Shown: positions 1 through 43,905 of the stretch, in pieces | How the letters are laid out: each line of letters begins with the position of its first letter | How positions within the stretch are numbered: position 1 is the first letter of the stretch | DNA from: Synergistaceae bacterium | GTDB lineage: Bacteria; Synergistota; Synergistia; Synergistales; Aminobacteriaceae | NCBI GenBank assembly: GCA_017450125.1 | Contig: JAFSWZ010000013.1 | Location: 142,282-186,186, forward strand | Reading direction: 5' to 3' | DNA: 43,905 nucleotides | Translations under genes and position numbers: made by a program | The notes under the pieces: model-generated | Databases searched by the model: none | What the model saw: the letters and a program-made list of their open reading frames with translations, nothing else | Told to the model about the DNA's origin: nothing

Positions 1-342
1 CCCGTCGAACTGGTGAGCCATCGCCATAGCTTCCGTGCTGTCAGCCACAAGGTCGCGCGACACAAGAGAGTACTTCATTCCGACGTGCCCCATCGCTATG
101 CCGTCGCACACAGCAATAGCCGGGAACATCATCGGTGTACCGCCCGCCGCGTAAATCCCTTCCTTGACGGCCTGAGCTATCTTGTCGAGGTGCATATGTC
201 CTGGCACAACCTCGCTGAAGGAACTCACAACACCGATTATCGGACGCTCTATCTCTTCTTTCGTGAGGCCAAGTGCATAAAGAAGGCTGACGTTCGGGGT
301 ACGTTCAACACCGGCCTTGATGTTATCACTTCGACACGTCAT
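1..342 (-). CDS. ilvD: Dihydroxy-acid dehydratase, N-terminal part (runs off left edge)
   Basis: The minus strand encodes 114 residues beginning [17 protein letters not shown], followed by [49 protein letters not shown] and [19 protein letters not shown]. This matches the start of IlvD, the Fe-S dehydratase that converts dihydroxy-acids to 2-keto acids in valine, isoleucine and leucine synthesis. The conserved cysteine of the CDGIAMGH motif, an Fe-S cluster ligand in the family, is present. The ATG overlaps the end of ilvC by 17 nt, so the two genes are co-transcribed and probably translationally coupled. The C-terminal four-fifths lie outside the window. Identity is very likely; integrity of the rest cannot be judged. 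Confidence 0.93.
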
Positions 343-1345
343 CGAGGCCGCCGCCGTCCTTCCACAGCATCTGCTCGCGGAGTTCCCTGCCGATTACTTC
401 CATCGGGTGCTTGGCCAGCTGGTCGCGCTTCGAGTTGAAGAACGTCCTGCCGTTCTTGTTCTCGGCTATCCAGCGTCCCGCAAACGTCCCGTCCTGAATG
501 TCCTGAAGTACCCTGCGCATGTTGGCTTTGATCTCCTCGTGAGGAAGTACGCGCGGACCTGAGACGTATTCGCCGAACTCTGCTGTGTCGGAGATTGAGT
601 AGTTCATTGCGGCAACTCCGCCCCTGTTCACGAGGTCTATTATGAGCTTCATCTCGTGGATGCACTCAAAGTACGCGTTGACGGGGTCATATCCTGCCTC
701 GCAGAGAACCTCGAAGCCGCACTGCATAAGGTCAACAACTCCTCCGCAAAGAACGGTCTGCTCGCCGAAGAGGTCTGTTTCTGTCTCCTGCTGCATCGTC
801 GTCTCGAGGACACCTGCACGTGCGCCGCCGATTCCTGCAATGTACGCTAATGCTGTGTCGAGGCACTTGCCTGATGCGTCCTGCTCGACTGCCACGAGGC
901 ACGGAACGCCCTTGCCCGCAACGTACTGTGAACGTACTGTGTGGCCGGGACCTTTGGGGGCTGCCATGAAGACATCAACGCCCTTCGGAGCAACTATCTG
1001 CTTGTAGCGGATGTTGAAGCCGTGCGCGAACGCTATCGTCTTGCCTTCGGTGAGGTAGGGGAGCATTTCGGTGCGGTACATGTCTGCCTGCTTCTCGTCG
1101 TTGATGAGGATCATGATGATGTCGGCGGCCTTCGTGGCTTCGCTGACCGTCATAACCGTGAAGCCGTCCTTCTCAGCGACAGGCCAGGACTTCCCGCCCT
1201 TGTACAGTCCGACGATTACATCACAGCCGGAATCCCTGAGGTTCATTGCGTGGGCGTGTCCCTGTGAACCGTAGCCGATAATCGCAATCTTTCTGCCGGT
1301 GAGCTTGCCGAGATCGCAGTCTTTCTCGTAGTAAACGCGTGCCAT
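326..1345 (-). CDS. ilvC: Ketol-acid reductoisomerase
   Basis: This 339-residue protein is the second enzyme of branched-chain amino-acid synthesis: it isomerises and reduces acetolactate or acetohydroxybutyrate using NAD(P)H and Mg2+. The N-terminal Rossmann motif [10 protein letters not shown] lies near residues 25-34. The C-terminal knotted domain carries the metal-binding [12 protein letters not shown] and the [12 protein letters not shown] stretch. Length is that of the short class I enzyme. A strong Shine-Dalgarno (AAGGAG) precedes the ATG. The gene is first in the visible operon, with ilvD overlapping its 3' end. Cofactor preference cannot be fixed from the motif alone. Confidence 0.97.
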
Positions 1346-1384
1346 AAAAATATAAGTCTCCTTTGTGTGTGGAAATTTCGCAAT

Positions 1385-1393
1385 ATTTTAGCA
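1385..1393 (-). promoter_or_regulatory. Extended -10 promoter element for ilvC
   Basis: On the minus strand this reads TGCTAAAAT, an extended -10 (TGn plus a TATAAT-like hexamer) about 40 nt upstream of the ilvC start codon. No good -35 hexamer is seen, which fits extended -10 promoters. It is the mirror image of the element at 1419-1427. Confidence 0.5.
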
Positions 1394-1418
1394 GACTATC
1401 AGAAAAAATCTTTAACCA

Positions 1419-1427
1419 TGCTAAAAT
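1419..1427 (+). promoter_or_regulatory. Extended -10 promoter element for the opp operon
   Basis: TGCTAAAAT on the plus strand lies 36 nt before the proposed oppB start. No convincing -35 box accompanies it. It is the exact inverted copy of the ilvC element, with 25 bp between the two. Confidence 0.5.
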
Positions 1428-1463
1428 CTCACTCATCCACAAACTTGCGGGGAGTGATTCCAA

Positions 1464-2381
1464 ATTCGCAGATACATTTTCAGGAGAGTAATATCAAGCC
1501 TGCTCACATTGTTTGTCGTAATCACGCTGACCTTCTTCATGATGCGCGCAATTCCCGGCGGACCTTTCACCGACGAGAAAGCTATACCATCCTTCGTCCT
1601 CGAGAAAATGAATGACCGTTACGGCCTCAATGACCCGTTAATCACACAATATTGTAGATACCTGCTCAACGTTCTGCGCTTCGATTTAGGGCCATCGTAC
1701 AGGTATGAAGGTTTGACCGTCAATGAACTTATAGCGCAGAATTTCCCTGTGTCCGCAATGGTCGGAGGCATCGCGCTGGTGCTTGCTCTTCTTGCCGGTA
1801 TTCCCGCAGGAATCGTCTCAGCCCTCAAGCGCGGGAAGTGGCCTGACAGGCTCGCAATGATTCTCGCGACACTCGGCGTAACTGTCCCGAGCTTCGTGAT
1901 TGCTGCCGTTCTGGTGTACGTGTTCGCGTGGCGGTTAGGGTGGGTTACCGTCGGCTTCTGGGAGGGGCTCTCTACTGCGTGGCTTCCTGCTCTGACGCTC
2001 GCGGGCTACCCTGCGGCGTTCATCTCGCGGCTCGTGCGCTCGGGAATGCTCGAGGTCATGGCTCAGGACTATATACGCACTGCCTACGCTAAGGGACTCC
2101 GTGAACGTTCGGTCGTGTACATTCACGCGCTCAAGAACGCCATAATTCCCGTAGTAACCTATCTCGGCCCGCTGACAGCAGGAATCTTGACGGGGAGCTT
2201 CGTCGTCGAACAGGTCTTCGGAGTGCCGGGACTGGGGACGTTTTTCGTTACGAGCATAACCAACCGCGATTACACCACCATAATGGGAGTAACAATCTTC
2301 TACAGCGCGCTTCTTGTCGCCTTCAACCTGCTGGCTGATGTGTGCTTGGGCTTCATTGACCCGCGAATTAAGCTGAGGTGA
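1464..2381 (+). CDS. oppB: Oligopeptide ABC transporter permease OppB (apparent ATT start)
   Basis: This inner-membrane permease forms half of the peptide channel with OppC. The sequence aligns along its length with the E. coli OppB pattern: LTFFMMRAIPGGPFTDE, NDPLITQY, GPSYRYEGLTVNEL, the cytoplasmic coupling segment with IRTAYAKGL, and NRDYTTIMG near the end. The frame is closed by TGA at 1455-1457, and the only ATG/GTG/TTG starts would remove the first membrane-anchoring segment. An ATT at 1464 gives M-RRYIFRRV, in register with the family start MLxFILRR. A GGGGAG Shine-Dalgarno ends 9 nt before it. This predicts 305 residues, the usual length. A start at TTG 1509 would lose 15 residues and is less likely. 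Confidence 0.9.
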   Translation: MRRYIFRRVISSLLTLFVVITLTFFMMRAIPGGPFTDEKAIPSFVLEKMNDRYGLNDPLITQYCRYLLNVLRFDLGPSYRYEGLTVNELIAQNFPVSAMVGGIALVLALLAGIPAGIVSALKRGKWPDRLAMILATLGVTVPSFVIAAVLVYVFAWRLGWVTVGFWEGLSTAWLPALTLAGYPAAFISRLVRSGMLEVMAQDYIRTAYAKGLRERSVVYIHALKNAIIPVVTYLGPLTAGILTGSFVVEQVFGVPGLGTFFVTSITNRDYTTIMGVTIFYSALLVAFNLLADVCLGFIDPRIKLR

Positions 2382-2387
2382 TTAACG

Positions 2388-3299
2388 ATGTATGACCCTG
2401 AATTATTCCTGCCGCTTCCTGCTGATGAGAGGGATACAGCAGAAGTGTTGCGGCCTTCAAGAACTTACTGGCAGGACGTGAGAAGCCGTCTCGTTAAAGA
2501 CCCGTTAGCTGTGCTCGGACTGATTGTGATTCTGCTGATTGTCGGGCTGGCAGTCTTCGGGCCGGTGTTCTCGCCGTATGAGTATGACGCTCAGGACTTC
2601 ATGATGAGCAACGAACCTCCGAGCCTGTCTCACTGGTTCGGTACTGACATGTTCGGGCGTGATTTGTTCGTCAGAGTAATGTACGGTGCGCGTATCTCCC
2701 TCGCTGTTGGTTTCGTGGCGAGCATCATAAGCCTCTTCATCGGCGTAACTTACGGCGGAATTTCCGGCTTCGTCGGCGGAAAGACTGACAACCTCATGAT
2801 GAGCATTGTCGACGTAATTTACAGCGTTCCGATGATGATTTACGTTATTCTGTTGATGGTTGTGCTCGGGCCGGGACTCAAGAGCATATTCATCACGCTC
2901 GGAATATCTTACTGGGCACCAATGGCACGAATTGTCCGCGCAGAAGTGCTGAGGCTGAAGAACGAGGAGTTCATCTTGGCCGCAAGAGTGCTCGGAGCTT
3001 CGCCGTCGCGTATTCTTTTCCGCCATCTAATCCCCAACGCAATGGGCCCTGTCCTCGTTACGCTGACTTTCTCGATACCCGGCGCAATCTTCACTGAAGC
3101 GTTCCTGTCGTTCGTGGGTTTGGGGGTAAGTGCACCGATGGCGAGCTGGGGAGTCCTGAGCTCTGACGCTGTGGGGTCGCTGGCGATATATCCCTATCAG
3201 CTGTTCTTTCCGGCGGGCGCAATCTCAATCACGATACTGGCATTCAACTTTCTCGGCGACGGCCTGAGAGATGCATTAGACCCGAAACTCAGGAAGTGA
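2388..3299 (+). CDS. oppC: Oligopeptide ABC transporter permease OppC
   Basis: This 303-residue permease partners OppB. It has the N-terminal OppC-type cytoplasmic and first transmembrane segment (DPLAVLGLIVILLIVGLAV), the periplasmic HWFGTDMFGRDLFVR motif typical of OppC/DppC, and the EAA-type coupling loop (EEFILAARVLGASPSRILF). The end, LGDGLRDALDPKLRK, is also typical. It starts 6 nt after oppB stops, and its end overlaps the start region of oppD, so it belongs to the same polycistronic unit. Confidence 0.96.
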   Translation: MYDPELFLPLPADERDTAEVLRPSRTYWQDVRSRLVKDPLAVLGLIVILLIVGLAVFGPVFSPYEYDAQDFMMSNEPPSLSHWFGTDMFGRDLFVRVMYGARISLAVGFVASIISLFIGVTYGGISGFVGGKTDNLMMSIVDVIYSVPMMIYVILLMVVLGPGLKSIFITLGISYWAPMARIVRAEVLRLKNEEFILAARVLGASPSRILFRHLIPNAMGPVLVTLTFSIPGAIFTEAFLSFVGLGVSAPMASWGVLSSDAVGSLAIYPYQLFFPAGAISITILAFNFLGDGLRDALDPKLRK

Positions 3300-3304
3300 T
3301 GACG

Positions 3305-4261
3305 ATGAATGACGAGATACTTTGCGTGAAAGACCTTCACACATCGTTCATGACGAGTGCGGGCGAGGTGAAGGCGGTTGACGGAGTGAGTTTTTCCGTG
3401 AGGCGCGGGGAAGTGCTGGGGATTGTAGGCGAGTCCGGGAGCGGAAAGAGTGCGACGATGCTGTCGGTTATGGGGCTTGCCGGGAAAAATGCTGCTGTAC
3501 GTTCAGAGAGCATAACCTTCAAGGGTGAAGAACTTTCTGCGGAGACGGTGAAGGACTTGCGCGGAAAGAACATCGCGATGATCTTCCAGGACCCGATGAC
3601 CAGCCTTAACCCCGTTCTGTCTGTGGGGTATCAGCTCAAGGAAGCCCTGCGCCGTCATCACTGGAAGGGAGACATTCACGCGCGGTGCGTCGAAGTCCTT
3701 GAACGCGTTGGGATTGTTCCGGCAGAAGAGAGGCTGAGGCAGTACCCTCACGAGTTCAGCGGGGGGCAGAAGCAGCGCATAATGATAGCGATGTCGATAA
3801 TCTGCAGGCCTGAGCTTCTGATTGCCGACGAACCCACGACAGCACTTGATGTTACTGTTCAGGCGCAGATACTTGACCTTCTCGCGGAATTACGGCGGGA
3901 CTCTGGAATGTCTGTGATTCTGATCACGCACGACTTGGGAGTGATTGCGGGGGAAGCTGACAGAGTGCTTGTGATGTACGGCGGCCAAGTGATGGAGCGG
4001 GGAACGAGGCGGGAAATCTTCTACAGCACGGCTCACCCGTACACGAAGGGGTTGCTGCGTTCCGTGCCGAACCCTGAACGTCCGAACGACAGGCTTATAC
4101 CGATAGAGGGACAGCCGCCGGATCTGCTGAACCCTCCGAAGGGCTGCCCGTACGTGAAGAGGTGTCCCCATGCAATGAGAATCTGCCTTGACCGCAAACC
4201 CGAAGAAGTTACATTGTCAGAAACACATAGCTGTTCCTGCTGGCTGGAGGTGAAGGAATGA
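3305..4261 (+). CDS. oppD: Oligopeptide ABC transporter ATPase OppD
   Basis: This cytoplasmic ATPase of the peptide importer is about 318 residues long. Walker A (GESGSGKS), Q-loop ([13 protein letters not shown]), signature (FSGGQKQR), Walker B ([14 protein letters not shown]) and the switch histidine (ILITHDLGV) are all present. The C-terminal four-cysteine segment ([14 protein letters not shown]) is typical of OppD/DppD, which can bind an Fe-S cluster. Three in-frame starts occur (GTG 3296, ATG 3299, ATG 3305). ATG 3305 lies 8 nt after AGGAAG and is preferred. Its end overlaps oppF (ATGA). Confidence 0.95.
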
Positions 4262-5199
4262 GTATGCTCGAAGTACAGAACCTCATGAAGTATTTTGCTG
4301 TCCCTGCGGGAGTCGTACACTCGGTTGACGGCGTGAGCTTCACTGTCGAACGCGGGGAAACTCTCGGCCTCGTCGGTGAGTCAGGATGCGGAAAAACCAC
4401 CACAGGCCGCACAATCATCAAGCTCTACGAACCCACTGCCGGAAGGATAGTCTTTGACGGCCAGGACATCACCAGCCTCAGCCCGAGAGAGATGCTTCCT
4501 TTCCGAAAACGTATGCAGATGATCTTCCAAGACCCTTACGCTTCCCTGAACCCGCGAATGACCGTCGGGGATATTGTCCGCGAACCGATGATAATTCACG
4601 GCATCCCGAAGGATGAACATTACGACAGAGCTGCTCACCTTCTGCGCCTCGTGGGACTGAACAGCGAACAGGCAGGACGTTATCCCCATGAGTTCAGCGG
4701 AGGACAAAGGCAGAGGATAGGGATTGCGCGTGCGCTTGCGGTTGAGCCGGAACTCATAATCTGCGACGAGCCGGTCTCTGCTCTGGACGTGTCGATTCAG
4801 GCGCAGATCGTCAACATGCTCGAGGATTTGCAGAAGTCGCTGGGCTTGACGTATATTTTCGTCGCGCATGATCTGTCGATGGTCAGGCACATAAGCACGA
4901 GAGTCGCTGTAATGTATCTTGGCCGGATTGTCGAACTTGCAGAGAGCGGAGAACTCTACGCCAACCCCAAGCACCCCTACACTGTCTCTCTGCTGTCGTC
5001 GATTCCGATCCCTGACCCGGACAAGTCAGACAACCGCGAACGCATAACCCTTCAGGGAGAAATTCCGAGCGCGCTCAACCCGCCGTCAGGATGTACGTTC
5101 AGGACACGCTGCCCGAAGGTACGGAGTGAGTGTGCGGCTCTCAGCGCAGAATTACGGGACACAGGGAACGGGCATTTATGCGCTTGTCCGTTCGTGTGA
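4258..5199 (+). CDS. oppF: Oligopeptide ABC transporter ATPase OppF
   Basis: This is the second ATPase of the importer (313 residues), which pairs with OppD. Walker A (GESGCGKTT), Q-loop ([16 protein letters not shown]), signature (FSGGQRQR), Walker B ([14 protein letters not shown]) and H-loop ([12 protein letters not shown]) are intact. The C-terminal cysteine-containing region ([12 protein letters not shown]) follows the OppF pattern. The ATG overlaps the oppD stop by 4 nt and has GGAGG 7 nt upstream, so translation is coupled. Confidence 0.95.
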
Positions 5200-5220
5200 A
5201 GATAAAGGAGGAATTTAGTG

Positions 5221-6804
5221 ATGCGCAAAATTTTTCTGGCAGTTCTTCTTGTTACAGTGTGGGCTTCTCTCTGCTCAGCCGGTGAGATAGTCTACAATCT
5301 CGGAGCTGATCCCCGAACGATTGACCCGGCACTCAACAACGCCCTTGACGGCGCAAACGTCATCATGAACATCTTTGAGGGGCTCGTACGCTTGGGCTTC
5401 GACGACAAGCCCGAACCAGCCTGCGCAGAGTCGTGGGAAATCTCCGACGACGGAATGACATGGACATTTCACCTGAGAGAAAATCTCAAGTGGTCTGACG
5501 GCGAACCTCTCACAGCCCCGCAGTTCAGGGACGGCTTTCTTCGTGCCCTCAACCCCGAGACAGGCTCGCCCTATGCGTACTATGCATTCTTCATCAAGAA
5601 CGGAGAAGCATTCTACAACAGCAAAGCATCTGCTGATGACGTAGGCCTCTCCGCACCTGACGACAGGACATTAATCATTCAGCTGGAGTACAAGAATCCC
5701 TTAATGCTCGACTATCTGGCCTTTGCACTCTTCCAGCCCGCAAGAATGGACATCATCAGCGAGAACCCCAGAGCGTGGGCAGCGCGTCCCGAGACTCTCA
5801 TCAGCAACGGAGCCTTCAAGCTCGAGAGCTGGAGGCACGGCGATGGCGGAGAAATTATCCTCGTGAAGAACCCCAATTACTGGGACGCGGAGAACGTCAA
5901 AGTAGACCGTCTGCGTTTCGTGCTCATCAATGACGAGAATACATCTTATGCAGCGTTCAAGGCCGGACGCATCGACTACATGGGCAACATTCCTTCACAG
6001 CTCCTCCCAATGCTGTTGCAGAGAGGCGAGGCTCAGTCCCTCCCCGCACTCGGTACAGGCTACTGTGATTTCAACGTTACCCGCCCTCCCTTCGATGACC
6101 CGAGAGTCAGACGTGCATTCACGCTTGCGATTGACCGCAGAATCATCGTCGAGAAGGTTACGCGCGGAGGACAGAAGCCCGCGACAGGCTTTGTGTGCGA
6201 CGCTGTGCCCGGAACGACGGACGAGCAGGATTTTCGTGATGAAGGCGGCTCGTTCCTCCCTGAACGCGCAGATGTCGAGGAAGCACGGAGGCTTCTTGCT
6301 GAAGCAGGATACCCGAACGGAGAGGGCTTCCCTCACGTATCGTACAAGTACAACTCCAACGCAGGCAATAAGCAGATGGCCGAAGCACTGCAGGGAATGT
6401 GGAAGCAGGTTCTCGGTGTTGAGGTCGAACTCATCAATGAGGAGTGGAAGGTGTTTATCGAGACACGCAACAGGATGGACTACGACATTGCCCGCGATGC
6501 ATGGATAATGGACTTCTTCGACGCAGGGAGCATCCTTGAACTCTGCATCTCTGGCTCAGCGCAGAACAATACCGGCTACAGCAACCCGAGATTCGACGAG
6601 GCAATGAGGAAAGCCGCAGTCGAGACGGACAGAGTGAAGCGCATAAACTTCATGCACGAGGCCGAAGCTGTGCTGATGGAAGATCTGCCGGTCGCGCCGA
6701 TATACTTCTACACTTCGGCGGTTCTGCAGAGCAAAAGGGTCAAGGGGATTCACCGTTCGCCGCTGGGTTACGTGCTGTTCAGGGGAGCGGAAACAGTACA
6801 GTAA
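5221..6804 (+). CDS. oppA: Peptide-binding protein OppA (solute-binding family 5)
   Basis: This 527-residue exported binding protein delivers peptides to OppBCDF. The signal peptide is MRKIFLAVLLVTVWASLCSA, followed by the mature start GEIVYNLGADPRTIDPALNN. Family 5 landmarks follow: EGLVRLG, WTFHLRENLKWSDGEPL and VRRAFTLAIDRR. ATG 5221 is favoured over the adjacent GTG 5218 because AAAGGAGG ends 9 nt upstream. No convincing lipobox precedes the cysteine (SLC-S), so a soluble periplasmic protein is more likely than a lipoprotein, which fits a diderm cell. Peptide size preference cannot be read from the sequence. It is last in the operon, followed by a terminator. Confidence 0.93.
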   Translation: MRKIFLAVLLVTVWASLCSAGEIVYNLGADPRTIDPALNNALDGANVIMNIFEGLVRLGFDDKPEPACAESWEISDDGMTWTFHLRENLKWSDGEPLTAPQFRDGFLRALNPETGSPYAYYAFFIKNGEAFYNSKASADDVGLSAPDDRTLIIQLEYKNPLMLDYLAFALFQPARMDIISENPRAWAARPETLISNGAFKLESWRHGDGGEIILVKNPNYWDAENVKVDRLRFVLINDENTSYAAFKAGRIDYMGNIPSQLLPMLLQRGEAQSLPALGTGYCDFNVTRPPFDDPRVRRAFTLAIDRRIIVEKVTRGGQKPATGFVCDAVPGTTDEQDFRDEGGSFLPERADVEEARRLLAEAGYPNGEGFPHVSYKYNSNAGNKQMAEALQGMWKQVLGVEVELINEEWKVFIETRNRMDYDIARDAWIMDFFDAGSILELCISGSAQNNTGYSNPRFDEAMRKAAVETDRVKRINFMHEAEAVLMEDLPVAPIYFYTSAVLQSKRVKGIHRSPLGYVLFRGAETVQ

Positions 6805-6815
6805 CAATAATTATT

Positions 6816-6845
6816 CAGGACGGGAAGATTATTCTTCCTGCCCTG
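6816..6845. terminator. Shared hairpin terminator between oppA and res
   Basis: Two 13-nt arms (6816-6828 and 6833-6845) pair around a TTAT loop with one A-C mismatch and one G-U pair. The hairpin sits in the 52-nt gap between two convergent genes and probably ends both transcripts. The trailing T run is short. Confidence 0.6.
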
Positions 6846-6856
6846 CCTTTCCCCAG

Positions 6857-9574
6857 TCATCCCATCACGTAATTTATGACCTGTCCGAAGTCCGTAACCT
6901 GTTCATATATTACGCCGGTCATCCTGAAGTATTCTCGGGCACATGAGATTTTTGCGTTCTCCGAACCGCTGAGCTGTGAGGCCAGGTCCGAGCCCTTTGT
7001 CTCCGCAACAAAACATGTCCCGTCCTTGAACGCTATAGCCCAGTCGGGATTATAGTACCCTCCCGGAGTCGGAATCCTGAACCATGAAGGCAGTTTTACG
7101 TGAACAGGAACATCCTCGCTGCTGTCAAGTTCGCGCGCAAAATCTTTCTCGACCTCCGAATCACATACAGCGTAGTCGTACAGCCCGTGCCTGTGCGTGT
7201 CTGCAAGAACGCTTCCGGGTTTCGTTATGCGGTCGGGCCACACGTCCCTGCCGCGCGGTTCGTCAAAGAGTATATATTTTACGTGCCCGGCAGATACCAA
7301 ATCCTTCTGCTCGGTTATCAGCTTCGAGGCCTCCGCAATAAATATTTCCGGGTTCACCTTGAACATCCTGAACTTTACAGGCGATATACCCTTCAGAATC
7401 TTCACGACAACTCTGCGTGTCAATCCTGTAATCTTCGCAAGCCTCCCTGCTAAGTCATACTTCACTGTTCCTCCGCCGGTTTCTGCGCGTACCGACCTGC
7501 TCCACTCTTTCGCAAAACCTGCGGTCTCCTCTGCAGTCATAGTTCCGTGCTCAATATTGATGATTGTCCGGGCAGCGTTGAGGCGTTCATCTATAGCCCT
7601 TACTGCCGCGCGGACAAGTTCGGCTTCCTCAAATTCGACCTGATAGACGCTTCTGCGGCTGATTTTATCCAGCATTGCCTGAAATTCGGGCGATGCCATC
7701 CTGTCGGGGTTAAGCCGGATTTCTACCCCTTTGTCCCGCGTGTCGGCTATGTGAATCTCTGTCTGTCTGCCTTTGAGCACCTCCGCAAATTCCTGCTGAA
7801 GTCCGCCCGCAAATTCAGCGTAGCTCTCACCGGCTATCACAGTGAGTTCGTTGATGCCCTGAACACCTCCGCCAGCAAATTCCTCGTCGATACGTTCTCC
7901 GTTCTGGTTGACGCAAAGCCGGAGTCCGCGCCCGACTTCCTGCCGCCTTCGTATGTCGCTGGTGCTGTTCCTGAGTGCGCATATCTGGAAGACGTTGGGA
8001 TTGTCCCAGCCCTCGCGAAGTGCCGAGTGCGAGAATATAAACCTTACGGGCTCACCCATGCTCAAGAGACGCTCGCGATCCTTCATGATGAGGTCGAATG
8101 CTGAAACGTCATCGCTGGTTCCGTCTTTCTTGGCCGGAGTGTCCGTGATGCGGCCGCTCTTCCTGTCCACAGAGAAATATCCCGCGTGAGTTTTTCCTGC
8201 TTCGATGCTTGACAGATACCCTGAATATCCGCCGTCATCTATACCGAACTCAAAATTTTTGACCGCATCCCTGTATTCTTCCTCAAAAATCTTTGCGTAT
8301 GCTCCGTTCACAGCCTCATCATCAGCATATAGCCTGTACCTGTCTACTTTGTCGATGAAGAACAGCGACAGCACTTTTATCCCGAGCGGGTAAAGCTGAC
8401 GTTCCTTCCTCAGGTGAGTCTCTATTGTCTCGCGAATCTGGATGCGCCGTATTTCCTCCTCGTCAGCATTGCCTGACACTTCCCCTGCGTACAGTGCAAG
8501 GCCGTTGAGGAACTCTATCTTCATGTTCAGGCCGTCAACCGTCTTCAGAATATAGCCGCCCTTGTACTCGTCAAGCCCGCCCGAAAGTTCGTACAGGTTC
8601 ACTCCCTCTCTGAGATGCCGCGTTACCCGCCGGATGCCTGAGGCAGTCATAGCGTCAAACTCAGCCAGCGCAACGGGGTCATGTTCGCTCCTGATTATCC
8701 CCTTCAGGTACACATACCCGCTTTGAGCTGATACATTGCTCACTGATATTCCCGTAACGCTGATGCTCTTAACCAGACGGCGGCTGTATGCGTCCGCAGC
8801 ATCAAGCCTGTACACAAGGTTGTAATACTCTCTCGGAGTCGCTGAGTACCTGAGCGTGAACAGAGGCTCAAACTTTTTCAGGCTCTCCTTAGTCCTTGCT
8901 CCCTCTACGGACTGCGGCTCGTCAATGATCATTATGGGGTGCACGGAAGCAATAACGTCTATGGGAATCAGGCTGCCGAACGTGTCAATACTCATAGAGA
9001 TGCGGCGTGTATTGCTGTCTCTTGCGCTGAAGGCTTGGGAGTTGATTATCATTATCTCTATTCCGCTGTCCGAAGCGAACTGCCTGATGCGCGGAAGGTT
9101 CGCAGAGTTGTAGATGAAGTATCCCGCTCTCTTCCCGTAATCCTGCATAAAGTGCTCCTCTGTCGTCCTGAAAGTCTTGAACACTCCCTCGCGTACGGCT
9201 ATGCCGGGCACTACGACAACGAATTTTGTCCAGCCGTATAACCTGTTGAGCTCGTAAATGGTTTTGATGTAAGTGTAGGTTTTGCCTGTCCCTGTCTCCA
9301 TCTCTACGGTGAAGTTAAGGCCGTCAAGTGATTCCGCCTCCTCAAGGCGGTTGTCTCTCTGGACTTCGCGCAGGTTCGCAAGTATTTCGTCTTCTGTCAG
9401 TAGGATGCTGTTATTGCCGTACATTGACAGCGTGCCGGGAATTACGTACTGCCTTCCCTCAGAGTTGCTGCCTGACTGAATACCGCTGAAGGGCTGGCCC
9501 GTGAAAACCCTGCACACTGAATCGGCGGCGTTTTTCTGGAACTCTTGATGCTTGAATTTCAGCTTTATGCTCAA
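6857..9574 (-). CDS. res: Type III restriction endonuclease, Res subunit
   Basis: This 905-residue motor/nuclease subunit forms a complex with Mod and cuts DNA after ATP-driven communication between two unmethylated sites. The N-terminus (KLKFKHQEFQKNAADSV) and Walker A (METGTGKTY) are typical. The Walker B-like box is IIDEPQS. The helicase C-terminal motifs include REGWDNPNV and RRRQEVGRGLRL. A PD-(D/E)xK nuclease site, NPDW...VAETKG, lies near residues 842-861. All key motifs look intact. The start is a TTG preceded by TAGGAGGG, which overlaps the mod stop codon, so expression follows mod. Probable recent mobility is suggested only by its accessory nature; no flanking transposase is seen. 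Confidence 0.95.
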   Translation of the reverse strand: MSIKLKFKHQEFQKNAADSVCRVFTGQPFSGIQSGSNSEGRQYVIPGTLSMYGNNSILLTEDEILANLREVQRDNRLEEAESLDGLNFTVEMETGTGKTYTYIKTIYELNRLYGWTKFVVVVPGIAVREGVFKTFRTTEEHFMQDYGKRAGYFIYNSANLPRIRQFASDSGIEIMIINSQAFSARDSNTRRISMSIDTFGSLIPIDVIASVHPIMIIDEPQSVEGARTKESLKKFEPLFTLRYSATPREYYNLVYRLDAADAYSRRLVKSISVTGISVSNVSAQSGYVYLKGIIRSEHDPVALAEFDAMTASGIRRVTRHLREGVNLYELSGGLDEYKGGYILKTVDGLNMKIEFLNGLALYAGEVSGNADEEEIRRIQIRETIETHLRKERQLYPLGIKVLSLFFIDKVDRYRLYADDEAVNGAYAKIFEEEYRDAVKNFEFGIDDGGYSGYLSSIEAGKTHAGYFSVDRKSGRITDTPAKKDGTSDDVSAFDLIMKDRERLLSMGEPVRFIFSHSALREGWDNPNVFQICALRNSTSDIRRRQEVGRGLRLCVNQNGERIDEEFAGGGVQGINELTVIAGESYAEFAGGLQQEFAEVLKGRQTEIHIADTRDKGVEIRLNPDRMASPEFQAMLDKISRRSVYQVEFEEAELVRAAVRAIDERLNAARTIINIEHGTMTAEETAGFAKEWSRSVRAETGGGTVKYDLAGRLAKITGLTRRVVVKILKGISPVKFRMFKVNPEIFIAEASKLITEQKDLVSAGHVKYILFDEPRGRDVWPDRITKPGSVLADTHRHGLYDYAVCDSEVEKDFARELDSSEDVPVHVKLPSWFRIPTPGGYYNPDWAIAFKDGTCFVAETKGSDLASQLSGSENAKISCAREYFRMTGVIYEQVTDFGQVINYVMG

Positions 9575-9587
9575 CTGTGAATCCCTC

Positions 9588-11303
9588 CTACAAAATTCTT
9601 ATGTCCGATTCCGGCGCGTAGTACCTGAAAATCTGCTCAAGGTTAATCCGTGAACATACTCCGTCGAAGCACGAGTCCCTGAACACTGCCTGCGAAGGCT
9701 TCAGCCCGGCGATGTACCTGATGACTTCCTCCGTGATGTCCTCTCCGAAACACGCAGCAAGTTCGTTTGTGCCGTAAATGTGTACGGTGAAGCCCGAGAC
9801 TTTCTCCGCGCGGTACGGCAGGGACAGCGGCAGGCCAAGATCAGCGGCTGCCTGAAAGAGCAGGTCGAGGTCTGAGCGTTCCGGCTTGATGTTGTCGGTG
9901 AAGGAGTCGAGCATGTCCTGTGTGAGTTCTTCCGGCAGAGTGAAAACGTCGCGGAAGTTGGGTGTGTCGAGCCTGAGGGCACGGAAGCCTGTATCGCCCG
10001 TGAGGTTTTGTCCTGCCCGGCGGATTCTTTCGCGGCCGATTTCTGCAATAGTAGAGTAGCCTGCCTTTGCGGCTTCGGAGTCCGGCGGGCAGGGTTCGGG
10101 GAGCTGGATCATGATGAATTTTCGGCGGCCTCCGTCGGATGCGTTGAGGGACATTACGGCGTGGGCTGTTGTGGATGAGCCTGCGAAGAAGTCGAGAATG
10201 ATGGAGTCGGGGTCTGTGAAAGCCAGCATTCTTTTGATGGGAGCTATGAGCTTAGGCGTGTCAAATACCTTTACGCCAAAAAGGGTATTAATCTCTGACG
10301 ATGAACCTATGACCAAATCCATCCATGAGCTGTTGAGCAGTGTTGTAGCCGTTGGGGGTATATAGTGCTCGGGCGTTCCCTGTGCGGATAGACGCAAGAG
10401 ATCCGGCGCGTCCTCCTGTCTGATATACCACTCGTCAATCTCTTCTTGTGTTGGCGTATCCGTACTGAGCTCCGAGAGCATACGTTTATAGTTCTCTATG
10501 GCAATACAGCTTCTATTTTCACTCCATCTCCATTGTCCTGAAGGCGGAGTAATGCCGAACAGTTCGTAACGCATCGTAGGCCTGTCAGTTCCCCTCCAGT
10601 GGTTATTCCACGATCCAGCTTTTGGCTGGTCTATTGGTCGCAGTTGCTTCGGGAATCTGTAAGTCTGATTCTTTGTGTAAAACATTATGTACTCGAAATC
10701 ATTTCCTAGCTTGTCCCACGTATCAAATTGTGCTTGAACAGATTTAGCTCCCCGCCTTATGATAATTTGATTCCTGAAATTATCCTCTCCGAAAATCTCA
10801 TCACATATCTTCCTCAGGTTCGCAACCTCGTTGTCGTCAATCGAGACGAATATCACTCCGTCATCACTCAGGAGCGTGCTGGCTGCCTTCAGTCTCGGGT
10901 ATATCATGCTGCACCAGTCCGAATGATAGCGCGGGTTAGCCCTAGTGTTCTCGCGGTAATTCCTCATCGTGAAATTCCTCGCGCCGTCCTCATCCCCGAA
11001 CAGCCCGAACGCCTCCCGGGACTCCGACTCGCTCTGCCTGAACGTGTCTGAATATATGAAGTCATGCCCGGTGTTGTAAGGCGGGTCAATGTATATCATC
11101 TTCACCTTCCGCATGTAAGACCTCTGGAGCACTTTCAGGACTTCAAGATTATCGCCCTCAATGTACAGGTTCTCCGTAGTGCCGAAATTCACGCTCTCGC
11201 TGACACACGGCCTCAGCACCTTATCCGTCGGCCTGCCCGCCTCAAGCATTGCCTCCCTCTTGCCGGGCCATGTGAACGCGTAATATTCTCTCTCATCATT
11301 CAT
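9588..11303 (-). CDS. mod: Type III DNA adenine methyltransferase, Mod subunit
   Basis: This beta-class N6-adenine methyltransferase, about 571 residues, sets the sequence specificity of the Type III system. The N-terminal family block (FTWPGKREAMLEAG, TTENLYIEGDNLEVLKVLQ) leads to the catalytic motif IV, MIYIDPPYNTGHDFIY. The SAM-binding motif I, DFFAGSSTTAHAV, comes after a variable target-recognition region. The order IV then I is that of the beta class. ATG 11303 is chosen because GGGGA lies 9 nt upstream and homologues begin near FTWxGKREA; a longer frame reaches back to 11393. No simple-sequence repeat is seen near the start, so this copy does not look phase-variable. The recognition sequence cannot be predicted. 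Confidence 0.94.
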   Translation of the reverse strand: MNDEREYYAFTWPGKREAMLEAGRPTDKVLRPCVSESVNFGTTENLYIEGDNLEVLKVLQRSYMRKVKMIYIDPPYNTGHDFIYSDTFRQSESESREAFGLFGDEDGARNFTMRNYRENTRANPRYHSDWCSMIYPRLKAASTLLSDDGVIFVSIDDNEVANLRKICDEIFGEDNFRNQIIIRRGAKSVQAQFDTWDKLGNDFEYIMFYTKNQTYRFPKQLRPIDQPKAGSWNNHWRGTDRPTMRYELFGITPPSGQWRWSENRSCIAIENYKRMLSELSTDTPTQEEIDEWYIRQEDAPDLLRLSAQGTPEHYIPPTATTLLNSSWMDLVIGSSSEINTLFGVKVFDTPKLIAPIKRMLAFTDPDSIILDFFAGSSTTAHAVMSLNASDGGRRKFIMIQLPEPCPPDSEAAKAGYSTIAEIGRERIRRAGQNLTGDTGFRALRLDTPNFRDVFTLPEELTQDMLDSFTDNIKPERSDLDLLFQAAADLGLPLSLPYRAEKVSGFTVHIYGTNELAACFGEDITEEVIRYIAGLKPSQAVFRDSCFDGVCSRINLEQIFRYYAPESDIRIL

Positions 11304-11421
11304 GTGAACAATCCCCGATAAGCATATTTCTTGCCAGCCAATTTTACAATTTCCCCCCGATAACGTACAATTTTCACGCTTCATTTTCCCCAATAATCTT
11401 AATATTCAGGAGATGTGATTC

Positions 11422-12189
11422 ATGAAGAAGTTAGCAGTGTTAGCAGTTATGCTCCTCGCAGTGTGTTCGTGCGCGTTCGCCGAGACAGACTCGGAGTACG
11501 TCAAGGCTAAGGGCGTTCTTGTCGTCGGCATCACGGACTTCAAGCCTATGGACTACAAGAACGAGAAGGGCGAATGGATAGGTTTTGACGCGGATCTCGC
11601 GAAGGCGTTTGCGGAGAGTCTGGGCGTTAAGGTAGAGTTTCAGGAGATCGAGTGGAACAACAAGATTCTTGAACTCGACGGCAAGAACATCGACTGCGTG
11701 TGGAACGGCATGACCCTCACCGAAGAAGTCAAGGCCGCAATGGACTGCTCAGCTCCGTACTGCAACAACGCACAGATAGTTGTTGTGCCCGTCGTGAAAG
11801 CTGACGAGTATTCCAACATCGATGCGGTAAAGTCTCTGAATTTCGCGGTAGAGCACGGAAGCGCGGGCAACGAGCAGGCCACAGCGTACGGCTTCAAGAC
11901 GACTGAGGTTCAGGATCAGGCGACAGCACTCATGGAGGTTGCTTCGGGCACGGCAGACGCGGCTATCATCGACTCGCTCATGGCGGCGGCAATGGTCGGC
12001 AAAGGCACAGGCTACGAGGCTCTGACCTACACAGTCGCTCTCAACAGCGAGGAATACGGCGTGGGCTTCCGCAAGGGCTCTGACCTCGTGTACGCGCTCA
12101 ATGCGTTCTTTGAGGCAGGATATGCTGACGGAACAATCATGAAGATTGCCGAGACCTACGGAATACAGGCAGCCTTAATCACGAAGTAA
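11422..12189 (+). CDS. Amino-acid ABC transporter, periplasmic binding protein (family 3)
   Basis: This 255-residue exported protein binds an amino acid for the permease and ATPase encoded next to it. The signal peptide is MKKLAVLAVMLLAVCSCAFA, then ETDSEYVKAKGVLVVGITDFKPM. Family 3 hallmarks follow: WIGFDADLAKAFAESLGVKVEF, CVWNGMTLTEEVKAAMDCSAPY, and the late YGVGFRKGSDL. The LAVC sequence is not a good lipobox. AGGAG lies 8 nt before the ATG. The ligand is not assignable; the protein belongs to the glutamine/cystine/polar amino-acid group. Confidence 0.9.
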   Translation: MKKLAVLAVMLLAVCSCAFAETDSEYVKAKGVLVVGITDFKPMDYKNEKGEWIGFDADLAKAFAESLGVKVEFQEIEWNNKILELDGKNIDCVWNGMTLTEEVKAAMDCSAPYCNNAQIVVVPVVKADEYSNIDAVKSLNFAVEHGSAGNEQATAYGFKTTEVQDQATALMEVASGTADAAIIDSLMAAAMVGKGTGYEALTYTVALNSEEYGVGFRKGSDLVYALNAFFEAGYADGTIMKIAETYGIQAALITK

Positions 12190-12193
12190 CGGA

Positions 12194-12880
12194 ATGGAAG
12201 TATTCCTTAATCAGCTCCCGGTAGTAATCGGTGCGCTTAATGTCGGCTTCATACAGACGTTAAAGCTCTTCTCGGTTACCCTGCTGGGAGCTTTTCCGTT
12301 GGGGCTGATAATAGCGTTCGGGTCTCTCTCCAAGATTCGCGCAATCAGCCTCGCGACGCAGTTCGTAATCTGGATCATTCGCGGAACTCCGCTGATGATT
12401 CAGCTGCTTATCGTGTACTACTTTCCTGGCCTCGTGCTACACAATCCCATCTGGGGCGGCGGCGAGCAGGGAAGATTTCTTGCGGCATCGTTAGCCTTCA
12501 TCATCAACTACGCGTGCTACTTCTCGGAGATATACAGAGGAGGAATCCAGAGCGTACCCGTCGGGCAGACTGAAGCCGGACTCGTGCTCGGTATGACGAA
12601 ACGGCAGATATTCTTCCATGTAACGCTTCTGCAGATGATTAAGCGCATCGTTCCGCCGATCTCGAACGAGATTATCACGCTCGTTAAGGATACAGCACTT
12701 GCACGGATAATCGCACTGCAGGAAGTTATCTGGGCAGGGCAGGCGTTCATGAAGGGCTCGCACGGAATCTCCGGCGCAATATGGCCGCTGTTCTTCACGG
12801 CGTTCTACTACCTCATCTTCAACGGTATAGTTACGCTTCTGCTGGCAAAATTTGAGCACAAGCTGGACTATTTCCGCTAG
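12194..12880 (+). CDS. Amino-acid ABC transporter permease (HisM/GlnP type)
   Basis: This 228-residue inner-membrane permease has the HisMQ-family opening [21 protein letters not shown] and [18 protein letters not shown]. The EAA coupling loop is [22 protein letters not shown], followed by [21 protein letters not shown]. It starts 4 nt after the binding-protein gene and has a poor Shine-Dalgarno, so it probably depends on coupling. As it is the only permease here, it would act as a homodimer. Confidence 0.92.
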
Positions 12881-12896
12881 AGAGGAGAGAGATAAC

Positions 12897-13670
12897 ATGC
12901 CAGTTCTTGAAGTCAGGAACATACGCAAGACTTTCGGGAAGACGGAAGTCCTCAAGGGTATAGATTTCTCTCTGGAGAAGGGAGAAGCTCTGTCGGTAAT
13001 CGGTTCGTCAGGGAGCGGAAAGACGACGCTTCTGCGCTGCCTGAACTTCCTCGAGCGTCCCGATGCCGGAAGCATCACCGTGAACGGAGAAACTCTGCTG
13101 GACTGCTCTGTCCCGTCGACGCTGAGAGAAAGCGAGATTCGCAGGAAGAGGCTTCACTTCGGGCTAGTGTTCCAGTCGTTCAACCTCTTTCCGCAGTATA
13201 CGGCACTGGAGAACGTTATTATTGCCCCGAGACTCCTCGCTAAGGAGAATCACGAACAGTTCGCCGACAAGGAGAGACTTCACGCCGAAGCAACAGCACT
13301 CTTTGCGGATATAGGGCTGTCCGACAGGATGAACAACTACCCTCACCAGTTATCCGGCGGCCAGCAGCAGAGAGTCGCAATCGCACGGGCATTAATCATG
13401 CACCCGGACATTCTGTGCTTCGACGAGCCGACGAGCGCGCTTGACCCTGAACTCACCGGCGAAGTCCTGAAGGTTATACGGAAACTCTCGGAGCAGAACA
13501 CAACGATGATTATCGTAACACACGAGATGGAGTTTGCGCGTGATGTTGCGGATCAGGTTATCTTTATGGATGGAGGGGTAATCTGCGAGAAGGGAGACCC
13601 GCGCGAGGTTTTCGCTCACCCGAAAGAGGAGCGCACAAAGCAATTCCTGTCGCGTTACAGCCAGAATTAA
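12897..13670 (+). CDS. Amino-acid ABC transporter ATPase (GlnQ type)
   Basis: This 257-residue ATPase energises the neighbouring amino-acid importer. Walker A (GSSGSGKTT), Q-loop ([18 protein letters not shown]), signature (LSGGQQQR), Walker B ([14 protein letters not shown]) and H-loop ([12 protein letters not shown]) are all present. The start at ATG 12897 follows AGAGGAGAG. A frame open from 12852 overlaps the permease and lacks such a site. The insert after the Q-loop ([15 protein letters not shown] region) is slightly longer than in classic GlnQ. Confidence 0.93.
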
Positions 13671-13680
13671 TTACGAAGGG

Positions 13681-13710
13681 GAGGCTTGGAGGAAGACTTC
13701 AGGCCTCTTT
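13681..13710. terminator. Possible hairpin terminator between convergent glnQ-like and nikO genes
   Basis: GAGGCTTGGA (13681-13690) can pair with TTCAGGCCTC (13698-13707) with two G-U pairs and a 7-nt loop, followed by TTT. It overlaps the nikO stop. The weak T run keeps confidence low. Confidence 0.4.
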
Positions 13711-14382
13711 GCTGTACCGCAGGGGAAGTTCAAGCCCGCAGGCTTCCAGCGTCTCCTTGTCCCTGAAGAGTTCCGGCAATGCGCCCTCTGCGGCGACTGT
13801 CCCTCCGCTGAGGATTACAGCCCGTGAACACACATCAAGTGCCATGTCGAGATCATGAGTAGCAAGAAGTATCGTCTTGTCCGTTCTGCGCAGAAAGTCA
13901 ATCACGCGCCTACGTGCTCGCGGGTCAAGGCCTGCTGAAGGTTCGTCGAGAGCAAGCACATCGTGCCCTGTGGCCAAGACTCCAGCGAACGACACCATAC
14001 GTTTCTCACCGCCCGAAAGCCTGTGAGGAGGACGGTCGGCGAGGTGCTCTATCCCCAGCGACACGAGAATCTTCATTGCGCGTTCATGTGCTTCACGCAG
14101 GCTGACTCCTCCGGCAACGAGCGAGAACGCAACATCCTCGAGCACCGTCGGCATCAGCAGTTCATCGTCTGCGTCCTGAAACGTAAGCCCGGCCTTTGTG
14201 CCCGTGATTGTGCCCTCCTGAACCTCAAGAGCACCAGCAAGATGAAGCAGAAGCGTAGACTTCCCCGAGCCGTTCGCACCAGCAAGAGCTACCTTCTCGC
14301 CGCTCTTCACGCTGAACGTTACGCCGTGAAGTGCCTCGTGTCCGTCGGGATACTTGTAGCGCAGTCCATTGACCTCAAGCAT
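13699..14382 (-). CDS. nikO: Nickel/cobalt ECF transporter ATPase (CbiO/NikO type)
   Basis: This 227-residue ATPase belongs to an energy-coupling-factor metal importer. Walker A (GANGSGKST), a Q-loop of the CbiO kind (LTFQDADDELLMPTVLEDV), signature (LSGGEKRMVSFAG), Walker B (VLALDEPSAGLDPR) and H-loop (ILLATHDLDM) are present. It is the last of five overlapping genes (nikK-L-M-Q-O) and overlaps nikQ by 8 nt. Nickel versus cobalt is not decided by the ATPase; the presence of NikK- and NikL-like partners favours nickel. Confidence 0.9.
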   Translation of the reverse strand: MLEVNGLRYKYPDGHEALHGVTFSVKSGEKVALAGANGSGKSTLLLHLAGALEVQEGTITGTKAGLTFQDADDELLMPTVLEDVAFSLVAGGVSLREAHERAMKILVSLGIEHLADRPPHRLSGGEKRMVSFAGVLATGHDVLALDEPSAGLDPRARRRVIDFLRRTDKTILLATHDLDMALDVCSRAVILSGGTVAAEGALPELFRDKETLEACGLELPLRYSKEA

Positions 14383-15004
14383 AATTCATCGCGCTTACAG
14401 TCAGAACGTACACCGCACAGCCAGCAAGCCTCATCCAGTCCGCAGGGCATAGCCTGACGCGTTCAGACTGCACGAACCCGCCGAAGCCTCCGCGTGTCAT
14501 CACTGCCAGCATCATACGTTCAGACCTTGCCGAGCTTCTCAGGAGCACAGAACCAAGAACGTACGCAAAGATTTTTAGGCGCGCGATGCCTTTAACGTTC
14601 GGAGCACGGAGCTTCACGGAGATTAACGCGGTATCGAGAGAGTCGCGCAGGATGTAGATTCCCCTCACCGTCAGAATCACTAACACCTTCAGTTTTTCTG
14701 GAAGAGGCAGAGAATACACAGCCCCCAGCCCCATAGGCAGCACCAGAGCCGCAAACACAACGTATATCATATTCGCGCGGAGGGCTATCACTAGTCCCAT
14801 GAGGAGGCCTTCACGCACATCCGGCCAAGTCAGTGCGAGAGTGATTATCATTACGGCGTTCAGGGCGTTGAGCTTGAAGATGTGAGGGAGAGAGGGCTTC
14901 TTTGTGAGCAGCAGAAGGGGCAGCAATGAAGCAGCAAGAAGTGCGGGAAGAGTTCTGCTCACCGAGACAATAAACGCATAGCACAGCACACAGAGAATCA
15001 TCAT
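14375..15004 (-). CDS. nikQ: ECF transporter transmembrane component (CbiQ/NikQ)
   Basis: This 209-residue integral membrane protein corresponds to the T-component that links the ATPase to the metal-binding S-component. It begins with hydrophobic helices (MMILCVLCYAFIVSVS, LPALLAASLLPLLLL). A cytoplasmic region follows with LRDSLDTALISVKLRAPN and SARSERMMLAVMTRGGFGG, where the AxxTRGG-like segment matches the CbiQ coupling helix. Its ATG overlaps the nikM stop by 4 nt. Confidence 0.85.
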   Translation of the reverse strand: MMILCVLCYAFIVSVSRTLPALLAASLLPLLLLTKKPSLPHIFKLNALNAVMIITLALTWPDVREGLLMGLVIALRANMIYVVFAALVLPMGLGAVYSLPLPEKLKVLVILTVRGIYILRDSLDTALISVKLRAPNVKGIARLKIFAYVLGSVLLRSSARSERMMLAVMTRGGFGGFVQSERVRLCPADWMRLAGCAVYVLTVSAMNYA

Positions 15005-15585
15005 GACAGAAATTCGGGTGCGGCTCTCTTAAGCCACGAGACAAGGAAGGTAGTTACAGCACCTTCAACGAGCGCAACAGGAACATGTGCGACAACGAGA
15101 ATCTTGGCCGCGTTGACGAAACCCGCATCACTGACTGCGAGGCACAGTCCCGCAAACAGAGCCGCGAACATTACACCGCACACACCAGCCCCGAAGGACA
15201 TAACGAGGTTTCCGGCTCTTGCGCGTTTCCCGAAGAGTGCATAGACGCACAGCGCAGAACCCGCCATTATGAGAGTGTTCACGCCGAGCACCAGCAGTCC
15301 TCCGAAGCCGAACAACAAAGCCTGCAACAATAACGCAACAAGCACCGCCGGAAATACCGCCGAACCGAGAACTATGCCCATCGGCGCAATCAGGGACAGG
15401 TGAGTTGACGACGGACCTATCTTCACGTTGACGAGGGACGCTAGGAAGAACGCCGACGACAGAAGAGCAGTACGCACGATTTTTGCGGGTTCAGTGTGCC
15501 GCAATCCTACCGCTACTCCAGCGCAAGTTCCTGCCCATCCGGCGATAAGGACTCCTCCTGACAAGACACCTTCACTTATGTGCAT
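15001..15585 (-). CDS. nikM: Ni/Co ECF transporter substrate-binding membrane protein (CbiM/NikM)
   Basis: This 194-residue S-component begins MHISEGVLSGGVL. In CbiM/NikM the N-terminal amine and His2 bind the metal, and that sequence is conserved here. It has several transmembrane helices and the GPSSTHLSLIAPMGIVLG segment, which supplies a further histidine (THLS) typical of the family. It is shorter than CbiM forms that carry a cleaved signal. The start overlaps nikL by 14 nt. Together with NikL and NikK it forms the metal-recognition side of the importer. Confidence 0.9.
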   Translation of the reverse strand: MHISEGVLSGGVLIAGWAGTCAGVAVGLRHTEPAKIVRTALLSSAFFLASLVNVKIGPSSTHLSLIAPMGIVLGSAVFPAVLVALLLQALLFGFGGLLVLGVNTLIMAGSALCVYALFGKRARAGNLVMSFGAGVCGVMFAALFAGLCLAVSDAGFVNAAKILVVAHVPVALVEGAVTTFLVSWLKRAAPEFLS

Positions 15586-15994
15586 AACGTTTCACCATGA
15601 ATGCAATGTTGAAGAGCAGGCTGACACCCAGCAATGCCCGTATGAGAATGTCAGGCTGTGAGTTGTCTCCGCCGACCGCCGAGCCCTCATCATTCACCGT
15701 AACAACCGCCGTGCACTGGTGGCCTTCCTCGTCCCGCACGACTACTCTCCAGTCTCCCGACACGTCAGGCATGAACGCGAAACGTCCCTCCTCGTCCGTC
15801 CTTCCTGTCTGAACCGCGAACTTCTCATCACGCGGAGAGAACACGCGCGCTTCACGGTAACTCATCTTCTCGCCCGTCGAGTAGAAGAACTCCAGCGGTA
15901 TTGCCTTGACCTCCGAACGGCGGAAGCCGACTCCGTGAGCGTATGCCTCACATGCACACAGAGCCAGCACCATAACTAACGCACCCCGCCTCAC
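15572..15994 (-). CDS. nikL: NikL-like accessory component of the nickel importer
   Basis: This is a 140-residue protein with a signal peptide (MRRGALVMVLALCACEAYA), a beta-rich domain (GRFAFMPDVSGDWRVVV) and one C-terminal transmembrane helix (ILIRALLGVSLLFNIAFMV). The mature protein would begin with histidine (HGVGF), a feature of NikL/NikN-type accessory proteins. The GTG start overlaps the nikK stop (TAGTG). A tail-anchored periplasmic domain beside NikM would help pass metal to it. Family assignment rests on this layout plus context, so NikL is likely but not certain. Confidence 0.75.
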   Translation of the reverse strand: MRRGALVMVLALCACEAYAHGVGFRRSEVKAIPLEFFYSTGEKMSYREARVFSPRDEKFAVQTGRTDEEGRFAFMPDVSGDWRVVVRDEEGHQCTAVVTVNDEGSAVGGDNSQPDILIRALLGVSLLFNIAFMVKRYAHK

Positions 15995-16770
15995 TACCTG
16001 ACCTCGAACAGCAGGAACGCACGGAGGCTCAGCGCGTCGTAATCTCCTTCAACGCCCGGCAGTCCGCCCTGCGCCGCCCTGATTCCCCACAGGCCGGGAG
16101 CAGTAATCTTGATGTATGCTTCTCCATTCTCTGCTTCCGTATAATACGCGTAGGTGTTCTCGTACTCGGTTACGAAACCGTCATACGTCGCCCATACAGG
16201 CCCGGTGTAAGGCTGTCCGTTAAGCAGTATCTTGACGGTGAAGAACTCTCCGGCCTTCGCGTCTGCAGGGTTGGTTACAGGGACAATCTCCAGAGGATGA
16301 CCGAGAACCTGTGAAAATTTCGTGTCCTCGTGCGACGTGTTGAAGAGTGCCTTAGCGTATTTGTCGTACTTGTTCGCCGAGATAACCTTCAAGCCCTGTG
16401 CCTCGAGGTCTTTGCGCGCGCCAGTCTTGCCGCCCTCGTTGGTTACGCACCACGTCTCGCCGTCCTTGAGCGCGACGAGCATTACGGAGTGTGATAAATC
16501 CTTCGGCGTAACGGTGAAGTCAATGCACAGCTCCGCATCATTGCCGGTTAGTGATGATTCTACCAGCTTTCCGTCCTCGATGATGCCGGCCTTAACGCGT
16601 GAAAGCACCTCAACTTCTTCGGGCACTATGAACCTGTGCGCACTCTGTACCGTAACACGGAAGGGCTCTCCGGCCTTCATGGCTTCGTCCCGTGCCTTGA
16701 TGGTGAGTTCGTGAGAGAAAGCAGGTGCAGCGAGCGATAATGCCAGCGCGAGCGCAAGTAAACGCTTCAT
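15994..16770 (-). CDS. nikK: NikK-like periplasmic DUF4198 metal-binding protein
   Basis: This is a 258-residue secreted protein. Signal peptide MKRLLALALALSLAAPAFS is followed by HELTIKARDEAMKAGEPFRV, again exposing a histidine after cleavage. The body fits the DUF4198 beta-sandwich pattern (GEFFTVKILLNGQPYTGPV, AYIKITAPGLWGIRA), which occurs in NikK proteins. ATG 16770 is chosen because AGGAGG lies 10 nt upstream; a frame open to 16791 would start inside that site. The leader has its own promoter and a hairpin over the ribosome-binding site, listed separately. Confidence 0.8.
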   Translation of the reverse strand: MKRLLALALALSLAAPAFSHELTIKARDEAMKAGEPFRVTVQSAHRFIVPEEVEVLSRVKAGIIEDGKLVESSLTGNDAELCIDFTVTPKDLSHSVMLVALKDGETWCVTNEGGKTGARKDLEAQGLKVISANKYDKYAKALFNTSHEDTKFSQVLGHPLEIVPVTNPADAKAGEFFTVKILLNGQPYTGPVWATYDGFVTEYENTYAYYTEAENGEAYIKITAPGLWGIRAAQGGLPGVEGDYDALSLRAFLLFEVR

Positions 16771-16777
16771 GAGAGTA

Positions 16778-16810
16778 ATTCCTCCTAACAAGTTTTGGGA
16801 TAGGAGGAAT
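16778..16810 (-). promoter_or_regulatory. Hairpin covering the nikK ribosome-binding site
   Basis: A perfect 10-bp inverted repeat, ATTCCTCCTA (16778-16787) and TAGGAGGAAT (16801-16810), is separated by 13 nt. In the nikK mRNA the 3' arm is the Shine-Dalgarno itself (AGGAGG) and the 5' arm is an exact anti-Shine-Dalgarno. The folded RNA would block initiation. As DNA it could also be a protein-binding palindrome. Confidence 0.65.
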
Positions 16811-16811
16811 A

Positions 16812-16839
16812 ATAATACTGTGAGCAGAAAAAGTGTTAC
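16812..16839 (-). promoter_or_regulatory. Candidate nikK promoter
   Basis: On the minus strand GTAACA (-35, at 16834-16839) and TATTAT (-10, at 16812-16817) are spaced by 16 nt. These match four and five of six consensus bases. Transcription would start near 16805, inside the upstream arm of the ribosome-site hairpin. Confidence 0.5.
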
Positions 16840-16852
16840 GGGTTAATTACAC
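16833..16852. promoter_or_regulatory. Candidate metal-regulator operator over the nikK -35 box
   Basis: GTGTTAC (16833-16839) and ATTACAC (16846-16852) form an imperfect inverted repeat that overlaps the -35 box and the lpxB stop codon. GTGTTAC resembles the half-site I recall for some delta-proteobacterial NikR operators, but the 6-nt spacing here differs from the 13-15 nt of those sites. Confidence 0.35.
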
Positions 16853-17971
16853 ATTAAGGCTGGCGACGCATTCAGCCCAGAACTTTGCGGCGTGTTCGCT
16901 GCCCATCAAGGTCTTGGCCTCGCGAAGGATGGAATCTGTCTCCTGACGTATTGCTTCGTCGTCGAGGTAACGTTTGAGTTCGCGGACTATGTTCTCAGGA
17001 TTCGCGGCATCGCACAGAAGCTCAGGGTAGGCCTGATGACTCGTGAGCATGTTGGGGATCGAGATGTTCTTCACGTGAACGAGGTGCTTCAAGATTGCGT
17101 AGGTTACGCGCTTCATGTTGTAGATAACGACCATGTACCGGCCAAGAAGCATGGCCTCAACCGCAACAGTCCCCGACACTCCCGCGACAGCCTCAGCTCC
17201 AAGCATGAGCTCGCGTCCCGAGTCCTCCCACAGGTCGAAGCCCGACGCACTGACTCTCTCTCTCAGAACGTCAGCAAGCTCACCGCTCAGGCCTTGAGCT
17301 ACCGAGAACACAGGCCTGTAACCATCATCCCGAAGAATCTCAGCAGTGCCGAGCAATGTGTCAAGGTGATAGTTTATGTCGTAGCGTCGGCTTCCCGGCA
17401 TCAGAGCTACAACTCTCTCACCGCCGAAACGTTCGGCAAACGACGCGGGAACTCTCACGCCCTCAAGTTCATGCACGAGAGGATGAGCCTTCCACATCGA
17501 ACGCACTCCCCTGTCCAGCAGGAACTTGTGCTCGAACGAGAACAGCGGAAGGCACAAATCATAATCACGTTTGAGGTTCTTCACGCGGCTTGCCCGCCAT
17601 GCCCAGACTGTCGGAGGAATCAGGGAAATGATTTTTCCCGCGTAGCCCGCCTTCCTGAGTGAGTGTGCAAGCACAAGGTGGAAGTCCGGGCTGTCGATTA
17701 ACACCGCCGCATCAGGGTTGACCCTCAGGACTTCGCGGGTGATGCTGTTCTTCAGGCGCAGGATTCTCGGCAGGGCAGGGATAACCTCCACAATGCCCAT
17801 CAGCTTCAGCTCCTCGTAACTCCACACTGCACGGCCTCCTGCACTCTCGCCCATAGGGCCGAGCATTCCCCAGACGGAAATATCACCGTCAGCCTTCAGC
17901 AGCTCCCTGATAAAGTCTCCGGCGTAAATGTCCCCGCTGACTTCTCCGCACGACACAAATATATTCCTCAC
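16847..17971 (-). CDS. lpxB: Lipid-A-disaccharide synthase
   Basis: This 374-residue glycosyltransferase joins UDP-2,3-diacylglucosamine and lipid X to make the lipid A disaccharide at the inner membrane. The N-terminus (IFVSCGEVSGDIYAGDFI) carries the conserved GExSGD motif. IDSPDFHLVLAH, PPTVWAWRASRVK, HPLVHEL, and MPGSRRYDINYHL also follow the family. Length is normal. The ATG overlaps the stop of the upstream transporter gene (ATGA), so it is translated with that gene. It is the last gene of the envelope operon; nikK follows 76 nt later with its own promoter signals. Confidence 0.95.
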   Translation of the reverse strand: MRNIFVSCGEVSGDIYAGDFIRELLKADGDISVWGMLGPMGESAGGRAVWSYEELKLMGIVEVIPALPRILRLKNSITREVLRVNPDAAVLIDSPDFHLVLAHSLRKAGYAGKIISLIPPTVWAWRASRVKNLKRDYDLCLPLFSFEHKFLLDRGVRSMWKAHPLVHELEGVRVPASFAERFGGERVVALMPGSRRYDINYHLDTLLGTAEILRDDGYRPVFSVAQGLSGELADVLRERVSASGFDLWEDSGRELMLGAEAVAGVSGTVAVEAMLLGRYMVVIYNMKRVTYAILKHLVHVKNISIPNMLTSHQAYPELLCDAANPENIVRELKRYLDDEAIRQETDSILREAKTLMGSEHAAKFWAECVASLNV

Positions 17972-19608
17972 TGACGGTTGTACTCCTCTTCGTCAATCAT
18001 TCCGCCGCTCTTGGCAACAATAAGCGTAGAGGCTAGAGTTCCGTTGCAGCAAGTAACTGTGTCAGCCATGTCAAGCAGGGTGTAGATGCTCATGATCATT
18101 CCGATTGACTTGACGGGGCATCCCGCCTGAGCAAACAGCGTGGACAGCGCGATAACAGGTGCCCAAGAAGTCCCGGGAGCAATGATGATGACGGACAGTC
18201 CCAGCGAAATTATCTGCAGCCACGTTAAACGGATACCGTACATGTTCGCGGCGGACATGACTATCACCGACAGGCTCAGGCAAAACGCGTTCTTGTTCAG
18301 CGATGCGCCTATCGATACAGCAAACGATGAGAACTTCTGCAGAAGCCCCATGTCGTCAGCAGCTTTCATGCTGTCAGGTATCGCAGAAGTTGCTGAACAT
18401 GTGCCGAACGCGGTTATCATTGCCGGAACAGCTTTCTTGAACATGCGAAGAGGGTTGAGCTTCGCGGCGGACTTTATCATGAACAAGTAAAAAGCGTTCA
18501 GGAGTATGAAGCCCAGAATTACCGTGAAGAATATTCCCGCCAAAGATGCCAGCGTGCGGATGTCCTCAGTCAGCACTATCGATCCGACGGAACAGAACAC
18601 TACGATCGGAATGAACTTCATAAAGAACTCTGCTATCTTCATGAACACGTCGTTGAGTTCGCGGATTGAACTGCGAATCAGCTTTGCGTCCTTCGCTGAA
18701 GCGGCTATACCTACGATGACCCCGAGAACAATCAGCTGAAGGGTGTTGCTGTTCAGGAAAGGGCTGACTATATTTTCAGGGATTATGTTTCTCAGCATAT
18801 CGGTCATTGAGAATGACGCACCCTGAATGTCTGCGGGACTGGCAGGCGTAACGTATGCGCCTTTGCCCGTGCCGAAAAGCATCACCAAGCCGAAGCCCAG
18901 AGCTACCGCCAGGACCTGTATGCTCAGGAAACACGCCAGGAGTTTTCCGACGGATCGCCTGAAGCCGGACACGTCTCCTATGTCGGCAACGCTGGGCATC
19001 ACAGAGAAGAACACTACCGGGATTGTACACATCTTCATGCTGTTGAGGAATATGTTCTGTACCAGCATAAGCACATTGTCATTCAGGTAGGCTATGGTAT
19101 CCTCAGAGAAAATGTGTTCCGCAGCAAGGCCGAAGATTACGGCGGACAGCAGAGCCCCCAGAGTCTTGTACAGCATTGAATACGCAGACACGAACGCCTT
19201 TATCCTGATGACATTATACATCTGATAATGCTTGTACTTTATGATATGGCTGTAGGAGCTGAGAATAAGATTACGTATCGCTGCTTCGGCATCAGGAGCA
19301 ATGTCGTCCTCATCATCAGGCACATCCGGCACGTTGATACTCTCTGCAAAATCGAACTCTTTGCCCGGAACTGCCAGCTCGATGATCACGTCGCCGAAAA
19401 ATTTTCTGATACTCACTCTGATTACTTTTCTCTTCGTGAAATCTGCGTGCTCCATAAGGCTGAGCAGCGACTCTTCACACAGAATTTCGGCGCGGTTTTT
19501 CTCCTTCGTCTCGAGCTTCTTTGACGCGAGGCTTTCACGGACGAAAGTCAAAATCTGGCCTAATGTCTCTCTGCTGTCTGCTTCATTTACTGTTACTTTG
19601 AACTTCAT
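17968..19608 (-). CDS. SDF-fold (dicarboxylate/amino-acid:cation symporter-like) transporter with N-terminal GHKL-like domain
   Basis: The protein has 546 residues. Residues 1 to about 145 are soluble and resemble a GHKL/RsbW-type ATPase fold: a RAEILCEESLLSLMEHA helix like an N-box, a VIRVSIRKFFGDVIIELAV strand pair, and an end helix-strand YSHIIKYKHYQMYNVIRIK. The rest is an SDF/GltPh-type transporter with both re-entrant hairpins (CSATSAIPDSM; APGTSWAPVIAL). Key sites differ from glutamate transporters: the NMDGT motif is NKNAF (438-442), and the substrate-site aspartate is kept (D513) while the positions matching GltPh R397, N401 and D405 are D516, C520 and T524. Substrate is therefore unknown. 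It overlaps lpxI by 26 nt and lpxB by 4 nt. The ATPase-like reading is inference from pattern only. Confidence 0.8.
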   Translation of the reverse strand: MKFKVTVNEADSRETLGQILTFVRESLASKKLETKEKNRAEILCEESLLSLMEHADFTKRKVIRVSIRKFFGDVIIELAVPGKEFDFAESINVPDVPDDEDDIAPDAEAAIRNLILSSYSHIIKYKHYQMYNVIRIKAFVSAYSMLYKTLGALLSAVIFGLAAEHIFSEDTIAYLNDNVLMLVQNIFLNSMKMCTIPVVFFSVMPSVADIGDVSGFRRSVGKLLACFLSIQVLAVALGFGLVMLFGTGKGAYVTPASPADIQGASFSMTDMLRNIIPENIVSPFLNSNTLQLIVLGVIVGIAASAKDAKLIRSSIRELNDVFMKIAEFFMKFIPIVVFCSVGSIVLTEDIRTLASLAGIFFTVILGFILLNAFYLFMIKSAAKLNPLRMFKKAVPAMITAFGTCSATSAIPDSMKAADDMGLLQKFSSFAVSIGASLNKNAFCLSLSVIVMSAANMYGIRLTWLQIISLGLSVIIIAPGTSWAPVIALSTLFAQAGCPVKSIGMIMSIYTLLDMADTVTCCNGTLASTLIVAKSGGMIDEEEYNRQ

Positions 19609-20401
19609 TGTCTATCCCCCATACCGCTATCTTGTACTTGTCTGCGAGCGCAAAGAACTTCTCCGGCTCGAGTATCAGCGTCTTTCCCGCCTCAACCGCA
19701 AGGCACGACAACCCCGCCTCACGCATTGCCTCGATGGTTCGTGTCCCGACAGTCGGGAGGTCGTAGCGCATGTCCTGATCCGTACGCATCATCTTCACCA
19801 CAACCCCGCGCCCCGCGAGCTCTCCCGCACGATGAATCATCTTGTCCGTGCCCTCCATAGCCTCGACGGCTACCACAGCTCCGCCCGCAACGCACACAGC
19901 CTGTCCGAACGAACACGGCAATGTTACGCGCAGAATCTCTCTGCCGTAAGCTACGTCCTGCTGTTCCTGCTCATTCGGCGAACGTGAAGATAGCTTCCCG
20001 CGCGAGGCGATAAATTCCGGGAGTATCTGCCAGTACGGGATAACCGTTATCCCTTTCGCCTCGAACACGCTGACTATTGCACCAAGAAGCGAATGGTCAT
20101 CACGCAGGCTCTTCCGCAGTACCGAACGGGTTAATCTGTCGAACAGAAGAGGCAGGCAGTAGATAATTCTCTTGGGAATCCTGCCCGCCATTATCAGCCT
20201 GTCAGAACCGAACGCCTTTATCTCACGCAAGCCCCGGCCAAGATTCGGAGAACGCATTTTCACGAGGCGCGTGGCGTACGGTGCTAACTCTTCGGGGTCA
20301 TCACGCAGGGCAAGTATCAGCGTTTCGGGCTGAAGTTCCCGCAGTCTCCTAGCTATCTCTACGGGCAATATTCCTTGTCCTGCGATAAGTGCCGTGCTCA
20401 A
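19583..20401 (-). CDS. lpxI: UDP-2,3-diacylglucosamine pyrophosphatase LpxI
   Basis: This enzyme hydrolyses UDP-2,3-diacylglucosamine to lipid X and UMP, the step before LpxB; it replaces LpxH in many non-enteric diderms. Landmarks are the N-terminal ALIAGQGILPVEIA, the central RDDHSLLGAIVSVFEAKGI, and the C-terminal catalytic domain with GAVVAVEAMEGTDKMI, VVKMMRTDQDMRYDLPTVG and SCLAVEAGKTLIL. I choose TTG 20401, which overlaps the upstream stop as TTGA and gives the canonical MSTALIAGQG; GTG 20419 adds six residues. It is about 272 residues long. Confidence 0.93.
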   Translation of the reverse strand: MSTALIAGQGILPVEIARRLRELQPETLILALRDDPEELAPYATRLVKMRSPNLGRGLREIKAFGSDRLIMAGRIPKRIIYCLPLLFDRLTRSVLRKSLRDDHSLLGAIVSVFEAKGITVIPYWQILPEFIASRGKLSSRSPNEQEQQDVAYGREILRVTLPCSFGQAVCVAGGAVVAVEAMEGTDKMIHRAGELAGRGVVVKMMRTDQDMRYDLPTVGTRTIEAMREAGLSCLAVEAGKTLILEPEKFFALADKYKIAVWGIDNEVQSNSK

Positions 20402-21498
20402 ATCCTGTCTACCCTCCACGCGAAGAACAGCGCGATAACCAGAAACACGCAGTTAGGCCCCCAGCCCGCCAGAACCGCCGGAATGTTCCCCGACTCCCCG
20501 AGCGCACGGCACAGCGACATAACAACGTAATACGCGAACACCATAACAACGCTTATCCCGAAGCCCACGCCTCCTCCGCTTCTCCCGCGCCTCGATGCTC
20601 CGAACCCTGCACCGAGAACAGCCATAATCACGCACGCCCAAGGGACGGCAAGTTTCAGGTGAAACATTACCCAGAGCTTGGATAGGTCTGTACCTGCAGT
20701 GCCAGCCTGTGTTATGTAGCTCCACAGCTCGTGTGCAGACATGCTCGAAGGCTTGCGGGTGCTCCTCTGCAATTGCTCGGGTGAAAGACGAATCGCCAGC
20801 CTCTGACGCTCGAACCGTAACAGTAAGGACACCTCGCCTTCACGGGAAATGCTGTAGATTCTGCCGTCCTCTATCCACCACTGCGAGTTCTGCCACATCC
20901 CGCGCTGTGCATGAAGCGTTGTCGCAAGATGCCCGTCGTCGAACTCATGCATCATTATCCCGCTCATTTTGCCTTCGTTCGGGTCAAGCTCATCGATGTA
21001 CAGCACGCGTTTTAGCTGTCCTTTCTCCTCCTCGCGCAGAAACACTTTCTCCTGAACTGCCGCCGCCTGATTCTTCATTATCTCGTACTTCATCAGACGG
21101 TCAGCAGCTATCGACGCGAACGGCACAAAGGTTTCATTGAAGCCGAGCGCAGTTATTGAGATGAGAATTGACGCAAAGAGTATGGGACGCAGGATTCTTC
21201 TGAAGGGTATTCCCAGAGACTTAAGCGCGATTAACTCACTGCCTCCGTTGAGCGTGGACATTCCCAGCAGAGTAGAGAGCAGGGACGACATCGGAACGGT
21301 CATTATCACCACTTCAGGCAAACGGTACAGGAACAGCCTCGCAACGACAGCGAAGGCCACTCCCTGTTCAATTATGAGCTTGGCCGCCTGAAACAGCAGA
21401 TCTCCCGCCACAAAGATAAGCACGAAGATTAATATCCCGAACACGAAAGGCCCTGCACATGAGCCGAGTATTAATTTGTTGAGCAGCCCTCGTCTCAT
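20398..21498 (-). CDS. LPS export permease, LptF/LptG family
   Basis: This 366-residue inner-membrane protein extracts LPS from the membrane together with the LptB ATPase. It has the YjgP/YjgQ layout: two N-terminal helices (FVFGILIFVLIFVAGDLLF), a coupling segment with GGSELIALKSLGIPFRRIL, a further helix, a large periplasmic beta-jellyroll, then three C-terminal helices. Only one such permease is encoded here, so its LptF or LptG partner may be elsewhere; which of the two it is cannot be settled by eye. ATGA overlap links it to the upstream PAS gene. Confidence 0.9.
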   Translation of the reverse strand: MRRGLLNKLILGSCAGPFVFGILIFVLIFVAGDLLFQAAKLIIEQGVAFAVVARLFLYRLPEVVIMTVPMSSLLSTLLGMSTLNGGSELIALKSLGIPFRRILRPILFASILISITALGFNETFVPFASIAADRLMKYEIMKNQAAAVQEKVFLREEEKGQLKRVLYIDELDPNEGKMSGIMMHEFDDGHLATTLHAQRGMWQNSQWWIEDGRIYSISREGEVSLLLRFERQRLAIRLSPEQLQRSTRKPSSMSAHELWSYITQAGTAGTDLSKLWVMFHLKLAVPWACVIMAVLGAGFGASRRGRSGGGVGFGISVVMVFAYYVVMSLCRALGESGNIPAVLAGWGPNCVFLVIALFFAWRVDRI

Positions 21499-22652
21499 TC
21501 TGACAGTGCATTAGCCGAATATTTCCGGGTCATTGCGTTGGTCATGCGGTCAATGAGTTCCTGAGCACTCGGCACGTTGTTTCCGCCCTCGAAGGTCTCA
21601 TAGACGCTCAGCACCGTAACATGCATGAACTCCTCGAACGTCGGCACAAGGGCATTCGTGATAGCCGTCAGCCTCTCTATTACGTTCTCGACCATCTGGT
21701 ACGGGCACTCCGACAGCACAACGAGAATCTGAAACTCTCCCGTCTGGATAGCAGTGTCGGACTGCCGGATGTTGTTGATTACGCGTGCACTGTATGCCCT
21801 GAAAGGCCGCGTGTACTTGTCCATGTCATCAGACGGCAATAACTGCGGGAACACGAGACGTAGCATCACTGCGCTTACTGCTCTGCCGTAACGCCCAGCC
21901 CTGTAGAGTTCGTCGCTTATTCTCGCGAAGCCGTAGTTGAACGTGTGAAGCTGTGTGTCCTCGTCGGTAAATGCCAGAACTACTCCGCCTGACGTGCTTC
22001 CGCCTTCGGAGGACTCTTCACCGGTCGGAAGCCCCTTCGGGTTCAGCTCGAAGTAGAAGCGTCTTCCGTCGTCGATAGATATGCGCTTGATGTCCCAAAT
22101 CTTGCCGTTAATCTCCGCAGTCTTTGACACGGGACTGAACCACTCGCTAATGTTCTTGCCCAGCATGTTCAGCCGCGACAGGCCAAGTACCTCGAGCATG
22201 TCGTCAGTGAGGTTCAGTATCGCTCCCGTCTCGTCGGTTATCGCGAAGTTCACGGGAAGCTGCTTCAGGTCGTCTTCAACCTCAAGCACTACGACTTTGT
22301 TGCGTTCGGCTTCGGTCTGGTTGTACGCAACGACAAGTGCCGCCGCTCCGCACACCGCCAAAATCACCCCGAGCCACTGGAACATTCTTGCGCCGTACAT
22401 TATCGACATCGGGCATAGAAGTATCCCCTGCGCAAGTGCCTGAAGGGGGACGAGCCCCTGACTGAAGCCGTGAGCTATGAACAGCCCGTAGAGCACGCTT
22501 ATCACGATGAACAGCAGCCACACCAGCCCCCACACGGACAGGTCAACTTCACCCGAGACGTTCCCTGTGCCCATTGCGCGGGCGAGCATTATTGTGGCAA
22601 TCGCAACGACGGGAGGAACTGTTATCCACTTCAGGAAATTGTTTCCGCCCAT
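21495..22652 (-). CDS. Membrane protein with PAS and degenerate GGDEF domains
   Basis: About 385 residues. Three or four N-terminal transmembrane helices (ITVPPVVAIATIMLA, VWGLVWLLFIVISVLYGLF, WLGVILAVCGAAALVVAY) are followed by a PAS-like domain (FAITDETGAILNLTDDMLEVLGLS). A GGDEF-like domain comes last (ISDELYRAGRYGRAVSAVML, NNIRQSDTAIQTGEFQILVVLSE). The signature GGDEF is replaced by QTGEFQ, so cyclase activity is unlikely. The layout recalls GdpP-type phosphodiesterases without the DHH catalytic part. Start ATG 22652 lies 2 nt after the DUF4139 gene. Sitting directly before the LPS permease, it may sense and signal envelope state; that role is inference. Confidence 0.7.
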   Translation of the reverse strand: MGGNNFLKWITVPPVVAIATIMLARAMGTGNVSGEVDLSVWGLVWLLFIVISVLYGLFIAHGFSQGLVPLQALAQGILLCPMSIMYGARMFQWLGVILAVCGAAALVVAYNQTEAERNKVVVLEVEDDLKQLPVNFAITDETGAILNLTDDMLEVLGLSRLNMLGKNISEWFSPVSKTAEINGKIWDIKRISIDDGRRFYFELNPKGLPTGEESSEGGSTSGGVVLAFTDEDTQLHTFNYGFARISDELYRAGRYGRAVSAVMLRLVFPQLLPSDDMDKYTRPFRAYSARVINNIRQSDTAIQTGEFQILVVLSECPYQMVENVIERLTAITNALVPTFEEFMHVTVLSVYETFEGGNNVPSAQELIDRMTNAMTRKYSANALSE

Positions 22653-22654
22653 AA

Positions 22655-24250
22655 CTATTTGTACTCCAGTTCCTCGCCGCTGGGATAAGAGAGCGTGTAG
22701 TCCACTATGATCGTCTCTGTCTTCCCGGCCGGCACGGTGATTTCCCACGTGTAACGGTTCTCCGCGTCCTTCTCCTTCTCCTTCGGCTCAATGCGTTTCA
22801 CGTCGAGCTTTATCTTCTCATCCGTCGGAACAGGCAGGCGGTCGCGGACTGTTATCACCTTGTCGGATCTCGTGCCGTTGGTTATCTCCAGCTTGTAGCC
22901 GCTCATGAACACCCCGCTGAACCACGAGACTCCTGTCTTGCCGATTAACGCTTCCTTCTTCACGGTGATCTGATCCGCATAGCCGAACGGTATACGTCTC
23001 TGTCCCGTGCCGAACTCCTCGAGGAAGATTTTTCCTGTGGGACTGCCGTCAACTCTGAGCTCTGCGTTGCCGGGAATCAGCTTGTCGTTGTCCTCGTCCA
23101 TGCTGGCGATTATCCACGCTTTGTCCTTCTGCTCGGGAATGAGCATGATTATCGGCTTGGCTTTCAGCTTCAGCCCGCCGAGCGCAACCTCAAACTCTCT
23201 CTCTTGGCCGTCGCCGGTTATCGTGCCTTCGACGCGCACTGCCCTGTCAGATAAGCTCTCCTGAACCGCCGGGCCGGTTGATTCTGGCTCTGCGTAGTAG
23301 TCCTCCGCCACAGTATCCTCATCGAAAGCCGCCATGTTCCCCGCCATAGGTGCCGCCATACGTGCGGACTCGTACATCCTGTTAGTGCGGGTTAAGCTCA
23401 TGCCTTTGGTCGCAATCACTCTCTCCTGTCTGGGCCTTATCGAGACCCTGATAGGCTGAAGATCGGGGTTGCTGATGTTCTCGTCGGGAGTTTTTGTGTG
23501 AAGGGAGAACGCACCCGTGTAGTCGAGGCCTGTCCTCTGCGATGCCCTGATGAACATCTGAACCTCAATGTCCCCCGACTCGCTGTCGAGGTTCAGCGCG
23601 TAACGGGGTCTCCAGCTCGCCGAGCCCGTCGAAGCCTCAAGCCTCACCGTGCCCTTAGCGCGTCCTGTTACGACGAGATAGCTGCTCTCTCCCGAAGGAC
23701 GGCGCGAGTTCAGCTGGCTCGTCAGCATCGTCAGAATCTCCTTCTCCCGCGAAACTTCGGCCTTCACCGTCGCGAGTTCGTCTTCTGTCTTCTGCCGGAG
23801 TGCCTGCGCGCTGGTTATGTAGTCCAGCAGGTCAGTAGGGTTGTCGGCTCTGTCGGGCTCGATGGCCTTCAAGAGTTTCAGCGTCTGCTCAAGCGAGGCC
23901 TGATGTGCTGCGAGCGTGCTGACCTTCTGGGACTGCGCTTCCTGCTCGGCCTTCAGGGCTTCAAGCTGTGGCGGTGTCCACTTCGTGCGGGTGCGCTTCT
24001 CCGTCTTGATGTCCCCAAAAACGTTCTCGGGGTTCAGGAGCTTCACAGACTCCGCAGAAAACGCGCCGGGAAGATACGCCTCGAACGTCCCGTCCTCTCC
24101 TTGCGGCTCAATGAGGAACTCGAACCTCGCGCCGCTGGGGTAAAAATTGAGGGCGGCTATTGTTCCAGTGTAGGTGTCGGGCAGCTCAAGAGCACTGCAG
24201 GCACACGCAGACAACGCCAGCAGCATCAACGATAACATCAAAGCTTTCAT
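22655..24250 (-). CDS. Secreted DUF4139 (MuiA-like) protein
   Basis: This is a 531-residue exported protein with signal peptide MKALMLSLMLLALSACACSA. The order is an N-terminal beta domain, a long coiled coil (about residues 95-185, with LKAEQEAQSQKVSTLAAHQA), then the DUF4139 beta-barrel domain with the family pattern GSASWRPRYALNL, DYTGAFSLHTKTP, and a late ENRYTWEITVPAGKTETI. No C-terminal membrane anchor is seen. MuiA-family proteins are poorly understood; some affect capsule or envelope. It heads the LPS operon, so an envelope role fits. Confidence 0.8.
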   Translation of the reverse strand: MKALMLSLMLLALSACACSALELPDTYTGTIAALNFYPSGARFEFLIEPQGEDGTFEAYLPGAFSAESVKLLNPENVFGDIKTEKRTRTKWTPPQLEALKAEQEAQSQKVSTLAAHQASLEQTLKLLKAIEPDRADNPTDLLDYITSAQALRQKTEDELATVKAEVSREKEILTMLTSQLNSRRPSGESSYLVVTGRAKGTVRLEASTGSASWRPRYALNLDSESGDIEVQMFIRASQRTGLDYTGAFSLHTKTPDENISNPDLQPIRVSIRPRQERVIATKGMSLTRTNRMYESARMAAPMAGNMAAFDEDTVAEDYYAEPESTGPAVQESLSDRAVRVEGTITGDGQEREFEVALGGLKLKAKPIIMLIPEQKDKAWIIASMDEDNDKLIPGNAELRVDGSPTGKIFLEEFGTGQRRIPFGYADQITVKKEALIGKTGVSWFSGVFMSGYKLEITNGTRSDKVITVRDRLPVPTDEKIKLDVKRIEPKEKEKDAENRYTWEITVPAGKTETIIVDYTLSYPSGEELEYK

Positions 24251-24523
24251 GAAAGTATCCCCTTTCGGTATTGGTTGTGTAATGGAAAATTCGCATGTTA
24301 TTATATTGCATACTCAGTAAGAATTTGGAATTTGACGGCTGAAAATTTTTGTATGGGTGTACAATTAACGGGATAAAATTCCAAGAAGGGGCGGAAAAAT
24401 TTTTATGATTCGGTTGGCTTTCAGGATGAATGCCTGCTGATGTACCGCGCATCATAATCATACATAAATCATGAAGCATATCGACGGAGCGACAACTAAA
24501 TATCTCACCGGGAGGACTATGTA
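24251..24523. other. 273-nt divergent intergenic region
   Basis: This AT-rich gap separates the minus-strand envelope operon from the plus-strand flagellar operon and should hold both promoters. A TATAAT hexamer reads on the minus strand at 24300-24305 without a clear -35. On the plus strand TTGACG (24332-24337) and TACAAT (24360-24365) are 22 nt apart, too far for a standard promoter. No sigma-28 (GCCGATAA) or sigma-54 site is seen. The fliE Shine-Dalgarno CGGGAGG sits 8 nt before its ATG. Confidence 0.4.
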
Positions 24524-24865
24524 ATGGATCGCCTATTGATAGATTTTTCGCAGGTATATGGTCAGAGCGGAACACAGCAAGCCGCCAGAAGTGTATACAG
24601 CACATACGCAGCGAACCATAGGGAACGTGAGAAGGAAGCTCCGAGATTGTCGTTTGAGGATATGCTGACCCAGTCCATCAAGAAAGTGAATACCCTCCAG
24701 CTCGACGCGGAAAAAAAGGTGAGAGACCTCGCGATAGGGGACGTTGAGGACATCTCTGAAGTCGTGCTCGCCTCCTCCCGAGCGGACACAGCTCTCCGTC
24801 TCGTGATGGAGATGCGCAACAAGTTCCTCGATGCTTATCAGGCACTCTCAAGGATAACGGGCTAA
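24524..24865 (+). CDS. fliE: Flagellar hook-basal body protein FliE
   Basis: This 113-residue protein joins the MS ring to the proximal rod. The C-terminal two-thirds match FliE: LSFEDMLTQSIKKVNTLQLDAEKK, then DVEDISEVVLASSRADTALRLVMEMRNKFLDAYQ. The C-terminal region is strongly helical, as expected for a rod protein. It is first in the visible flagellar operon; flgB and flgC, which often precede it, are not present upstream. Confidence 0.95.
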   Translation: MDRLLIDFSQVYGQSGTQQAARSVYSTYAANHREREKEAPRLSFEDMLTQSIKKVNTLQLDAEKKVRDLAIGDVEDISEVVLASSRADTALRLVMEMRNKFLDAYQALSRITG

Positions 24866-24866
24866 A

Positions 24867-24886
24867 CGTGGGCGATCGTGGGCGAT
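24867..24886 (+). repeat. 10-bp tandem duplication before fliF
   Basis: CGTGGGCGAT occurs twice head to tail, filling almost the whole gap between the fliE stop and the fliF ATG. No normal Shine-Dalgarno is visible there, so the duplicated sequence occupies the position of the ribosome-binding site. Confidence 0.9.
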
Positions 24887-24887
24887 T

Positions 24888-26465
24888 ATGGATAGCTTGA
24901 AACGTTGGGCGGCCTCGTTTCTGACTTTTTGGGGAGGCCTTAAGTTATGGCAGAGGGCATCGATATTCTTTGCCATCTTCATAGTGATAGCTGGTCTTGC
25001 GGCGATGATCTTCATGTCTGGCGGGACAACATACGAGCCGCTTTACGCAGGCCTTGAGGTGAACGACCAGGCGGCTATTGTCGACTACCTGAAGGAGAAC
25101 AACATACCTTACAGGCTTGACCCGAGCGCGAACGCGATACTTATGCCGGGCGGAGCAATCTACGAGACGCGCCTTGCCCTTGCACAGCTGGGACTGCCTA
25201 AGGGCGGGACGACGGGCTTCGAGATTTTCGACGAGTCGAACATGGGAATGAGCGAGTTTCAGCAGAGAGTAGCCTACATGAGGGCGATTGAGGGAGAACT
25301 TGCGCGTACAATCTCGCAGATGTCGCAGGTCGAGAATGCCCGTGTCAGCGTAGTTATCCCCGAGCAGAGGCTTTTCCTCGAACAGCAGAAGCCATCCACC
25401 GCGTCAGTGCTTCTCCGTCTGAGGCAGGGAGCAACAATCGGGCCGACACAGGTCAAGTCCATCATTCACCTTGTTGCGCACTCAGTTGACGGCCTCGAGC
25501 CCGATGCAGTTACGGTTGTGGACACGAACGGCCGGATACTCTCCGACATGGTCTCCGACAGCATGATAATGTACAATCCCGACGGCACCAACGCCGTAAC
25601 CTCAGTACAGCGCGAGCTTGAACGCCAGCACGAACGCGAGCTCGAGAACAAGGTGCGCATAATGCTCGAGCAGGTGTTCGGGCCCGGAAGCGCGGTCGTC
25701 AGGGTGAGGATAGACCTTGATTTCGACAAGAAGACCAGCTCCTACGTCGAATACACGCCCAACCCCGAGACCGGCACAGGAGTCCCGCGCAGCAACGAGC
25801 GTCAGGAAGAGAGCTACACCGGGCAGGGCAACCCCGTCAACGGAAATCCCGGAACAACGACGAACATTCCCGGCTACGCGATAAACTCGACAACGGTAGA
25901 GAGTGAGTATAACCGCTCGAACTCGACGACGAACTACGAGATCACGACCCGCAAAGGCGATCAGGTCGTAACTCCCGGAGGAGTGCGGAGACTGTCTGCG
26001 AGCGTGCTGATTGACGACAAGTACAACGAAATCAACGAGGAACGCTTAGAGGCGATTCAGGAGGTAATAGCGTCGTCGATAGGTTTCAGCCGTGAACGCG
26101 GAGACAGTCTAGTTGTGCGGGCAATGCGTTTCTCGACGGCGTTTGCGGACGCGATGGCAGACCAGCTACGTCAGGACAGAATGTGGAAGATAATCTACGG
26201 CTCTGTCGCGGCGTTCTTCGTGCTGCTGCTGATTCTGGTGGCGTTGTACGTGTGGGTCAGAATGAAGCGGGCACGGCTTGCGGTTCAGGAGATCGAGGAG
26301 GCCGGCAAGAAGGTGCCGACGATTCAGGAGATGCTTACTTCACCTGACCTGCTGGCGTTTCAGGGTGAAATGGCTGTGCTTGAGGAACAGCTTAAGGCGT
26401 ACGCGAAGAGCCATCCCGAAGAGATTGCTACGCTCGTCAATGAGTGGCTCTCAATGGACAGCTAG
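24888..26465 (+). CDS. fliF: Flagellar MS-ring protein FliF
   Basis: This 525-residue membrane protein forms the MS ring. It has an N-terminal helix (IFFAIFIVIAGLAAMIFM) and ring-building motifs (YEPLYAGLEVNDQAAIVDYL, GLPKGGTTGFEIFD, FQQRVAYMRAIEGELARTI, VVIPEQRLFLEQQKPSTASV). A Gly/Asn/Thr-rich linker lies near residues 305-345. A second helix (IIYGSVAAFFVLLLILVALYVW) follows, then a C-terminal FliG-binding tail. The ATG has no clear Shine-Dalgarno; translation probably depends on coupling with fliE 22 nt upstream. Confidence 0.96.
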   Translation: MDSLKRWAASFLTFWGGLKLWQRASIFFAIFIVIAGLAAMIFMSGGTTYEPLYAGLEVNDQAAIVDYLKENNIPYRLDPSANAILMPGGAIYETRLALAQLGLPKGGTTGFEIFDESNMGMSEFQQRVAYMRAIEGELARTISQMSQVENARVSVVIPEQRLFLEQQKPSTASVLLRLRQGATIGPTQVKSIIHLVAHSVDGLEPDAVTVVDTNGRILSDMVSDSMIMYNPDGTNAVTSVQRELERQHERELENKVRIMLEQVFGPGSAVVRVRIDLDFDKKTSSYVEYTPNPETGTGVPRSNERQEESYTGQGNPVNGNPGTTTNIPGYAINSTTVESEYNRSNSTTNYEITTRKGDQVVTPGGVRRLSASVLIDDKYNEINEERLEAIQEVIASSIGFSRERGDSLVVRAMRFSTAFADAMADQLRQDRMWKIIYGSVAAFFVLLLILVALYVWVRMKRARLAVQEIEEAGKKVPTIQEMLTSPDLLAFQGEMAVLEEQLKAYAKSHPEEIATLVNEWLSMDS

Positions 26466-26479
26466 AATGATGATTCTTG

Positions 26480-26513
26480 ATGCTCCCTGTGAGATAACGG
26501 GGAGTATTTTTTT
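26480..26513 (+). terminator. Intrinsic-terminator-like hairpin between fliF and fliG
   Basis: ATGCTCCC (26480-26487) pairs with GGGAGTAT (26500-26507), including one G-U pair, around a 12-nt loop. Seven T residues (26507-26513) follow directly. The fliG Shine-Dalgarno AAGGAG lies just after. This is the form of an intrinsic terminator inside an operon, so it may attenuate the downstream genes. Confidence 0.6.
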
Positions 26514-26530
26514 CAGCAAGGAGTGATTAC

Positions 26531-27559
26531 ATGCCACCAAAGAAGGACGACAAAGCCGCAAAGGGACTTTCAGGCCGCGAGAAGATAGCAGTGCTGATGG
26601 TTTCTCTCGGAGCTGACGTAGCCCCCGAAGTCTACAAGAAACTTGATGACTCGACTATAGAGCTCATCACGCTGGAAATCGCTAACCTTCGCAAGGTTAC
26701 GCCGGACGTAAAGCTCACGGTCCTGAAGGAAGCGCAAGAGATTCTGATGGCGCGTGAGTTCATGGCAAGAGGAGGAGTAGAGTATGCGCGCGATGTATTG
26801 GAGAAGGCACTTGGCCCGGAGAGGGCACAGAATTTGCTCGCAAGGATTACGGCAAGCCTGCAGGTCAAGCCGTTCGACTTCATGAGACACACGGACGCAG
26901 GGCAGATACTCGGCTTCATTCAGAACGAGCATCCGCAGACAATCGCGCTTATTCTGTCGTACCTTGAGCCACAGCAGGCGGCAATGATACTTAGCGGCCT
27001 CAACCCGATACTTCAGGCCGACGTAACGAAACGTATCGCTAACATGGACAGGATTACGCCTGAAGTTCTCAGGGAGGTAGAGAGAGTGCTTGAACGCAAG
27101 CTCAGTACTGTAATGGGACAGGACTTCACCGTTGCGGGCGGAATAGATGCGGTTGTTGCCATCGTGAACAGCACGGACAGGGCAACCGAGCGCAACATCA
27201 TGGAGTACCTCGAGGAGAACGACCCGGAACTTGCCGAAGAGATAAAGAAGCGTCTGTTCGTGTTCGAGGACTCGATGCGGCTTGATGACCGTGCGCTTCA
27301 GAGGGTGCTGCGTGAAGTTGACATGAAGGATCTCAGCCTTGCCCTCAAGGGTGCGACGGAAGACCTCAAGACCAAGTACCTCCGCAACATGTCCAAGCGT
27401 GCGGCGGAAATGCTTCAGGAAGACATGGACTTCATGGGGCCTGTGCGCGTCAAGGACGTTGAAGAGGCACAGCAGAAGGTCGTGAACGTAATCCGCAGTC
27501 TCGAGGAGAAGGGCGAGATAGTGATAGCTTCGGGCGGAGGGGACGATATGATTGTCTAA
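26531..27559 (+). CDS. fliG: Flagellar motor switch protein FliG
   Basis: This 342-residue protein of the C-ring couples stator force to rotation. The N-terminal FliF-binding domain (GREKIAVLMVSLGADVAPEVYKKL), the middle domain with the EHPQ motif (FIQNEHPQTIALILSYLEPQQA), and the C-terminal torque domain (KKRLFVFEDSMRLDDRALQR, VDMKDLSLALKGA) are complete. The charged torque-helix residues are present. Its end overlaps the TTG start of fliH. Confidence 0.97.
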   Translation: MPPKKDDKAAKGLSGREKIAVLMVSLGADVAPEVYKKLDDSTIELITLEIANLRKVTPDVKLTVLKEAQEILMAREFMARGGVEYARDVLEKALGPERAQNLLARITASLQVKPFDFMRHTDAGQILGFIQNEHPQTIALILSYLEPQQAAMILSGLNPILQADVTKRIANMDRITPEVLREVERVLERKLSTVMGQDFTVAGGIDAVVAIVNSTDRATERNIMEYLEENDPELAEEIKKRLFVFEDSMRLDDRALQRVLREVDMKDLSLALKGATEDLKTKYLRNMSKRAAEMLQEDMDFMGPVRVKDVEEAQQKVVNVIRSLEEKGEIVIASGGGDDMIV

Positions 27560-28502
27560 CGGTCTTGCACATCAGAGAGTTTTGCGAACCGTCAGGCTTC
27601 TTCCGCAGGCGGTGAAGATAGGCATTCTCGAGAGCGAGATTCGCCAGGACGGAGAGAAACCCCCCGAGCAGAAAGCCGGCCGCCCCGAGAAGCCAGCTCC
27701 GCACGAGCCTAAGCCTTCCCCGAAGGTTCAGGTAACCGTCTCCGAGAAAACTAGCAGGGAGATCGACGAACTCACCGCGAGCGTCCGGCAGCTCACCGCC
27801 AGCCTGAGCACTGCAGAGGTCAGGAACGTTGAGCTTCAGGACGAGATTGCGCGTGTTCAGGGCGAAATAGCTTCCGTGAAGAAAGACTACGAACAGCGCA
27901 GGAAGACGCTGGAGGGCGAGGCAAAAGCTGCGGCCAAGAAAATCGCTGACGAGGCACGGGAGAAAGCCATCGCCGAAGGCACGAAAAAGGGCTATGAAGA
28001 AGGCATGGCTAAAGCACGTGAGGAAGTCGAGCGCGAGTACCTCGATAAGTTCGCGGCACTTGCGGGGGTAATCGAGAATCTCGGCAAGAAGCTGGAAGAG
28101 GATTTCGCGGAGCTCGTCAGCCTCAACGAACCGAGAATGATTCGCGTGTGGACGGAGATGCTCAGGCGTATGCTGTTCCGTCAGGTCGAGCTTAACCCCG
28201 ACACGATAGACACCGTGTTGTCGGAGCTTCTCTCACGGCTCAGCGACAAGAATCAGATTCTCATCTACGTATCTCCCGACGACATGAAGCACCTTGAGGG
28301 CGAACTTGACGCGAAATTCCGCGAGGCCTTGAGGGGCACGAAACGTCTCGAGCTCAAGGCAGACCCCAACATTGAGCCGGGAAGCTGTATCGTCGAGACG
28401 GGACTCGGAATTTACGACGCGAGGTGGCGTACGCAGATGGGGCAGGTTGAGGCCGTTGTTGATGAGATCTTCCAGCAGGTCAGGAAGGAAGACCATCAAT
28501 GA
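27552..28502 (+). CDS. fliH: Flagellar export apparatus protein FliH
   Basis: About 316 residues; FliH binds and regulates the export ATPase FliI and tethers it to the C-ring. The N-terminal third is Pro/Lys-rich. A long coiled coil follows (about 75-165, EVRNVELQDEIARVQGE). The C-terminal domain (MIRVWTEMLRRMLFRQVELNPDTI, ILIYVSPDDMKHLEG, DPNIEPGSCIVETGLGIYDA) matches FliH/YscL. The start is a TTG overlapping the fliG stop by 8 nt, with GGAGG 11 nt upstream. Longer than E. coli FliH (about 235) because of the N-terminal extension. Confidence 0.93.
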   Translation: MSNGLAHQRVLRTVRLLPQAVKIGILESEIRQDGEKPPEQKAGRPEKPAPHEPKPSPKVQVTVSEKTSREIDELTASVRQLTASLSTAEVRNVELQDEIARVQGEIASVKKDYEQRRKTLEGEAKAAAKKIADEAREKAIAEGTKKGYEEGMAKAREEVEREYLDKFAALAGVIENLGKKLEEDFAELVSLNEPRMIRVWTEMLRRMLFRQVELNPDTIDTVLSELLSRLSDKNQILIYVSPDDMKHLEGELDAKFREALRGTKRLELKADPNIEPGSCIVETGLGIYDARWRTQMGQVEAVVDEIFQQVRKEDHQ

Positions 28503-29857
28503 CAGCCACAGCACCGGCAAGGCAGGCAAGCGAACTGTTCCAGCTTTTCGCGGTAGACCTTCTGCAGAAGCCGCTGATAAAGATTAACGGGCGTATAGTT
28601 CAGGTTGTCGGGCTTGTTGCGGAGTCGCAAGGGCCTGACGTGAGAGTCGGGGACTTGTGCCACATACAGTTTAGGGACGGCTCGCACGAACTTGATGCTG
28701 AGGTTGTGGGCTTCCGTGATGACAGAGTGCTGTTGATGCCGCTCGGTGCTCTGCAGGAAGTCGGGCCGGGCTGTGATGTTGTTTCGACGAACAGGCCGCT
28801 TGAAGTCCCTGTAGGAGATGCGCTTCTCGGCAGGGTTCTCGACGGCTTGGGGAATCCCATCGATGACAAAGGCCCGATAGTTGCGACGGACTTCTACCCG
28901 CTCTATGCTACTCCTCCTCACCCGCTGAGGCGCAAAATGGTTGACACTCCTTTAAGCGTGGGAGTTAGAGTCATTGACGGAATGCTGACGCTCGGCAAGG
29001 GACAGCGTATCGGCATCTTCGCGGGCTCGGGCGTGGGAAAAAGCACATTGATGGGCATGATGGCACGTTACACGACTGCGGACGTGAACGTGATTTCGCT
29101 TGTGGGTGAAAGAGGCCGTGAGGTCAGGGAGTTCATCGAGCGGGATCTTGGCCCGGAAGGCCTGAAGCGTTCTGTGTTGGTGATAGCTACAAGCGACCAG
29201 CCCGCGTTAATCCGCCTTAAGTCCGCAATGACCGCCACAGCAATAGCCGAGTACTTCCGGGATCAGGGGAAAGACGTTCTGCTGATGATGGACACAGTTA
29301 CGCGTGTTGCCCGTGCTCAGCGCGAAATCGGCCTCGCAATCGGCGAACCCCCCGCAACGAGAGGCTACACCCCCTCAGTGTTCGAGATGCTGCCCCGTCT
29401 GCTTGAACGCGCAGGCGCAGGAGAAGTCGGGAGCATCACGGGAATCTACACGGTGCTTGTTGACGGCGACGACATGAACGAACCTGTTGCCGACACGGTG
29501 AGGGGTATTCTCGACGGGCACATTGTGCTGTCGCGAAAAATCGCCGCACGGAACTTCTACCCGGCCGTGAGCGTCCTCGACAGCGTCAGCCGCGTAATGC
29601 CGGCTCTGGTTTCGCGCGAACACCTTGATTCCGCCGGACGTGTCAGGGACTTGCTGGCGACCTACGCAGAGTCCGAAGACCTAATCAACATCGGCGCGTA
29701 CAAGACAGGCAGCAACATGCGTGTTGACTGGGCACTAGCTAACATGGAGGCGGTGAGGGGATTCCTGTCGCAGAGAGTGGAAGACCCCACGAGTTTTGAC
29801 GAAACTGATAAGAGACTGCAGGAACTTGCACCATACCCCAACCAGCAGGGAGGTTAA
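28499..29857 (+). CDS. fliI: Flagellar export ATPase FliI
   Basis: This 452-residue ATPase of the flagellar type III export gate is related to F1-beta. Walker A (GSGVGKST, about 176-183), GERGREVREFIERDLG, the Walker B strand VLLMMDTVTRVARAQRE, and the GEPPATRGYTPSVFEMLPRLLERAG stretch are intact. The N-terminal beta-barrel domain begins after a short tail. The ATG overlaps the fliH stop by 4 nt. Confidence 0.97.
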   Translation: MTATAPARQASELFQLFAVDLLQKPLIKINGRIVQVVGLVAESQGPDVRVGDLCHIQFRDGSHELDAEVVGFRDDRVLLMPLGALQEVGPGCDVVSTNRPLEVPVGDALLGRVLDGLGNPIDDKGPIVATDFYPLYATPPHPLRRKMVDTPLSVGVRVIDGMLTLGKGQRIGIFAGSGVGKSTLMGMMARYTTADVNVISLVGERGREVREFIERDLGPEGLKRSVLVIATSDQPALIRLKSAMTATAIAEYFRDQGKDVLLMMDTVTRVARAQREIGLAIGEPPATRGYTPSVFEMLPRLLERAGAGEVGSITGIYTVLVDGDDMNEPVADTVRGILDGHIVLSRKIAARNFYPAVSVLDSVSRVMPALVSREHLDSAGRVRDLLATYAESEDLINIGAYKTGSNMRVDWALANMEAVRGFLSQRVEDPTSFDETDKRLQELAPYPNQQGG

Positions 29858-29860
29858 ACA

Positions 29861-30310
29861 ATGCAGGAAAGAATAGCTACATTCAACCGAATCCTCAAGA
29901 TTCGCGAGGACAGCCGCAAGAACGAACAGGCAATCCTTGCCGCAGAACGCAGCGAGGAACGTGCCGTGATGACGCACATCACACAGCTTGAGGGCGAGAA
30001 AAGACAGGCAATAATGGACTTCAGCACAGCGGGAACGCAGACAGTGAGCGCAAATGACTTGTGGTTTCAGCGGCAGTTCATCGACGCAATAGACTCGGAC
30101 ATTTCGCGCGGTATGTCATCCCTAGCGGAAGTCAGGACGCGCATTGCCGGAACAGAAGCCCGCCTCGTCGAACGACACAAGGACGTGCGCATAATGGAGA
30201 CGTACATAGAGCACCTCAGGGAAGAGGACTTCCAGGAACAGCTGGGCATAGAACAGAACGAACTTGACGACGTAGCAACGATGCAGTATTCACGCAAAGG
30301 AGATGTTTGA
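29861..30310 (+). CDS. fliJ: Flagellar export chaperone FliJ
   Basis: This 149-residue, almost wholly helical coiled-coil protein fits FliJ, the central stalk of the export ATPase. The start (MQERIATFNRILKIREDSRKNEQAI) and the late LVERHKDVRIMETYIEHLREEDF match the family pattern of a two-helix antiparallel coiled coil. Position directly after fliI with 3 nt spacing supports it. Confidence 0.88.
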   Translation: MQERIATFNRILKIREDSRKNEQAILAAERSEERAVMTHITQLEGEKRQAIMDFSTAGTQTVSANDLWFQRQFIDAIDSDISRGMSSLAEVRTRIAGTEARLVERHKDVRIMETYIEHLREEDFQEQLGIEQNELDDVATMQYSRKGDV

Positions 30311-30313
30311 CGC

Positions 30314-30889
30314 ATGGGACCGAACCTCACCAACATAACGCGGGTACTTAGCCGCATCGAGGAGATCAATCACCGCATAATGCCCGACCTGTATCACACT
30401 CAGGGTTCTGCGCCGGTAAAGAGCAGGTTCGTGGAAGTCATGGACGAGGTCAGCGGGATAGGACGGCGCGCAAGAAGTGCGGGGGCAGTCTCGGGCAAGA
30501 CCAGCTACACGGAACTTCAGGAAGTTATCGACAGGTGCGCGGAAAAGTACAACATTGACAGCGAGCTCATACGCGCGATGATTCAGGTGGAGTCGGGATG
30601 GGACACGCAGGCAGTCTCGAACAAGGGAGCTCAGGGGCTCATGCAGTTAATGCCCCGAACTGCCGCGATGCTCGGAGTAACTGACCCCTTCAACGCAGAA
30701 CAGAACATAGAAGGCGGCGTAAGATACATTTCTGACCTTACCGATAAATATCGCGGGGACATAGAGAAGGCATTAGCGGCCTACAACGCGGGCCCGGCAA
30801 GAGTTGACGCAGGGAACATCCCTGAAGTGTCGAAGCGTTACGTGAAGAATATCATGTCAATTTACCGCAAGCTGAGGGAGATGAGCTAG
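30314..30889 (+). CDS. Lytic transglycosylase (SLT domain) in the flagellar operon
   Basis: A 191-residue protein with a soluble lytic transglycosylase domain in its second half: YNIDSELIRAMIQVESGWD with catalytic Glu93, then SNKGAQGLMQLMPRTAAMLG and ALAAYNAGPARVD. This fold cuts peptidoglycan glycan strands. No signal peptide is seen, so it may leave through the flagellar export gate like other rod-associated muramidases; that is inference. The N-terminal 60 residues are unlike SLT and may serve as an export or docking segment. Confidence 0.88.
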   Translation: MGPNLTNITRVLSRIEEINHRIMPDLYHTQGSAPVKSRFVEVMDEVSGIGRRARSAGAVSGKTSYTELQEVIDRCAEKYNIDSELIRAMIQVESGWDTQAVSNKGAQGLMQLMPRTAAMLGVTDPFNAEQNIEGGVRYISDLTDKYRGDIEKALAAYNAGPARVDAGNIPEVSKRYVKNIMSIYRKLREMS

Positions 30890-30892
30890 TAC

Positions 30893-31594
30893 ATGGCAGA
30901 AGAAAGACCAGCCGCTGCACCTGCCGCAGACGCACCGTCAGAACCAGTAATAGTCCGCCGCAAAAAGAAGAAGAAGGGCATGGGGAAATTAACGTTCTTC
31001 TTCTGGCTTCTGCTTCTCGCGCTCGGGACTGCTACGGGAATGCACCTCAGCGGAATATGGGACGGCCGCCCGCTGTTCTGGACGATCATCCCGAAGGTGC
31101 CCTACTTCGGCCCGCAGCTCGCAGAGTTCTTCAACGTCCCGGAGTTCTACGCGCTTAGTGTTGCTGAACGCAGGGCAGTGGAGCTTGAGCAGTGGCAGAG
31201 GAGGCTTGACGCTCAGGAGCGTTCGATGGAGAGCCGGGACATTGCGCGCATGGAGGTCTACGAGAGCAGGGAACTCGCGCTTGTGGAGTTGTCGCGTGAT
31301 GTGTCGAGGAAGCAGAGGAGGCTTCAGGCTCAGGAGGCGGCGGCGGCCAGCCAGGAGTCCGACGGTCCGACCGAGACGGAGCAGGAGCTCATCAACCAGG
31401 TAGCCAGAACTTACCGCGAAATGTCAGCACGTAATGCCGCCGCAATCATCGAGCAGCTCAGGGATACGATGGCAGTTGAACTCCTCATGAGGCTTCCCAA
31501 CGACGCAAGAGCATCGATAATGGGCAAGCTTAAGCCCGCGAAGGCCGCACGAATCACTGAGCTTATGTCTATGGCCCGCAACAACAACCACTAG
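30893..31594 (+). CDS. MotE-like flagellar membrane protein
   Basis: A 233-residue protein with a basic patch (RRKKKKKGMGK), one transmembrane helix (LTFFFWLLLLALGTATGM), a long coiled coil (about 105-165), and a C-terminal MgtE-N-like helical domain (AAAIIEQLRDTMAVELLMRL, DARASIMGKLKPAKAARITELM). This is the layout of MotE/FlbB-family proteins, periplasmic partners of flagellar stators or of the scaffold around the motor. Exact role here is inferred from layout and operon position. Confidence 0.7.
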   Translation: MAEERPAAAPAADAPSEPVIVRRKKKKKGMGKLTFFFWLLLLALGTATGMHLSGIWDGRPLFWTIIPKVPYFGPQLAEFFNVPEFYALSVAERRAVELEQWQRRLDAQERSMESRDIARMEVYESRELALVELSRDVSRKQRRLQAQEAAAASQESDGPTETEQELINQVARTYREMSARNAAAIIEQLRDTMAVELLMRLPNDARASIMGKLKPAKAARITELMSMARNNNH

Positions 31595-31606
31595 GAGGCG
31601 TTGAAC

Positions 31607-33280
31607 ATGTCAGATATATTCGCGTCATTGCAGATAATACAGCCGCAATTAATGCAGGCAGCAGCACTTCAAGGGCAGCCTGGAGAGACAGTCTCAAAGC
31701 CCGGGCTGTTCGAGAGCATAATCAACGGTATGACGGAGGCGATGATTGCTGAAGAGCCGCAGATTCCTTCTGTGCCGGAAACTCAAGAGCCTGTGATTGC
31801 GTTCACGGGAAACAGCTTCTTTGTGCCGCCGGAAATTGAGCCCGCCGAAGAAGCTCCTGAAGACGGGAATCCTGTTGAAGTCGTGCCGGAAACCGCAGAG
31901 GTTGATGAAGACGCTGTAACTTGGCCGGAAGACGACACACCAGACGACCCCGAACCTCCATCACCGACGGCACCGACAACAACGCAGGCTGTGCACGAGT
32001 TCGCCCGGCAGGTAAAGAGCTTACTTGCGGAGAAAGCAGAGGGCGTTGACGGGGAGGAGATAGCTGACCGTGTGCTTGAAGGCGCGGATATTGACGAGGT
32101 GATCGCCGAGCTCCCCGAAGATGTGCGGGAGAACGTCGCCAGAATCGCCGAAGCAATTATTCAACGCCTGAACAATGAGGAGAGTTCTGACGGGCGGATG
32201 CCAATCCGTGCAGTTCACATCACGAGAGAGCCTGCGGAGGAAGTACAGCCTGTGCCCGCTGATGATTACGGGGACGAGGAGGCGGACGATGAGGACGAGG
32301 AGACAGCGGACTACGTGCCGGAAATTTCGCTGGAAGCTTCGGACTGGGCAGGCTTGGCGGAAATGCTGAACGCTCAGCTGAGGGACATGCGGTCGCGCCC
32401 GGCAGCACCCGTACAGGTCGGCATAACCAGCACAGATGAGGAAGTACGTCCGGCATTACAGATTCCTCTTCGCCAGAGAGAGACACAAGCCGCAAAGACT
32501 GATGCACCTGCCGCGAAAGAGGAGGCTGAAGCTCCCGAGCAGACGGAAACGACGCAGGCTTCACGTGAAGTTCCTGTTACGCGCGCGGAAGAGCAGGAGA
32601 CTTCCGGCCAAGACCAGCAGGGACAGCCCCGGCATCAGGACTCCGGCGAACAGGGTAACGGCTCGAGAGAGGCTTCATCGCGCACACGCACCGACACACG
32701 CAGAACAGAAGCCCCGCGCACCCAGACGACCGAACGCACAGCCTCAGCCACAACGCACAGGACAGACTCGCGCTCTGAGTTCGCCGCGTACTTCGAGGGA
32801 GTGATGACCGCGAGACGGAACGCTTCACCGTCCGTGCCCGCACCGCTGAACCTCAGGGGAACGGCAGACTTCACGCAGGCTTCGACGCTCAGGGACGGCC
32901 TCACTAACGTTGTGAGGTTCATACGCGCTGACGGCGTGCACAAGGCCAGCGTGATCGTTGACCCTCCTGCGCTCGGCAGAATCTCCGTAGAGCTTGCTGA
33001 AGGCACATCGGGCGTTGAGGCGACAATTAAAGTAGCGAGCGAGCAAATCCGACAATTGGTGCAAGACCAATTATCAGAATTACGCATGAATTTATCCCAG
33101 CAGGGAGTCCAGGTTGCGGCGTTCACGGTGGACGTTCAGCAGGACAATTCGGGAAGCCAGCAGAACCCCCAGAGCCAAGAGCGGGGGTATTTGCCTTATT
33201 CGGGCACGGCTGACGACGAAGACGAAACCGAAGAGTTCCGCATAGACCTTGAAGACGGGCTGCTTTACTGGGTAGCATAA
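31607..33280 (+). CDS. fliK: Flagellar hook-length control protein FliK
   Basis: About 557 residues. FliK is exported as the hook grows and switches secretion from hook to filament proteins. The long middle is acidic, then Pro/Gln/Arg/Thr-rich and low in complexity (about 60-390). The C-terminal Flg_hook domain (LRDGLTNVVRFIRADGVHKA, VDPPALGRISVELAEG, IRQLVQDQLSELRMNLSQQG) is clear. ATG 31607 is favoured because AGGAGG lies 8 nt upstream; the TTG six bases earlier is too close to it. A short acidic tail follows the domain. Confidence 0.92.
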   Translation: MSDIFASLQIIQPQLMQAAALQGQPGETVSKPGLFESIINGMTEAMIAEEPQIPSVPETQEPVIAFTGNSFFVPPEIEPAEEAPEDGNPVEVVPETAEVDEDAVTWPEDDTPDDPEPPSPTAPTTTQAVHEFARQVKSLLAEKAEGVDGEEIADRVLEGADIDEVIAELPEDVRENVARIAEAIIQRLNNEESSDGRMPIRAVHITREPAEEVQPVPADDYGDEEADDEDEETADYVPEISLEASDWAGLAEMLNAQLRDMRSRPAAPVQVGITSTDEEVRPALQIPLRQRETQAAKTDAPAAKEEAEAPEQTETTQASREVPVTRAEEQETSGQDQQGQPRHQDSGEQGNGSREASSRTRTDTRRTEAPRTQTTERTASATTHRTDSRSEFAAYFEGVMTARRNASPSVPAPLNLRGTADFTQASTLRDGLTNVVRFIRADGVHKASVIVDPPALGRISVELAEGTSGVEATIKVASEQIRQLVQDQLSELRMNLSQQGVQVAAFTVDVQQDNSGSQQNPQSQERGYLPYSGTADDEDETEEFRIDLEDGLLYWVA

Positions 33281-33296
33281 CGAAGGAGGGGAAAAC

Positions 33297-33758
33297 ATGC
33301 CGGTAACAGACGTAACCAACTACACCAATCCCGCAGACATAGCACAGCTCCAGACCACAACCAGCACGCAGAGTGCCTCAGCCGTAACGAACGCCACTAA
33401 TGACACGCTCGGCAAAGATGCATTCCTGAAGCTGTTGATCGCAGAGCTGTCGAACCAAGACCCGCTCAACCCTATGGAGGACAGAGAGTTTATCTCGCAG
33501 ATGGCGACATTCTCGAGTCTCGAGCAGATGCAGAACATGAACAAGACGCTCGAGGGAATGGCAGACTCTACGAGGTTCAGCGCAGTGCAGTACATCGGGA
33601 AGGCAGTAGCTTTCACGAAGGGCGAGGGCACGGAAGCACAGCAGGTTGCTGCAATCGTGAATCACGTGTGGTTCGACCCGAACGGACAGATTGTGCTCGA
33701 CACAACGGAAGGCGAAGTGAACCTTGAGGATGTTCAAGGAGTAAGCGAAATAGGGTAG
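33297..33758 (+). CDS. flgD: Flagellar hook-capping protein FlgD
   Basis: This 153-residue scaffold caps the growing hook and places FlgE subunits. The conserved N-terminal block LGKDAFLKLLIAELSNQDPLNPMEDREFISQMATFSSLEQMQNMN is present, followed by a short C-terminal part (YIGKAVAF, VNHVWFDPNGQIVLD). It is shorter than E. coli FlgD (about 230), as in many non-enteric bacteria where the C-terminal Ig/tudor portions are reduced. GAAGGAGGGG precedes the ATG. Confidence 0.94.
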   Translation: MPVTDVTNYTNPADIAQLQTTTSTQSASAVTNATNDTLGKDAFLKLLIAELSNQDPLNPMEDREFISQMATFSSLEQMQNMNKTLEGMADSTRFSAVQYIGKAVAFTKGEGTEAQQVAAIVNHVWFDPNGQIVLDTTEGEVNLEDVQGVSEIG

Positions 33759-33811
33759 AATAATTTTTGCTCTCACGGATGAGGCATTTAGGCGAGAACA
33801 GGAGAACGCCC

Positions 33812-33819
33812 GCCGATAA
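33812..33819 (+). promoter_or_regulatory. Sigma-28-like -10 element upstream of flgE
   Basis: GCCGATAA is the exact -10 consensus of flagellar sigma-28 promoters and sits 43 nt before the flgE ATG, in the only sizeable gap (103 nt) of the flagellar cluster. A matching TAAA -35 at the normal distance is not seen, so this is a candidate only. Confidence 0.4.
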
Positions 33820-33861
33820 TTAAGTTTAGGACGATAAAATCACAGCGAAAGGACAGATAAC

Positions 33862-36411
33862 ATGCTCAGGGCATTATTCACAGCAGTAACGGGTGTTCGC
33901 GCTCACCAGACGATGCTCGACGTAACGGGCAACAACATAAGCAACGTAAACACGACCGGCTTCAAGAAGGACAACACGATATTTGCTGACCTGATGTACC
34001 AGGCGAACAAGTACGCATCAGGAGCGGGGGACGCGCGCGGAGGCATAAACCCGGCACAGGTAGGTCTCGGAGTGAGCGTGTCGGCGATAGAGACGATTCA
34101 CACGCAGGGTTCGGGGCAGTACACGGGCAACCCGTCGGACATGATGATTCAGGACAAGGGATTCTTTGTGTACCAGAGCGGCAACCAGCAGCTGTATTCG
34201 CGTTCGGGGGCACTGACGCTCGACGCAAACAGCGATATGGTCATGTCGGGTCAGGGCTACAAGCTGCAGGGCTACGAAATGGAGCTTCAGCCGGCAACAG
34301 GAGAGTACGCGCAGGCGGCGGAGCTTTCGACGGTGAATATTCCGCTGGGGCAGAAGATAGACGCTAAGGCTACAACGCGTGTGGATTACCAGTGCAACCT
34401 TGACAGCAGAAGCAGTGCGTACCTGCCTTACGGGTTTGCGGACCTTCCATTCAACACAAACGCCGCGTGGAACGGGAGCACTACGGGCAAAGCCTTAGTC
34501 TCGATGAACGGCACGGAGTACGAGATGGCATTTGTTACGGACTTCAACGCGTCTGCAAATCTTGACGGTTCAGGCATAAACTATCTCACGGTTTCGATGC
34601 AGAATGCCGGGCAGACCACAGACCTGACATTTGACATGACGAACGTAAATGGCGAGACAGGCCTTCCTACACTTTCGCTCCCCAAGATAAACATCAATGC
34701 TGAGGGCGAATATGTTTTAACCAAAGAAGTCGAGACCGGCGACGAAGGAACGTTTGTCGGCTGGCTGAGCAACTCGCTTGAATTTGTGGATGCCGTAGAT
34801 GATATTCCGGCGGGAACAGTACAGAGCACGCTTGATACATACATGCCGATCTACAAATTCCCGGGCTCAACTCCTCCGAAGTATTTTGCGGTGGAGTATG
34901 ACGACATTTCCGGGACTATGAAGGTACGTTCGCTGTCGTTCCTTGACGCGGACGGAAACGACGTAACCAACCGTGCAACTACAGCCGGGCTTGCGGCAGA
35001 CCTCGAGAACGAGGAAGCACTCGGCGGCACGAGCATAAAGCCGAACCCTGCAGTATTCACGTACAACATCAAGGACAACATGAACTACACGAACTTCCGT
35101 CTGTCAGGAGCACCTACGCTGACCACAGAGAATGCGGCAGACGGCGAGCCGGTGAACGTAGCGTATGACTTCATCGCAGAGTTCGACGAGAGCGTAGACC
35201 GCGCTGACGGCATCAACTCCGACATGTCTACGAACGCTTCAAAAATGACGCTGTGGTATTACGGCTGGAGCAATGCTGACTGGGTAGCCTCGAACAACGG
35301 CACGGAGATTACCGCTGAAGTACAGCCCAGAATGCACAAACTTGAAGCCACAGTGTACTTCAACGCAGACGGAACGTTTGACTCCGTGAACTGGGAAGAT
35401 GTCAACAACGACAACGCACCGGCGGGCTACCGTATTGTTGCAGGTTCAGTGCCTTACGGCGGAGACGGCGACGTTGGGCCGAACTTACAGATAAGCGTCG
35501 GCACGTCAAGCCAGGCTTCCTCCGCGACTGACACCCTGAACTTCCAGCAGGCCAAGAGCCTCGATATTCCCGGCGACGTTTCATCAGCAGGAGAGTGGAG
35601 CACCGTAGCTTCAACGTATCAGGGCGGCTACCATGCAACGAAGCTCACGATTTACGACGACAACGGCAAGACACACACTCTCGAAGTAACCTTCAAGAAG
35701 CTCACGGAGAACCGCTGGAGGTGGGAAGCGTTTCTTGTCGAGAAGGACGAGTCGGGGCAGGATAAGCTCGTGAACATCATACCTGAACCGCATTCAGGAG
35801 AAATTGAGTTTGACGGTTCGGGAAGGATAAGCAACGCAGTAACCAGCGACAACCAGAGGCGCGGAACTGACGACACGCACCCGAACGCAGAGGTAGAAAT
35901 CTCTCTGCCCTTCAGCCTCAACGGCCAGCCCAACAGTGTTATCACGCTGAACTTCGGCGGCGGAGTCGGCAAGGGCGGAGAAGCACTCGACGGCGTAACT
36001 CAGTTCGCCTCCGAGACCACCACGAAGCCCATCTATCAGGACGGCTACACGATGGGAGTCCTCAAGAACTATTCCGTAGCAGTCGACGGCGTAATCACAG
36101 GAAGCTACGACAACGGCATAAACATTCCGCTGTACCGTGTGGCACTCGCAACCTTCGCCAACGAGCAGGGCCTCGAGAAAGTCGGAAACACGATGTTTCA
36201 GGCCACAGTGAACTCCGGCAACGCCAACATCGACGGAGCAACAACGAACGGCAAGGGCTCTATAATGTCGCAGTACGTTGAGATGTCCAACGTCGACCTG
36301 ACGGAGGAATTTACGCACCTCATCATTGCCCAGAGAGGCTTCCAGGCCAACACAAGAGTCGTAACGGTGAGCGACCAGATACTTGAAGAAGTCGTGAACC
36401 TGAAGAGATAA
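33862..36411 (+). CDS. flgE: Flagellar hook protein FlgE (long form)
   Basis: An 849-residue hook subunit, about twice the E. coli length. The N-terminus (MLRALFTAVTGVRAHQTMLDVTGNNISNVNTTGFKK) and C-terminus (EFTHLIIAQRGFQANTRVVTVSDQILEEVVNLKR) are the standard D0 domains. The extra length is in the surface-exposed middle (about 180-600), rich in Asp, Asn, Thr and Ser. The late core (LNFQQAKSLDIPGD through NNGINIPLYRVALATFANEQGL) rejoins the conserved pattern. Gap and promoter signal upstream suggest separate control from fliE-flgD. Confidence 0.95.
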   Translation: MLRALFTAVTGVRAHQTMLDVTGNNISNVNTTGFKKDNTIFADLMYQANKYASGAGDARGGINPAQVGLGVSVSAIETIHTQGSGQYTGNPSDMMIQDKGFFVYQSGNQQLYSRSGALTLDANSDMVMSGQGYKLQGYEMELQPATGEYAQAAELSTVNIPLGQKIDAKATTRVDYQCNLDSRSSAYLPYGFADLPFNTNAAWNGSTTGKALVSMNGTEYEMAFVTDFNASANLDGSGINYLTVSMQNAGQTTDLTFDMTNVNGETGLPTLSLPKININAEGEYVLTKEVETGDEGTFVGWLSNSLEFVDAVDDIPAGTVQSTLDTYMPIYKFPGSTPPKYFAVEYDDISGTMKVRSLSFLDADGNDVTNRATTAGLAADLENEEALGGTSIKPNPAVFTYNIKDNMNYTNFRLSGAPTLTTENAADGEPVNVAYDFIAEFDESVDRADGINSDMSTNASKMTLWYYGWSNADWVASNNGTEITAEVQPRMHKLEATVYFNADGTFDSVNWEDVNNDNAPAGYRIVAGSVPYGGDGDVGPNLQISVGTSSQASSATDTLNFQQAKSLDIPGDVSSAGEWSTVASTYQGGYHATKLTIYDDNGKTHTLEVTFKKLTENRWRWEAFLVEKDESGQDKLVNIIPEPHSGEIEFDGSGRISNAVTSDNQRRGTDDTHPNAEVEISLPFSLNGQPNSVITLNFGGGVGKGGEALDGVTQFASETTTKPIYQDGYTMGVLKNYSVAVDGVITGSYDNGINIPLYRVALATFANEQGLEKVGNTMFQATVNSGNANIDGATTNGKGSIMSQYVEMSNVDLTEEFTHLIIAQRGFQANTRVVTVSDQILEEVVNLKR

Positions 36412-36427
36412 ACGGAAAGATAAAGCA

Positions 36428-36461
36428 TTCCCCCCGCTCGTCAATGGGCAGGGGGATTTTT
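36428..36461 (+). terminator. Terminator after flgE
   Basis: CCCCC and GGGGG arms close a stem that continues through GCTC/GGGC across one C-A mismatch, with a GTCAAT loop, and five T residues follow. It ends the flagellar transcript 17 nt after the flgE stop and before the convergent gene at 36476. Confidence 0.85.
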
Positions 36462-36475
36462 GTGCGTTTTTGCGC

Positions 36476-37129
36476 CTAGTCCAAGCTCCACTCAAACGGC
36501 AGGTCGCCCGGATCACTCTCTGCCGGTTTAGCGGGCTCTGTCTTGGCCGGAGGGTCTTCGTCGTCGTAATCCGCGTCGAATGCCCTGTTGCGACGCTCAA
36601 TCTCCGACTTCATGGGCTTCACTTCTACGTAGGTTGAGGCGTTGTTGATGACGAACCACAGGCCGTCAAAATCCTTCACCCACACGAACCGCAGGCTGTC
36701 CGCTCCCGAGCTCCTCAGAGGAACGCGAAGGTACGTGCTCTCCCTCTGCGGCTGTCCCTCGAACATCAGCTCGAAGTCGTCAGGGTTCATCGCGTAGTTG
36801 TTCTCTGGGGACGAACCCTCAGCAAAGCTCCTGAAGATATGCTGGTATGCCGGGCTCTTCAGCCTCTCCGCAAACGTAGAGTAGTACTGCGAACGGTCTA
36901 TAGGTGTCTCTGAACGCAGAACGTACCGCAGCATCTTTCCGCCCTCCGTGCGTGTGTCCTCATTGATGTACGCAAACACCGCCTCAAAGTACAGCTTCAC
37001 CGCTCCCTTGTACGTCTTGGCCTCTGTCTGGTAGCGCGCTTTGAACTCCTTGTAGGTCTTCGGCAAAGCAGCATCAGCAGCAGCACACAGCATCACCACA
37101 AGCAGGGCCGCAAGAATTGTACGCTTCAT
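36476..37129 (-). CDS. Secreted protein of unknown function (217 aa)
   Basis: I do not recognise the family. A signal peptide (MKRTILAALLVVMLCAAADA) is followed by a mixed helix/strand domain with PKTYKEFKARYQTEAKTYKG, FEAVFAYINEDTRTEGGKML and FVWVKDFDGLWFVINNAS. The tail is charged and Pro/Asp-rich with no fold expected. A good Shine-Dalgarno (GGAGG) lies before the ATG. It follows the gene at 37144 by 14 nt on the same strand, so the two are likely co-transcribed and both act outside the cytoplasm. Confidence 0.8.
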   Translation of the reverse strand: MKRTILAALLVVMLCAAADAALPKTYKEFKARYQTEAKTYKGAVKLYFEAVFAYINEDTRTEGGKMLRYVLRSETPIDRSQYYSTFAERLKSPAYQHIFRSFAEGSSPENNYAMNPDDFELMFEGQPQRESTYLRVPLRSSGADSLRFVWVKDFDGLWFVINNASTYVEVKPMKSEIERRNRAFDADYDDEDPPAKTEPAKPAESDPGDLPFEWSLD

Positions 37130-37143
37130 TGTTCACTGCCTCC

Positions 37144-37731
37144 TTATCTCACGTAATACATCTTGTCCATGATTGCACTTCCGGCGAAGTCGTAGGAAGT
37201 CATCGGGCCTTCGGACGTTACCTTGAACACGTGCCCGTAATATCCTTTCGAGCGTCCCGAGCACTGGTCGATTCCGCGCATTCCCTTGAGGGACTTGATG
37301 TGGTCAGGCTGTGCCCCCCAGTCGCGAATGTTCATGTTGATTCCCGCGAAGCCGTAAAACTCTTTGTCGCACAGAATACACTTCCAGCCCAGCAGCTTCT
37401 GGCTCAGTGCCCCTCCGCCCTTGACCACAAGAATCCTGTTCATGTTCTGCGCGATGAAGTCGATGTTCACGTTGCGCGTGCCCGTCTTCTTGTAGGCGTG
37501 GATCGTTGAGCCGTTCACGCACCTCTTCTCGACGCGCTTGTTCCTGTCGGAGAGCAGAAAGATTCTGCTGGCCTGCTCCTCCATCTTCACATAGTCGACA
37601 GGGTCTCCCTTGAAGGCAAGAAATGTCTCGTTGCACAGGACGCACTGGTAGTTGTCGAGGTCAATCTTCACCTCTGCACAGGCACTCCCCGCAAGAACTA
37701 GCACGAACACCATAGCTATAAGTTTCTTCAT
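37144..37731 (-). CDS. Secreted protein with duplicated CxxC motif
   Basis: A 195-residue protein with signal peptide MKKLIAMVFVLVLAGSACA. It contains two similar segments, YQCVLCNETFLAFKG (near the N-terminus) and WKCILCDKEFYGFAG (about residues 115-129), each with a CxxC. Two further single cysteines occur (EKRCVNG, IDQCSG). The pattern suggests an internal duplication and either a structural metal site or disulphides. I recognise no named family. AAGGAGG precedes the ATG. It is divergent from the SH3-like pair at 37811 and shares an 80-nt gap with it. Confidence 0.8.
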   Translation of the reverse strand: MKKLIAMVFVLVLAGSACAEVKIDLDNYQCVLCNETFLAFKGDPVDYVKMEEQASRIFLLSDRNKRVEKRCVNGSTIHAYKKTGTRNVNIDFIAQNMNRILVVKGGGALSQKLLGWKCILCDKEFYGFAGINMNIRDWGAQPDHIKSLKGMRGIDQCSGRSKGYYGHVFKVTSEGPMTSYDFAGSAIMDKMYYVR

Positions 37732-37765
37732 GACAATACCTCCTTGATGAATGTTATTGTGCTTA

Positions 37766-37774
37766 TGTTATCAT
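37766..37774 (+). promoter_or_regulatory. Extended -10 promoter for the SH3-like gene pair
   Basis: TGTTATCAT is a TGn extended -10 ending 36 nt before the TTG start at 37811. TTGATG at 37744-37749 could be a -35 at 19-nt spacing. Confidence 0.45.
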
Positions 37775-37810
37775 TTCCACATCCTCAGACAAAGAAGGAG
37801 GCTTCAGATT

Positions 37811-38464
37811 TTGAGGAAGGTTATCGCGGTTGTGTGGGTGATTTTGCTGTGCGGCACTGCTTGGGGAATGGACTTTCCGACAATCGGCCAGTGCAACGGA
37901 CGGAACATCAGGCTCAGGGAGTTTCCCGGCCCTAAGGGCAAGACTGCTGGCTACGTGAACACCGGCACAGAGCTGGTTATTCTTGGCGACGTAACAGTGA
38001 ACGACCAGAGGTGGTTCAAGGTAGATCATCCGCTGAGGAAGGGCAACGTGTGGATTCCTGCGCAGTACGTCATCTTCACGGGGGAAAGAGCGGAGGAGAT
38101 ATTCGTCAGGGTGAGGCTAATGCTCGGTATCAACCAGAACAAAACCCGCGCAATTTTAGGCCGTCCCGACAACTTCGACATTGACAGGCTCGAGTATCCC
38201 GGCCTAAGATTGTGGTACGACTCCTTCAGCCTTCAGCGTGCAGAAGTTTCGCGGCGTGGATTTGCTTTCGGCGGCGTGAACGTCGGGGACAAGCCCGGAG
38301 CACTCGCGGCACTCGGAATGCCTGAGGGCTGGGATAAAGATAACGACACGTGGACGCTTGAGGGTGCTGGCGGCGAGGCGATGAGCTTCGTATTCAGCGA
38401 GAAAGGCATTGAGAGTATGAGCTGGGAAAGACCAGTGAAGACTAAAGGAGGCAGAAAGCTATGA
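37811..38464 (+). CDS. Secreted SH3-like-domain protein, first of a tandem pair
   Basis: About 217 residues from a TTG start that follows AAGGAGG by 9 nt. The signal peptide is MRKVIAVVWVILLCGTAWG. The first half has a bacterial SH3-like domain (NIRLREFPGPKGKTAGYVN, RWFKVDHPLRKGNVWIPAQYV). The second half (FVRVRLMLGINQNKTRAILG, GLRLWYDSF, GVNVGDKPGALAALGMPE) is shared with the next gene. SH3b domains often bind cell-wall peptides, but no enzyme domain is present. The upstream frame open from 37751 lacks a ribosome site and would spoil the signal peptide. Confidence 0.8.
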   Translation: MRKVIAVVWVILLCGTAWGMDFPTIGQCNGRNIRLREFPGPKGKTAGYVNTGTELVILGDVTVNDQRWFKVDHPLRKGNVWIPAQYVIFTGERAEEIFVRVRLMLGINQNKTRAILGRPDNFDIDRLEYPGLRLWYDSFSLQRAEVSRRGFAFGGVNVGDKPGALAALGMPEGWDKDNDTWTLEGAGGEAMSFVFSEKGIESMSWERPVKTKGGRKL

Positions 38465-39204
38465 AGAAGTTTGCGGTGTTGTTGATGCTGGTGCTGTTCT
38501 GCGGGACGGCATGGGCGGCGAGTTACCCGGAGCTTGGCGCGTGCACAGGTACGAACGTCCGGCTTCGGGAGGATCCCGGCACTGACGGCAGAATCGTCGG
38601 CAAGATCGAGAGCAGGCGGCACGTGTTCGTCATTCTGGACGAGGCGTGGGTTGACGGGGAGAAGTGGTACGAGATAGAGCACCCCACACAAGAAGGCACG
38701 GCGTTCATCTCGGGGCGTTACGTGAACTATGGCTGGTATCACGGCAAGCCGACGGGAAAAGAGTTCGTGAAGGTGCGGCAGATGTTCGGAGTTTACCCCG
38801 AGAAGGCAGAAACACTCTTCGGCAAGGCCAAGAGAGACGAGTTCGGCAACCTGAATTACAACGGGCTGATACTGCGCTACGATGACGAGGACATGATTCA
38901 ACAGGTGCAGATTGAGAAGCGGGGCTATTCACTGGCAGGCATAAGAGTAGGAGACCCGCTCGACAAGCTCTCCGGCCTCGAGATGTCAGACGATGCACGC
39001 AGTGTCCTTGAGGATGTCCTTCACGACTTCAATGATGTAATTACTTCGGAGCATGACGATGATGAACCAGTTGACGGCCCTGAAGGCTGGACGTACACGA
39101 ACCCTGACACGGGAGAGAGCATATTCTTCGAGTTCACCGCCAACAGCAAAGGAGAACCGGTCGTCGGTAGGATTATCTGGACAGCACCTGAAGGTGAAGG
39201 CTAA
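38461..39204 (+). CDS. Secreted SH3-like-domain protein, second of a tandem pair
   Basis: A 247-residue paralogue of the preceding protein. The signal peptide (MKKFAVLLMLVLFCGTAWA), SH3-like domain (NVRLREDPGTDGRIVGKIE, WYEIEHPTQEGTAFISGRYV) and second half (FVKVRQMFGVYPEKAETLFG, GLILRYDDEDMIQQVQIEKRGY, GIRVGDPLDKL) align in the same order. An acidic insert (about 185-205, with EHDDDEPVDGPEG) is unique to this copy. The ATG overlaps the first gene's stop by 4 nt. A recent tandem duplication that has since diverged is the simplest reading. Confidence 0.82.
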   Translation: MKKFAVLLMLVLFCGTAWAASYPELGACTGTNVRLREDPGTDGRIVGKIESRRHVFVILDEAWVDGEKWYEIEHPTQEGTAFISGRYVNYGWYHGKPTGKEFVKVRQMFGVYPEKAETLFGKAKRDEFGNLNYNGLILRYDDEDMIQQVQIEKRGYSLAGIRVGDPLDKLSGLEMSDDARSVLEDVLHDFNDVITSEHDDDEPVDGPEGWTYTNPDTGESIFFEFTANSKGEPVVGRIIWTAPEGEG

Positions 39205-39219
39205 ATCACGCAATCACGG

Positions 39220-39242
39220 GGGGCAAATACAGCCCCTTTTTT
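39220..39242 (+). terminator. Terminator after the SH3-like pair
   Basis: GGGGC (39220-39224) and GCCCC (39232-39236) with an AAATACA loop are followed directly by six T residues. This is a clear intrinsic terminator 15 nt after the stop codon. Confidence 0.85.
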
Positions 39243-39250
39243 GTTATACT
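39242..39250 (+). promoter_or_regulatory. Extended -10 promoter for the GH13 gene
   Basis: TGTTATACT (TGn plus TATACT) begins at the last base of the preceding terminator's T run, 46 nt before the ATG. Confidence 0.5.
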
Positions 39251-39296
39251 ATCGGCAATCCCAAATTTTTTGACGCAAGGAGAGTATTGATTCTTC

Positions 39297-41138
39297 ATGA
39301 ACGTTTTTGAAGCAAGGCTCGCAAGACATTATGACGAACTCAAGTGGCTCTACTACGAACTCTACGGAAGCGACAAGCAGGCATTCGACTACTTCTGCTC
39401 GATGCTCCGCAAGTGCTGGCTTGAACGCAACGACCTCCTCCGCGAACTCGACGAAGCCCGCGAAATAGTCCCGACATGGTACGCCGGAAATGACATTATC
39501 GGAATGATGATGTACTCCGAGTGCTTCGCCAAAGACCTCAAGGGCATAAAGGCACACCTCGATTACGTGCAGGAGTGCGGAGTCAGCTACCTTCACCTTA
39601 TGCCTCTTCTGGACACGCCGAAGGGCAGGAGCGACGGCGGCTACGCAGTGTCTGACTTCAGGAAGGTGCGTCCTGACCTGGGCACGATGGCGGACTTGGC
39701 CGACCTTTCCGCTGAATGCCATTCACGGGGAATAAGCGTGTGCCTGGACTTTGTGATGAACCACACCAGCGAGGATCACGAGTGGGCAAAACATGCGCGC
39801 AGGGGCGAGAAGGAGTATCAGGACAGGTATTTCTTCTTCGACAACTGGGAGATTCCCAACCAGTTCGAGCAGAATCTTCCTGAAGTTTTCCCGACGACAG
39901 CACCGGGCAACTTCACCTACAACGAGGAATCGGGCAAAGTAGTAATGACTACGTTCTACCCGTACCAGTGGGATTTGAATTACCGCAACCCCGTTGTGTT
40001 CAACGACATGACAGAGAACATGCTTTACCTGTGCAATCAGGGAATAGACATCATCCGTCTCGACGCAGTGCCCTACATCTGGAAGACGCTCGGCACGAAC
40101 TGCCGCAACCTCCCGCAGGTTCACACGCTGGTGAGGATTATGCGCATGGCCTGCGAGATAGTCTGCCCGGGCACGCTGCTTCTCGGAGAAGTCGTTATGG
40201 AGCCGTCAAAGGTTGTGCCGTACTTCGGGACAGTCGAGAAGCCGGAATGCCACATGCTGTACAACGTTACGACGATGGCGAGTACATGGCACACGGTAGC
40301 TACGCAGGATACGCGCCTGATGAAGCACCAGCTCGAGAGCGTGTTCTCACTGCCGAAGGAATACGTGTTCCTGAACTACCTGCGCTGCCACGATGACATC
40401 GGCTGGGGACTGGATTACGGGTTCTTGAGGACGTTCGGGATTGACGAGGTTGCTCACAAGAAGTTCCTGAACGATTACTTCAAGGGCGACTTCCGGGATT
40501 CGCCGTCAAGGGGCGAGACCTACAACGACGCTCCAGAGCTCGGCGATGCGAGAATGTGCGGAACTACTGCTTCTCTCTGCGGGCTCGAGTCCGGCAACAA
40601 GGAGATGGCTATACGTCTGGACGTTATGCTTCACGCATTCCTGCTCACACAGAGCGGAATACCCGTGCTGTACAGCGGAGACGAGATAGGCCAGCTCAAC
40701 GACTACACGTACCACGACGACCCCGACAAGGCAGCGGACAGCCGCTACGTACACAGGGGAGCGTTCCGCTGGGAGAATGCGGCCAAGAGAGAGGACATGA
40801 GCACGCCCGAAGGACGAATCTTCAGCGCAGTGCATAAGCTCGTGAGCCTCAGGGACACACAGGCGGTTTTCTCGAACAGTGCGGATACTTGGCTGATTGA
40901 GACGGACAATGACCACGTGCTCGGAATAGGCAGGTACTACGGCGAGAAGACGCAGAAAGAGAAGATGCTGGCGTTCTTCAACTTCAGCGACGAGCCCCAG
41001 ACGATAACGACGAGCGAGAATCTCGGCGGTATCTTCAACTACAGGGACATGATCACGGGGTACATGTTCAAGCCGAACCTTCTCGGTGAGATCAGGCTTG
41101 AGGGCTTCGGGTTCATGTGGCTGCTTGCAGACCTCTAG
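39297..41138 (+). CDS. Amylosucrase-like GH13 enzyme
   Basis: A 613-residue alpha-amylase-superfamily protein with close motif agreement to amylosucrase (GH13_4): YLHLMPLLDTPKGRSDGGYAVS, VMNHTSEDHEWA, IIRLDAVPYIWK with nucleophile Asp256, LLGEVV with acid/base Glu298, and RCHDDIGW with Asp366. The Asp113 in SDGGYAVS and the Arg in DSRYVHRG correspond to the pair that closes the sucrose pocket in the Neisseria enzyme. Such enzymes split sucrose and build alpha-glucan or transfer glucose. No signal peptide, so cytoplasmic. AAGGAG is 14 nt before the ATG, longer than usual. Sucrose hydrolase or glucosyltransferase activity is also possible. Confidence 0.85.
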   Translation: MNVFEARLARHYDELKWLYYELYGSDKQAFDYFCSMLRKCWLERNDLLRELDEAREIVPTWYAGNDIIGMMMYSECFAKDLKGIKAHLDYVQECGVSYLHLMPLLDTPKGRSDGGYAVSDFRKVRPDLGTMADLADLSAECHSRGISVCLDFVMNHTSEDHEWAKHARRGEKEYQDRYFFFDNWEIPNQFEQNLPEVFPTTAPGNFTYNEESGKVVMTTFYPYQWDLNYRNPVVFNDMTENMLYLCNQGIDIIRLDAVPYIWKTLGTNCRNLPQVHTLVRIMRMACEIVCPGTLLLGEVVMEPSKVVPYFGTVEKPECHMLYNVTTMASTWHTVATQDTRLMKHQLESVFSLPKEYVFLNYLRCHDDIGWGLDYGFLRTFGIDEVAHKKFLNDYFKGDFRDSPSRGETYNDAPELGDARMCGTTASLCGLESGNKEMAIRLDVMLHAFLLTQSGIPVLYSGDEIGQLNDYTYHDDPDKAADSRYVHRGAFRWENAAKREDMSTPEGRIFSAVHKLVSLRDTQAVFSNSADTWLIETDNDHVLGIGRYYGEKTQKEKMLAFFNFSDEPQTITTSENLGGIFNYRDMITGYMFKPNLLGEIRLEGFGFMWLLADL

Positions 41139-41158
41139 ACGTAACCAAGACACAACAA

Positions 41159-41186
41159 ATCCCCCGCCGGTGTTCTGACGGGGGAT
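41159..41186. terminator. Shared terminator for the GH13 gene and rubredoxin
   Basis: A perfect 8-bp stem, ATCCCCCG (41159-41166) and CGGGGGAT (41179-41186), with a 12-nt loop lies between two convergent genes. Moderately T-rich sequence follows on each strand. Confidence 0.75.
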
Positions 41187-41204
41187 AATTCTTTGTCTCG
41201 TTGT

Positions 41205-41363
41205 TTACTGAGCCTCGAAGGAATCCTTGCCTACTGCGCACAGGGGGCACACCCAGTCTTCTGGGACATCCTCCCACGCTGTTCCCGGAGCTACTCCGTT
41301 GTCAGGGTCTCCGGCCTCAGGATCGTACACGTAACCGCATACGGTGCATACATACTTTGTCAT
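41205..41363 (-). CDS. Rubredoxin
   Basis: A 52-residue protein beginning [20 protein letters not shown], continuing [16 protein letters not shown] and ending KDSFEAQ. Both CxxC pairs (C6-C9 and C39-C42) that hold the single iron are present, as are the conserved aromatic core and GxxxG-type turns. It is an electron carrier, usually for oxygen or peroxide detoxification or other redox steps in anaerobes. AGGGAGGT precedes the ATG at 41363. It stands alone with its own promoter and terminator, and its partner oxidoreductase is not in the window. Confidence 0.96.
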
Positions 41364-41391
41364 TGTACTAACCTCCCTCTATGTTTGGGTT

Positions 41392-41400
41392 ATTATAGCA
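41392..41400 (-). promoter_or_regulatory. Extended -10 promoter for rubredoxin
   Basis: TGCTATAAT on the minus strand is a perfect extended -10, 28 nt before the rubredoxin ATG. No strong -35 is seen. Confidence 0.6.
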
Positions 41401-41407
41401 TAAATGC

Positions 41408-42787
41408 TTACTTCACGAACGTCTGATAGTACCCCGTGCACAGAATTACGAGGATTATAACAGGTACTATATACGTGAAGTAGAAGCGCAGGCTCTTCGG
41501 GAACTTCGCGCCCTTGCCTTCGTCAGCCTCAGCAATGAACTTGTCCCATCCCCAGCCGTAGCGTGTTACGCAGAACGTCAGGTAGATAAGTGCTCCGATG
41601 GGAAGAAGGTTGTTGCTCACGATGAAGTCTTCGAGGTCGAGCACTCCTGAGCCCGGCCCGAGAGGCTGGAAGCCCGACCAGACGTTGAAGCCGAGCGCGC
41701 AGGGTATCGACAGCAGAATTATCGTTACGAACATCACGGAGACTGCGCGATGTCTGTCCCAGCTGAAACGATCCATGTAGCAGGCTACAATGTTCTCAAA
41801 GACTGCAATAACCGTAGAGAGTGCCGCAAAGCTCATGAACAGGAAGAAGATTGCTCCCCAGATTCTGCCGCCGGGCATCTGGTTGAACATGTTGGGAAGG
41901 GTTACGAAGATTAGGCCGGGACCTGCGCCGGGGTTGATGCCGTACGCGAAGCACGCCGGGAAGATGATTAATCCTGCCATGAGTGCGACGAAGGTATCAA
42001 GTGCAGTGATAATCAGGCTCTCACCGAACAACGTCCTGTCCCGTGAAATGTAGCTCCCGAAAATCGCCATTGAACCGATACCGATTGAGAGCGTGAAGAA
42101 CGCCTGGCCAAGTGCGGCGTATAACGTTGTTCCCAGCCCTTCAGATACCAGCTTGCTGAAGTCCGGCTTAAGGTAGAACTCCAAGCCCTTTTCTGCGCCT
42201 TCAAGGGTTACTGACCTGACGGCAAGAGCCAGCATCAGCACCAGAAGTCCGCACATCATGGTCTTGGTGATGCTCTCAACGCCGCTCTGAAGTCCGGCCC
42301 AGCACACGAGCGCGCCGAAAATGATAACTACAGCCATCCAGAAAGTCAGCTCGTAGGGATTCGCCAGCATTCCGCCGAAGAAGCCCCCGACTGCCTCAGC
42401 GTTCAGCCCCTCGAGCTTTCCGCTGAATGAATAGTACGTGTAGGAGAGCATCCAGCCAGTAACGACGGTGTAGAACATCATCAGGACGTAATTTCCTGCC
42501 CAGCCGATGTAGCCCCACAAGCTCCAGACTTTGTGCTCTGGGCACAGGACGGCGAACGAGCGCGACATACTCTGCTTAGAGGCGCGTCCTACAGCGAACT
42601 CCATGACCATTATCGGCATGGCAAGGAACAGCAGGAAGATGATGTAGATGAGGACGAAGGCGGCACCTCCGTACTGCCCTGTGATGAAGGGGAAACGCCA
42701 AACATTGCCCAGACCTATTGCGCACCCTGCGGAAAGGAAGATGAATCCCAAGCGGGATGCGAAGGTCTCACGCGATTTCTCTGACAT
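41408..42787 (-). CDS. Na+-dependent amino-acid transporter, NSS (LeuT/MhsT) family
   Basis: A 459-residue inner-membrane symporter. The start FASRLGFIFLSAGCAIGLGNVWRFPFI is the unwound first helix that binds Na+ and substrate in the family. Further landmarks are GGAAFVLIYIIFLLFLAMPIM, GIGSMAIFGSYISRD and FMSFAALSTVIAVFENIVA. About 11-12 helices fit the length. The substrate (often aromatic or branched amino acids, or alanine) cannot be told from this reading. It has its own promoter signal and is followed by rubredoxin after a 44-nt gap. Confidence 0.94.
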   Translation of the reverse strand: MSEKSRETFASRLGFIFLSAGCAIGLGNVWRFPFITGQYGGAAFVLIYIIFLLFLAMPIMVMEFAVGRASKQSMSRSFAVLCPEHKVWSLWGYIGWAGNYVLMMFYTVVTGWMLSYTYYSFSGKLEGLNAEAVGGFFGGMLANPYELTFWMAVVIIFGALVCWAGLQSGVESITKTMMCGLLVLMLALAVRSVTLEGAEKGLEFYLKPDFSKLVSEGLGTTLYAALGQAFFTLSIGIGSMAIFGSYISRDRTLFGESLIITALDTFVALMAGLIIFPACFAYGINPGAGPGLIFVTLPNMFNQMPGGRIWGAIFFLFMSFAALSTVIAVFENIVACYMDRFSWDRHRAVSVMFVTIILLSIPCALGFNVWSGFQPLGPGSGVLDLEDFIVSNNLLPIGALIYLTFCVTRYGWGWDKFIAEADEGKGAKFPKSLRFYFTYIVPVIILVILCTGYYQTFVK

Positions 42788-42824
42788 TAATAATCAGACC
42801 TCCCGAAAAATTAAGGATTGCAAG

Positions 42825-42833
42825 ATTATAGCA
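42825..42833 (-). promoter_or_regulatory. Extended -10 promoter for the NSS transporter
   Basis: TGCTATAAT on the minus strand, identical to the rubredoxin element, lies about 38 nt before the transporter ATG. TTTGCG (minus strand) at 42847-42852 could be a weak -35 with 16-nt spacing. Confidence 0.55.
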
Positions 42834-42834
42834 G

Positions 42835-43758
42835 TTAGAGAACGGACGCAAAGAGTTTGCAGCGTTTCTGCACGATGTTGTAGCGCGGGTTTGCCTGAAG
42901 TATGAGGCGGGCCATGACTTCGGGGTCGTCCGGGAGGTGGTAGGTGCACAGCGCGAGCTTCGGGGCGAAACGTGCGAGGGTCTCCTGTGCTCCGGCGAGC
43001 ATGTGGCGTTCAAAGCCTTCTATGTCGGCTTTGATGAAGTCTACGCGCGGAAGGTTATTCTCGCGTACGAAGTCATCAAGCGTTATTGTATCAATTCCTG
43101 ATGGAGCCTCCGTAAAGTCTCCCGAAGAGGCATCGATTCGGTTAGCTCCTGAGTTGCCGACTGTGTTGACGAAGAAGTGCGCGTGGGTCTTCTCGTCAGA
43201 CAAGCCTTTCTTTACGGGAATGATGTTGCCATTGAGTTCCGCTGTTCTCTTCAGATTTTCGAACGTGGTATCAGTAGGCTCGAAAGCGTAAACAGTTGCC
43301 CCCTTCACAGAGGCATAGGCTGCGAAGTCTCCTATCCAGCTTCCAGCGTCAATAACTATGTCTCCGGGTTGAACGGTAGCACTGACCTTGTCGTTCATAA
43401 GTCCGTACGGCCCCTCATTCAAGCACGCATTACAGAAGTTGAAGGTCTCCTCGCTGTAATCATCATTACACCACACGTAACTTCCGAAAGAACCCTCGAA
43501 GATGAACTCCCAGAAGAGTATTGCGTCTTCACCAGTCAAGGCAGGAAGTTTAGCATCACGGATCTGATACACATCGCCCTGTGTGAAAATTGCTGACATC
43601 CTTCGAGCGTGTGCCTTGCCGTAAAATCTTGTTGTCTTCCCTAAGAACTTTCCGGCTATACTATCCATATACCGCAGGAAAAATTCTCTGCACGTGTCAA
43701 TGTCGAAGTATACACGCTTACATCTTTGCTTGAAGTTCCTAATTATTCCCAAAGCCAT
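42835..43758 (-). CDS. FkbM-family methyltransferase
   Basis: About 307 residues. The SAM-dependent core follows the FkbM pattern: GDIVIDAGSWIGDFAAYAS (motif I), ATVYAFEPTDTTFENLKR (motif II), GIDTITLDDFVREN, and VDFIKADIEGFERHMLAGA. FkbM proteins O-methylate sugars or small molecules, often in surface polysaccharide clusters. About 100 N-terminal residues before the core have no clear relative. The start is uncertain: ATG 43758 has GGAGG only 2 nt away, while TTG 43752 is 8 nt from it. The substrate is unknown. Confidence 0.87.
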   Translation of the reverse strand: MALGIIRNFKQRCKRVYFDIDTCREFFLRYMDSIAGKFLGKTTRFYGKAHARRMSAIFTQGDVYQIRDAKLPALTGEDAILFWEFIFEGSFGSYVWCNDDYSEETFNFCNACLNEGPYGLMNDKVSATVQPGDIVIDAGSWIGDFAAYASVKGATVYAFEPTDTTFENLKRTAELNGNIIPVKKGLSDEKTHAHFFVNTVGNSGANRIDASSGDFTEAPSGIDTITLDDFVRENNLPRVDFIKADIEGFERHMLAGAQETLARFAPKLALCTYHLPDDPEVMARLILQANPRYNIVQKRCKLFASVL

Positions 43759-43862
43759 TACCTCCCGAAAAAGTGTGCACAAAAATAGCCCCGCCATCCT
43801 TCACGGACAGCAGAGCTGTTAATGTCTATACGATTGTTGTTGGAATTACTACGATAAGCTAC

Positions 43863-43905
43863 ATGAAGACAAGAAAGCGCAAGCAAGCAAGCAAGCAAGC
43901 AAGCA
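43863..43905 (+). CDS. Possible start of a repeat-containing gene (truncated at right edge)
   Basis: An ATG at 43863 opens a plus-strand frame reading MKTRKRKQASKQASKQ before the window ends, so the CAAG repeats translate as repeating K-Q-A-S. A start codon followed at once by tetranucleotide repeats is the classic plan of phase-variable genes. No good Shine-Dalgarno is visible and only 14 codons are available, so this is a low-confidence call. Confidence 0.2.
   Translation, partial: MKTRKRKQASKQAS
43880..43905. repeat. CAAG tetranucleotide tandem repeat
   Basis: Six full copies plus two bases of CAAG run into the window edge, so the true copy number is not known. It lies upstream of the FkbM gene. 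Such tracts change length by slipped-strand mispairing. Confidence 0.95.

Follow-up and report, generated by a model that had tools for sequence, protein, structure and literature searches.

Situated between the lipid A genes lpxI and lpxB in the window (the whole 43,905-nucleotide stretch of Synergistaceae DNA that was analysed, from an assembly of 2.16 Mb), a gene was found whose product joins a transporter core of the SDF family to a cytoplasmic front domain. The best explanation, to which a probability of about 0.6 is given, is that it belongs to a group of lineage-specific, probably Na+-independent SDF elevator transporters which carry a pseudo-GHKL regulatory domain and occupy a slot in the lipid A operon whose content can be exchanged. 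In the rumen bacteria of the Fretibacterium group, this variable and swapped cassette points to a regulated carrier that probably works without sodium, and not to an enzyme of lipid A.

The gene order is lptG, lpxI, transporter gene, lpxB (Table 1). The end of lpxI overlaps the start of the transporter gene by 26 nt (19583-19608), so that the lpxI stop codon lies inside the latter, and the GTG start of lpxB overlaps the transporter stop codon by 4 nt (GTGA, 17968-17971). The coordinates and all the residue numbers given in an earlier sequence-only reading of this DNA proved right when compared with the sequence and with the alignment to GltTk/GltPh. Full-length homologues at 31-51% identity were found across the genus, with dN/dS well below 1, and the transporter gene with its front domain is therefore judged, from these sequence comparisons, not to be a product of chance. 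Upstream of lptG the window also encodes a membrane protein (21495-22748, minus strand), conserved at that place throughout the genus, with weak PAS and weak GGDEF-like matches and no intact GGDEF motif seen.

Table 1. Features of the transporter gene, its operon and the related ABC-ATPase fusions (positions are those of the window unless a locus or contig is named).
Feature	Position	Strand	Basis or remark
Pseudo-GHKL-SDF transporter CDS, 546 aa	17968..19608	-	ATG at 19608, stop 17970-17968
N-terminal cytoplasmic pseudo-GHKL (RsbW/SpoIIAB-like) domain, residues 1-143 (~143)	19180..19608	-	AF2 model, Foldseek/VIA matches
SDF elevator-transporter core, residues 144-546	17971..19179	-	PF00375, Foldseek to GltTk/GltPh
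NKNAF (438-442) replacing NMDGT, K439 at GltPh M311	18283..18297	-	alignment with GltTk/GltPh
TM8 site D513..T524 (D513=D394, D516=R397, C520=N401, T524=D405)	18037..18072	-	alignment with GltTk/GltPh
lpxI	19583..20419	-	Pfam LpxI_N + LpxI_C
lpxB, GTG start	16847..17971	-	Pfam LpxB E 7e-69
lptG/lptF-type LPS export permease, upstream member of the gene run	20398..21498	-	LptF_LptG E 3e-91
Amino-acid-type ABC ATPase with degenerate RsbW-like C-terminus	L188:341-1492; C-terminal domain C17:75420-75791, own genome	+	
Same ABC-ATPase/RsbW-like fusion	L191, L192, L193, L244:2691-3803		

The core of the protein matched the SDF profile PF00375 over residues 146-533 with E 8.3e-73 and 246 bits, against a cut-off of 27.9. 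The full-length AlphaFold2 model, which is of medium confidence (mean pLDDT 75.8) and carries no information on how the N-domain and the core meet, contained HP1, TM7, HP2 and TM8, and was matched by Foldseek with GltTk/GltPh (E 3e-17, TM-score by target ~0.8). The top match of the protein among PDB sequences was the 'uncoupled' ancestral aspartate transporter Anc-Int (E 4e-48). The comparison with GltPh/GltTk showed that the window copy retains N310, D394 (as D513) and T398, and that T92 is changed to I230, S93 to Q231, M311 to K439, D312 to N, R397 to D516, N401 to C520 and D405 to T524; the loss of the residues for acidic amino acids and Na+, with one substrate-site Asp kept, had been correctly described beforehand. 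The HP2 loop is unusual, with GTSWAPV where GTAGVPG is expected.

A lysine occupied the Met311 position in all 25 lpx-linked copies compared, with residue equivalences set by motif, and was likewise invariant in 25 aligned proteins. The same lpx-linked copies kept D394 in 24/25 and T398 in 25/25 cases, had D, N, A, G, R or K at the R397 position and never had Asp at that of D405. The combination of NKNAF and D516 belongs to the clade of the window copy and is common to genomes G003, G004 and G005. Of the unlinked members, 16/31 also carried the lysine, and the other ones had NMDGS, NMHGT or SLDGV. The residues NKNAF, D516, C520, T524 and I230/Q231 set the window protein apart from Na+-coupled transporters of acidic amino acids of the GltPh type. 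The signature of H+-coupled glutamate transporters comprises a change of T92 to a hydrophobic residue, M311L and D405N, with S279E as putative protonation site (PMC12668577); I230 fits the first of these changes, and K439, T524 and T407 do not fit M311L, D405N and S279E. SDF proteins devoid of the Na+ and H+ signature residues are predicted to be uncoupled and often occur near genes of amino-acid metabolism (PMC12668577), and the window protein bears neither signature set.

The front domain was recognized through its structure. Residues 1 to ~145 of the window protein gave neither a HATPase_c_2 match nor any other Pfam family above the cut-off, a PDB sequence-profile search with the N-domain returned nothing relevant, and the likeness emerged only by structure search. 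The AlphaFold2 model of the N-domain, obtained from 25 family members (pLDDT 84.5), has the order strand, helix, helix, strand, strand, helix, strand, strand; Foldseek placed SpoIIAB, UsfX and RsbW on top (E 1.5e-5 to SpoIIAB), and realignment with VIA gave Z values of 13.4 for UsfX (8ih8), 12.8 for SpoIIAB, 11.8 for RsbW and less than 9 for histidine kinases. Furthermore, HATPase_c_2 was matched by 16/47 family N-domains at E<=5 (best 1.4e-6, Pfam), and a profile of the family N-domains picked up genuine RsbW-like domains encoded in the genus, with E of 1e-11 to 2e-8 for a small protein set and of 4e-9 to 7e-6 for searches of one whole genome at a time. From the structure matches, the HATPase_c_2 matches and the profile results taken together, the fold of the N-domain is predicted to be GHKL of the RsbW/SpoIIAB type. 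The sequence-only reading, which had suggested a GHKL/anti-sigma fold and structure prediction as the means of checking it, was borne out in this respect. The hits of the window N-domain alone to Crypto_dsRNA_S (E 0.003) and to Smoothelin in Pfam were set aside as chance, since the fold and the relatives indicate HATPase_c_2.

The alignment of the 47 family N-domains with six RsbW-like domains of the genus showed that the N-box Glu and the G1 Gly are kept in all 47, and that the N-box Asn is present in 2/47, the G1 Asp in 0/47 and the third G2 Gly in 0/47, whereas each of these three residues is present in 6/6 RsbW-like domains. In the window protein S50, V80 and R112, respectively, take their place. 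Because the ATP-site motifs, including the G2 glycines, are lost throughout the family, the N-domain would not be an ATPase going by motifs. The sequence-only reading had offered a nucleotide-gated transporter, in which an ATP-binding GHKL domain gates the carrier; the GHKL fold and the universal N-box Glu are in keeping with such a gate, but the family-wide losses, compared with the intact same-genus domains, leave it very little probability.

The RsbW fold would also suit a transceptor without transport, in which solute binding by the SDF core would be relayed through the pseudo-RsbW domain to a STAS or sigma partner. Circuits of partner switching may be present in this organism, whose genome encodes both STAS proteins and SpoIIE-HATPase phosphatases, and the hypervariable substrate site and the lost cation sites could be read in the same sense. 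However, all the helical hairpins and helices named above are in the predicted fold, paralogues have catabolic enzymes and a further transporter as neighbours, and relatives with a canonical NMDGS bear an N-terminal extension of the same kind; such a transceptor is therefore held to be unlikely.

The named matches of the family came from rumen or gut MAGs of goat, sheep and roe deer labelled Synergistaceae, Synergistales or Fretibacterium, and from two rumen Spirochaetia MAGs. In 21/43 genomes of the genus the interval from lpxI to lpxB contains one to three fused genes, or such genes run off a contig end beside either of the two; in 18 others lpxI touches lpxB, one has the two genes apart and three are without data. 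The position noticed in the window is thus shared with other genomes and is not unique. Outside the genus, the genomes with both genes had lpxI and lpxB adjacent in the profile matches compared, with the exception of G054, whose gap of ~380 nt may be explained by a partial LpxB match. Several slot copies are broken: G039 retains a remnant of 148 aa, the copies of G030 and G032 have internal deletions, and those of G025 and G035 show frame breaks. Some of these defects may be assembly errors. The G039 remnant (L082:6515-6958) is a transporter C-terminus between lpxI and lpxB with both overlaps kept.

In the family tree the lpx-linked copies cluster, except for one broken copy weakly placed at the base, and one unlinked gene and two Spirochaetia genes are nested among them, while presence is patchy on the lptG-lpxI-lpxB tree. 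A single origin in the genus followed by losses, duplications and transfer fits these sequence data best. The two nested Spirochaetia fusions (L136:3569-5179 and L137:5986-7596) stand beside genes for a D-Ala-D-Ala dipeptidase and an aminotransferase, and were probably acquired by horizontal transfer, as judged from the tree. The same Spirochaetia genomes hold further N-terminally extended SDF proteins (L140/L141:1081-2727, L142:353-2074 and L147:1111-2694), some of them with a canonical NMDGS, and that of L142 adjoins a solute-binding/membrane fusion gene. Among 149 genomes of the phylum of one Spirochaetia MAG the fusion was found in two only, at the search sensitivity used; no plasmid record contained the fusion over 80% of its length, a single-protein query against genome contigs gave no match, and a search for this fusion in mostly open-access literature yielded nothing pertinent. 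The fusion may be wider across phyla than is reported here.

In close pairs the whole gene had a dN/dS of 0.15-0.22 and each domain taken separately one of 0.12-0.26, and both domains are therefore taken, on the strength of the codon comparisons, to be under purifying selection and maintained, which argues that the transporter core still does something. In five closely compared genome pairs the dS of the cassette was 0.18-0.38, against 0.37-2.4, mostly 0.7-1.9, for the neighbouring operon genes that served as controls. Nucleotide identity jumps at the boundary of lpxI and the cassette and drops again in lpxB, and the G034 copy clusters with a clade of distant species, a case of tree incongruence. 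The cassette appears, from such comparisons, to have been exchanged between species. Codon bias as the source of the low cassette dS found no support, ENC and GC3 being alike in cassette and flanks. Since the unlinked paralogues show lowered dS too (0.23-0.67), exchange seems to be a general habit of these genes and not specific to the slot. Tandem copies, allele exchange, a hypervariable pocket and decayed copies would equally be expected of a fast-changing surface protein under phage or toxin pressure, with transport secondary; this is thought improbable, given that dN/dS is well below 1 in both domains and that the variability noted sits in the substrate pocket.

The surroundings of the unlinked paralogues are of a catabolic kind. 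Unlinked fusions lie between TctA and the citrate lyase genes CitD/CitE/CitF, or adjoin an Fe-alcohol dehydrogenase with a flavodoxin, LysR, or, in Spirochaetia, the dipeptidase and aminotransferase genes named above. By their neighbour genes these paralogues point to the uptake of small acids or amino acids and not to lipid A. The overlaps with lpxI and lpxB had led the sequence-only reading to a 'lock-step with lipid A synthesis', and a part in the synthesis or export of lipid A/LPS, for instance in precursor transport or feedback control, could be imagined from these overlaps and from the linkage in 21 genus genomes. As a functional link this found no support. The gene is absent from this position in the 18 genus genomes with adjacent lpxI and lpxB and in the outgroups, which is not the conserved presence with the lpx genes that marks components of the pathway; its copies number 0 to 3 and are divergent or broken, and the cassette exchange and the paralogues near citrate lyase, alcohol dehydrogenase or LysR genes also speak against it. 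A role in lipid A is therefore considered improbable.

A degenerate domain of the same type was met in a second setting. The genome of the window encodes an amino-acid-type ABC ATPase with a C-terminal RsbW-like domain in which the N-box Asn is replaced (Table 1). This fusion was matched at E<=0.001 in 42/43 genus genomes, one or two of the matches being weak or partial, and occurs in a sister genus too; one relative exceeded the HATPase_c_2 cut-off (30.5 vs 27.4 bits). The ABC-ATPase fusions fit, as far as their sequences can be read, a control role for the degenerate domain. Two further genes of the genome may be mentioned, another ABC ATPase, extended in a like manner at its C-terminus (L238:1026-2096, plus strand, contig C34), which adjoins a fused solute-binding-protein/permease gene, and a 288-aa membrane protein with a C-terminal stretch like the degenerate GHKL domain (L239:712-1575, plus strand, contig C40), directly upstream of a gene for a dCache-HAMP-SpoIIE-HATPase_c_2 protein. 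It may be speculated, with considerable doubt, that the degenerate RsbW-type domain is an ATP-independent control module shared by the nutrient transporters of rumen Synergistota and Spirochaetia, attached to the N-terminus of SDF proteins and to the C-terminus of the amino-acid ABC ATPase, hence to two or more unrelated kinds of transporter, and answering to a STAS/SpoIIE partner-switching circuit.

For the reading preferred here, that of a regulated Na+-independent carrier, the following picture is proposed. The protein would form trimers and work as an SDF elevator, as its family does, and the core would transport, independently of Na+, an amino acid or a small organic acid, as a facilitator, an exchanger or a proton-coupled carrier. 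The charge of K439 may stand in place of the bound cation, and the residue at the R397 position would set the specificity. The pseudo-GHKL domain would control the carrier from the cytoplasm by binding another protein or a small ligand, with ATP playing no part. The slot between lpxI and lpxB would provide steady translation from a housekeeping operon and be a site of gain, loss and exchange of transporter alleles, and lipid A would not be the substrate. Against this picture, a lysine at the cation site might just as well lock the carrier, and the unusual HP2 and the broken relatives would suit a dispensable or decaying gene.

If the proposal is true, the family offers elevator transporters with naturally replaced cation sites and a fixed lysine amid them, and hence a natural experiment on the requirements of ion coupling, as well as a pseudo-kinase fold reused for the control of uptake. 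The essential lipid A operon would be a place where gut bacteria swap transporter alleles, and operon position there would therefore be a poor guide to function.

The comparison with known systems starts from the GltPh/GltTk Na+/aspartate symporters (SDF/DAACS, TC 2.A.23), with which the protein shares the full SDF profile, the elevator fold and the positions D394 and T398; it differs in the replacement of NMDGT, R397, N401, D405 and T92/S93, in the invariant Lys for M311 and in the additional N-domain. Of the proteins with solved structures, the uncoupled SDF transporter Anc-Int matches best in sequence, and its descendants (PMC12668577) resemble the family in having no Na+/H+ signature residues and in their metabolic neighbour genes, but Anc-Int retains both its binding sites and NMD, whereas the present family has other residues at these sites and an added pseudo-GHKL domain. 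With the anti-sigma kinases RsbW, SpoIIAB and UsfX (HATPase_c_2) the N-domain has in common the whole b-a-a-b-b-a-b-b fold and the retained N-box Glu and G1 Gly; unlike them, it is without the N-box Asn, G1 Asp and G2 glycines and is joined to a transporter. The SLC26/SulP proteins are secondary transporters that bear a cytoplasmic STAS domain, and so likewise join a carrier to a module from the STAS/anti-sigma partner-switching repertoire, although there the STAS domain is C-terminal on an unrelated fold and here an RsbW-like partner is N-terminal on SDF. Finally, ABC ATPases of the MetN type carry a C-terminal ACT-like regulatory domain and resemble the ABC-ATPase fusion of the genus in the extra cytoplasmic domain on an amino-acid importer, which is ACT-like in the former and pseudo-GHKL in the latter.
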